This document shows positions 1 through 35,897 of a DNA stretch of 35,897 bases, piece by piece. The stretch is from Methanothrix sp. GTDB lineage: Archaea > Halobacteriota > Methanosarcinia > Methanotrichales > Methanotrichaceae. The position numbers and the translations under genes were made by a program. A model generated the notes under the pieces. The model had not been told where the DNA came from and did no database searches. It worked only from the letters and a program-made list of their open reading frames with translations. Location of the stretch: assembly GCA_026394555.1 (NCBI GenBank), contig JAPKXZ010000040.1, positions 1 to 35,897 of the forward strand, in the 5' to 3' direction. The stretch's first letter is position 1; each line of letters begins with the position of its first letter.

Positions 1-133
1 CTAAGCCCGAAACCGTTCCTGAAAAGAGACCGCTTAGAGTACTCGTAAAAGACGAGTTTGATAGAGCTGGTGTGTAAGCACCAAGGCAACGAGGTGTTCA
101 GCTCGCAGCAACTAACAAATCCGCAGCGCTCCG
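1..133 (+). rRNA. 23S rRNA, 3' end (partial)
   Basis: The first ~130 bases match the conserved 3' terminal domain of archaeal 23S rRNA: the stretch around positions 20-60 (GAAAAGAGACCGCT, then CTCGTAAAAGACGAGTTTGATAG) and the GTGTAAGCACCAAGGCAACGAGGTG segment at 70-96 are highly conserved large-subunit sequence. The 5' part lies outside the window. The exact 3' end is not visible because the closing terminal helix needs the missing 5' end; about 125-140 is a reasonable estimate. A 5S gene follows about 110 bases later in the same orientation, as in euryarchaeal rRNA operons. Confidence 0.9.
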
Positions 134-142
134 CTAAACTAG

Positions 143-236
143 GGCGAAATCTGGTCGCAAAGCTTTAAGGCACTATACTCCAGGGTAGACTTCTAATTGG
201 AAACGCATACTACTACCGGTTCGAATCCGGGCCATG
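143..236 (+). pseudogene. tRNA-like relic in the 23S-5S spacer
   Basis: The spacer between 23S and 5S holds a T-arm-like element (CCGG TTCGAAT CCGG, about 216-230) preceded by a TCCAG/TTGGA stem around an ACTTCTAA segment that resembles a tRNA-Arg(UCU) anticodon loop. No acceptor stem can be paired, the anticodon loop would be about 13 nt, and the outer T-stem pair fails. It therefore looks like a decayed tRNA, not a working one. It could also be a chance resemblance in the processing spacer. Confidence 0.25.
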
Positions 237-241
237 GATTC

Positions 242-368
242 GAGCATGGCGGCCAGAGCGACAGGGAAACTCCTGAACCCATTCCGAACTCAGAAGATAA
301 GCCTGTCCACGTTCTGCACTGTACTCAGATGCGCGAGCTCTCGGGAACTGCAGATCGCTGCCATGCTC
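242..368 (+). rRNA. 5S rRNA
   Basis: The segment begins with GAGCATGGCGGC and ends with GCTGCCATGCTC, which pair to form the terminal helix I with one G-U wobble. The interior carries the 5S loop B/C signature AACCCATTCCGAACTCAGAAG near 277-297 and the helix IV/V region ending CTCTCGGGAACTGCAG. The length of about 127 nt fits archaeal 5S. It follows 23S directly on the same strand. I see no tRNA-Cys after it, although many euryarchaeal operons have one; an AT-rich tract (372-420) follows and may terminate transcription. Confidence 0.93.
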
Positions 369-500
369 ACCTAATTTAATCTATTTTCGCAAAGCTTGAT
401 TTAATTTATTGGATTTCTATTACTACTTAGCCATGCCGCTACGAGCGAGGGGGCTGCTATGCGCCCGAGATTGTGAAGAAATGGAGATCAGGATGCAAAG

Positions 501-1031
501 ATGACCCGAATAATCGCTCTATCCGATACCCACCTGCAAGATGGGTTGCTTCCTCCTGCCGTAGCTGCGCTGGCCAAGAATGCCGACATCATTCTTCACG
601 CTGGCGATTTCGTTTCCACCCAGTGTTACTCCGCTCTGGCGGCCCTGGGCCGGCTGGAGGCTGTGCATGGAAACTCGGACTGCCCCGAGCTGAAGAAGCT
701 CTTGCCGGAAAGGAAGGTGATCGAGGTGGAGGGGGTCAGAATCGGCCTGGTGCACATGGCCTCGCATGGCTCCGACCTGATGGGGGCAGAGATGATGGCC
801 CGAGAGATGGATGTGCAGGTTTTGGTCTTCGGGCATATCCATCGCCCCCTCATCGAGAAAGGCAAGCAACTGCTCATCTGCCCAGGCAGCACCACCCTTC
901 CCCGCATGTCTGCGCCTTGTGTGGCCGAGCTGGAGATTGTGGACGGCAACGTGAGAGGCAATATCATTCCTGTGGGCAGCCCCGCCTGCAATTATCTCAA
1001 GTTCGCAGGTGAGCTGGCGAGAAAAGCATAG
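501..1031 (+). CDS. YfcE/MJ0936-type metallophosphoesterase
   Basis: A 176-residue calcineurin-like phosphoesterase of the small YfcE/MJ0936 class, which hydrolyses phosphodiester bonds using two metals. The metal ligands are all visible: D9-x-H11 (SDTH), D36 (HAGDF), N58 (GNSD), H85 in VHMASHG and the GHIH motif at 111-114. The length matches the family (about 165-185 aa) and there is no membrane segment or signal peptide, so it is cytosolic. The natural substrate of the archaeal members is unknown. The ATG at 501 places the first ligand at residue 9, as is usual. It sits alone between the rRNA operon and a decayed DUF2099 gene. Confidence 0.9.
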   Translation: MTRIIALSDTHLQDGLLPPAVAALAKNADIILHAGDFVSTQCYSALAALGRLEAVHGNSDCPELKKLLPERKVIEVEGVRIGLVHMASHGSDLMGAEMMAREMDVQVLVFGHIHRPLIEKGKQLLICPGSTTLPRMSAPCVAELEIVDGNVRGNIIPVGSPACNYLKFAGELARKA

Positions 1032-1084
1032 GCTATCCTGCAATATGCTCAAATCCGCTTCTTGAGACATAAGCCTGCCAAAAA

Positions 1085-1597
1085 CTAAATCAGAGGCTCC
1101 GGCTGTTTGCCCTCCGGCGCCAGTGGCAGGTCCGCCCGGTGCATGACCTGTGGGCCGGCGAAGTGCAGCGCCCGGTTGAGGAGCAGCCGTTTTCCCTCAT
1201 CAGTCTGGGCAAAGACGGGAATGGAGATGCCCATCTGCTGGCGGGCAATCTTTCCCACGACATCCCGCACCGCTTTTGAGGCGCAGGACCTGACCAGATC
1301 ACAGCTCTTTGCCAGGGCGGTGGCCTCTGCCTCGCTGATGCCGGTGGTGTGCACTGCTAGCAAAAACGGCCGCACACTAAGTTTCGTTCTTTGCTAACCC
1401 AGCTTTCGCAGCGTTGTGGCTTCGTCTGCATTGTACGCCCCCACCGCTTGCAGCACATCCGGCCTTGTTTCCACCACAGTCTCGCAGTTCTCTTCTTTAA
1501 TGTCGTACAGATCCCGGCGCAGAGGGCAACAGTTAATGCCTGGATCGGTCAGAACCTCTATCTTAAAAATATAACTATTGTTATTCGGACAGCTACC
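1085..1597 (-). pseudogene. Decayed methanogenesis marker 8 (DUF2099) gene
   Basis: Reading the minus strand from 1597 gives an open frame without a proper start that contains IEVLTDPGINCCPLRRDLYD, as at the N-terminus of DUF2099 proteins. It runs into a TAG at 1396-1394 and continues in the same frame as the C-terminal part (LAVHTTGISEAEA, VRSCASKAV, ISIPVFAQTDEGK, ending KQPEPLI at 1085). DUF2099 proteins are, from memory, about 280-300 aa; here only about 170 codons remain, so most of the middle is missing. No start codon lies between the upstream TGA (1600-1598) and the homology. The C-terminal 96-codon piece could be translated from GTG at 1375, but would lack most of the protein. DUF2099 is one of the methanogenesis-marker families of unknown function; a working copy may exist elsewhere. 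The assignment rests on remembered family motifs. Confidence 0.6.
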
Positions 1598-1651
1598 TCA
1601 AATCATGTACCGAACATGATCTGATAGCTATCCAAAAAAACGATATCGAGA

Positions 1652-1736
1652 TGCGGGGAAAGGGATTCGAACCCTTGAACTCCTGCGAGAATAGATCTTG
1701 AGTCTATCACCGTTGGCCTGGCTTGGTTATCCCCGC
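1652..1736 (-). tRNA. tRNA-Leu (anticodon CAA)
   Basis: On the minus strand the sequence from 1736 to 1653 opens with GCGGGGA and closes with TCCCCGC, a complete 7-bp acceptor stem, with A73 at 1652. The anticodon loop is CTCAAGA (anticodon CAA, reads UUG) in a GATAGA/TCTATT-flanked arm. A long variable arm between anticodon and T arms makes it class II, as expected for Leu. The T arm contains GGGTTCGAATCCC. CCA is not encoded, and no intron is seen. Confidence 0.95.
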
Positions 1737-1850
1737 TTACGATCTGCCTTGGGATACAGATCGAGGATACTGCAAGCATCTGCTGGTTTATGAATCTTGC
1801 CATCGGCGAACGGCCCCGCGCCCGCGCCCCTACGTCTGCCCCGAAGCGGC

Positions 1851-2006
1851 TCACGCATCCACGTGATTCACGCAAACCCAGTGGTAATACCCGTGAATGC
1901 CTGTACCCGTGACCTCGTCAAACTCTTCCAGCTCCTGGCCGCAGATCTGGCAAATCTCGCCTTCCGGCACCTCGATCTCGCCGTCGTTGCATAGTATTAC
2001 TACCAT
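1851..2006 (-). CDS. 51-aa zinc-knuckle protein, unknown function
   Basis: A short frame on the minus strand encodes 51 residues with a tidy metal-site pattern: C19-x2-C22 (ICQIC) followed by H42-x2-C45-x2-H48 near the C-terminus (YYHWVCVNH), plus C6. The sequence is acidic in the middle (QELEEFDEV). The Cys/His spacing, absence of low-complexity and high content of Tyr/Trp around the ligands suggest a real zinc-binding miniprotein. No strong ribosome-binding site is visible; a 6-bp hairpin (CTCGTG/CACGAG, 2014-2030) lies just upstream. I do not recognise the family. It lies between tRNA-Leu and a repeat cluster. Confidence 0.55.
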   Translation of the reverse strand: MVVILCNDGEIEVPEGEICQICGQELEEFDEVTGTGIHGYYHWVCVNHVDA

Positions 2007-2013
2007 TCAAGTT

Positions 2014-2030
2014 CTCGTGGGGGGCACGAG
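2014..2030 (-). promoter_or_regulatory. Hairpin upstream of the 51-aa gene
   Basis: Perfect 6-bp inverted repeat CTCGTG-GGGGG-CACGAG located 8 bases upstream of the ATG of the 51-aa zinc-knuckle gene. It could be an operator or a leader hairpin that affects translation start. The role is inference only. Confidence 0.3.
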
Positions 2031-2079
2031 CCATGAAGCTTTCGGGCAGTTGAGGTAAAATTGCGCATCTCTCTGCCGT

Positions 2080-2326
2080 CTGCGGTTAGTATTCGAAGCT
2101 GAATGATTTAACCCAGGGGTTTACGGGAATAGAACCACAGAGACGCAGAGCGCACAAAGGACGAACGAACGGAGACGACTATTGCTGCTGGTAATAAGGT
2201 AAATTTCACGTCTCTGCGAACTCTGCGTCTCTGCGGTTAGTATTCGGTGCTGGACAATTTAACTCTGGGGGTTACGGAATAAAACCGCAGAGTCGCAGAG
2301 CGCACGGAGGACGAACGAACGGAGAT
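2080..2326 (+). repeat. Tandem pair of CACAGAG-type dispersed repeats
   Basis: Two copies of a ~97-base unit lie at 2080-2176 and 2231-2326 (offset about 151). Each runs from CTGCGGTTAGTATTCG through an ATTTAAC...GGGG...TTACGG segment to AACC(A/G)CAGAG(A/T)CGCAGAGCGCAC and ends GGACGAACGAACGGAGA. Between them, 2221-2238 is an inverted copy of 2133-2150 (18 bp with one mismatch), so the unit can form a long hairpin. The same family appears at 14741, 25869, 26158 and 27357 and, inverted, at 31816, 32769, 34048 and 35349. The 2007-2325 stretch holds nothing else I can recognise. Confidence 0.8.
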
Positions 2327-2736
2327 TACTTCTCTTTCGATCCGCTCTCAAACTCCTGGAAGGTGCGTAGCGCTGAAGCCAGCACTTTGGTCTGGCCGAT
2401 GATGGCGGCGATGAACACCGCATCCAGGATCTCGTCCTCGCTCGCCCCCGCGCGGGCAGCCGCGGCCATGTGCACCTTCAGGCACTTGTCCGCGCCGGCG
2501 CTGGCGGCTGCGGCCACGGCCAGGAGCTCCGCGACCTTGGGCTCCAGGCTTTGGGGCCGCAGGGCATAGAAGTCCTTGAGGGCGGAGAAGATCATGAACT
2601 CTGGTCGGCGGGCCATGACCTGCAGGATGAAGGGCACGGTGCCCAGCATCTTTTCGGTGTCGTCGAGGATGTCCTCCTGCAGGGAGGCGCTGTGCTCCAG
2701 GAGGGCTTTGATCAGGGTCTTGTTTTCGGGTTTCAT
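2326..2736 (-). CDS. AhpD-like carboxymuconolactone decarboxylase family protein
   Basis: A 136-residue, all-helical protein of the CMD/AhpD superfamily. The core AVAAAASAGADKCLKVHMA (about 73-91) carries C85 and H89 in a C-x3-H arrangement, followed by the AGASEDEILDAVFIAAIIG helix pair typical of the fold. AhpD proteins use CxxC-H for peroxide/disulfide chemistry; here the first Cys position is not Cys, so a classical disulfide relay is doubtful, as in many archaeal CMD proteins. Length is normal for single-domain members. Its ATG overlaps the TGA of the caspase/NB-ARC gene by 4 bases (ATGA), which implies cotranscription and translational coupling, though a link in function is not obvious. 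Confidence 0.85.
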   Translation of the reverse strand: MKPENKTLIKALLEHSASLQEDILDDTEKMLGTVPFILQVMARRPEFMIFSALKDFYALRPQSLEPKVAELLAVAAAASAGADKCLKVHMAAAARAGASEDEILDAVFIAAIIGQTKVLASALRTFQEFESGSKEK

Positions 2737-5252
2737 TTCTGTGAGTCATCTCCTTGCCATTGGGCGAGCTTTTTCCTCACGGTCTCTGCATTGCCAAGAT
2801 TTCCTAGCCAGGCACCTTCATTCCGTTTGTCCTCGATCTCGGTGGCGATGGCCAGCGCCCGCTCGTAATACTCGATGGCCTTGCGAGCATCGGCCAAGTT
2901 GTGGTAGGCGCTACCCAAGTTGCCCAAATGGATGCCTTCCTTGCGTTTATCCTTCAACTGCCGAGCGGCAGCCAGAGCCGTCTCCAGCCACGAAATTAAC
3001 TCTCGAGGATGCATGCGTAGTTCAAGCAAATACGGCCAATTGAGAAAAGAGTTGCATATGGAAGCAGCAGTATTGTTGCCAGTAAGATTTCTCTTCACCC
3101 ACGCCCAGGCAGATTCGATATTCATCATTTCCAGATCGAATCTCCTCAGCCCGGCCAGAGCTTCACCATTTTTATAGAGCTTAGTAGCGGAATATAACAC
3201 ATCTCTGAAGTACTCTGCATGACGCTTCTGAGCATCATTTCTGGCAGCCTCGCCTCCTTCCTCCTCCAGTCGCCCGGCAGCGAACAGCCGCACCAGATCG
3301 TGCAAATGATACCTTCCTTCGCCCTCCTGGCTTGGTCTCTGATACTCGACCAGGCTCCAGCGCACGAGTTCAGTCAAGCGTTTGTGCCCTTCGTCCTGGC
3401 AGATCTGCTCCTCTGCCTTGCCGTCAAAGTCGGCAGGGAAGATAGAGGCAATCAGAAATGTCTGCTGGGTCTTGGTGTCCAATCGCTGCAAGCTGAGGTT
3501 GAAGCTGGCATCGACGCTCAGCTCTACGCCTTCCATGCCGATCCGTTCCAGCCTGGTGCGCTCGTCCTTCAGTTCTTCTGCATAATTTGCAGGCGAGAGG
3601 TCTGGTGTGTTGGCCAGAAGGCTGGCAGCAGCTCGCAAGGCCAGCGGGAGAAAGACGCAGAGGCGTGCTATCTCGGACCAGGACGGATCGGCCTTGGGCG
3701 ACTCGGCAGAACATGAGGTCGAGCACCAGACTTTTAGCAGCAGCTCCAAGGCTTCCTCCGGCTTTAAGACGTAAAGGTCTTTCCGAAAGAGGCCGGGAAG
3801 CTTGATCGTCTTTCTGGATGTGACGAGAAGGCCGCAGCTCTTGGGAGGTATCAGTTTGAGAACCTGTTTATCATCAAGGACGTTGTCGAGCAGGAGCAAA
3901 GCACGCTTGCCGTTCAGGACACGACGATACATTTCCTTGATTTCCGCTTCGTTGTCCGGAATCTCTTCCTTGGGATGATAAGCATGGATGACAGATCCCA
4001 TCGCTTCTGACGGCGATAGCGGATTGTCACTTGTGCCCCTCATATCTACCATAACCTGGCCATCAGGATAGCGATCTTTGAGAGACTCGCCCAGCTTCAA
4101 AGAGAGTGCCGTCTTGCCAACGCCCCCATTGCTCCGCAACCCAATGATGTTCGTGCCGCTAGCAAACTTCGCCTGCAGCTCTTTTAGCTCGTCATCACGA
4201 CCTGTGAAATCAGGAGGCGGATCTGGTATCGTGGGAATGCTGGGGATCTCTTCAGCTTTCGGAATATTATAGGTGGGCTTGTAGGTCGCTCCCGTCGAGC
4301 CCCGCATATCAATCGCCTCTCCGCCCATTGCCACAGGCCCGCTGAATTGCCCAGAAAGCAGCGAACCCTGGACATTGCACACATTATTTGTCTGCGGTCC
4401 ATAAACCGTCTGCCCCCGCTGATCGAAGACGTCGCTCCAGGCCCCCGGCTCCGGCTCGATCTCGGGCTGTTCAGCGAACGGCAAGCCTTTGGGCTCCGTC
4501 TCTCCGCCAGCATAGTAGGCGAGCAAGAAGTTGTCCGCCTCCTCGAAATGCAGGATGGGATGTTGCCTTCCATTTGTCCGGCCAGGTACTTTTTCTCGGG
4601 CATGCATGGCCAGGTCGGCAGCTCTCACGAATCCGTCCTGCTTGGATGCACCCTGGCCGGAGAATGCCTCGATCAGAGCTAAGGTGAAGGCGCTGAAGGG
4701 TTTGCCACCGTAGGACAGCTCGCTATCTTTGCAGGAGGCGATGATCACCCGCCCCTTGCCTTGCTTGAAAATCTCAAGTGCTTCCGGCGGAAGAGAGGAC
4801 TTGGCAAGCTCCAGGCCCTTGGCCAGACCCACGCCTCCTGCATGGCAACAGTCCAAAAGCAGCAGGAGCTTCTTAGAGCGGATGGCCTGCAGCCGGGCTG
4901 CAAACTCTGAGCCGCTGATGGCTGTGTCCTTCAGGCGCTCCATCTGCACCCCGAAAGGTATCAGGAAGTAGGCCTCGCTGATGGGCGTGCTGGCATGATA
5001 GCCATGGCCGGAGAAGTAGATGATGACCGTCGAGGATTCGTCTGCTCTTTCTGCCAGGCGGTCAAGAGCATCGAGGACAGCCTGGCGGTGGGCGGTCTCT
5101 CCGACGAGGAGCTCCACTTGGCCTGCTGGATAGGCACAACGCTCCGGGTCCTTCAGGATATCGGCAATGCCTCTGGCATCGTCAATGGTGAAGGGCAGAT
5201 CGGCACCTGCGCCGATGAGCAGGGCATGGCCCGCTTGGAAGGAAGACGACAT
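2733..5252 (-). CDS. Caspase - NB-ARC - TPR STAND protein
   Basis: An 839-residue signalling ATPase with an N-terminal caspase-like (peptidase C14) domain, about 5-245, with catalytic H83 (YFSGHGYH) and C136 (LLDCCHAGG). A glycine-rich linker follows at 280-330 (GPQTNNVCNVQGSLLSG...). An NB-ARC/STAND NTPase starts at FTGRDDEL (349): P-loop GGVGKT at 376-381, Walker B ALLLLDN near 451-457, sensor LLVTSRK near 475-481. Winged-helix and helical regions follow, and the protein ends with only about 1.5 TPR units (about 760-825). STAND proteins with protease effectors act as ligand-triggered defence or death switches; this role is inferred from architecture. The TPR sensor is short and ends abruptly after GNLGNA, suggesting lost repeats. 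The upstream TPR gene (48 bases away, same strand) and the downstream CMD gene form an apparent operon. Confidence 0.9.
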   Translation of the reverse strand: MSSSFQAGHALLIGAGADLPFTIDDARGIADILKDPERCAYPAGQVELLVGETAHRQAVLDALDRLAERADESSTVIIYFSGHGYHASTPISEAYFLIPFGVQMERLKDTAISGSEFAARLQAIRSKKLLLLLDCCHAGGVGLAKGLELAKSSLPPEALEIFKQGKGRVIIASCKDSELSYGGKPFSAFTLALIEAFSGQGASKQDGFVRAADLAMHAREKVPGRTNGRQHPILHFEEADNFLLAYYAGGETEPKGLPFAEQPEIEPEPGAWSDVFDQRGQTVYGPQTNNVCNVQGSLLSGQFSGPVAMGGEAIDMRGSTGATYKPTYNIPKAEEIPSIPTIPDPPPDFTGRDDELKELQAKFASGTNIIGLRSNGGVGKTALSLKLGESLKDRYPDGQVMVDMRGTSDNPLSPSEAMGSVIHAYHPKEEIPDNEAEIKEMYRRVLNGKRALLLLDNVLDDKQVLKLIPPKSCGLLVTSRKTIKLPGLFRKDLYVLKPEEALELLLKVWCSTSCSAESPKADPSWSEIARLCVFLPLALRAAASLLANTPDLSPANYAEELKDERTRLERIGMEGVELSVDASFNLSLQRLDTKTQQTFLIASIFPADFDGKAEEQICQDEGHKRLTELVRWSLVEYQRPSQEGEGRYHLHDLVRLFAAGRLEEEGGEAARNDAQKRHAEYFRDVLYSATKLYKNGEALAGLRRFDLEMMNIESAWAWVKRNLTGNNTAASICNSFLNWPYLLELRMHPRELISWLETALAAARQLKDKRKEGIHLGNLGSAYHNLADARKAIEYYERALAIATEIEDKRNEGAWLGNLGNAETVRKKLAQWQGDDSQK

Positions 5253-5299
5253 TAAAGGACCTCTTTTTCAATTCAAGTGCATTTATACTTCTTTTCCAA

Positions 5300-6151
5300 T
5301 CAGGCTCGCACGTTCTTAAGGTAATCAGCATATTTTTCTGCGTCCTTGTGGCCCATCTGGCGTTCAAAGTCAACCGAGATCTGCATATGATCTACGGCTC
5401 GCTTGAGATCTCCCACCTTCTCGTAGGCCAGACCAAAATTCCAGCAGACAATTGCCTCGCCCCTTCTGTCTCCAGTCTCGCGGGCTATGACCAATGCCAC
5501 TTCATAGTAATCGATGGCCTTGTGCGAATCGCTCAGCAAAGAATGAATTATTCCAAGTTCAGCCAGGATTTTTCCTCTTTGTCTCTGATCGCTTATCTTC
5601 TCCAGCAGGTACTCGTTGATCCTCTTGCGCCTCAGCAATTCTTCTTCATTCCGATAGCTGAAGTCTAGCCGATAGCTCATATCTAGCGGCATGGACAATG
5701 CCTCTAATGCCAAAGATTTCTGCCCAAGATCTTCGCCTTTCAATATGTGATATCCTCCTCTGTACCTCCAGAAGTCGGGAGCCTTCCAGATCACATCGTC
5801 CAGCTCCGCCGGAGTCATGAAGATCAGGCTCGGCACGCCTGCGTCGTAAAAAAGCTCGCGAAAATTGTTGAGAGCATCCAAAATATCGTTGCTAAGCGTC
5901 TCGGGAAGTGTCCAGATGAGAATCTCCTCTTTCTTGGCCTGAGCATTTCTGAGATCAAAGATGAGATTGTCTCCCTTTTCAACTGCCTGGACTTTGCAGG
6001 GAAATCGCGCTCTTATGACCTCTATTACCTTTTCACGATAAGCCGGAGAAGCGACGATGCAGAGAATAAGGTTTCTTCTACCCTGAGAGATCTCCAGCTC
6101 CGTTAGCAGGAGATCTACTTCATCCAGATCAGCTAACGAGATTGAATCCAT
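5300..6151 (-). CDS. TPR protein with an N-terminal STAND-associated domain
   Basis: A 283-residue protein in two parts. Residues 1-150 form an alpha/beta domain with LILCIVASPAYREKVIEVIR (28-47), NLIFDLRNA, LLWTLPET-like strand 77-84 and VPSLIFMTPAELDDVIWKAPDFWRYRGGYH (106-135). This block looks like the P-loop-less N-terminal domain seen in archaeal TPR and STAND conflict proteins; I cannot name it. Residues 185-265 contain two TPR units (GKILAELGIIHSLLSDSHKAIDYYEVAL; GEAIVCWNFGLAYEKVGDLKRAVDHM). There is no signal or membrane segment. It precedes the caspase-STAND gene by 48 bases on the same strand, so it is a likely partner or sensor for it; that link is inferred from gene order only. 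Confidence 0.75.
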   Translation of the reverse strand: MDSISLADLDEVDLLLTELEISQGRRNLILCIVASPAYREKVIEVIRARFPCKVQAVEKGDNLIFDLRNAQAKKEEILIWTLPETLSNDILDALNNFRELFYDAGVPSLIFMTPAELDDVIWKAPDFWRYRGGYHILKGEDLGQKSLALEALSMPLDMSYRLDFSYRNEEELLRRKRINEYLLEKISDQRQRGKILAELGIIHSLLSDSHKAIDYYEVALVIARETGDRRGEAIVCWNFGLAYEKVGDLKRAVDHMQISVDFERQMGHKDAEKYADYLKNVRA

Positions 6152-6258
6152 TTTCCACCAGAGGAACCAGCATAGGATTTATCTCGTAGCATCTCCTCTC
6201 TTCATCCTCATAAAAATTGCTGTAAGGCTCTTTCCAATTCTTTGCCCTGGGCATGCCA

Positions 6259-7011
6259 TCATCCCGAAACCACATTGATCTGGAAGCTCTTCTTGTCCCC
6301 CACCAGCATTGAGCCCGATCCCGTTTCTAGAGCTGCTTCAATAAGCCAGGCTCCCGCCCTCCTGGGCTTTACGGTCATGCTGAAGGTCAACTCGCCGCTG
6401 CCGGAAAGGGCCCGGCTCGAACGAGAGGCTATGATGCCCGATTGATCACGCAGCGTTGCTTCTATCTTGGTTCCTGCCGCCAGGTTGGAGTAGACTGTGT
6501 TCACTTTCACCAGGCTCTCTTCACCTACAGCAATCGTGTCCGGTGGGATGACATATTCGATGCTGCCGATCTCCACGTCCGGTTTATACTCAGGATTCTC
6601 CACCAGCAGCGTGAAGGCTCTGCCGGCCACAAGCTGGTCTCCCTTCCATATTTCCGCCTTGAGATGCCACTCGTTTATGTATTCGGGCCATCCTGAGGGA
6701 ATGGAATAGCTGGCGGGCACCATAATCTCGGCGGGCGGGAACAGATAAGTGCCGCTGCCTGAAACTGTAACCTCGCCGCCACTCTGAAAGCGGGGTGGAT
6801 AATCGGCATAGGCGAGATGCAGGCTCAATGTCGACTGCGCCAGGTTGGCGTAATTGATGCTGACCACAATTGGCACACGCTCGCCCACGGTTAGGGTTTC
6901 AGGCGTAGCCGGATATTGAAGGGTGTTAATGCTTACTGTTCCTCCCTGGGCCGGCAGAACTGCGATTAGGACCAGGCTGAAAAGAATAATGCCATAGCAT
7001 TGGTTTCTCAT
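6259..7011 (-). CDS. Secreted protein with two Ig-like domains
   Basis: A 250-residue exported protein. Residues 1-24 are a Sec signal peptide (hydrophobic CYGIILFSLVLIAVLPAQGG), then two beta-rich modules follow: about 26-135 and 145-248. Both begin alike (VSINTLQYPATPETLTVGE and IGSIEYVIPPDTIAVGEES), so they look like an internal duplication of an Ig/CARDB-type fold. There is no membrane anchor or lipobox, so it may be released or bound to the cell surface or sheath. GGAGGAG lies 7-13 bases before the ATG at 7011, a strong start signal. The function is unknown. The 107 bases to the next gene downstream hold nothing recognisable. Confidence 0.75.
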   Translation of the reverse strand: MRNQCYGIILFSLVLIAVLPAQGGTVSINTLQYPATPETLTVGERVPIVVSINYANLAQSTLSLHLAYADYPPRFQSGGEVTVSGSGTYLFPPAEIMVPASYSIPSGWPEYINEWHLKAEIWKGDQLVAGRAFTLLVENPEYKPDVEIGSIEYVIPPDTIAVGEESLVKVNTVYSNLAAGTKIEATLRDQSGIIASRSSRALSGSGELTFSMTVKPRRAGAWLIEAALETGSGSMLVGDKKSFQINVVSG

Positions 7012-7122
7012 GACAATCTCCTCCTTCTTTGATCCGGTACAATAGTTAGTATTAATAGTTATAGATAAGCGTTAGCATCCTACCCGGCTGGTATGCGATC
7101 CGCAAAATATCCGCCCGCCTCC

Positions 7123-7701
7123 TCAGCAAACAAGCATCTCGAAGCACTCCTTGCAGAGCACCTTTCCGCCTGCCGTCCTGCCCAGTATCTCCATGAAGCC
7201 TTCTCCACACTCCTGGCACTTGAGGGAGGGATAGATCTTGGCCTTCTCGGGTGCGGGAATATCAACTTCCTTCACATAGATCAGATCCTCGTCTTTGCCG
7301 CTCAGGATGTCCTCGATGACCCGAGACCTAAGCCCCTCAAACTCTTTCTTCTCCTCGGAAGAAAGATTTCCCGTCGCCGCCTTCTGCCGCAGGGCGTCCA
7401 TTCCCCGGAAGACATCGCCTTTGAAGTAGATGCGCATGGCCCGGTCCTGATCGCGAGAGTAGAAGGTGAAGACCTGTTTGCCATTATCCACAAAGATCAG
7501 ATTTCCCTTGCCGGCTGTGCATCCCAAGAGCGACTGCACCGCATCCACGCTGCAGGATTTGTTCTCGGCAATGCAGACCAGTTCCTCATCCTGGGAACGG
7601 GGGTAGTGCTCTTTGGCATACTTTGCTATCCGATAGCCCATGGCGAGGCCCGGGCATACGTGGCCGTGAAACTTTGCCGCTTCTTTAAAATCCTCTTCCA
7701 T
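7123..7701 (-). CDS. FmdE family protein (formylmethanofuran dehydrogenase subunit E-like)
   Basis: A 192-residue FmdE-family protein. The signature FHGHVCPGLAMG sits at residues 11-22, followed by the CSVDAVQSLLGCTAGKGNL motif (about 50-68). A C-terminal treble-clef zinc finger has C162/C165 and C183/C186 (CQEC...CKEC). FmdE copurifies with molybdenum formylmethanofuran dehydrogenase, the first step of CO2 reduction, but many stand-alone homologues occur whose role is uncertain; this one is not beside other fmd/fwd genes. Start: AGGTGAC precedes the ATG at 7701 by about 5 bases. It is transcribed divergently from the 4-TM gene at 7824. Confidence 0.85.
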   Translation of the reverse strand: MEEDFKEAAKFHGHVCPGLAMGYRIAKYAKEHYPRSQDEELVCIAENKSCSVDAVQSLLGCTAGKGNLIFVDNGKQVFTFYSRDQDRAMRIYFKGDVFRGMDALRQKAATGNLSSEEKKEFEGLRSRVIEDILSGKDEDLIYVKEVDIPAPEKAKIYPSLKCQECGEGFMEILGRTAGGKVLCKECFEMLVC

Positions 7702-7807
7702 AAACAGTCACCTATTGTTATCTGGCTTTGAATCCTGCTAGTACTTGCGTTGGATGAGAATAAGTAAAGAGTGGTCGGCGTCAATGAGGCAGATACCCGA
7801 AAAGTCC

Positions 7808-7821
7808 ACAAAAAATATATA
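7808..7821 (+). promoter_or_regulatory. TATA-like box before the 4-TM gene
   Basis: An AAAAAATATATAAT tract matches an archaeal TATA box. It ends only a few bases before the ATG at 7824. Archaeal transcription usually starts about 25 bases downstream of the box, which would place the transcript start near 7840 and favour the later in-frame ATG at 7875 as the true start of the gene. Confidence 0.4.
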
Positions 7822-7823
7822 AT

Positions 7824-8267
7824 ATGCCGAAAAAGAGCCACTCCAGAAAAATTCGCGGAAAAGTGCGTGATTGGATGAATAAATATCTTAAGGCGGGGCT
7901 CTTCGGTTTTCTCCTTTGGTTGATACCTTTTGCAGTATCGGTTTTGATCTTCCCGCTACGTGTGTCTCAGCGGCCGCTCTTTGAGTCGATCATGCCCGTA
8001 GTAATCGCTATCTGGACCGTGTTCTTCTCCATTTTCTATCTATCCAGGATAAAGAGCGATTTTCTCAAGGAAGGCATCTTTATTGGCATTGCCTGGCTCT
8101 TGATCAGCATAGTACTGGACCTTATGATATTTATTGAAGGGCCATTAAAAATGCCTCTTTGGGACTATGCAACGGATATTGCAGTTACCTATCTCATGAT
8201 CCCCACAATCACGACCGGATTTGGCTATCTGATGGAGCGCGCCCGAATAAATGCAGATGCGAATTGA
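7824..8267 (+). CDS. Four-TM membrane protein, unknown function
   Basis: A 147-residue protein with a basic N-terminus and four hydrophobic helices: about 24-46 (GLFGFLLWLIPFAVSVLIF), 57-74 (IMPVVIAIWTVFFSIFYL), 84-105 (GIFIGIAWLLISIVLDLMIFI) and 116-136. The acidic residue inside helix 3 (VLDLMIFIE) and the following PL-W are typical of a small conserved archaeal membrane family that I cannot name. The start is uncertain: the TATA-like box sits too close to 7824, so ATG 7875 (MNKYLKAGLFG) may be used. Its last 59 bases overlap the 3' end of cofC on the other strand. Confidence 0.7.
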   Translation: MPKKSHSRKIRGKVRDWMNKYLKAGLFGFLLWLIPFAVSVLIFPLRVSQRPLFESIMPVVIAIWTVFFSIFYLSRIKSDFLKEGIFIGIAWLLISIVLDLMIFIEGPLKMPLWDYATDIAVTYLMIPTITTGFGYLMERARINADAN

Positions 8268-8940
8268 TCCTTCCAATGCCTCCGCTCCCACTTCTCCCTT
8301 TTTCGCAAACGTAAAAGCCCATCTTCTCCAGGAGCGCCCTCGTCTCCCCCCGTCCGTGCAGCAGCACCTCGGCCAGATCCTCCGGGCAATCGATGTCGCA
8401 TCCCGCCCGGAAGGACTCGAATACCTCTGCCTTCAGGCCCGTCTGGCGGGCGCAGTCCAGGTGCTTGGGAAAACTCAGCCCCTGGTAGCAGGTGCGAAAC
8501 TCGGGGCTCCTGATGAGGATCATGTTTGTCCCGCCTCCCCGTCCCGGACAGAGTACCACATCACCCTGGCAGCTCAGAATACCAGCTACATCATTTTGTG
8601 TCAAAAGAGCCAGATCGGCCATGACGATGAGAATGTCCGAGGGCCATTTCTGAGTCGCAGCATCAGAGATTAATTCGTTTAGAGCATCATTCAGATCCAG
8701 TTCCGACTCTACAATCTCGACATCGTAGCCAATGTCTGCATTGTCCAGCCCCGGCCGGGAGAGAATTGTCACTTTGCCAAAACAGGAAACGACTTCCAGG
8801 ACGTCTCTGAGCATGGCAAAGGCCAAGAGCCTTCTCTCCTCCGGCGCAAGGGCCGGGGCCAGCCTGCTCTTGGCATCGCTCAGCTTAAAAGGCACCACGA
8901 TTTGAACAGGTCTATGCACGTCCGTGGCTATCCGCGGCAA
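8209..8940 (-). CDS. cofC: 2-phospho-L-lactate guanylyltransferase (F420 biosynthesis)
   Basis: CofC activates 2-phospholactate (or phosphoenolpyruvate) with GTP for coenzyme F420 assembly. The nucleotidyltransferase signature VPFKLSDAKSRLAPALAPEERR is at 16-37; the central ILIVMADLALLT (about 103-114) and VVLCPGRGGGTNMIL (about 127-141) segments match the family. It has 243 residues against about 205-225 usual; the extra C-terminal tail (after GFYVCEKG) is read from sequence antisense to the 4-TM gene. cofE lies 11 bases upstream on the same strand, so the two F420 enzymes are surely cotranscribed. Confidence 0.92.
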   Translation of the reverse strand: MPRIATDVHRPVQIVVPFKLSDAKSRLAPALAPEERRLLAFAMLRDVLEVVSCFGKVTILSRPGLDNADIGYDVEIVESELDLNDALNELISDAATQKWPSDILIVMADLALLTQNDVAGILSCQGDVVLCPGRGGGTNMILIRSPEFRTCYQGLSFPKHLDCARQTGLKAEVFESFRAGCDIDCPEDLAEVLLHGRGETRALLEKMGFYVCEKGRSGSGGIGRINSHLHLFGRAPSDSQIRS

Positions 8941-8951
8941 GCGATAAAATC

Positions 8952-9674
8952 CTATCTCCTGAGGCGAGGCCGGATAACGTCTTTGTCCTCAGTCATGAAG
9001 ACCGAATCGCCGCCGGAGCGAGGGTAATTCAACCCGCGAAAAACAACCGCCGGAGTCCCGTCTCCTGCCTCGCCCATGAGCAGATTGGCCATTGCAGCGA
9101 TCTCATCTACAATGGCTTCTAAGGTGATCTCCAGGCGCATGCCGTGCAGGTCTTGCTCCCCGCGCCAGTCGCGAAGAGCTGCGATCCCCGACCAGCCTAT
9201 GGCCACGCCGGCAACGCCCGCGCGAAAGGGCCGACCGCAGGTATCGGTGATGATTACGGCGCAGTCCTTTCCTAACTCTCTGTGCAGCCGCTCTGCGCTC
9301 CCTGCTGGGTTTTCCGGCAGCAGCAGTATGCGGGCGTCTCCTACGTTGGACTGATCAATCCCGGCGTTAACGCCCACATGACCAAAACGGGTCACTACCA
9401 GCAGAAAGGGTTGGTCGAGCAGGACCTCCACCGATTCGTCCAGGACCGCCTGCACGAATCTGGGGTCCTTGCCGATTTTTCCGGCAATGAGAGCGGCTCT
9501 GTCCGTGGGATGATAGCTTTCCAGCTCCCGGAAACGGCCCTCCGACTTGGCCACGATGGTACTGGCCAGACAGAGCACATCACCATCTTGAAAATCAAAA
9601 AGAGATTTGACGAGAAAAGCGATATCGTGGCCTTCCTTGATGATTGGTAGGCCGCGAATGACGTAGCCTTGCAT
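8952..9674 (-). CDS. cofE: Coenzyme F420-0:L-glutamate ligase
   Basis: CofE adds glutamates to F420-0 using GTP and divalent metal. Visible family motifs are the start MQGYVIRGLPIIKEGHDI, VLCLASTIVAKSEGR, VTRFGHVGVNAGIDQSNV and IITDTCGRPFRAGVAGVAIGWSGI. From ATG 9674 the protein has 240 residues, close to the usual 245-255; ATG 9683 (MPSMQG) is an equally possible start. The frame is open much further upstream to 9947, but that part is antisense-like and overlaps the 77-aa gene, so it is not coding. It is followed by cofC and preceded by the 77-aa gene in one operon. Confidence 0.93.
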   Translation of the reverse strand: MQGYVIRGLPIIKEGHDIAFLVKSLFDFQDGDVLCLASTIVAKSEGRFRELESYHPTDRAALIAGKIGKDPRFVQAVLDESVEVLLDQPFLLVVTRFGHVGVNAGIDQSNVGDARILLLPENPAGSAERLHRELGKDCAVIITDTCGRPFRAGVAGVAIGWSGIAALRDWRGEQDLHGMRLEITLEAIVDEIAAMANLLMGEAGDGTPAVVFRGLNYPRSGGDSVFMTEDKDVIRPRLRR

Positions 9675-9684
9675 TGATGGCATT

Positions 9685-9918
9685 CTATTTGAATCGTGCA
9701 TCAAAAGGCATCTTGCTGAGGCGATAGAGCCTGGCCTGAACCAGGAGATCAAGCAGATAGGAGTAGTTTTCGGCGACGATCGCCGTTCTCTCCTCGCTGA
9801 TCTCAGTCCAGGGAAGACCACCATAGCCTTTTGCATATTCCATCCAGAAGGCCGGCGGGGAGAAATCAAGCAGATACTTGTTCTCCTCCGTAAAAGTGAG
9901 GGTGATCTTCTCTTCCAT
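9685..9918 (-). CDS. 77-aa conserved-looking protein in the aIF2-beta/F420 operon
   Basis: A 77-residue protein (MEEKITLTFTEENKYLLDF...), rich in aromatic residues (FWMEYAKGYGGLPW, NYSYLLDLLVQARLYRLSK). It starts at the base after the aIF2-beta stop codon and ends just before the cofE start, so the packing argues strongly that it is translated. No metal site, signal or membrane segment is visible. I do not recognise a family. Its position suggests a role near translation or F420 metabolism, but that is guilt by association only. Confidence 0.65.
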   Translation of the reverse strand: MEEKITLTFTEENKYLLDFSPPAFWMEYAKGYGGLPWTEISEERTAIVAENYSYLLDLLVQARLYRLSKMPFDARFK

Positions 9919-10548
9919 CTAAGGCACCTTGCCTGTTCGCTCCACAACCTCGGCGAAGGCCAAAGTTCCGCTTATCTTCTTGATCTTGGCCTTGACGATC
10001 TCGCCTTTGACGGCGCTGGGCACGAAGATGAGATACTTATCCACCTTGGCTATGCCGTCGCCCTTGTTGCCCACGGACTCAATGCGCAGCTCATAAGTCT
10101 CACCCTCTTCGATGACATCCTTCTGCACGATCGTGGCCGCCTTTCTCTTTCTCACCGGTCGGTGAGCGCCGCAGGCATCGCACTTGAGCGTCAGAACACG
10201 ATCGCTCTTGAGAAGGTGAGTGTCGGGCAGCCTGCACTCGGTGCAGACTACATACTCCTCGAAGTAGGACTCTATCTGGCGGGCGATGGCAGTCTCGCCG
10301 AACTTTCCCTGAAAGACGCCGCGCTGCCCCTCGATCTTGCCCGCTGTGCCCATCTCCTGGAGCAGATATTTCATGAGGTGCTCAGGTTCGCGATTTAGTG
10401 TGTCCGCTATGGCCCCGAAGTTCTCCAGTACGGTGGTCTTGCCTTCGTAAAAGACCTTGACGGAAGGTATGACGAACCGCTCTTTGGACTCCCGAGTGGC
10501 CGGCATCTTATTCATGGCCCGATCCAGGCCCGCTAAATAGTCATCCAT
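9919..10548 (-). CDS. Translation initiation factor aIF2 beta with C-terminal TRAM domain
   Basis: The beta subunit of the archaeal aIF2 heterotrimer that delivers initiator Met-tRNA to the small ribosomal subunit. The 209-residue protein has the N-terminal eIF2B/eIF5 domain (about 25-95: [36 protein letters not shown], read in two halves), a C4 zinc ribbon with C102/C105 and C123/C126, and an added TRAM domain at about 148-205 ([20 protein letters not shown]...). Most aIF2-beta are about 135-145 aa; the TRAM extension is known in some methanogens and probably binds RNA. It is 13 bases after rpl10e. Confidence 0.93.
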
Positions 10549-10561
10549 CCAGATACCTTAA

Positions 10562-11077
10562 TTATTTTATCAGCTCTTGACCCGATTCTATTATGATCTG
10601 AATCGGTGTCGGCAATTTGTGCCCTGCCCTTGTCAATGCCACCTTGGCGTCGTTAAGGTAGGCAAGGGGTACTCCTACGGTAAAGAGCTTCTGGCCTGCC
10701 TCGACCCTGGCTGCAGTTCCCACAGCCTTGCCGAAAGCCATCCTCATGCCGCTGGAGACACGGTCAGCGCCTGCACCCGTAGCCTGCTTATTTTCTCGGA
10801 TGACGTGGTGGGGATAAGTGCGCAACTTGAGGTGAAAGCTGGTTCTGCCTGCCGTTTTCATAAGGAAACGGTTGGCTGATACTCTGGCTGCTTCAAGAGC
10901 GGTATGCCTGATCTGGCAGGGTTCCTTGACCACTAAAGTGAGCTGGATGGGAAAATCTTCAGTCAAATTTCCCATATCATAGTGCACTACTTTGCTTCCA
11001 GGAACGCCGCCCATGTATTTTCTGCGCGTGTAGGGCCGTTCCCTCCTTCTATACATGCTTGCTGGCTTGCGTGTCAT
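10562..11077 (-). CDS. rpl10e: Large-subunit ribosomal protein L10e (uL16)
   Basis: The archaeal L10e/uL16 protein of the large subunit, near the A-site tRNA elbow. The 171-residue sequence starts [21 protein letters not shown] and contains the family blocks [33 protein letters not shown] and [23 protein letters not shown]. The length is normal. GGAGG lies about 9 bases before the ATG at 11077. A TATA-like CTTATAAG at 11126-11133 marks its own promoter, so rpl10e probably heads the aIF2-beta - 77-aa - cofE - cofC operon. Confidence 0.96.
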
Positions 11078-11106
11078 AACGAAATTCCTCCGATAATCCT
11101 GAGATT

Positions 11107-11133
11107 GGTGCTACTATGCACCTTGCTTATAAG
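11107..11133 (-). promoter_or_regulatory. rpl10e promoter with possible operator hairpin
   Basis: Read on the minus strand, CTTATAAG (11133-11126) is a good archaeal TATA box 49 bases before the rpl10e ATG. Just inside it lies a perfect 5-bp inverted repeat GGTGC-ATAGTA-GCACC (11122-11107), between the TATA box and the expected transcript start near 11100. A repressor could bind there. The promoter call is from sequence; the operator is inference. Confidence 0.45.
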
Positions 11134-11153
11134 GTTTGGCCTTGGCTGCCGGC

Positions 11154-12401
11154 TTACACTGTGATAGGCGTGGAGAAAGACATCTCTTTGGCCAGAGGCC
11201 TCTTCATGAGCGTGCGGATATCTTCCGGACTTTTTGCATTTGCGACTGTCCACATGAGCTTGACCAGAGCCACCTCGGGCAACATATCTTCGCCCTCAAT
11301 TGCTCCGCCGTCCAGCATGTCGCGTCCTGTATCGTATACCCTATCGCATATCCTGCCCCGCAGGCATTGTGAGGTTACCACCACGGGGATATTCTCCTCA
11401 GTGGCCCTCTTAATGCTGCCTATCCAGTCGGATGCCACGTGACCGAGGCCAGTGCCCTCGAGGACGATGCCGCGATAGCCCTTATCGATGTAGTAGTTCA
11501 AGATCTCCGGCGAAGATCCGGGCGTGTACTTGACCAGGGCGCATCGGGGCTCAAGCTTGTCCATAACCTCCAGCTTCACCTCGCCGCGTCGCCGGTAAGG
11601 CTGGAAGGTCTGAATCTTTCTGGTGAGGTAGTCTACCTTTCCCAGAGGCACCTGGTTTATGCTCTGGAAGGCGTCTCGGCGAGAGGTATGCATCTTTCGC
11701 ACCCTTGTCCCGCGATGAATGGAGCAGTAATCGTCGCTGGTTGTGCCGTGCATCACCACACAGACCTCGGCGATGTCGCTGATGGCGACTGTGGCCGCAC
11801 ATACGGCATTCATGGAGGCATCGCTACTGGGCCGGTCGGAGCTTCTCTGCGAGCCGACGATGACTACGGGCACGGGCGTCTTGAGCATAAAGGAGAGCGC
11901 CGCCGCGGTATACATCATGGTATCTGTGCCGTGGGTTATGATCACGCCCTGTGCGCCTGCCGAGATCTCCTCTGCCACAGATTGTGCGAGCTTTATCCAG
12001 TATTCGGCGCGCATGTTCTCGCTCAAGATCTGATAGATGACGCGGGCGCGGTAGTTGGCGATCTCCTCCAGCTCTGGGATGGCGGATATGATCTCGCTGG
12101 CGGAGAACTGGCTGGTGACGGCTCCCGTGCGGTAATCGACCTTGCTGGCAATCGTTCCTCCGGTGGATAGAATGGAAACCTGGGGGAGGCCCTCTCTCAC
12201 CGGCAAAGGCTTGGTCTTATGCAGTGGCAAACTTTCCGGGCGCTTTTGCAGGAGCTGTAGCTCACACTTAGCGGTACATAGGCCGATATTGTAGCCGTTG
12301 TCCAGTTTTATAACCATGTATCCTTCGCGCCGGGAAGGCATGAGTACGCCTTCAAAGGATGTACCGTCCTTCTTAACGGAGATTCTGTCACCCAGATCCA
12401 T
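11154..12401 (-). CDS. gatD: Glu-tRNA(Gln) amidotransferase subunit D
   Basis: GatD is the asparaginase-like subunit of the archaeal GatDE enzyme, which turns Glu-tRNA(Gln) into Gln-tRNA(Gln); GatD releases ammonia from glutamine or asparagine. The 415-residue protein has the N-terminal beta-barrel (about 1-60), then the L-asparaginase domain with TGGT at 80-83 (nucleophile Thr) and HGTD at 157-160, and a Lys in the [13 protein letters not shown] segment near 235. Length is typical. GGTGAG precedes the ATG at 12401. gatE is not in the window. The 76-base gap before rpl10e contains a separate promoter. Confidence 0.95.
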
Positions 12402-12563
12402 TTTTATCTCACCAGATTCGCATTTACCCCTCCTACTTTATGCTAGGCATCTAAAAACGTTGCCCTTGAGTTAAATAGATCGCGTTAGATAAGCGGTTCG
12501 GCCAAATCTTCATCGGTTAAGCCTTTATCTCAAGAAGAAGCAAAACTGTAGAGGAGGTCAGTG

Positions 12564-13364
12564 ATGCACAGATGGGACCCTAAAGTATATGAGACGAGTT
12601 CGTCCGCCCAGCAGAAATGGGCACAGGAACTTCTATCCATGATCTCTGTCCGAGGAGATGAACAGATTCTCGATATCGGATGTGGAGATGGCAAAATCAC
12701 AGCGGAAATTGCACTCCTCGTCCCCAAGGGATCTGTCATGGGCCTCGACAACTCCGTGGAGATGCTTGGCTTCGCCAGGCTTCGGTTTCCGCCTTTGATC
12801 CAGCCTAACCTATCCTTTCAATATGGAGACGCTTCGGAATTAAAGTATGAAGATGAGTTCGATCTCGTTCTCTCTTTTGCATGCCTCCATTGGGTGCAGA
12901 ATCATGGACCGGTTCTGGAAGGGATCAAACGCAGCCTCAAGAATGATGGTAAGGTCCTAATGCAGTTTGGAGGCAGGGGCAATGCCGCCGCGATCCTGGA
13001 GGTTGTAAATGGGCTCATTTCTGAGGAGAAATGGTCCGGGTACTTCGAAGGTTTCAGGTTTCCTTATGGCTTCTTCGGCCCTGACGAGTATCGGATCTGG
13101 CTTGAACGTGCCGGCCTGAGCGCCTTGAGGGTGGAGCTGGTAGCAAAGGATATGGTCCAGAGGGGACGAGAGGGTTTGATCTCTTGGTTCAAGACTACAT
13201 GGCTGCCATACATTGAAAAAATACCAGAGGGTTTGCGAATGGATTTTATCAGCGAAGTGGTTGATCGGTATATCCGGGTACATCCTCTCGATGACGAGGG
13301 AAATGTTCATGTCGGGATGGTAAGGCTGGAAGTGGAAGCCGAAAAGAATATGAGGAAAAGTTAG
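12564..13364 (+). CDS. SAM-dependent methyltransferase (trans-aconitate methyltransferase-like)
   Basis: A 266-residue class I methyltransferase. The SAM-binding motif I ILDIGCGDG is at 35-43, the acidic loop GLDNSVEML near 60-68, and the post-II region FDLVLSFACLHWVQNH resembles trans-aconitate methyltransferase (Tam), including the LHW motif. The last ~150 residues (YGFFGPDEYRIWLERAG..., WFKTTWLPYIEKIP) also match that group. The substrate in archaea is not known. ATG 12564 follows GGAGGT (12553-12558) with 5-base spacing, better than the GTG at 12561. rdgB follows 11 bases later, so the two are probably cotranscribed. Confidence 0.85.
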   Translation: MHRWDPKVYETSSSAQQKWAQELLSMISVRGDEQILDIGCGDGKITAEIALLVPKGSVMGLDNSVEMLGFARLRFPPLIQPNLSFQYGDASELKYEDEFDLVLSFACLHWVQNHGPVLEGIKRSLKNDGKVLMQFGGRGNAAAILEVVNGLISEEKWSGYFEGFRFPYGFFGPDEYRIWLERAGLSALRVELVAKDMVQRGREGLISWFKTTWLPYIEKIPEGLRMDFISEVVDRYIRVHPLDDEGNVHVGMVRLEVEAEKNMRKS

Positions 13365-13375
13365 CGGGATTAGAA

Positions 13376-13909
13376 ATGATCTATTTCGTGACCAGCAATA
13401 AGGGAAAGTACGCTGAGGCGCAGGCAATATTCGGGGATCTCGTGCAAAGGGACATCGGCTACGCCGAAATTCAGGCAGACACTTTGGAAGAGGTGGCTCT
13501 CTATGGCATGAAAGAGGTCGCAGCCCGCTTAGATGGGGCGGTGATGCTCGAGGATGCGGGCCTTTTCGTAGAAGCTTTGCAGGGCTTTCCGGGGGTTTAT
13601 TCCGCGTATGTGCAAAAGACCATAGGCAACGCCGGGATACTGCGGCTCATGGGGGCCCTGGAGAATCGATCGGCTTACTTCAAATCGGTGGTCGCCTACG
13701 TCGAGCCGGGCATGGATGCAGTAATGTTCTCTGGAGAGGTACAGGGGCAGATCGGCTTTGAGGCACGGGGCAAGAAGGGCTTTGGCTATGATCCCATCTT
13801 TTATGTAGGCGAGGTGAGTTTGGGGGAGATGGATCTGGAGAAGAAGAACCAAATCTCTCATCGCGCCAAATCTATGAGCGCCCTAAAAAAATGGCGTGGC
13901 AATCGCTAA
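13376..13909 (+). CDS. rdgB: XTP/dITP pyrophosphatase (RdgB/HAM1 family)
   Basis: Hydrolyses non-canonical purine nucleoside triphosphates (XTP, dITP, ITP) to monophosphates and keeps them out of DNA and RNA. The 177-residue protein has the family motifs VTSNKGK at 5-11, LEDAGLFVEAL with D60 as the likely catalytic aspartate, GFPGVYSAYV, FGYDPIF (about 137-143) and SHRAKSMSALKKW at the end. Archaeal members are about 180-190 aa. It closely follows the methyltransferase on the same strand, and a T-rich tract follows the stop. Confidence 0.94.
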   Translation: MIYFVTSNKGKYAEAQAIFGDLVQRDIGYAEIQADTLEEVALYGMKEVAARLDGAVMLEDAGLFVEALQGFPGVYSAYVQKTIGNAGILRLMGALENRSAYFKSVVAYVEPGMDAVMFSGEVQGQIGFEARGKKGFGYDPIFYVGEVSLGEMDLEKKNQISHRAKSMSALKKWRGNR

Positions 13910-13923
13910 ACTTTTTTTTCTTA
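13910..13923 (+). terminator. Oligo-T terminator after rdgB
   Basis: The stop codon of rdgB at 13909 is followed at once by CTTTTTTTTCTT, an uninterrupted U-rich run of the kind that ends archaeal transcription. No hairpin is needed in archaea. Confidence 0.6.
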
Positions 13924-13960
13924 GATCTATGGACGGATTAGGATGGTTGGGGTGCGGGGG

Positions 13961-14254
13961 CAGAGAAAACCCGCGGTTTTAATCGTGGGATGAATCGTGC
14001 CCGGCTGTTATTTTCAACAGACCAACAACTATATTAGGCAACATAGCGCATAATATGATAATGCCTAAATTGTTCCGGTATAGGTTAAAGCCTACAAAAT
14101 CACAAGTTGCAATATTAAATAGTCAACTTGATCTTTGTAGATGGACCTATAACGAAACACTTGCGTTGCGAAAGAATGCCTGGGAGTGGTCACCTGGTCA
14201 CAATCGTCTATATGATCGCGGGAAGCTTAGTGATATTAGGAGATGTTGATGATG
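13961..14254 (+). pseudogene. IS200/IS605-family relic: TnpB N-terminus and end hairpins
   Basis: From ATG 14061 the frame reads MPKLFRYRLKPTKSQ then LCRWTYNETLALRKNAWE, the N-terminus of TnpB/OrfB of IS200/IS605 elements (RNA-guided nuclease family). Homology stops at about 14190 and the frame ends at 14249, so roughly nine tenths of the ~370-aa protein is gone and all catalytic residues are lost. Upstream, a CCCGCG...CGTGGG hairpin (13970-13989) followed by GATGAATC resembles the hairpin found at the right end of such elements, where the guide RNA scaffold lies. A second hairpin CTGTT/AACAG (14005-14020) could be a left-end hairpin. This may be the junction of two decayed copies. Confidence 0.65.
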
Positions 14255-14380
14255 GATTATATCTCGATTTCATTAGGTCTCGTGGGCAGTCTGGTCCTGT
14301 GGTGGTCGTTTCTGGCAGTTTCCGGATTGAAGAGATCCAAGCTAAGCGATGAAAGCCTTTTCTGCTTTACCAAAAAATAA
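14249..14380 (+). CDS. 43-aa single-membrane-segment protein (candidate)
   Basis: A 43-residue frame, MMDYISISLGLVGSLVLWWSFLAV followed by a basic stretch GLKRSKLSDES, predicts one N-terminal membrane helix (about 5-24). AGGAGAT (14238-14244) sits 4-5 bases before the first ATG, a good start signal. It begins where the TnpB relic ends, so it may be a resident gene cut into by the insertion, or chance. The family is unknown. Confidence 0.35.
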   Translation: MMDYISISLGLVGSLVLWWSFLAVSGLKRSKLSDESLFCFTKK

Positions 14381-14393
14381 AACAACTGATCCC

Positions 14394-14654
14394 TCACTGC
14401 CGTTTTTTCTCCAGGGCGCAGCGGGGCAGCATCTTGTCGTCGATGGCTTTGATGTGGGGTGCCTGGACGGCAGAAACATAGACCTTACGCTCTCCTACTA
14501 ATATTACGTGATCTGTCGCCTTAGGTGGGCTGATTCTGATGGAGAACATCAGGGGCCCTTCACAGGTGGTGGCGACGCGCAGGTCAGTAGAGCGGGCGAG
14601 GATGTACACCTCCATCTCCGGGGTGACCTTGAGGGAAAGGGGTTTGGCGGGCAT
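14394..14654 (-). CDS. 86-aa protein of unknown function
   Basis: An 86-residue protein with alternating beta-type sequence: LSLKVTPEMEVYILARSTDLRVATTCEGPLMFSIRI (read in parts, 6-42) and HVILVGERKVYVSAVQAPHIKAIDDKMLPRC. It looks like a compact beta protein; the composition is normal for the genome and there is no competing frame with better features. I do not recognise the family. No strong ribosome-binding site is visible before ATG 14654. Downstream on the plus side lie the 43-aa candidate and the TnpB relic. Confidence 0.55.
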   Translation of the reverse strand: MPAKPLSLKVTPEMEVYILARSTDLRVATTCEGPLMFSIRISPPKATDHVILVGERKVYVSAVQAPHIKAIDDKMLPRCALEKKRQ

Positions 14655-14710
14655 TCAATGGCAGATCTCTCAGGCATATAGAAATAGGTTTTTCTAAAAC
14701 TCTTAGAGCC

Positions 14711-14785
14711 TGATAATTATAACCAGGGGTTAGAGAATTGAACCGCAGAGTCGCAGGGCGCACAGAGGACGAACGCACGAAGCTA
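14711..14785 (+). repeat. CACAGAG-type dispersed repeat
   Basis: Single copy: TGATAATTATAACCAGGGGTT, then AACCGCAGAGTCGCAGGGCGCACAGAGGACGAACGCACG. It matches the units at 2080-2326 and, in reverse complement, the ATATAATTAT...TTTGTGGTTTGG part of the repeat blocks near the right end of the window. Confidence 0.7.
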
Positions 14786-14866
14786 TTTTGCAGGGATTTT
14801 GGATAGCAGGCCGGATATCAGCCGATCAAATAGTTTAATAATACCCTTCTCTGCAAGGAATAGCCC

Positions 14867-15184
14867 GTGAGACGGAGAAAGGACAGCCACAAAACCAGAG
14901 ATCTGGCCTTACAGCGTATGGAGAGGCTTTTTGCGCTGGCAGCGGTAGCGCATGCCGCCCACCCGGAGAGGAGCGACAGATATGTGCAGATCGCCAGGAA
15001 GATTTGCACCCGCACCAGAGTTCGAATGCCCCGCCTGCTGAAAAGACTCTTTTGCAGACACTGCGGCCGCTTTCTCTCACCGGTCGCGACGAGGGTGAGG
15101 CTTCGCCAAGGCGTCCTGACCACCACCTGCCTATTATGCGGTGAGCAGATGAGACGACCTTACCGGTCCTCCGGGAAGGGCTAG
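14867..15184 (+). CDS. rnp4: RNase P protein component 4 (Rpp21/Rpr2 homologue)
   Basis: Rnp4 is a protein subunit of archaeal RNase P, which trims the 5' leader of tRNA precursors; it works with Rnp1. The 105-residue basic protein has a helical N-terminus (1-60) and a zinc ribbon with C63/C66 (CRHC) and C88/C91 (CLLC), as in the Rpr2/Snm1/Rpp21 family. Length is typical. The start is a GTG at 14867 (MRRRKDSHKT); an AAGGA lies about 9 bases upstream, and a TATA-like ATAGTTTAATAATA sits at 14832-14846. Confidence 0.88.
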   Translation: MRRRKDSHKTRDLALQRMERLFALAAVAHAAHPERSDRYVQIARKICTRTRVRMPRLLKRLFCRHCGRFLSPVATRVRLRQGVLTTTCLLCGEQMRRPYRSSGKG

Positions 15185-15205
15185 CCCGGAAAGTACCAGC
15201 CAGGA

Positions 15206-15685
15206 CTAATCGATGCAATCGGTTTGAGACAACCCCAGTTGATCGTAGCCTATGTATTGCATTATACTATCTTTCTTGTCTCCTATCAGCTCTTTCTCGC
15301 GATCGAGTATCTCTTTTACCAGTGTGGCGACGGGCACCTTTCCCTCCCAATTTCTGGCCAGGATGTCAGGCGAGGCTGATTCCTTGGCAACCTCATTGGC
15401 AACAAACGCGCAAAGGTAGATATCATCCACATAGCCGATTGGACCGTATTTCTCCTCAGGGATGATGTCCTCAGGAAGGATAAAATATGCAATGGCGGCA
15501 ATGACCAGCGGCGACATCGACCTGGGAAGAGCCCGGTCATCCAGGAGTCGGGTCATCATTTTATAGAGGGCCGGGGCCTGGTGAATTAGTTGGGAAAATT
15601 CGCCATCATAACCGGATATGTCCTTTTCCAGTATGGCATCAAATCTCTTCAAATCAAAAACCTCTTCCCACCTTATGGTGTGCAA
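15206..15685 (-). CDS. DUF1232 (YkvA-like) protein
   Basis: A 159-residue protein of the DUF1232/YkvA family. The hallmark segment is at about 65-100: VIAAIAYFILPEDIIPEEKYGPIGYVDDIYLCAFVAN (quoted in part), with the LPEDIIP...GYVDD motif. Members are small, often membrane-associated; the function is unknown. It is followed by a helical charged C-terminus. The gene is convergent with rnp4 (22-base gap). It is divergent from the DUF5803-like gene, with an AT-rich region between (15686-15720). Confidence 0.85.
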   Translation of the reverse strand: MHTIRWEEVFDLKRFDAILEKDISGYDGEFSQLIHQAPALYKMMTRLLDDRALPRSMSPLVIAAIAYFILPEDIIPEEKYGPIGYVDDIYLCAFVANEVAKESASPDILARNWEGKVPVATLVKEILDREKELIGDKKDSIMQYIGYDQLGLSQTDCID

Positions 15686-15820
15686 TTAATTAACTTTTGT
15701 GCCCAAAAAACGTTTATAGCGGCGGCCAGGGGTGATGTGTGGATATGCCTGGCAGGAACAACGGTATCCTTGGCCCTTGGTGAAAATTCAAATAGCTGTA
15801 GTGCATAGCAGCCGCAAACG

Positions 15821-16480
15821 ATGTACGATTATCTTCTTAAATTGGGCACCTGGGCCCTGCTCGCCCTGACTGCCATCTGCATGATATCTTGCGGCGCCCA
15901 GTTTAACGGAACTACCTATCAATTGGGAGAGAAAGTGGCGTTGATCACTGTGCCCATCAATGCCAGCCAAATAAATCTCACTCTGTTTGAGAAGACGGAT
16001 AATATGACGCTTTTTGACGAATCGGGCAAGAACGTCACCTTCAACAGCAGCTATCGATTCGTGCGGGGAGAGCATATCTACAGCCTGACCTTTGCGAGGC
16101 CGATCAAAGGAAGGCTGATCTACACCATGCATCTGCAGGGCCAGCAGTTCATTCTTCCCATTAGAGATCATGTCCCGCTGCGCATAATTCTGCCAGAGGG
16201 CTTCACTACAGGAGAACGAAGCCTGGGCATAGCCAGGCCGGCGCCGGACGAATTCGTGGAGGATAATTCCGGCAGCATTCTCACCTGGAATAATACCACG
16301 CAAATTTCCTACATCGAGGTCAACTATTACCGGAGAAGTGCCCCCCAGGCATTGATGATTATTTTTATCATCCTGGCTCTGACGGGTTTGGTCCTGCTGG
16401 CTCAGTACTACATCAGCATCAGAAGACTGAAAGATGCCAGGATGGAGATGGAAAACGAGGCGAATGGGAATGATCGCTGA
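15821..16480 (+). CDS. Surface protein with C-terminal membrane anchor (DUF5803-like)
   Basis: A 219-residue protein: an N-terminal hydrophobic segment (8-25, WALLALTAICMISCG) that may be a signal peptide or lipoprotein signal with Cys 24, a beta-rich outer domain (30-175) with several N-glycosylation sequons (NAS, NLT, NMT, NVT, NSS, NTT), and a C-terminal membrane helix (about 180-200, IIFIILALTGLVLLAQYY) with a basic charged tail inside. This layout matches the archaeal DUF5803 family, of unknown function. It ends close to the convergent UPF0200 gene. Confidence 0.7.
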   Translation: MYDYLLKLGTWALLALTAICMISCGAQFNGTTYQLGEKVALITVPINASQINLTLFEKTDNMTLFDESGKNVTFNSSYRFVRGEHIYSLTFARPIKGRLIYTMHLQGQQFILPIRDHVPLRIILPEGFTTGERSLGIARPAPDEFVEDNSGSILTWNNTTQISYIEVNYYRRSAPQALMIIFIILALTGLVLLAQYYISIRRLKDARMEMENEANGNDR

Positions 16481-16512
16481 TGGTAATTGCTCACCGAATT
16501 TAGCGAGGTTTG

Positions 16513-17187
16513 TCATTTTTCTCTTTCAGCTCCGGATTTTGCGCGGAGGAGCGAATTATGAGAAGTGCCTGCCAATAAGAGGCCCAGCAGTCTCTTTACA
16601 TCTTCACGAAAATCATCCAGGTTGCCGTCATTTAATAGCTTCAGGTCGGCGATCTTCATGGCCTCGCTCATGCCCCATCCCATCTCCCGGCATTCCCTCT
16701 GCTCGAGAGCAGCGGCCGCCAGGCTCTCCGGCTCCCCACAAGAGGAGATGATCTTCACATCCTCGTCTGTCTCCTTGCCATTGTTTGCCGGGCCCCTACC
16801 CGGATCGTCGGGTCGGCCCCGCGTCGCCAGCCATTTCAGCCGCGCTTCCACCGGTGCACAGACCTCTACCAGGTGAAACTCATCGGCATTGGCGCGAAAG
16901 AAGTCCGCCTCCTCTCGGGAGCGCAGACCATCTACCACTACTACATCCTTTCCCGAAGCTTTTGCCCTCTCAAAAGTAATTTTGGCCACAGCAGCCTGGC
17001 CATCAGAGGCCCGCAAGGCATTGCCGATGCGGCCCAAATTCTGGTCGGTAGGCTCCAGGCCCTGCCGGGCCGCCTCCTGGCGGATGACGTCTCCCATGAC
17101 CACTACCGCCAAACCCTGCTGACCTGCAATCTGAGAGGCTTCTCCTTTGCCTGAGCCAGGCAGGCCCACAAAACCGATGATCTTCAT
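16513..17187 (-). CDS. UPF0200 P-loop kinase-like protein
   Basis: A P-loop NTPase of the adenylate-kinase-like UPF0200 family (MJ1282 type). Walker A GLPGSGKGE is at about 8-16 after the likely start MKIIGFVG (ATG 17187, 225 residues); an ATG four codons upstream is also possible. VVVVDGLRSREEADFF near 85-100 is the Walker B-like segment, and RGRPDDP is the lid region. It is annotated in archaea as a dephospho-CoA kinase-like or nucleotide kinase, but the substrate is not established. It is the last gene of the hel308 operon, 34 bases after the radical SAM gene. Confidence 0.8.
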   Translation of the reverse strand: MKIIGFVGLPGSGKGEASQIAGQQGLAVVVMGDVIRQEAARQGLEPTDQNLGRIGNALRASDGQAAVAKITFERAKASGKDVVVVDGLRSREEADFFRANADEFHLVEVCAPVEARLKWLATRGRPDDPGRGPANNGKETDEDVKIISSCGEPESLAAAALEQRECREMGWGMSEAMKIADLKLLNDGNLDDFREDVKRLLGLLLAGTSHNSLLRAKSGAEREK

Positions 17188-17221
17188 ATAATTCACCAAT
17201 TGCTGCCATATTGCATATTTA

Positions 17222-18064
17222 TTAGTTTTTCCAGGTTATCTTGGGGGCGGCTCGAATCCGAACCTTAAGCTCTGTCCCGCAGGCAATCTCGCAAGCTTTG
17301 GCATTCTCCTCTAAAGCCTCTATCGAGACCGGTTCAAACCTGGCCCCCCCCTCTCGCGGCAATCCTTGTTGCAAGATCATGCTTTCCAGGCGATTTTCCG
17401 GATATAGCGCCAACAAGTGGCAGAGCGTACCGGCAATCTTCACCAACTGGGAAGAGGACGGCATATTTGGAAAGATCGTGCTGCGCACATCCAGTTCCAC
17501 TCCCATTTTAAAGCATATCTCAAGGCTTTCTGCCACCATCGCCGCCATGCCGGCGCTGCCTGTGGCCTTTTCGTAATCCGGCTCCAGAAGGGCAGTCTTG
17601 AGATCGAGGAATACCTTATCCACCAGTCCTTTTGCCAGCAATGTTTCCAGACGACCAGGAAAGCAGCCCGAGGTCTCCAGGCCCGTGGCCAGATGCAGGC
17701 TCCTGGCCAGGCGAAAGAGCCCGGTGCAGGCCTGCGGCTGGAGGAGCGGCTCGCCTCCGGATAAGACCAAGGCATTAACGAACGGCTTGCTGCTGGCCCG
17801 TTGTGATGCATCATCAAGGTTGATCTGTTGAGGATATGCATCGAATCTAACCCTGGCCCAGCGAGCGGCTGGAAAGCCCTTGACCTCAGATACAATGCGA
17901 GACGCGATAGTATGAAGAGCGACAAAGCGTTCTCCCGTCTGTAGCATCTGGTTGTGGCAATGGGGGCAGCGTAGTGGGCAGCCTCGCAAGAATACGACCA
18001 TGGCGGCGCGCCCCAGCCAGTCTACTGTGGAAAGAGGAACAATCCCACCGAAGTTTACCAACAT
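17222..18064 (-). CDS. Radical SAM activating enzyme (NrdG/PflA-like)
   Basis: A 280-residue radical SAM protein. The 4Fe-4S motif C29-x3-C33-x2-C36 (RGCPLRCPHC) starts at residue 27, and the SAM-binding SGGEPLLQP is near 101-109. It begins MLVNFGGIVPLSTVDWLGR, as in anaerobic ribonucleotide reductase activating enzymes, which make a glycyl radical on NrdD. No nrdD is in the window, so the partner is unknown. Its start overlaps the end of the coiled-coil gene by 10 bases, so it belongs to the hel308 operon. Confidence 0.85.
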   Translation of the reverse strand: MLVNFGGIVPLSTVDWLGRAAMVVFLRGCPLRCPHCHNQMLQTGERFVALHTIASRIVSEVKGFPAARWARVRFDAYPQQINLDDASQRASSKPFVNALVLSGGEPLLQPQACTGLFRLARSLHLATGLETSGCFPGRLETLLAKGLVDKVFLDLKTALLEPDYEKATGSAGMAAMVAESLEICFKMGVELDVRSTIFPNMPSSSQLVKIAGTLCHLLALYPENRLESMILQQGLPREGGARFEPVSIEALEENAKACEIACGTELKVRIRAAPKITWKN

Positions 18065-19338
18065 TTCCTTCCTGGGGAAAGATCAAGTTTTATCGGCCTT
18101 CCTCCAATCCTGGCCAGCCTCTCTTCCAGCTCCAACTCGTCTTTTGCCGCCTTTTCCTCTAATGAAGCCAGATCTTTTTTGGCTTGATCTAAGGCCGCCT
18201 CCAGGCTCTTTTTGCTTTTTCTATCCTGGCTCATCTCCTCTTTCAGACGATGACCCTCGCGGCTCTGATCTTTTATCTGAGACTCCAACTCCAGGATCTC
18301 CTCAACGATTCCTTGCAGCCTGGCTCTGGCATTTTCCAGCGACCTTCTCTTGATGAGCAGGTCAATATGATCGAGAATCTTTTCCTTCTTTTTGTCCTTC
18401 AAACCTAAAGTTGCCAGATGGCTTCGCAGTTCCTTTAGAGATCCGGAAATGTCTTTATCTTGCACGATGGAGGGTGATACAGAGAGTTGCTCAAAGACGT
18501 TTTTATGCTCTAGATTGATCCTATCACTTGATCCTTGCTTCATCATTCTGGCCAGCGCTTTGGTCAGAGGTGCAATAAGATCATTCAACTCATCCTCGAC
18601 CTCTGATTTTTCCTCTTTCTTCTTCTCCAAGATTCTCTTCAGCTCTTCTGTCCTTTTCCCAACATCACTTGCCTCCAGTTTCTTTGTCACCTCTTCCAGG
18701 CCGGATAACCGGAGGGTTATCTCCGAATGCGTCGCTTCATTATGCAGTGTTTTCTCTAACAGATCATCGATGCCCGATAGCTCTTTTTGCAGCCTTTCCG
18801 CCAGCTCTCGGGAGTACCAGCTCTCCTCTGCCAGCTTTCTTTTTTTGCCAATTTCCGTCTCTAGGTCGACCAGCAACCGGCTGATTTGTGTCAGGTCGGA
18901 TTTGATGCATTCGATGTTCTTGGGAAAGAGAGCTGCTACATAACTCTGCGCTCTGCCGAAGGTGGTCACCGTTCTCTCTAGTCCTTTGACCAGCGCCCAA
19001 TGATGCTGAAAAGCAGAATCCGCATCCTTTTTTTTGGGCGGAATCAACTTCTCCGAAAGCGTTTCAAGCTGCTTTACGACCTCGCTTCTTGCTGCCAGGC
19101 CCGCCCGCAGAAGCTTGGGCGGCGTGTCCTCATTCGCACTGGCCGATTCCAGGGCGGATATGTCTTTAGAAAGGACCTTCGCCACATCATCCATACGGCC
19201 ATAGATCTCTAAGCAGCGCATAGCAAAATCGGATTCCTTTCCTCTCTCTTCCAGCCAGGAATTAATTTTTGCAAGCTGCAGGATGGCCGATTCTTCTTTG
19301 GCCTCCGTTTTCCCAAAAACATTTTTGAGCCAATTCAA
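18055..19338 (-). CDS. Coiled-coil protein in the hel308 operon
   Basis: A 427-residue, highly charged, almost wholly helical protein with long heptad stretches: about 150-260 (KRKLAEESWYSRELAERLQKEL..., ELKRILEKKKEEKSEVEDEL) and 325-410 (LESQIKDQSREGHRLKEEM..., QAKKDLASLEEKAAKDELELEERL). There are no ATPase motifs or hinge, so it is not an SMC protein. Function unknown. Its ATG overlaps the hel308 stop by 4 bases, a sign of translational coupling. A DNA-repair role beside the helicase is plausible but inferred only from position. Confidence 0.8.
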   Translation of the reverse strand: MNWLKNVFGKTEAKEESAILQLAKINSWLEERGKESDFAMRCLEIYGRMDDVAKVLSKDISALESASANEDTPPKLLRAGLAARSEVVKQLETLSEKLIPPKKKDADSAFQHHWALVKGLERTVTTFGRAQSYVAALFPKNIECIKSDLTQISRLLVDLETEIGKKRKLAEESWYSRELAERLQKELSGIDDLLEKTLHNEATHSEITLRLSGLEEVTKKLEASDVGKRTEELKRILEKKKEEKSEVEDELNDLIAPLTKALARMMKQGSSDRINLEHKNVFEQLSVSPSIVQDKDISGSLKELRSHLATLGLKDKKKEKILDHIDLLIKRRSLENARARLQGIVEEILELESQIKDQSREGHRLKEEMSQDRKSKKSLEAALDQAKKDLASLEEKAAKDELELEERLARIGGRPIKLDLSPGRKCW

Positions 19339-21503
19339 GGCTGTATCTCCTCTTTTTTGAGCTGAGAGATGACTTTCTCGGCAATCTTGGGGCCAAGGAG
19401 GCGGACCACCTCGATCTGATCGGCTGCCAACAGCTTTTCTCTGCTGGTTATGCCCGACAAATAGAGCTTCCTGGCCCGGACGCGGCCTATTCCTTTCAGG
19501 TTTAGCAAAGCCAGAAGATCCCGGCCGGCACCATAGTGAATGCGCTCTGCCAGTTGCTCTGTTTTGAAGGTTATGCCCAGTTCAAGATGCTTGGACAGCT
19601 CGGCTAAAGAATGCATGAGCCACTCTGCCGTCTCAGCCGAGCGGTGAATGTCTCCCGGTCCGATATGATATCTGCTGGCAATCTGCTCCTCATGCACCTC
19701 GCTGATCCAGTCCATGAGCATGGATGCAGTCTTGGCCTCGCGAAGCAGATAGTCGTAGTTGTCCTCATCATATAGCTCCAACTGGTGCTGATCGATGAAC
19801 TCCTCCACCCATGCGTCTGCGGCCTGGATATAGAGCAGATTCATGTCAGGAGTCATGGTAATGAGGTGAATGAGGCCAAGGTCGGAAGGCCTTTTCCGTT
19901 CCGCCCGGTCCTGTTCTAAGGCACTGGAGAATTTGTCCAAATTATCGATTGCTCTGTGTTTCCCCAGATTTTCCATCATGATAACGGCGCTCAATGGATC
20001 GATGTAGAGCTTGGAGACCAGAGAGCCGAGCCTGGTGGGCAGGAGATCGCCCTCATCGCTGCCCTGGATCATGCCGTTATCTTTCAAGAAGTCGAGGACA
20101 GTCTCCAGTGTGACATCCAGATGCCAGGGACCCTGCTGATGGGCATAAAATGTGGTGGCGATGAAGGCTTTTAGCTCCGGTTCATTTTTGGCGAAACCGG
20201 CGGCAAATGTGGAGAGCAGATGGGTTCTAAGAGCGCTCTCGCTGGCCAGCTTCGACCAGATCTCTTCCGGGGTGCCGTGGATGTAGTGCTCCAAGAGCTC
20301 CTGCATCTCGGAAACGCTCTTGGCCATCAGAAAGGATTCGCCATAAGGATCCAGCCCAGGACGACCGGCGCGCCCGGCCATCTGGCGGTACTCGATGACG
20401 GAAATGGGCGTCATTCCCCTGCCGTACTCGTATCTCTTGTAGCTCTTGATGAGCACTCGGCGGGCCGGCAGGTTCAGGCCCGCGGCCAGGGTGGGAGTGC
20501 TGGCTATGACCTTGATCTTGTTTTCACGAAAGCCCTGCTCCACCAGTCGCCGCTGCTCGGACAGGAGGCCGGCGTGGTGGAAGGCAACGCCGCGAGAGAC
20601 GCAGGAGGCAAGGCGCACTGCCGTCTCGCTCTCGCCTGTGGCCAGAATGCTCAAAGAAAGATTCTCTGTGGCCGCATCGGCAGAGATCAGGCCGCAGAGC
20701 CGCATGGCGGCAGCTTCGGCGTTCTTCCTGGAATTCTCGAAGATGAGGATCTGGGCCGACTGGGAGAGGGTATCTTTAACCAGAGCCAGGCCCTCATCCT
20801 TCATGGCCAGCAGGGGGACTATGCCATCTGAGAAGACCTGCGATCCATTGCAGATAACGCCCTCTCGCAAGCGAATGGGACGCCAGTCGCTGCTTACCAT
20901 CTCCGCCTTCAGCCAGGCAGCGATCTCCTGTCCGTTGGCCACGGTTGCGGATAGGCCAATGACCTGCAAATTGGGATTGCAGTGGATTAGCTTAGTGATG
21001 GTCATCTCCAGGGTGGGGCCGCGACCCACGTCATTAAGCAGGTGTATCTCGTCCACTACCAGGACGGCCAGGTCTCGCACCCAGGAGGCCCCGTTTCTCA
21101 TGAGAGAGTCGGCCTTCTCGGAGGTGGCGATTATAATCAGATTTTTGCCCAGGCGCTCGTCTCTCTTGTCAAAGTCGCCGGTGCTGATGCCTACGGTTAC
21201 GCCCAGAGCCCTGAACTTTTTAAAAGAATCATACTTCTCCGTGGCCAAAGCGCGCAGAGGGACTATGTAAAGGGAGCGGCGGCCTTGCAGGGCGGCTTTG
21301 AGCATGGCAAGTTCAGCCAGCAGGGTCTTGCCGGAGGCGGTGGGCATGGCCAGTAGCATGCTCTTGCCATCGAGAAGGCCCCTTTCCAGAGCCTCAGCCT
21401 GAGGCGGATAGAGCTCTTTATAGCCACGCTCCTCATAAAGCTTGACGGCCTCCGGGGAAAGCCATGAGGCAAGGTCCTTTATCTCCAGCATCTGTGTCTC
21501 CAT
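19335..21503 (-). CDS. hel308: Hel308 superfamily 2 DNA helicase
   Basis: Hel308 unwinds lagging strands at stalled forks in a 3'-5' direction and is linked to recombination repair. The 722-residue protein has a Q motif (YPPQAEAL, 32-39), Walker A MPTASGKT at 53-60, DEIH at 151-154, LSATVAN (motif III), and motif VI QMAGRAGRPG. The C-terminus carries a helix-hairpin-helix LLNLKGIGRVRARKLYLSGI segment. Size is normal. GAGGAG lies just before ATG 21503. It heads a four-gene operon (hel308, coiled-coil, radical SAM, UPF0200). Confidence 0.95.
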   Translation of the reverse strand: METQMLEIKDLASWLSPEAVKLYEERGYKELYPPQAEALERGLLDGKSMLLAMPTASGKTLLAELAMLKAALQGRRSLYIVPLRALATEKYDSFKKFRALGVTVGISTGDFDKRDERLGKNLIIIATSEKADSLMRNGASWVRDLAVLVVDEIHLLNDVGRGPTLEMTITKLIHCNPNLQVIGLSATVANGQEIAAWLKAEMVSSDWRPIRLREGVICNGSQVFSDGIVPLLAMKDEGLALVKDTLSQSAQILIFENSRKNAEAAAMRLCGLISADAATENLSLSILATGESETAVRLASCVSRGVAFHHAGLLSEQRRLVEQGFRENKIKVIASTPTLAAGLNLPARRVLIKSYKRYEYGRGMTPISVIEYRQMAGRAGRPGLDPYGESFLMAKSVSEMQELLEHYIHGTPEEIWSKLASESALRTHLLSTFAAGFAKNEPELKAFIATTFYAHQQGPWHLDVTLETVLDFLKDNGMIQGSDEGDLLPTRLGSLVSKLYIDPLSAVIMMENLGKHRAIDNLDKFSSALEQDRAERKRPSDLGLIHLITMTPDMNLLYIQAADAWVEEFIDQHQLELYDEDNYDYLLREAKTASMLMDWISEVHEEQIASRYHIGPGDIHRSAETAEWLMHSLAELSKHLELGITFKTEQLAERIHYGAGRDLLALLNLKGIGRVRARKLYLSGITSREKLLAADQIEVVRLLGPKIAEKVISQLKKEEIQP

Positions 21504-21510
21504 GCTCCTC

Positions 21511-21575
21511 TAATCTTAAATACTACGTGAAAGTAGTACCTGCGGAATAGTAGTCACAATCATATAAATGCATCA
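21511..21575. promoter_or_regulatory. Divergent hel308/dapL promoter region with inverted repeat
   Basis: The 89 bases between the divergent starts hold a minus-strand TATA-like GTATTTAAG (about 21516-21524) for hel308 and a plus-strand TCATATAAATG (about 21560-21571) for dapL. Between them is a perfect 6-bp inverted repeat TACTAC-GTGAAA-GTAGTA at 21521-21538, partly echoed by a later TAGTAGTC. It could be an operator for hel308. The TATA calls are by eye; the operator is inference. Confidence 0.45.
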
Positions 21576-21592
21576 TCCATGGAGAGAAACTA

Positions 21593-22744
21593 ATGTATGC
21601 CGATCGGATAAAAAATCTCCCGCCATATCTCTTTGCCGCCATCGACAAAGCAAAACAAGAAGCACGGACAAGAGGCGTGGATGTAATCGACCTGAGCGTG
21701 GGCGACCCCGATTTGCCGACGCCTGAGCACATCGTCAAAGCCCTGAATAAGGCGGCCAGCGATCCGTCCAATCACCAGTATCCCTCCTACGAGGGCAAGC
21801 TCGCCTTCCGAAGAGCTGTGGCGGACTGGTACAAGCGGACATTTAACGTCGAACTGGACCCGACGAAAGAGGTGCTCACTTTGATCGGTTCCAAGGAGGG
21901 CATTGCCCATGCGCCCCTGGCCTTCATCAATCCCGGAGACGCGGCCTTGGTGCCCGATCCCGCCTATCCGGTTTACCGCACGGCCACCGTCTTTGCCGGA
22001 GGCGAACCAGTGATCATGCCGCTTCTTCGGGAGAACAAATTTCTGCCCGACCTGGAGGCCATCGCTCCCGCTGACGCTCGGCGGGCTAAGATCATGTTTC
22101 TCAACTACCCCAACAACCCCATCGGCGCTTCGGCGGACAGGAGCTTCTTCAAGAAGGTAATCGATTTCGCTAAAGATTACCATATCATCGTCATGCACGA
22201 TAATCCTTACTCTGAGACCTACTACGATGGAGAAAGGTCTCTGTCCCTTCTGGAGATGGAAGGCTCCAGGGATGTAGCAGTAGAGTTTCATTCGCTCTCC
22301 AAGACGTACAACATGACCGGCTGGAGGATCGGCTCGGTGGTGGGGAACAGCGACGTGGTGGCCGGCATTGGTAAGATCAAGAGCAACATCGACTCTGGAA
22401 CCTTTGGGGCCGTACAGGACGCAGGAATTGTAGCCCTAGAGAGCCCGAAAGAGGTAGTGGACGATATCAGGAAGATCTACCAGCACAGAATTGAGATCCT
22501 TTACAATGCCTTGAAAGACATGGGGTTACAGCTGGAGAAACCGCGCGCCACGCTCTACCTCTGGGCCTTTGTAGGAGGTAGCTCCATCGAATATGCAGGA
22601 CGTCTCTTAGAAAAGACGGGCATCGTGGCCACGCCCGGCGTGGGCTTCGGCCAGTATGGCGAGGGCTATGTCAGGTTTTCCATCACTCAACCTACGCCGC
22701 GGATAGAAGAGGCCGTGGTGCGGCTGGAGAGAATGAGCAAGTGA
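21593..22744 (+). CDS. dapL: LL-diaminopimelate aminotransferase
   Basis: A class I/II PLP-dependent aminotransferase of the DapL type, which makes LL-diaminopimelate directly from tetrahydrodipicolinate in lysine biosynthesis of many methanogens. The 383-residue protein begins MYADRIKNLPPYLFAAIDKAK and has GDPDLPTPEHI, FLNYPNNPIGA (about 169-179), the D203-N-P-Y segment that contacts PLP, and the Schiff-base lysine K237 in SLSKTYNMTGWRIG. R374-type FSIT closing motif is near the end (VRFSITQPT). Size fits DapL/DapC-like enzymes; a related aminotransferase specificity cannot be excluded. Confidence 0.85.
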   Translation: MYADRIKNLPPYLFAAIDKAKQEARTRGVDVIDLSVGDPDLPTPEHIVKALNKAASDPSNHQYPSYEGKLAFRRAVADWYKRTFNVELDPTKEVLTLIGSKEGIAHAPLAFINPGDAALVPDPAYPVYRTATVFAGGEPVIMPLLRENKFLPDLEAIAPADARRAKIMFLNYPNNPIGASADRSFFKKVIDFAKDYHIIVMHDNPYSETYYDGERSLSLLEMEGSRDVAVEFHSLSKTYNMTGWRIGSVVGNSDVVAGIGKIKSNIDSGTFGAVQDAGIVALESPKEVVDDIRKIYQHRIEILYNALKDMGLQLEKPRATLYLWAFVGGSSIEYAGRLLEKTGIVATPGVGFGQYGEGYVRFSITQPTPRIEEAVVRLERMSK

Positions 22745-22841
22745 GGGGTCACTGGATTCCTCATATCTATGCTCTTTGCGGATTCGTGTTTTTGTGACTT
22801 GTGTAGAATCGCTGCCAAGCGCTCAATCACAAACGTTCACC

Positions 22842-22890
22842 ATAAAGGCACAAAGGCACAAAGACACAAAGACACAAAGAACGAGCAAAA
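22842..22890 (+). repeat. Short CACAAAG tandem repeat
   Basis: Between dapL and leuS, the unit (A/G)GCACAAAG / GACACAAAG is repeated about four times with 9-base period (CCATAAAGGCACAAAGGCACAAAGACACAAAGACACAAAGAACGAGC). It is a variant of the dispersed CACAGAG family. The rest of the 217-base gap holds a TATA-like ATTATACATATATT (22932-22945) close to leuS. Confidence 0.7.
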
Positions 22891-22961
22891 GCAAAGGGAT
22901 TCAAAGCTCCAGGCTTTAAGGAATCTCAGAGATTATACATATATTCCGGAGGGAATTCAAG

Positions 22962-25814
22962 TTGCTGGAAAATTATTCTGCTAAGGAGATCGAGGCCAAG
23001 TGGCAAAAGACCTGGGAGGACAAAGCGGTCTTTCAGCCCGAGCCCGACTCCAGAACGAAGTTCTTTTTAACCATACCTTATCCTTATCTTAATGGAAATT
23101 TGCATGCCGGGCATACGCGCACCTTCACCATTGGCGACGCCGTGGCGCGCTTCAAGCGCATGCAGGGCAAGAATGTTCTCTTTCCCATGGCCTTTCATGC
23201 CACGGGAACGCCCATTGTCGGACTTAGCGAGCTCATTGCCAAACGCGATCCACTGATCTGGGACGTTTACACCAAGCTGCACGGCATTCCTGAAGAGGAA
23301 CTCTCCGCATTAAACACGCCGGAGAAGATTGTGCTCTACTTCCGCCGCCAGGCAAAGGCGGCCATGCAGTCCATCGGCTACTCCATTGACTGGAGGCGGG
23401 AGTTTACCACCACCGATCCGGCTTACAGCAAGTTCATCGAGTGGCAGTACGGCATTTTGCGCCGCCTGGATTATGTGGTCAAGGGCAGCCATCCCGTGCG
23501 CTGGTGCCCGCATGATCGAAACCCGGTGGAGGATCACGACATTCTCAAGGGCGAGGATGCCACCATCATGGACTTTTCCCTGATCAAGTTCCGGATGGGG
23601 GACAAAATCCTGCCCTGCGCCACACTGCGTCCGGAGACAGTCTTTGGAGTGGTCAACCTCTGGCTCAACCCGGATGTCAATTATGTCCTGGCCAAAGTGA
23701 ACGAGGAGACCTGGGTGGTGTCCAAAGAGGCCTACGAAAAGCTGACCTTCACAGACCGGACCGTAGATTTGACCGGGGAGATCTCGGGAAAGGAATTGAT
23801 CGGCAAGAGGGTCACGAACCCCCTCACCGGCACCGAGGTTCTCGTCTTGCCCGCAGCATTCGTGGAACCGGACAACGGATCAGGAATCGTCATGTCCGTT
23901 CCGGCTCATGCGCCTTACGATTATCTGGCGCTCAAGGATCTGTACGGCAAAGACCTGAGCAATTACGGCATCACCGAGGACCTGCGGGACATTAAATTCA
24001 TTTCCTTGATCGAATCGCCCGGATATGGAGAGCTGCCCGCCGTGGAAGCCGTGAACGAGCTAAAGGTCCGAGATCAGAACGACCCCAAGGCAGAGGATGC
24101 CACTAAAATGGTCTACCGGCGCGAGTTTCATAACGGCGTTCTCAAGGCCAACACGGGCAAGTACGCCGGAATCGCCGTCAGCAAAATCAAGGACGTTCTC
24201 CTGGCCGATCTGATGGAGCAGGGCATGGCCGAGATCTTCTACGAGTTTTCCGAGATGCCGGTCATCTGCCGCTGCGGTACGCGCTGTGTCATCATGATGG
24301 TGCGAGACCAGTGGTTCCTGGAGTACTCCGATGTGGAGTGGAAGGCCAATGTGCTGCGCTGCCTGGCGGGCATGAAGATCATACCCGAGGAGTTTCGGGT
24401 GGAGTTCATAAACAAGGTGGACTGGCTCAAAGACAAGGCCTGCGCCCGCAGGAAGGGACTGGGCACTCATCTTCCCTGGGACAAGGAATGGCTCATCGAG
24501 TCGCTGGGTGACAGCACCATTTACATGGCCTACTACATTCTGGCCAAGTATGTGAACGCCGGGATGAAGATAGATCAGCTCCCTCCTGAGTTCTTCGAGT
24601 ACGTCTTCATGAATAACGGCGACGCCGCCGGCATTGCGGCCCAGACCGGTGTACCCCAGGAGACCGTACAGAAGATACACGACGACTTCGCCTACTGGTA
24701 TCCGGTAGATCTGCGCACCTCTGGGAAGGATCTGGTCGCCAATCACCTGCTCTTCTTCCTCTATCATCACGTGGCTATCTTCCCGGAGAGGCTCTGGCCC
24801 CAGGCCATTGCTGTCAACGGCTTCGTCTCCCTGGAGGGCAAGAAGATGTCCAAGTCCAAGGGGCCTATTCTCACTTTACGCCAGGCCGTCGCTGAAAACG
24901 GAGCGGATGTGACAAGGCTCTACATCCTGGGCAATGCGGAAGGGACAGCGGACGTGGACTGGAGAAATGATGCAGTAGAAGCCACCTATGCCCATATGGA
25001 GAGGTTCTACAATTTAGCACGGGAGATTTTGGCCGATAGCAGCATCGACGAATCCGCGGAGAAAACGCTCATCGATCGCTGGATGCTCTCCCGGCTGCAA
25101 AGGCGCATTGCTGAAGCCACAGAGGCTCTGGAAAACATTCAGACCCGAAGGGCGCTGCAGAATGCCTTCTACCTGCTCTTCAATGATCTGCGCTGGTACC
25201 AGAGGCGCGGGGGCAAGAGCCAGCTTCGCGCCGTGCTCAGCGCCTGGGTGCGCATGATGTCGCCCTTCACGCCCCACGTCTGCGAGGAGCTGTGGGCGGC
25301 AGGCCTGGGCGAGGGCTATGCATCGCTGGCAGCCTGGCCTGTGGCGGATGCGGCTCTGATCGATCCGCAGGCGGAGAAGGCGGAGGACCTCTTGGAGCGC
25401 ACCTTGAAGGACGTGCAGGAGATTGTGAGCGTTACCAAAGCCACGCCTGCGAAGATAACGCTCTACACCTCGCCAGCCTGGAAGAAGGAGATGCTGCGCC
25501 TCGCCGTCGAAGCGGCTTCGGGCGGCAAGCTGGACATGGGAGCGCTCATGAAGCAAGCCATGGCCAGCCCGGCCATTTCCGAGCACAAGAAGGATGCGCC
25601 CAAGTATGCGCAAAAGCTGGCCAAGGCGGCCCACTCGCTCTCGGCTGAGGCGCTGGGGCTGGACGAGTTCGAGACGCTCTCCAGAGAGAAGGCGTACCTG
25701 GCAGCGGCCATGGGCGTGCCGGTGGAGATCTACTCGGCGGACGAGGCGGGAGAGGACCCCAAGGGCAAAAGCCGCCAGGCGGAACCGGGGAGACCGGCGA
25801 TTTATATCGAGTGA
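22962..25814 (+). CDS. leuS: Leucyl-tRNA synthetase (archaeal type)
   Basis: Charges tRNA-Leu with leucine. The 950-residue protein has the class I HIGH motif as HAGH at 48-51 (PYLNGNLHAGH), a CP1 editing insertion (about 200-500), and KMSKS at 628-632. The C-terminus ends PGRPAIYIE; in archaeal LeuRS the last Ile-Glu pair contacts the long variable arm of tRNA-Leu (shown for the Pyrococcus enzyme). The start is a TTG at 22962 with GGAGGG about 9 bases before it. The last ~25 codons and the downstream sequence recur at 25.96 and, decayed, at 27.27 kb. Confidence 0.96.
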   Translation: MLENYSAKEIEAKWQKTWEDKAVFQPEPDSRTKFFLTIPYPYLNGNLHAGHTRTFTIGDAVARFKRMQGKNVLFPMAFHATGTPIVGLSELIAKRDPLIWDVYTKLHGIPEEELSALNTPEKIVLYFRRQAKAAMQSIGYSIDWRREFTTTDPAYSKFIEWQYGILRRLDYVVKGSHPVRWCPHDRNPVEDHDILKGEDATIMDFSLIKFRMGDKILPCATLRPETVFGVVNLWLNPDVNYVLAKVNEETWVVSKEAYEKLTFTDRTVDLTGEISGKELIGKRVTNPLTGTEVLVLPAAFVEPDNGSGIVMSVPAHAPYDYLALKDLYGKDLSNYGITEDLRDIKFISLIESPGYGELPAVEAVNELKVRDQNDPKAEDATKMVYRREFHNGVLKANTGKYAGIAVSKIKDVLLADLMEQGMAEIFYEFSEMPVICRCGTRCVIMMVRDQWFLEYSDVEWKANVLRCLAGMKIIPEEFRVEFINKVDWLKDKACARRKGLGTHLPWDKEWLIESLGDSTIYMAYYILAKYVNAGMKIDQLPPEFFEYVFMNNGDAAGIAAQTGVPQETVQKIHDDFAYWYPVDLRTSGKDLVANHLLFFLYHHVAIFPERLWPQAIAVNGFVSLEGKKMSKSKGPILTLRQAVAENGADVTRLYILGNAEGTADVDWRNDAVEATYAHMERFYNLAREILADSSIDESAEKTLIDRWMLSRLQRRIAEATEALENIQTRRALQNAFYLLFNDLRWYQRRGGKSQLRAVLSAWVRMMSPFTPHVCEELWAAGLGEGYASLAAWPVADAALIDPQAEKAEDLLERTLKDVQEIVSVTKATPAKITLYTSPAWKKEMLRLAVEAASGGKLDMGALMKQAMASPAISEHKKDAPKYAQKLAKAAHSLSAEALGLDEFETLSREKAYLAAAMGVPVEIYSADEAGEDPKGKSRQAEPGRPAIYIE

Positions 25815-25906
25815 AGGTAAGCTGCAGACCGGTTGGCTTCGGGTGCTAAACCTGGGGCCGACGGAATTAAACCACAGAGGCGCAGAGCGCACAGAGAACG
25901 AACACG
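25756..25906 (+). repeat. leuS 3'-end repeat, copy 1 (in the gene)
   Basis: The last codons of leuS (from ...CCCAAGGGC) and the sequence after its stop, GGTTGGCTTCGGGTGCTAAACC...GACGGAATTAAACCACAGAGGCGCAGAGCGCAC. The second half is a CACAGAG-type repeat. This is the intact member of a three-copy set (others at 25960 and 27271). Confidence 0.8.
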
Positions 25907-25959
25907 GAGACGGCGGTTCGATTGGGCTGGAAAAGATGCTGCACGGCGGATGAGCCGGG

Positions 25960-26094
25960 GGCGGACACCAAAGGCGAGAGCCGCGAGGCGGGGCCGGGGA
26001 GACCGGCGATTTATATCGAGTGAAAGGATGGCTGAAGACCGTTGGCTTCGGGTGCTAAACCTGGGGCCGACGGAATTAAACCGCAGAGGCGACG
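25960..26094 (+). repeat. leuS 3'-end repeat, copy 2
   Basis: A second, diverged copy. In the leuS frame it still reads ADEPGADTKGESREAGPGRP then AIYIE and TGA at the matching place, against ADEAGEDPKGKSRQAEPGRP-AIYIE in the gene. The following ~75 bases are nearly identical to copy 1 and end in AACCGCAGAGGCG. There is no start codon, so it is a 3'-end fragment, not a gene. The 25815-26232 stretch holds this, copy 1's tail and the repeat at 26158; nothing else is recognised. Confidence 0.8.
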
Positions 26095-26155
26095 ATTTAT
26101 CTAGAGAACGCTCTCAGTCTGTAGTCTGTAACCATGGAGTTTTTAACCAGTGGTT

Positions 26156-26206
26156 TACGGACTCTAACCACAAAGATCACAAAGCTCACAAAGGACGCAC
26201 AGAGGC
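26156..26206 (+). repeat. CACAAAG-type dispersed repeat before the first TA pair
   Basis: AACCACAAAGATCACAAAGCTCACAAAGGACGCACAGAGG lies directly upstream of the DUF4258 gene. It is a variant of the CACAGAG family, and its open frame runs into DUF4258, which makes the long upstream start at 26134 misleading. Confidence 0.65.
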
Positions 26207-26232
26207 GGCGATTCAAACGGAGTTTGAAGCAG

Positions 26233-26559
26233 ATGAGTTTGCTTATGTCTCAAGAGCTAATCTGTGAAATGCGATCATTAATTCTAAAGGGACGCATCAC
26301 CTTCACAGATCATGCAAGAGCCAGGATGTTCGAACGGGGCGTAGAATCCAACGCCGTAATAAATTTAATATTGGATGGCGAGATAATAGAGAGCTATTCA
26401 GAAAGCACGCCATGTCCTTCGGCATTGATATTAGGATTTGTTGAATGCCAGGCATGTCATGTGGTTGCCGCACTATGCAGAGACCGGATTAAGATCGTCA
26501 CAGTCTATTGGCCGGATGAAGAAGTTTGGTTAGATTCCAGAAAGAGGAGGTGCAGATGA
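26233..26559 (+). CDS. DUF4258 protein, likely toxin of a TA pair
   Basis: A 108-residue protein with a DUF4258 domain: ITFTDHARARMFERGV (H and R/ERG signature), then ILDGEIIESYSESTPCPSALILG and a terminal beta strand block IKIVTVYWPDEEVW. DUF4258 belongs to the BECR/RelE-like RNase fold group and typically pairs with a YgiT-type zinc-finger protein, as here. ATG 26233 follows GGAG by about 10 bases; ATG 26245 is an alternative. The frame is open to 26134 but that part is repeat. Its stop overlaps the next start (ATGA). A paralogue is at 34502. Toxicity is inferred from the family context. Confidence 0.8.
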   Translation: MSLLMSQELICEMRSLILKGRITFTDHARARMFERGVESNAVINLILDGEIIESYSESTPCPSALILGFVECQACHVVAALCRDRIKIVTVYWPDEEVWLDSRKRRCR

Positions 26560-26828
26560 ATTCTAATGCTCATGATTGCTGCGATTGTGCAGGCAAGATG
26601 CGTGAAGGCAAGCACGATTTTATGGCAAGAGTGGAGAACGAGATTGTAGTTATCAAGGATGTTCCAGCTCTCATCTGCGATACCTGCGACGAGGTAGAAT
26701 ACACGCTAGAGGTATCAAGAGAGATCGATGTGATTATGAAGGAATTCTTCGCGGGACGGCTGCTGGCAAAGCCCCTGGCGGCAGGGGAGATCACATTCAA
26801 GCCCCAGCGGGCAGACTCGACGGGGTGA
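26556..26828 (+). CDS. YgiT-type zinc-finger protein, likely antitoxin
   Basis: A 90-residue protein with two CxxC knuckles, C8/C11 and C41/C44 (ICDTC), joined by a short beta region, as in the N-terminal domain of MqsA/YgiT antitoxins. A helical segment with EVSREIDVIMKEFFAG follows. There is no helix-turn-helix domain, so it may act by binding the partner only. AGGAGG lies 4-6 bases before ATG 26556, which overlaps the DUF4258 stop. The pair recurs at 34.5-35.1 kb. Confidence 0.8.
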   Translation: MNSNAHDCCDCAGKMREGKHDFMARVENEIVVIKDVPALICDTCDEVEYTLEVSREIDVIMKEFFAGRLLAKPLAAGEITFKPQRADSTG

Positions 26829-26845
26829 GCACGGCTTGCAGTGGT

Positions 26846-27073
26846 TCAAATGGGACTCTTGTCGAGCATTTCGACTTCCATGATTTCTCCTTCGCCATTC
26901 ACGATTAGTCTGAACTTCTTGCTTTCATCTTCAAATAAGTCCTGGACCAGGCAGATGACTACCCAGTTATCAGCATCTCTTTTTGCAGAGACCGTCTCAA
27001 AGATGAACTTGGTTAAGGTTTTGGTGTCTTGGAAATATTTCTTGGCGGCTATTGCAGCATCTCTGGCATCCAT
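26846..27073 (-). CDS. 75-aa protein of unknown function
   Basis: A 75-residue protein, MDARDAAIAAKKYFQDTK then a beta-type stretch WVVICLVQDLFEDESKKFRLIVNGEGEIMEVEML. The helix plus three or four strands resembles PepSY-like or cystatin-like small folds, but I do not recognise the family. It lies opposite to the TA pair (convergent, 17-base gap) and inside the stretch bracketed by leuS 3'-end copies 2 and 3. No clear ribosome-binding site. Confidence 0.6.
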   Translation of the reverse strand: MDARDAAIAAKKYFQDTKTLTKFIFETVSAKRDADNWVVICLVQDLFEDESKKFRLIVNGEGEIMEVEMLDKSPI

Positions 27074-27270
27074 GTCATCACTCGCGGTTCATTATGAGCA
27101 ACACATTTATCAATTTTCCCAAGGAACGTGCAAAGCAAGATGGATTCGTGCAATACTGCGCATGACCTGCCCAAGGCGGCCCTTTCCCTGAGCGCGAAAG
27201 CAACGGGCGGCACGGACCGCAGGTGCACACCCGCGAGGGCGCGCGTGCACTGGTGCAGGTGGGCGGGGCG

Positions 27271-27390
27271 CGAGCGAGGTCGGGTAGGCCGGCGATATGT
27301 ATTGAGTGAAAGAATGGCTGAAGACCGTTGCTTCGGGTGCTAAACTTGGGGCTAACGGAATAAAAACACAGAAGTGCAGAGCGCAGAGGA
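27271..27390 (+). repeat. leuS 3'-end repeat, copy 3 (decayed)
   Basis: CGAGCGAGGTCGGGTAGGCC..GGCGATATGTATTGAGTGAAAG, then GGCTGAAGACCGTTGCTTCGGGTGCTAAACTTGGGGC and a worn CACAGAAGTGCAGAGCGCAGAGG. It aligns with copy 2 over its full length but has stops and small changes in the leuS frame, so it is older or under no constraint. The rest of the 27074-27566 gap has a GC-rich palindromic patch (27220-27260, two GTGCAC sites) and the leader of the OLD-nuclease gene. Confidence 0.7.
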
Positions 27391-27566
27391 CGGGCACAGA
27401 GCGCTTGCTGGCTTCGATGCTAGGGACTGGAGCCGGACGGTATTTTACCGCAGAGAACGGCACTGGAGTGATCCATGTGATGGACAGCATAATCCTTTTC
27501 TCTTTAACCTCACGCATGTATCAGCGGAGCAACAGGTGAGAAAAATAGCATAGAAGGAGATTCCAA

Positions 27567-29408
27567 ATGTATCTTCGTGAACTCCAAATTGAAGGCTATA
27601 AGGGATTTCGTGAACCATTTTCCGTTTCCCTACAAAAAGGCTTGAACGTAATTGTAGGAGAAAACGCATCCGGTAAGACTGCTATCGTTGACGCTATACG
27701 TCTTCTTCTAAGAGAGGATGAATTTGGCCATGCACCAGTAAACGAATCTGATTTCCATCGTCCCTTTGATCCCACTCTAAAATCGGCGGAAACCTTTCGT
27801 CTTCGAGTTGGGTTCATCGACTTGTCAGAGGATGAGCATGTCGCATTCTTGCCCTGGTCGGATGTAAATGGTGACGCCTCGCTGACATTGCTTGTGGATA
27901 ACAAACAGAATCATCGAGGTAACTACAAACGAACACTTTGGGGCGGAGTCTCGCAAGCAAGCATGTTCGAGTGGGAACTGTTCGATTCGATCAACTGCGT
28001 TTACCTTCCACCCCTTCGCGATGCTGAAGCCAGACTATCCGAAGGGAGGTCTTCCAGGTTGGCCAGACTCCTGAAAAACCTTCAACGCCAAAAAATTCAA
28101 GAGGCAAAGAAAAAGGGCGAGCTTCTACCTATTGAAAAGACTGTTCGCGACTTCAATAAGAATCTTTCAGACGATAAAGATGGAGTAATTGCCAAAGCAA
28201 ACGAACTGATCCGGGCACGCCTGCGCGAATCTTTTGGCCCAGTTTTCGGCCAAGATACGCAGATCCAATTCAGCGAAGTTAATTTCAACAGGATCGCAGA
28301 AAGCCTTAGGCTGATGTTTTTCCCAAACATCAAAGACCGCGCTTCTTCAGAAGAGTTCAGGACGCTCATGGAAAACAGTCTTGGCTACAACAACCTGCTC
28401 TACCTAGCCACAGTCCTCGCCGAACTCACTGAAACAAGAGAAGATTACTTTAGTGTGCTTCTGATTGAAGAACCTGAGGCCCACCTGCACCCTCAACTTC
28501 AAATTCGTCTACTCAAGTACCTTGAAAGTACCGCCCGAGATAAAAATGTTCAGGTCATCGTCACAACTCATTCGCCTGTTCTCGCCTCATCCGTTTCCCT
28601 TGAAACGGTAATTCAGCTATGTGTCACGGATAAGAAGCCACAGGCCGTTGCACTACGTTCTTGTGGTCTTTCTAAGCCCAGCAGTGCATTTCTGAATCGA
28701 TGGCTCGACACCACGAAATCGACTTTGCTATTTGCCAAAGGTATCATCCTCGTTGAGGGTATTGCAGAGGCGATGCTTTTACCTGAACTCGCGAAGATTG
28801 TGCTGCATGAATACGATAAATTGCCGGATACTCTGGAGGATGGCGGGGTGTCTGTCATCAATATGAATGGCATATATTTTAAGCACTTTATGCAGTTATT
28901 CGCGGACCTCGACGAAAATGGTTCTGAGAGCATTCCAGTACGTTGTGCAGGCATTACTGACAATGATCCTCCAACAAGTTCAAAACCAATCCCATCTAAT
29001 CCCATACCTGGGACAAACCCTGCGCTTAAACTTCTAAAGATCGTAAACGCGTCCAATTGGGCCAGGTTATATCCAAGTCCTCTCAAGACCTTCGAATACG
29101 ACCTCGCATTTTGTGGAAACAACATCCAGATTATGGCCACTGTTCTCGCTGAAAACTGGCCAACCGATGGATTAGTAAGAAGTGAGATTCAGAAACTAGC
29201 GAAAAAAGAATGGGGTAGCGAATCTGAAGACAACAAGAGTGAAACTGCTTCGGAAATTCTTAGTCACATTGAAGATAAATCAATGGGAAAAGGCCTCTTT
29301 TCTCAGCTCCTAGCAGACCATATAAAGAGTGGCACTTCTATTGTTGTTCCAGGGTACATATGCAAAGCAATTATTTGGGCTTGTGGGGGCAACCCGGATG
29401 AATCGTGA
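27567..29408 (+). CDS. OLD-family ATPase-nuclease (GajA-like, Gabija-type)
   Basis: A 613-residue protein with an ABC-type ATPase followed by a TOPRIM nuclease. Walker A GENASGKT at 31-38 after LQIEGYKGFREP; the ABC signature region is near 270-284; Walker B LLIEEPEAHLHPQ at 298-310; H335 in VTTHSPV is the switch His. TOPRIM: E397 in ILVEGIAEAMLLPE, and D465/D467 in GITDND. This is the class 2 OLD layout of GajA, which nicks phage DNA in the Gabija system (about 580 aa). The UvrD-like partner overlaps its 3' end. GGAG precedes ATG 27567. The base composition is more AT-rich than in the core genes, hinting at transfer. Confidence 0.9.
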   Translation: MYLRELQIEGYKGFREPFSVSLQKGLNVIVGENASGKTAIVDAIRLLLREDEFGHAPVNESDFHRPFDPTLKSAETFRLRVGFIDLSEDEHVAFLPWSDVNGDASLTLLVDNKQNHRGNYKRTLWGGVSQASMFEWELFDSINCVYLPPLRDAEARLSEGRSSRLARLLKNLQRQKIQEAKKKGELLPIEKTVRDFNKNLSDDKDGVIAKANELIRARLRESFGPVFGQDTQIQFSEVNFNRIAESLRLMFFPNIKDRASSEEFRTLMENSLGYNNLLYLATVLAELTETREDYFSVLLIEEPEAHLHPQLQIRLLKYLESTARDKNVQVIVTTHSPVLASSVSLETVIQLCVTDKKPQAVALRSCGLSKPSSAFLNRWLDTTKSTLLFAKGIILVEGIAEAMLLPELAKIVLHEYDKLPDTLEDGGVSVINMNGIYFKHFMQLFADLDENGSESIPVRCAGITDNDPPTSSKPIPSNPIPGTNPALKLLKIVNASNWARLYPSPLKTFEYDLAFCGNNIQIMATVLAENWPTDGLVRSEIQKLAKKEWGSESEDNKSETASEILSHIEDKSMGKGLFSQLLADHIKSGTSIVVPGYICKAIIWACGGNPDES

Positions 29409-31416
29409 TGAAAAAATAGAAGTTCTTGCTCATTCTATCTGTGGCAAACCACCTGAGATATCACCATCGAAATGCCGTGCCACTATTGGGACGACCAACC
29501 CATTATGCAACGAGTGTGAAACCTGCCGAATTGCGCGGAACTCAGACGAGCAACTGGACTATGTCCTGTCATCAATAGAGGACTGCATGTTTCTTAAGGC
29601 GTGTCCAGGCAGTGGCAAAACAGAAGTTGTCGGATTGAAGGCTGCTTACGAAATGTCTAAATGGGTGAAGACTCCAGGAGGTATCGCCGTCCTGACGTTC
29701 ACCAATAATGCAGCCGAGGTCATCGAGAAACGCGTAAGTCAATTCGGCGGTATTGCGAAGATCGGCTTTCCACATTTCATCGGAACCATTGATGGTTGGT
29801 TGCACGGATATATCGCTCATCCTTTCGCTCACATTGTCACAAAATACAACGGTAAAAGTGGCGACCGCTCAATTAGGGTAATCGACAATCATTCCCAAGC
29901 AGATTTTCTGCACAGCTTCAAAACGAAAAATAATCTTGCGCAGACAGGCAAACCAGCAGCGAACGAATACTATTTTGATGTCGAAACCAAAAAATATGTA
30001 TTTGCTTCTGCCAATAGAAATATAGACTATAAACGGAATCTGCAGAATCTTGAAATGTGGCAAGTTGATGACTTGAAAAACACGAAATTAAAATTCAAAA
30101 AGGCTGGTTTTGCTACTTATCAGGATATTGAGCACATTTGCTACGAAATCCTGACAGAAAATACAGAGCATGCACGATTCCTTTCAATTCGCTTTCCTCT
30201 TATCATCGTGGACGAGTGCCAGGACCTTTCCTGGATACAGATGCAGATACTGGACAAAATGCGATGTTATGGAACTGTACTTCATTTCATTGGTGATCTC
30301 AATCAGGCTATCTATGAATTTAAAAAAGTCGAACCTGAAAAAGTGAAGAAATACGCAAAGGAACATGAATTCAACATCCTATCCCTGTCAAATAATTATC
30401 GGAACTGTCAATCTATTGCCAACTTGTGTGACACTCTAGTTGACAACACCGACAAGGTAATGTCTATTCATGAAGGCAAACAATTGGAAAGCCCATGCGT
30501 CTGCGTGCCTTTCGAGAAAGACGATATGATGAAATTGCCGATCTGGTTTAATGAATATCTGGACAGATTTGGAATCGACAAACAATGCTCTACCATCGTA
30601 ACCAGGAGTTGGGCAAATGTTTACAGGATGAGACGGGCAGACTACGGACAAATCAAGAATTATCAAGGTAGATTGGTGATGGCCATCCATCTCTGGAAGA
30701 CCGGATGTCGGCAAGCCACTGGAGATGCGCTCAAATTATTCGGACGCTTTGTCTCCGAAAAATTCTTTCCGGGAGAATCGACCAATTCCCGAGAGTACTA
30801 TCGGCCAGAATCTGTGGATTCTGCCTTGATTTGGCGCATGTTTATGGCTGCAGCCTTGAGAGAATGTTGCCAAGATGAGCTGCTCTGCAACTTAGAGCAA
30901 AATTGGAAAATGTGGACCCAAGCAGTAAGGGACAGATTACATAAACACCTCAAGACGGGCGCAAGCAATTTCGGAGCAACTTTGTCAGACTTCGAGTTCC
31001 TCCCGTTGGTTGCGGGAAACAAGACGGGGGAGTCCTCTCCTGTATTTAAAGCGCCAAGCGACGAAAGCAATAAGCAGGTTTTGGTGGCCGCGTCGTCAAA
31101 TTCCTCTCCTCAAGCAGCATTGCGAATAACGACAATTCACAATGTCAAAGGAGAAACACTGGAGGCACTGATGCTAGTATCATCTCGGGACAAAAGTGGT
31201 ACAAGCGATGGTTATTGGACACAGTGGCTTGATGACCCAGCTTCCGAAGCAGCCCGACTCGCCTATGTCGCCAGTTCCCGTCCCCGGAAGTTGATTATTT
31301 GGGCCATCCCCAATCCTTCCAAGATGGAAAAAGATCGACTCAAGAAGGTTGGATTTCAGGTTCTGGCTTTTAGCACAGTCGTACAAAAGTCACAGACAAA
31401 GCTCGACTATTTTTAA
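29398..31416 (+). CDS. UvrD-like helicase (GajB-like) with Cys-rich N-terminus
   Basis: A 672-residue superfamily 1 helicase. Motifs: Q-like SDEQLDYV (49-56), Walker A CPGSGKTE (69-76), Ia LTFTNNAAEVI (99-109), II IIVDECQD (269-276), III IGDLNQAIYEF (299-308), V ITTIHNVKGETLEALML and VI LAYVASSRPRK. It overlaps the OLD-nuclease gene by 11 bases, the GajA-GajB order of Gabija. Two oddities: it is longer than GajB (about 490-500 aa), and it starts with a Cys-rich extension (C15, C26, C37, C40, C43; LCNECETC) that may bind zinc or a cluster. Start ATG 29398; the frame is open further upstream, but inside the nuclease gene. Confidence 0.87.
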   Translation: MNRDEKIEVLAHSICGKPPEISPSKCRATIGTTNPLCNECETCRIARNSDEQLDYVLSSIEDCMFLKACPGSGKTEVVGLKAAYEMSKWVKTPGGIAVLTFTNNAAEVIEKRVSQFGGIAKIGFPHFIGTIDGWLHGYIAHPFAHIVTKYNGKSGDRSIRVIDNHSQADFLHSFKTKNNLAQTGKPAANEYYFDVETKKYVFASANRNIDYKRNLQNLEMWQVDDLKNTKLKFKKAGFATYQDIEHICYEILTENTEHARFLSIRFPLIIVDECQDLSWIQMQILDKMRCYGTVLHFIGDLNQAIYEFKKVEPEKVKKYAKEHEFNILSLSNNYRNCQSIANLCDTLVDNTDKVMSIHEGKQLESPCVCVPFEKDDMMKLPIWFNEYLDRFGIDKQCSTIVTRSWANVYRMRRADYGQIKNYQGRLVMAIHLWKTGCRQATGDALKLFGRFVSEKFFPGESTNSREYYRPESVDSALIWRMFMAAALRECCQDELLCNLEQNWKMWTQAVRDRLHKHLKTGASNFGATLSDFEFLPLVAGNKTGESSPVFKAPSDESNKQVLVAASSNSSPQAALRITTIHNVKGETLEALMLVSSRDKSGTSDGYWTQWLDDPASEAARLAYVASSRPRKLIIWAIPNPSKMEKDRLKKVGFQVLAFSTVVQKSQTKLDYF

Positions 31417-31458
31417 AAAAATTTATTTTTAAACGCAATACCCCGCAGCTTGCTGCGG
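31417..31458 (+). terminator. T-rich tract and hairpin after the Gabija-like pair
   Basis: After the stop at 31416 comes AAAAAAATTTATTTTTAAAC, then a perfect 7-bp hairpin CCGCAGC-TT-GCTGCGG at 31443-31458. The U-rich tract is enough for archaeal termination; the hairpin recurs at 31544-31557. Confidence 0.5.
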
Positions 31459-31499
31459 CTGGGATAAAGGGCATACGTATTCAACTAAGGATTAGATCT

Positions 31500-32045
31500 G
31501 CGTAACCTGGTTCCGTTTTCATGCGGCGGCGCCTTGGATGCCCCGCAGCTTGCTGCGCGTGGGTGCGCCGCCGCCGTTTCACTACGAAAAAGAGCGCCAA
31601 TATCTCCCTCCTTGTCCCACTAATGCACGATCGCTTGCCAGGCAATCCAGCCCGCCCTGACGACATCGCCTCAAGCCCGGACGGCCCCGGCCCACAGGCG
31701 GCAGCCACAAGCAGCAGCCGGAACCCGAGCGACGCAGAGCGCGGCCCTGCGGCTGCCCGGCGCTGCTTGCGGTAGCCCGCAAGAATTGCAGAGCTGTAGA
31801 ATGCATCGAATCTTTGCGCGTCCTTTGTGCCTTCGTGCCTTTGTGGTTTGGTCCGTAGTTGATGGATATAATTATCCGCAGATAGTAATAGCGAACCGAA
31901 GGCATGTGTCACCTGGCTCTCAGGCCCGACCGGCCTCCTGCCTGCGAGCGCGAGCCAGCACGCGTGCATGCGGGCCCGCCTGGCGCAAATCGCCGCAATC
32001 CCGGACTGCCTGGCCCACAGGCGGCAGCCCGAGGCGAGAATGGGG
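31500..32045 (+). repeat. GC-rich composite repeat block 1
   Basis: Starts with a cruciform-like element (outer arms 31523-31532 and 31565-31574, 10 bp perfect; inner hairpin 31544-31557). Then module A (31626-31735: GATCGCTTGCCAGGCAATCCAG...GCCCGCCCTGACGAC), module B (31741-31917: GGCTGCCCGGCGCTGC..., an inverted CACAGAG repeat TCCTTTGTGCC-TTTGTGGTTTGG, GGATATAATTAT, GCGAACCGAAGGCATG), and a second module A (31918-32034: CAGGCCCGACCGGCCTCCTG...). No gene is seen in 31417-32088; long open frames there are by-products of GC-rich sequence. Confidence 0.8.
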
Positions 32046-32088
32046 AATAGGCAAAGACTAAATTGTCCCAAGAATATAGCTCATCAAT

Positions 32089-32484
32089 ATGCCGGAAGAA
32101 CTCTATGGCAAGCTGGTTCACATATGGACCGACGAGGAGATCCAAAGTCTTCCTTGCACAGAGAACTGGTTCTATGGACTTGTCCGCCAGGAAGATGGCA
32201 GAATAGTATTAAGCGAAATACATCCATCCGTTGGAAGAAGCGATTTCGAGTTATTCAAAGAAACGGATGATGACCGCTCCGATGAGGAGTTTCTCATGGA
32301 AATCTTCTCTTGGATAGGCTCAGACATTTTGCACTGGAACCCTAAAAGTCTGATAGAAGCATATCCAGATGCCAAAAAAATTGACTGGGAAAAAGAAATG
32401 GAGAATGCGGTTTCTTTTGAAAGCATTGATGAGTTAAGGAAACATCTAGGGGAGAAAGACGGTGATGAATGTCACTCTGATTGA
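32089..32484 (+). CDS. 131-aa acidic protein of unknown function
   Basis: A 131-residue, acidic protein beginning MPEELYGKLVHIWTDEEI. It has a beta-type middle (WFYGLVRQEDGRIVLSEIHPSV) and helical C-terminus (FLMEIFSWIGSDIL, IDELRKHLGEKDG). Base composition is AT-richer than the flanking repeats, and codon use looks natural. No known motif is recognised. There is no clear ribosome-binding site. It stands alone between repeat blocks 1 and 2, in the same orientation as the other right-end genes. It could be an immunity or antitoxin-like protein; that is a guess from context. Confidence 0.65.
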   Translation: MPEELYGKLVHIWTDEEIQSLPCTENWFYGLVRQEDGRIVLSEIHPSVGRSDFELFKETDDDRSDEEFLMEIFSWIGSDILHWNPKSLIEAYPDAKKIDWEKEMENAVSFESIDELRKHLGEKDGDECHSD

Positions 32485-32549
32485 TCTCAACGATTGCCAA
32501 ACCGGGAATTGTTTGCCATGAATTTCAGCCTTTTCTGCTCTGATTTTCT

Positions 32550-32935
32550 TGGCTCTCATGCCCGACCGGCCCTCCTGCCACCGGGCACGATCGCTTGCCA
32601 GGCAAGCCAGCCCGCCCTGACGACCACGCCGCCCGGGCTGGGCCCACGAGCGGCGAGCCACGAGTGCAGCCGGGACCCGAGCGCCCCAGCACGCGGCCCT
32701 GCAGCTGCCCGGCGCTGCTTCCGGTAGCCCGCAAGAATTGCAAAGCTGTAGAACGCATCGAATCTTTGCGCGTCCTTTGTGAGCTTTGTGGTTTGGTCCG
32801 TAGTTGGTGGATATAATTATCAGCTAATAGTAATAGCGAGCCGAAGGCATGCGCCACCTGGCTCCCTGGCCCGACCGGCCTCCTGCCCGCGAGCGCGAGC
32901 CAGCACGCGTGCATGCGGGGCCCGCCTGGCCTTGC
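32550..32935 (+). repeat. GC-rich composite repeat block 2
   Basis: Module A (32550-32690) with the perfect palindrome GCTTGCC-A-GGCAAGC near 32592-32606 and GGGCTGGGCCCACGAGCGGCGAGCC; module B (32691-32867) with TCCTTTGTGAGC..TTTGTGGTTTGG, GGATATAATTATCAGC and GCGAGCCGAAGGCATG; then a short module A (32868-32935: CTGGCCCGACCGGCCTCCTGCCCGCGAGCGCGAGCCAGCACGCG, read in parts). Same order and orientation as block 1. The 32485-33029 gap has no gene I can support apart from possible earlier starts of the 70-aa frame. Confidence 0.8.
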
Positions 32936-33029
32936 TACTGCCTGTCTCAAGATGGAGAACATAAAAATTATATTCCTGGCAAAGGGATATATTCTAAGAA
33001 GCAACATGCAATTAATAGAGAGGCCACTC

Positions 33030-33242
33030 ATGTCTGTCAGCCAATCCAAACCGTATCCTCAATCGGTGACCAAAGAGAAGGTTGATTCAAAGGAAGAATT
33101 TGCCAATAAAACCGACCTTGAAGATTCAATAGAATATGACGTAGTAGTTCGAATGCCGCCCAAAAAAAGATATCTTGTAGAGATCGATGTAAGAGAGATC
33201 ACCAAAGCAAAACCAAACTTTGTATTGCCCGAGGCTATCTAG
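33030..33242 (+). CDS. 70-aa protein, first gene of a two-gene cassette
   Basis: A 70-residue protein MSVSQSKPYPQSVTKEKVD..., with a charged middle and a beta-type end (IEYDVVVRMPPKKRYLVEIDVREI). ATG 33030 follows GAGAGG by six bases; the frame is open to 32913, with ATGs at 32952 and 33006, but the first part overlaps repeat. Its small size and place just before a 173-aa gene suggest a two-gene unit, perhaps a regulatory or antitoxin partner. No family is recognised. Confidence 0.55.
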   Translation: MSVSQSKPYPQSVTKEKVDSKEEFANKTDLEDSIEYDVVVRMPPKKRYLVEIDVREITKAKPNFVLPEAI

Positions 33243-33259
33243 TCAATGTTTTTGGTTTC

Positions 33260-33781
33260 ATGAGAGACTATCCCTGGTACGATATCGTTGGTGCAGACGA
33301 AACTCTCATGCAGGGCGATTTTATGAGTTCATGTCCGGTCATCGTTCCATCTTCATCAATTGGGGAAGGAAGAATTTCTGCAGAGATAATCGAATACGAT
33401 GTGATTGTTATGAGCCAGTCCTGCGATCTTGCTCATCACAAGCTGGATAACGTCCTGGTAAGTCCCATTTGGCCAATCGGCGAAATGGGATCTGAAAACG
33501 ATTTCTTCAAGAGCCGCAAAGGCAAAGAATCGCTGCGCCAGGGAAACCTTTCTGGATACCATCTCTTAAACAGATGCGAATTAGAAGGATTTGAAACAGA
33601 TTTTCAAGTGGTGGATTTCAGGAACGTCTACGGCGTTCCTTTGGATTTCCTGATTGAATTGTCCAAACGTAATTGCAAGAGATTAAGGCTGTTGCCTCCT
33701 TATCGAGAGCATTTATCTCAAGCGTTTGCAAGATTTTTCATGAGAGTAGGTCTGCCAGTTGATATCGATTTATTTAAATAA
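33260..33781 (+). CDS. 173-aa protein of unknown function, second gene of the cassette
   Basis: A 173-residue soluble protein. The N-terminal half has DYPWYDIVGADETLMQGDFM then strands around CPVIVPSS, and a conspicuous IVMSQSCDLAHHKLDNVLVSPIWPI segment (about 49-73). The C-terminal half has FQVVDFRNVYGVPLDFL and a helix YREHLSQAFARFFMRVGLP. Similar VMSQSCDL..H.K..NV.V.P sequences occur in uncharacterised prokaryotic proteins, as far as I recall, so it is likely a real conserved family of unknown role; the Cys-Asp-x-x-His part could be catalytic or metal binding. It starts 17 bases after the 70-aa gene. Confidence 0.7.
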   Translation: MRDYPWYDIVGADETLMQGDFMSSCPVIVPSSSIGEGRISAEIIEYDVIVMSQSCDLAHHKLDNVLVSPIWPIGEMGSENDFFKSRKGKESLRQGNLSGYHLLNRCELEGFETDFQVVDFRNVYGVPLDFLIELSKRNCKRLRLLPPYREHLSQAFARFFMRVGLPVDIDLFK

Positions 33782-33872
33782 TTCCGATTCGTCCTTTTAT
33801 CAGTTTCTGGTTTCCTAACTCTTAGCCGGCGCCCGAAAAATCACCCTATCCGAACGCAAGCGCCATCAGAAA

Positions 33873-34495
33873 TCAGGCCCGACCGGCCTCCTGCGCCCCC
33901 GAGCGCGAGCGCCTGTCAGGCAAGCCAGTCCGCCCTGACGACCACGCCGCCCGGGCTGGGCCCACGAGCGGCGAGCCACGAGTGCAGCCGAGAGCCGAAA
34001 GCAACCACATTCAAAAAAGTGCACTTGCTTCAGAGCAATAGTCGTCTCCGTCCGTTCGTCCTCCGTGCGCTCTGTGCCTCTGTGGTGGGATTGTTAGTTG
34101 TATGGTTATAATTATCTGCTAATAACGGCCATTGTTTCCCCAATCCCGCGCCCGGAGAACTGCTCTTGTCGGAGGCTGGCTCTCCTGGCTCTCAGGCCCG
34201 ACCTGCCTCCCGATCCCGAGCGTTTGCCCGGCAACCTAGCCAGCCAGGAGGACGGCGGCAGTGGCCCCGGATGGCCTTTGCCTGCGAGCGGCCCCACCGG
34301 CGCAGCCCGAGGGCTCTGGCAAAAAATGTCCTTTTCTCATCGGAACTTTGCGGCTTCGCGCCTTCGCGTGAACCCGTGATCTCGGCCCGACCGGCCCCCT
34401 GCCTTCGGGCACGATCGCCTACCAGGCAATCCGGTCCGCCCTGACAATATCGCCGCCCAGGCTGGGCCCACGAGCGGCGAGCCACGAGGAGCAGC
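33873..34495 (+). repeat. GC-rich composite repeat block 3
   Basis: Module A (33873-33995: CAGGCCCGACCGGCCTCCTG, CCTGTCAGGCAAGCC, GGGCTGGGCCCACGAGCGGCGAGCC); a partial module B (34040-34135: TCCGTGCGCTCTGTGCC-TCTGTGGTGGG, GTTATAATTATCTGC); a variant module A (34186-34315, TCTCAGGCCCGACCTGCCTCCCG); a short module C (34321-34384: TCTCATCGGAACTTTGCGG, CTTCGCGCCTTCGCGTGA, CCCGTGATCTCGG); and a full module A (34383-34492). No gene is seen in 33782-34501. Confidence 0.8.
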
Positions 34496-34501
34496 AGTCA
34501 A

Positions 34502-34846
34502 GTGATTTCTAGACAGGAAAGTTTATGGGATGAGACGACAGCTAAAATTAATGATGGCCTGGCTATGAGTAACGAAAAAATCACCTATCGTCTTCACGCT
34601 GTCCAGCGGATGTTCGAGCGGAAAGTCAGCGCAGAAGAAGTTCGATATGTGCTGGAGATTGGAGAGGTGATTGAAGGATATCCAGATGACACACCCTACC
34701 CAAGTTGCCTGATCCTGAGAGGTTATAAGGGGCGCCTGATTCATGTAGTAGCAGCCAACAATTGCCTCGATGAGGAGATAATAGTAATCACAGTCTACGA
34801 GCCCGATCCCTCGGAATGGGACCTGGAATGCAGGAAGAGGATTTAA
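34502..34846 (+). CDS. DUF4258 protein (second copy), likely toxin
   Basis: A DUF4258 protein, paralogue of the one at 26233. The core YRLHAVQRMFERKVSAEEVR, IGEVIEGYPDDTPYPSCLIL and VVAANNCLDEEIIVITVYEPDPSEW matches it strand for strand. From GTG 34502 it has 114 residues; ATG 34565 (MSNEKITYRL, 93 residues) is an alternative start, and neither has a good ribosome-binding site. The downstream zinc-finger gene starts at the last base of its stop codon (TAATG). It begins just after a full repeat module A. The toxin role is inferred from family and pairing. Confidence 0.78.
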   Translation: MISRQESLWDETTAKINDGLAMSNEKITYRLHAVQRMFERKVSAEEVRYVLEIGEVIEGYPDDTPYPSCLILRGYKGRLIHVVAANNCLDEEIIVITVYEPDPSEWDLECRKRI

Positions 34847-35073
34847 TGAAATGCGTTATCTGTAAAAAGGCATCCACTAAGCCCGGAACAACGACAATTA
34901 CCTTTGAGCGAGATTGTTTGACAATGGTAGTAAAATGCGTTCCTGCTCAAGTCTGCCCCAATTGCAAAGAGGCATATATCAGTGAGGTGGTTACAGCCGA
35001 GCTGCTTAAGGATGCTGAGGAAAGAGCAAACACAGGAGCACAAGTCGAGATCCGGCAGTACGTTGCAGCCTAG
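34846..35073 (+). CDS. YgiT-type zinc-finger protein (second copy), likely antitoxin
   Basis: A 75-residue protein with C3/C6 (MKCVIC) and C37/C40 (VCPNC) zinc knuckles around a beta segment (TTITFERDCLTMVVKCVPAQ), then a helix EVVTAELLKDAEERA. This is the short YgiT form without a DNA-binding domain. ATG 34846 shares one base with the DUF4258 stop. It resembles the 26556 protein in layout, but has diverged in sequence, so the two pairs are old paralogues or separate arrivals. Confidence 0.8.
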   Translation: MKCVICKKASTKPGTTTITFERDCLTMVVKCVPAQVCPNCKEAYISEVVTAELLKDAEERANTGAQVEIRQYVAA

Positions 35074-35127
35074 GTTTATTTAACTCATTGAATGATTTAC
35101 TTCATCCTGGCTGAGCCTGCTCTCGTT

Positions 35128-35755
35128 CCTCAGGCCCAACCGGCCTCCTGCCCCCGATACCCCGTCAGGCAATCCATCCCGCCCTGATGACAGCGCGGCA
35201 AGCCCGGACGGCCCGGCCCACATGCAGCGACCACAAGTAGCAGCCGGACCACGAGCGCCGTCAGCAACCACGGTCGAGCGGCTGCCCGGCGCTGCTGCCG
35301 ATAGCTCGCAAGGATCGCCAAGCTGGAGGACCGCCACGAATCTCTTTGTGCGTCCTTTGTGCCTTCGTGCCTTTGTGGTTTGGTCCGTAGTTGCTGGATA
35401 TAATTATCAGCTAATCGTAATAGCGAACCGAAGGCATGTCCCTCCTGGCTCTCAGGCCCGACTGGCCTCCCGATCCCGAGCGCTTGCCTGGCAACCGAGC
35501 CCGCCTGGCGGACGGCGGCTGTGGCTCCGGATGGCCTTGGCCTGCGAGCTGATCCGCCGAAGCTGCCCGAGGGGTCTGGCGAAAATATGTCCTATTCTCA
35601 TCGAATCTTCGCGCCTTCGCGTGAGCCCGTGATCTCGGCCCGATCGGCCTCCTGCTCCACCAGCACGATCGCTTGTCAGGCAAGCCAGCCCGCCCGGACA
35701 ACGGCGCCGCAGCCCCGGATGGCCCGGCCCACGGGCGACGACCACGAGCAGTAGC
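35128..35755 (+). repeat. GC-rich composite repeat block 4
   Basis: Module A (35128-35250: CTCAGGCCCAACCGGCCTCCTG), module B (35275-35440: GCTGCCCGGCGCTGCTGCCG, TCCTTTGTGCCTTCGTGCC, TTTGTGGTTTGGTCCGTAG, GGATATAATTATCAGC, GCGAACCGAAGGCATG), a variant module A (35443-35575), module C (35581-35638) and a full module A (35636-35755, with CTTGTCAGGCAAGCCAGCC). The 35074-35897 stretch has no gene I can support; 35756-35897 ends in AT-rich sequence with nothing recognised. Confidence 0.8.
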
Positions 35756-35897
35756 CTTCCCATTCCGGACCCCCATCCCAAGACTTGCATCAATTCTACC
35801 AGCATATCCTCTTTCCTTGCAAATTCGCCGTAATAGTGCAACAATCACACATAAGAAAACTTAGATTTAAATATTAGAAATTAATATGGCTTATGCC

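Follow-up and report, generated by a model that had tools for sequence, protein, structure and literature searches.

Displaced leuS Ends as a Record of Serial Acquisition Behind One Gene in Methanothrix

The leucyl-tRNA synthetase gene (leuS) of a Methanothrix species is followed by two further copies of its own 3′ end, in a 35,897-nucleotide stretch of DNA (contig JAPKXZ010000040.1 of assembly GCA_026394555.1) that is referred to here as the window. The three leuS ends are the end of the living gene and two former ends, and the pattern is a history of serial acquisition at one gene end that extends beyond the window. The copies are homologous, the array has a polarity, and it recurs with different cargo in related species. 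The favored explanation (probability about 0.6) is serial insertion, either by long target duplication or by recombination at leuS ends, and it makes leuS a hotspot for addiction and defense genes.

The leuS gene and its displaced ends in the window

In archaeal leucyl-tRNA synthetases the C-terminal AIYIE end contacts tRNA-Leu. The window encodes one intact archaeal leuS (22962–25814, forward strand; PF00133/PF08264), the only full-length match to TIGR00395 in its genome (1215 bits; the genome is G000 in our numbering), and the AIYIE end of its product aligns with the end of the Pyrococcus horikoshii enzyme (structure entry 1wz2). The portion of the gene that recurs is its last ~230 nt (25586–25814). 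The sequence past the stop codon (25815–25895, forward strand) consists of ~55 nt specific to the leuS ends of the window's clade, followed by a dispersed ~35-nt repeat; it is shared with G001, G021, and copy 2 of G010.

Copies were located by repeat search, blastn with the genome's own gene, and a hidden Markov model of the leuS tail built from 19 species. Copy 2 (25934–26091, forward strand) corresponds to leuS from −88 to +68, counted from the stop codon, with 86.8% identity (blastn E 7e-48; tail HMM E 4e-15). It still encodes the matching C-terminal peptide, ADEPGADTKGESREAGPGRPAIYIE (that is, ...GRPAIYIE), followed by a stop codon (26021–26023), as an earlier note on this DNA had proposed. 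Copy 2 repeats copy 1 with a period of 209 nt, and the two share 68 nt past the stop; the counterparts of copy 2 are copy 2 of G021 and copy 3 of G010 (82–83%). The same pair, spaced 207–209 nt apart, is present at loci L026 (G021) and L019 (G010) and in decayed form at L009 (G001); its reappearance in independent metagenome-assembled genomes makes an assembly artefact unlikely.

Copy 3 is decayed and survives in two pieces. The left piece (27136–27202, forward strand) corresponds to leuS −228 to −162 (blastn 27136–27182 against −228 to −182, 77%, E 6e-4; tail HMM E 0.0024), and its junction is also present in G013. The right piece (27279–27401, forward strand) has a stop codon at 27307–27309 with 92 nt behind it (blastn 27281–27401 against leuS −28 to +95, 80%, E 2e-23; tail HMM E 4e-4). 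Copy 3 therefore once held ~230 nt of leuS and has since lost ~55 nt from its interior. The earlier note was right that the leuS end is present three times, as the living gene end (at 25814), copy 2, and the decayed copy 3. Its positions are accurate to a few bases, apart from the start of copy 3, which lies ~135 nt earlier than the note placed it.

Copies 2 and 3 do enclose a DUF4258/YgiT pair and a gene of 75 codons, as had also been claimed. The DUF4258 protein (26245–26559, forward strand; PF14076, E 1.3e-22) is a presumed toxin, from its context, and the YgiT-type zinc-finger protein (26556–26828, forward strand; TIGR03831, E 8.9e-8, over the cut-off) a presumed antitoxin; the two small genes, from toxin and antitoxin families, overlap by 4 nt in the layout of a type II system, and are presumed to form a toxin–antitoxin pair. 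The conserved 75-aa gene (26846–27073, reverse strand) has relatives behind leuS in other genomes. Elsewhere it overlaps a gene for a PIN-like protein of 172–189 aa that is absent from the window. The 75-aa gene has no match in Pfam, PADLOC, or NCBIfam, and neither the PIN-like nor the 75-aa proteins have a significant match in Pfam or the PDB.

A putative Gabija anti-phage system directly adjoins copy 3, the oldest leuS scar, on its downstream side. It comprises GajA (27567–29408, forward strand; PADLOC PDLC00091, E 6.5e-244; TOPRIM domain PF20469) and the UvrD-like helicase GajB (29329–31416, forward strand; PADLOC PDLC00129, E 2.6e-189; PF00580), whose true start is probably near 29398. The order, an ATPase-TOPRIM protein followed by a UvrD-like helicase, is that of Gabija, and the anti-phage role is predicted from this gene pair. 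All cargo functions given here are predictions from family membership.

Displaced ends in related genomes and their order of arrival

Methanothrix leuS loci were gathered by protein and DNA searches, and displaced leuS ends were identified in eight other genomes. They cover leuS −223 to +2 in G024 (L010) and −326 to −2 in G020 (L011); two are found in G010 (L019), and displaced ends are also present in G015 (L025), G021 (L026), and G013 (tail HMM E 9e-16). The example in G001 is very decayed and was read by eye. In G012 the tail seems to be divided between two contigs, with the tail on C60 continuing the one broken off behind leuS on C21; this C60 tail is the only displaced copy in the other species that does not lie behind leuS. 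The leuS scars are roughly 85–340 nt long, and the inserts adjoining leuS measure 0.1–1.5 kb.

The inserts differ in content. A RelE-like pair (assigned by a match to 1wmi, E 6e-4) lies between leuS and the scar in G010 and G015, and the same pair lies behind leuS in G012. PIN-like, 75-aa, and YgiT genes occupy this position in G020 and G024; in G013 a weakly SIR2-like gene has a YgiT gene and a 75-aa relative behind it; and G021 has 120 nt of noncoding DNA. The YgiT/75-aa unit is common to G000 and G013 together with its scar junction sequence. The cargo seen at leuS ends comprises DUF4258/YgiT, RelE-like, and PIN-like/75-aa genes, with no restriction-modification system among them. Defense-related genes also follow the oldest scars of two relatives, namely, in G010, a CBASS cyclase accompanied by an OGG protein and, in G024, a NACHT protein.

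The DNA at the junctions shows which end is older. Homology between the gene end and the displaced end stops at the stop codon, with different flanks beyond it, in G010 (copies 1 and 2), G015, G020, G024, and G021. In G021, leuS ends in GAGTGA and copy 2 in GAATAA; copy 2 runs into DNA that trails leuS (also ending in GAATAA) at L020, a clean unfilled flank in a sister species. In G015, leuS ends in GAGTAA and copy 2 in GAGTGA, the latter running into moeA-side DNA that trails leuS in G023. The G023 flank matches but carries 163 extra nt past the stop, which may be an old scar, so G023 was dropped as a perfect empty site. Copy 2 of G010 is trailed by DNA that trails leuS in G000, G001, and G021. 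The displaced copies thus keep an older stop together with an older flank, which identifies them as former gene ends and not as copies of the present end. That the fragments derive from leuS, and not the reverse, had been proposed from the window; the old stops and flanks still found behind leuS in sister species bear this out.

This polarity, from leuS end to scar, means that the newest insertion adjoins the gene and that copy 3 is the oldest scar in the window. The window reads, from newest to oldest, as a ~120-nt repeat-bearing segment, copy 2, the DUF4258–YgiT pair with the 75-aa gene, copy 3, and Gabija. The graded decay fits serial events, as the earlier note suggested, and related species carry similar scars behind different cargo.

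The displaced ends appear to be native, since they are about equally close to their own gene and to the nearest sister species (90 versus 88% in G015; 85 versus 82% in G024); a foreign origin for them is unsupported. A foreign gene end left after insertion was also sought, and the search yielded a single moderate outlier among 120 pairs. The leuS end of G010 has the strongest excess of third-position similarity among these pairs, to G000 and G021 (0.10–0.14 at the leuS end versus 0.29–0.35 upstream; z −2.5 to −2.8). Such an excess would be expected if leuS ends pass from species to species, for which it is moderate evidence by itself. Copies of the copy 2 type, with an identical left edge and 207–209-nt spacing, occur in G000, G021, G010, and (decayed) G001, and the DNA past them differs in each. 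Over their last ~30 nt, those of G000 and G010 are of the present-gene type and those of G021 and G001 of the GAATAA type, a mixture suggesting that crossovers within leuS ends are recurrent.

Routes of acquisition

Each acquisition is proposed to set a short segment, either noncoding DNA or a toxin–antitoxin pair, directly behind the leuS stop, while the old leuS end, with its old downstream DNA, persists on the far side of the insert as a scar without function. Two routes could produce this outcome: insertion that duplicates a long stretch of the target, or a single-crossover (Campbell-type) exchange in which the leuS end recombines with incoming DNA that carries the leuS end of a related strain with other genes downstream. 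Neither would need a dedicated integrase. Events at a gene's 3′ end would survive best because promoter, gene body, and stop codon stay intact; as the gene remains complete when its 3′ end is duplicated, the 3′-end bias may follow from selection alone. Addiction modules would be favored cargo because they resist loss, and ends in direct repeat would ease exchange. A more ambitious version, in which leuS ends serve as an integrase-free recombination site and toxin–antitoxin or defense cassettes closed by leuS ends are swapped between Methanothrix species to build an integron-like, time-ordered array, is put forward only tentatively.

Similar duplications are found at unrelated genes. A scan for 3′ ends duplicated downstream, covering 0.81 Mb of the window's genome and 0.82 Mb of G004, revealed five further genes with a partially duplicated 3′ end (~1.6 Mb in two genomes), so leuS is not the sole such gene. 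In the window's own genome these are aroE (410 nt, 86%; the insert contains a ParE toxin, PF05016, 6.4e-8) and rpoD with its tRNA-Leu (193 nt, 87%; the insert contains a 710-aa protein). In G004 they are tgtA (68 nt; HicB-like and antitoxin-like genes), an FeS gene (172 nt), and a further gene (100 nt, 95%) with a TnpB-like gene behind it. Gene names at these sites were assigned by reading, save for ParE, which is a library match. Control searches (3′ tail upstream; 5′ head on either side) returned mostly paralogs and few partial cases, the count being small. At rpoD the duplication may simply reflect a usual tRNA-integrase site, as an integrase adjoins this tRNA-Leu in G010 and G011. The direct target copies of 88–326 nt at leuS, 193 nt at rpoD, and 410 nt at aroE are of the order of 100 bp or longer, as in insertion with long target duplication.

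The earlier note attributed the scars to elements that integrate into gene 3′ ends and restore the gene, and advised looking for integrases next to leuS. In one version of this explanation, elements carrying the remainder of leuS would cross over at a core ~200–230 nt ahead of its stop codon and so restore the gene, their recombinase working in trans or having since disappeared. Left edges do fall at tail-HMM positions 192–218 in five genomes (G000, G024, G015, G013, and G010; p 0.01–0.04), approximately −228 to −203 of leuS; four of six independent left edges lie within these 26 nt, as would occur by chance in 1–4% of draws. The clustering is a hint of a preferred site of crossover and counts against the favored explanation, as do the recurring crossovers suggested by the last ~30 nt of copy 2. 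Archaeal att sites, usually 40–60 bp, can reach 243 bp (PMC8371274). The clustering is the one observation that speaks for a fixed crossover site, however, and the left edges at 82 (G020) and 336 (the copy 2 type) do not conform to it. A tyrosine recombinase (PF00589) is absent from every leuS contig in 15 Methanothrix genomes, although many of these contigs are short and a distant partner is conceivable, and from the whole of G021 (97% complete), G023, and G024; in a complete genome the nearest PF00589 gene is ~390 kb from leuS. The inserts adjoining leuS are far too small for the usual integrative elements, long duplications of like kind occur at unrelated genes, and a literature search turned up no paper describing archaeal integration at leuS. 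The integrase account is thus unsupported, and site-specific integration is considered unlikely; long target duplication or leuS-end recombination is more likely.

Still less probable is a simple tandem repeat of the leuS 3′ end, produced by slippage or unequal crossing-over and followed by insertions to which the duplication is unlinked. The regular spacing of copies 1 and 2 and their common post-stop sequence are what such an event would leave, but it accounts neither for the flanks that diverge past the stop in five genomes nor for displaced ends that keep an older stop and flank, unlike a copy of the present end. That the tail-like sequence is itself part of a dispersed repeat or of a mobile element carrying leuS-like sequence is improbable in the extreme. 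A ~35-nt repeat (ACCACAGAGGCGCAGAG...) does sit just past the leuS ends, and the earlier note had allowed for this reading should the tail occur at many loci unrelated to leuS. Across the window's genome (2.53 Mb, 75 contigs), however, the leuS end with the first ~55 nt past its stop occurs at three sites only, and the ~30 other loci match query positions 132–166 alone (GAATTAAACCACAGAGGCGCAGAGCGCACAGAG). With the leuS part at no other locus of its own genome, and the copies of other species behind leuS apart from the C60 tail, the whole-genome search refutes this reading.

Comparison with known systems

How small toxin–antitoxin and defense genes that carry no mobility gene arrive in chromosomes is poorly understood. 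Serial insertion at leuS would supply a case in which a single gene end, across some nine related species, has logged successive arrivals in order, with old stops and flanks as markers; event order, donors, and crossover points are open to direct test by strain sequencing. In archaea, displaced gene ends may more generally mark the acquisition of small genes.

Prophage e14 integrates at icd in Escherichia coli and restores the end of the gene. The leuS loci resemble such gene-restoring integration, also carried out by archaeal elements (PMC8371274), in that the gene end is restored, a fragment is displaced beyond the insert, and homology ends at the stop codon; they differ in having no recombinase or element-sized insert, and their left edges are not all in one place. 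With integrons and tandem island arrays at a single att site they share the position of the newest module nearest the fixed gene, separators of the same sequence, and the frequency of addiction modules. Unlike those arrays, the leuS array has no integrase gene or attC site, and its repeat is a decaying part of an essential gene.

Restriction-modification genes are reported, in PMC3874152 and PMC3031569, to insert with long (~100 bp) and variable target duplications, and the Helicobacter pylori case is cited there to Nobusato 2000 and Furuta 2010. Both that system and the leuS loci involve self-maintaining gene pairs and long direct duplications of the target with no mobile element attached; at leuS the left edges range from tail-HMM 82 to 336, with four of six within 26 nt. 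The leuS case differs in being archaeal, repeated at one gene end, and stacked; its cargo is mostly toxin–antitoxin and small genes instead of restriction-modification systems, and its duplications span ~85–340 nt, with up to 410 nt at other genes.

Genes behind leuS and its displaced ends

A complete Gabija system (GajA and GajB; window 27567-31416) lies directly behind the oldest leuS scar of the window, and a CBASS cyclase with an OGG-type protein is encoded behind the leuS scars of another Methanothrix genome, G010 (leuS locus L019, 4213-5791). An unnamed two-gene unit, in which a gene for 75 aa overlaps one for 172-189 aa with PIN-like acidic motifs, is widespread behind leuS (window 26846-27073, which holds the 75-aa gene; the stretch L083, 5677-6391; and L010, the leuS locus of G024, 7020-7734). 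Searches of Pfam and PDB returned no significant match to either protein.

The displaced leuS end of genome G012 (L084 and L085) seems to be split between two contigs: it starts behind leuS on C21 and finishes on C60, where a cluster resembling gas-vesicle genes lies nearby. It may have been cut by a rearrangement.

A second DUF4258-like pair

Window 34502-35073 contains another DUF4258-like gene, its second, together with an overlapping small CXXC-containing gene at 34816-35073. Related pairs are present in G006 and G013.

Duplicated 3' ends at other genes

Elsewhere in the window's own genome (G000), the rpoD 3' end and tRNA-Leu are duplicated (L117 9001-11659, corresponding to C46:29001-31659) around a 2.3-kb insert encoding a 710-aa protein; a tyrosine recombinase adjoins the same tRNA-Leu in G010 and G011. 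On the same contig, the aroE 3' end plus 240 nt is duplicated at 86% (L118 6024-11019, corresponding to C46:46024-51019), and the insert carries a gene for a ParE toxin as well as a small antitoxin-like one. Some of the noncoding sequence in this duplication also occurs as a repeat in G001, G010, and G013. The complete genome G004 has displaced 3' ends at three more genes, with small inserts in front (L169, C1:283840-286859; L164, C1:184803-187051; and L163, 166578-169288).
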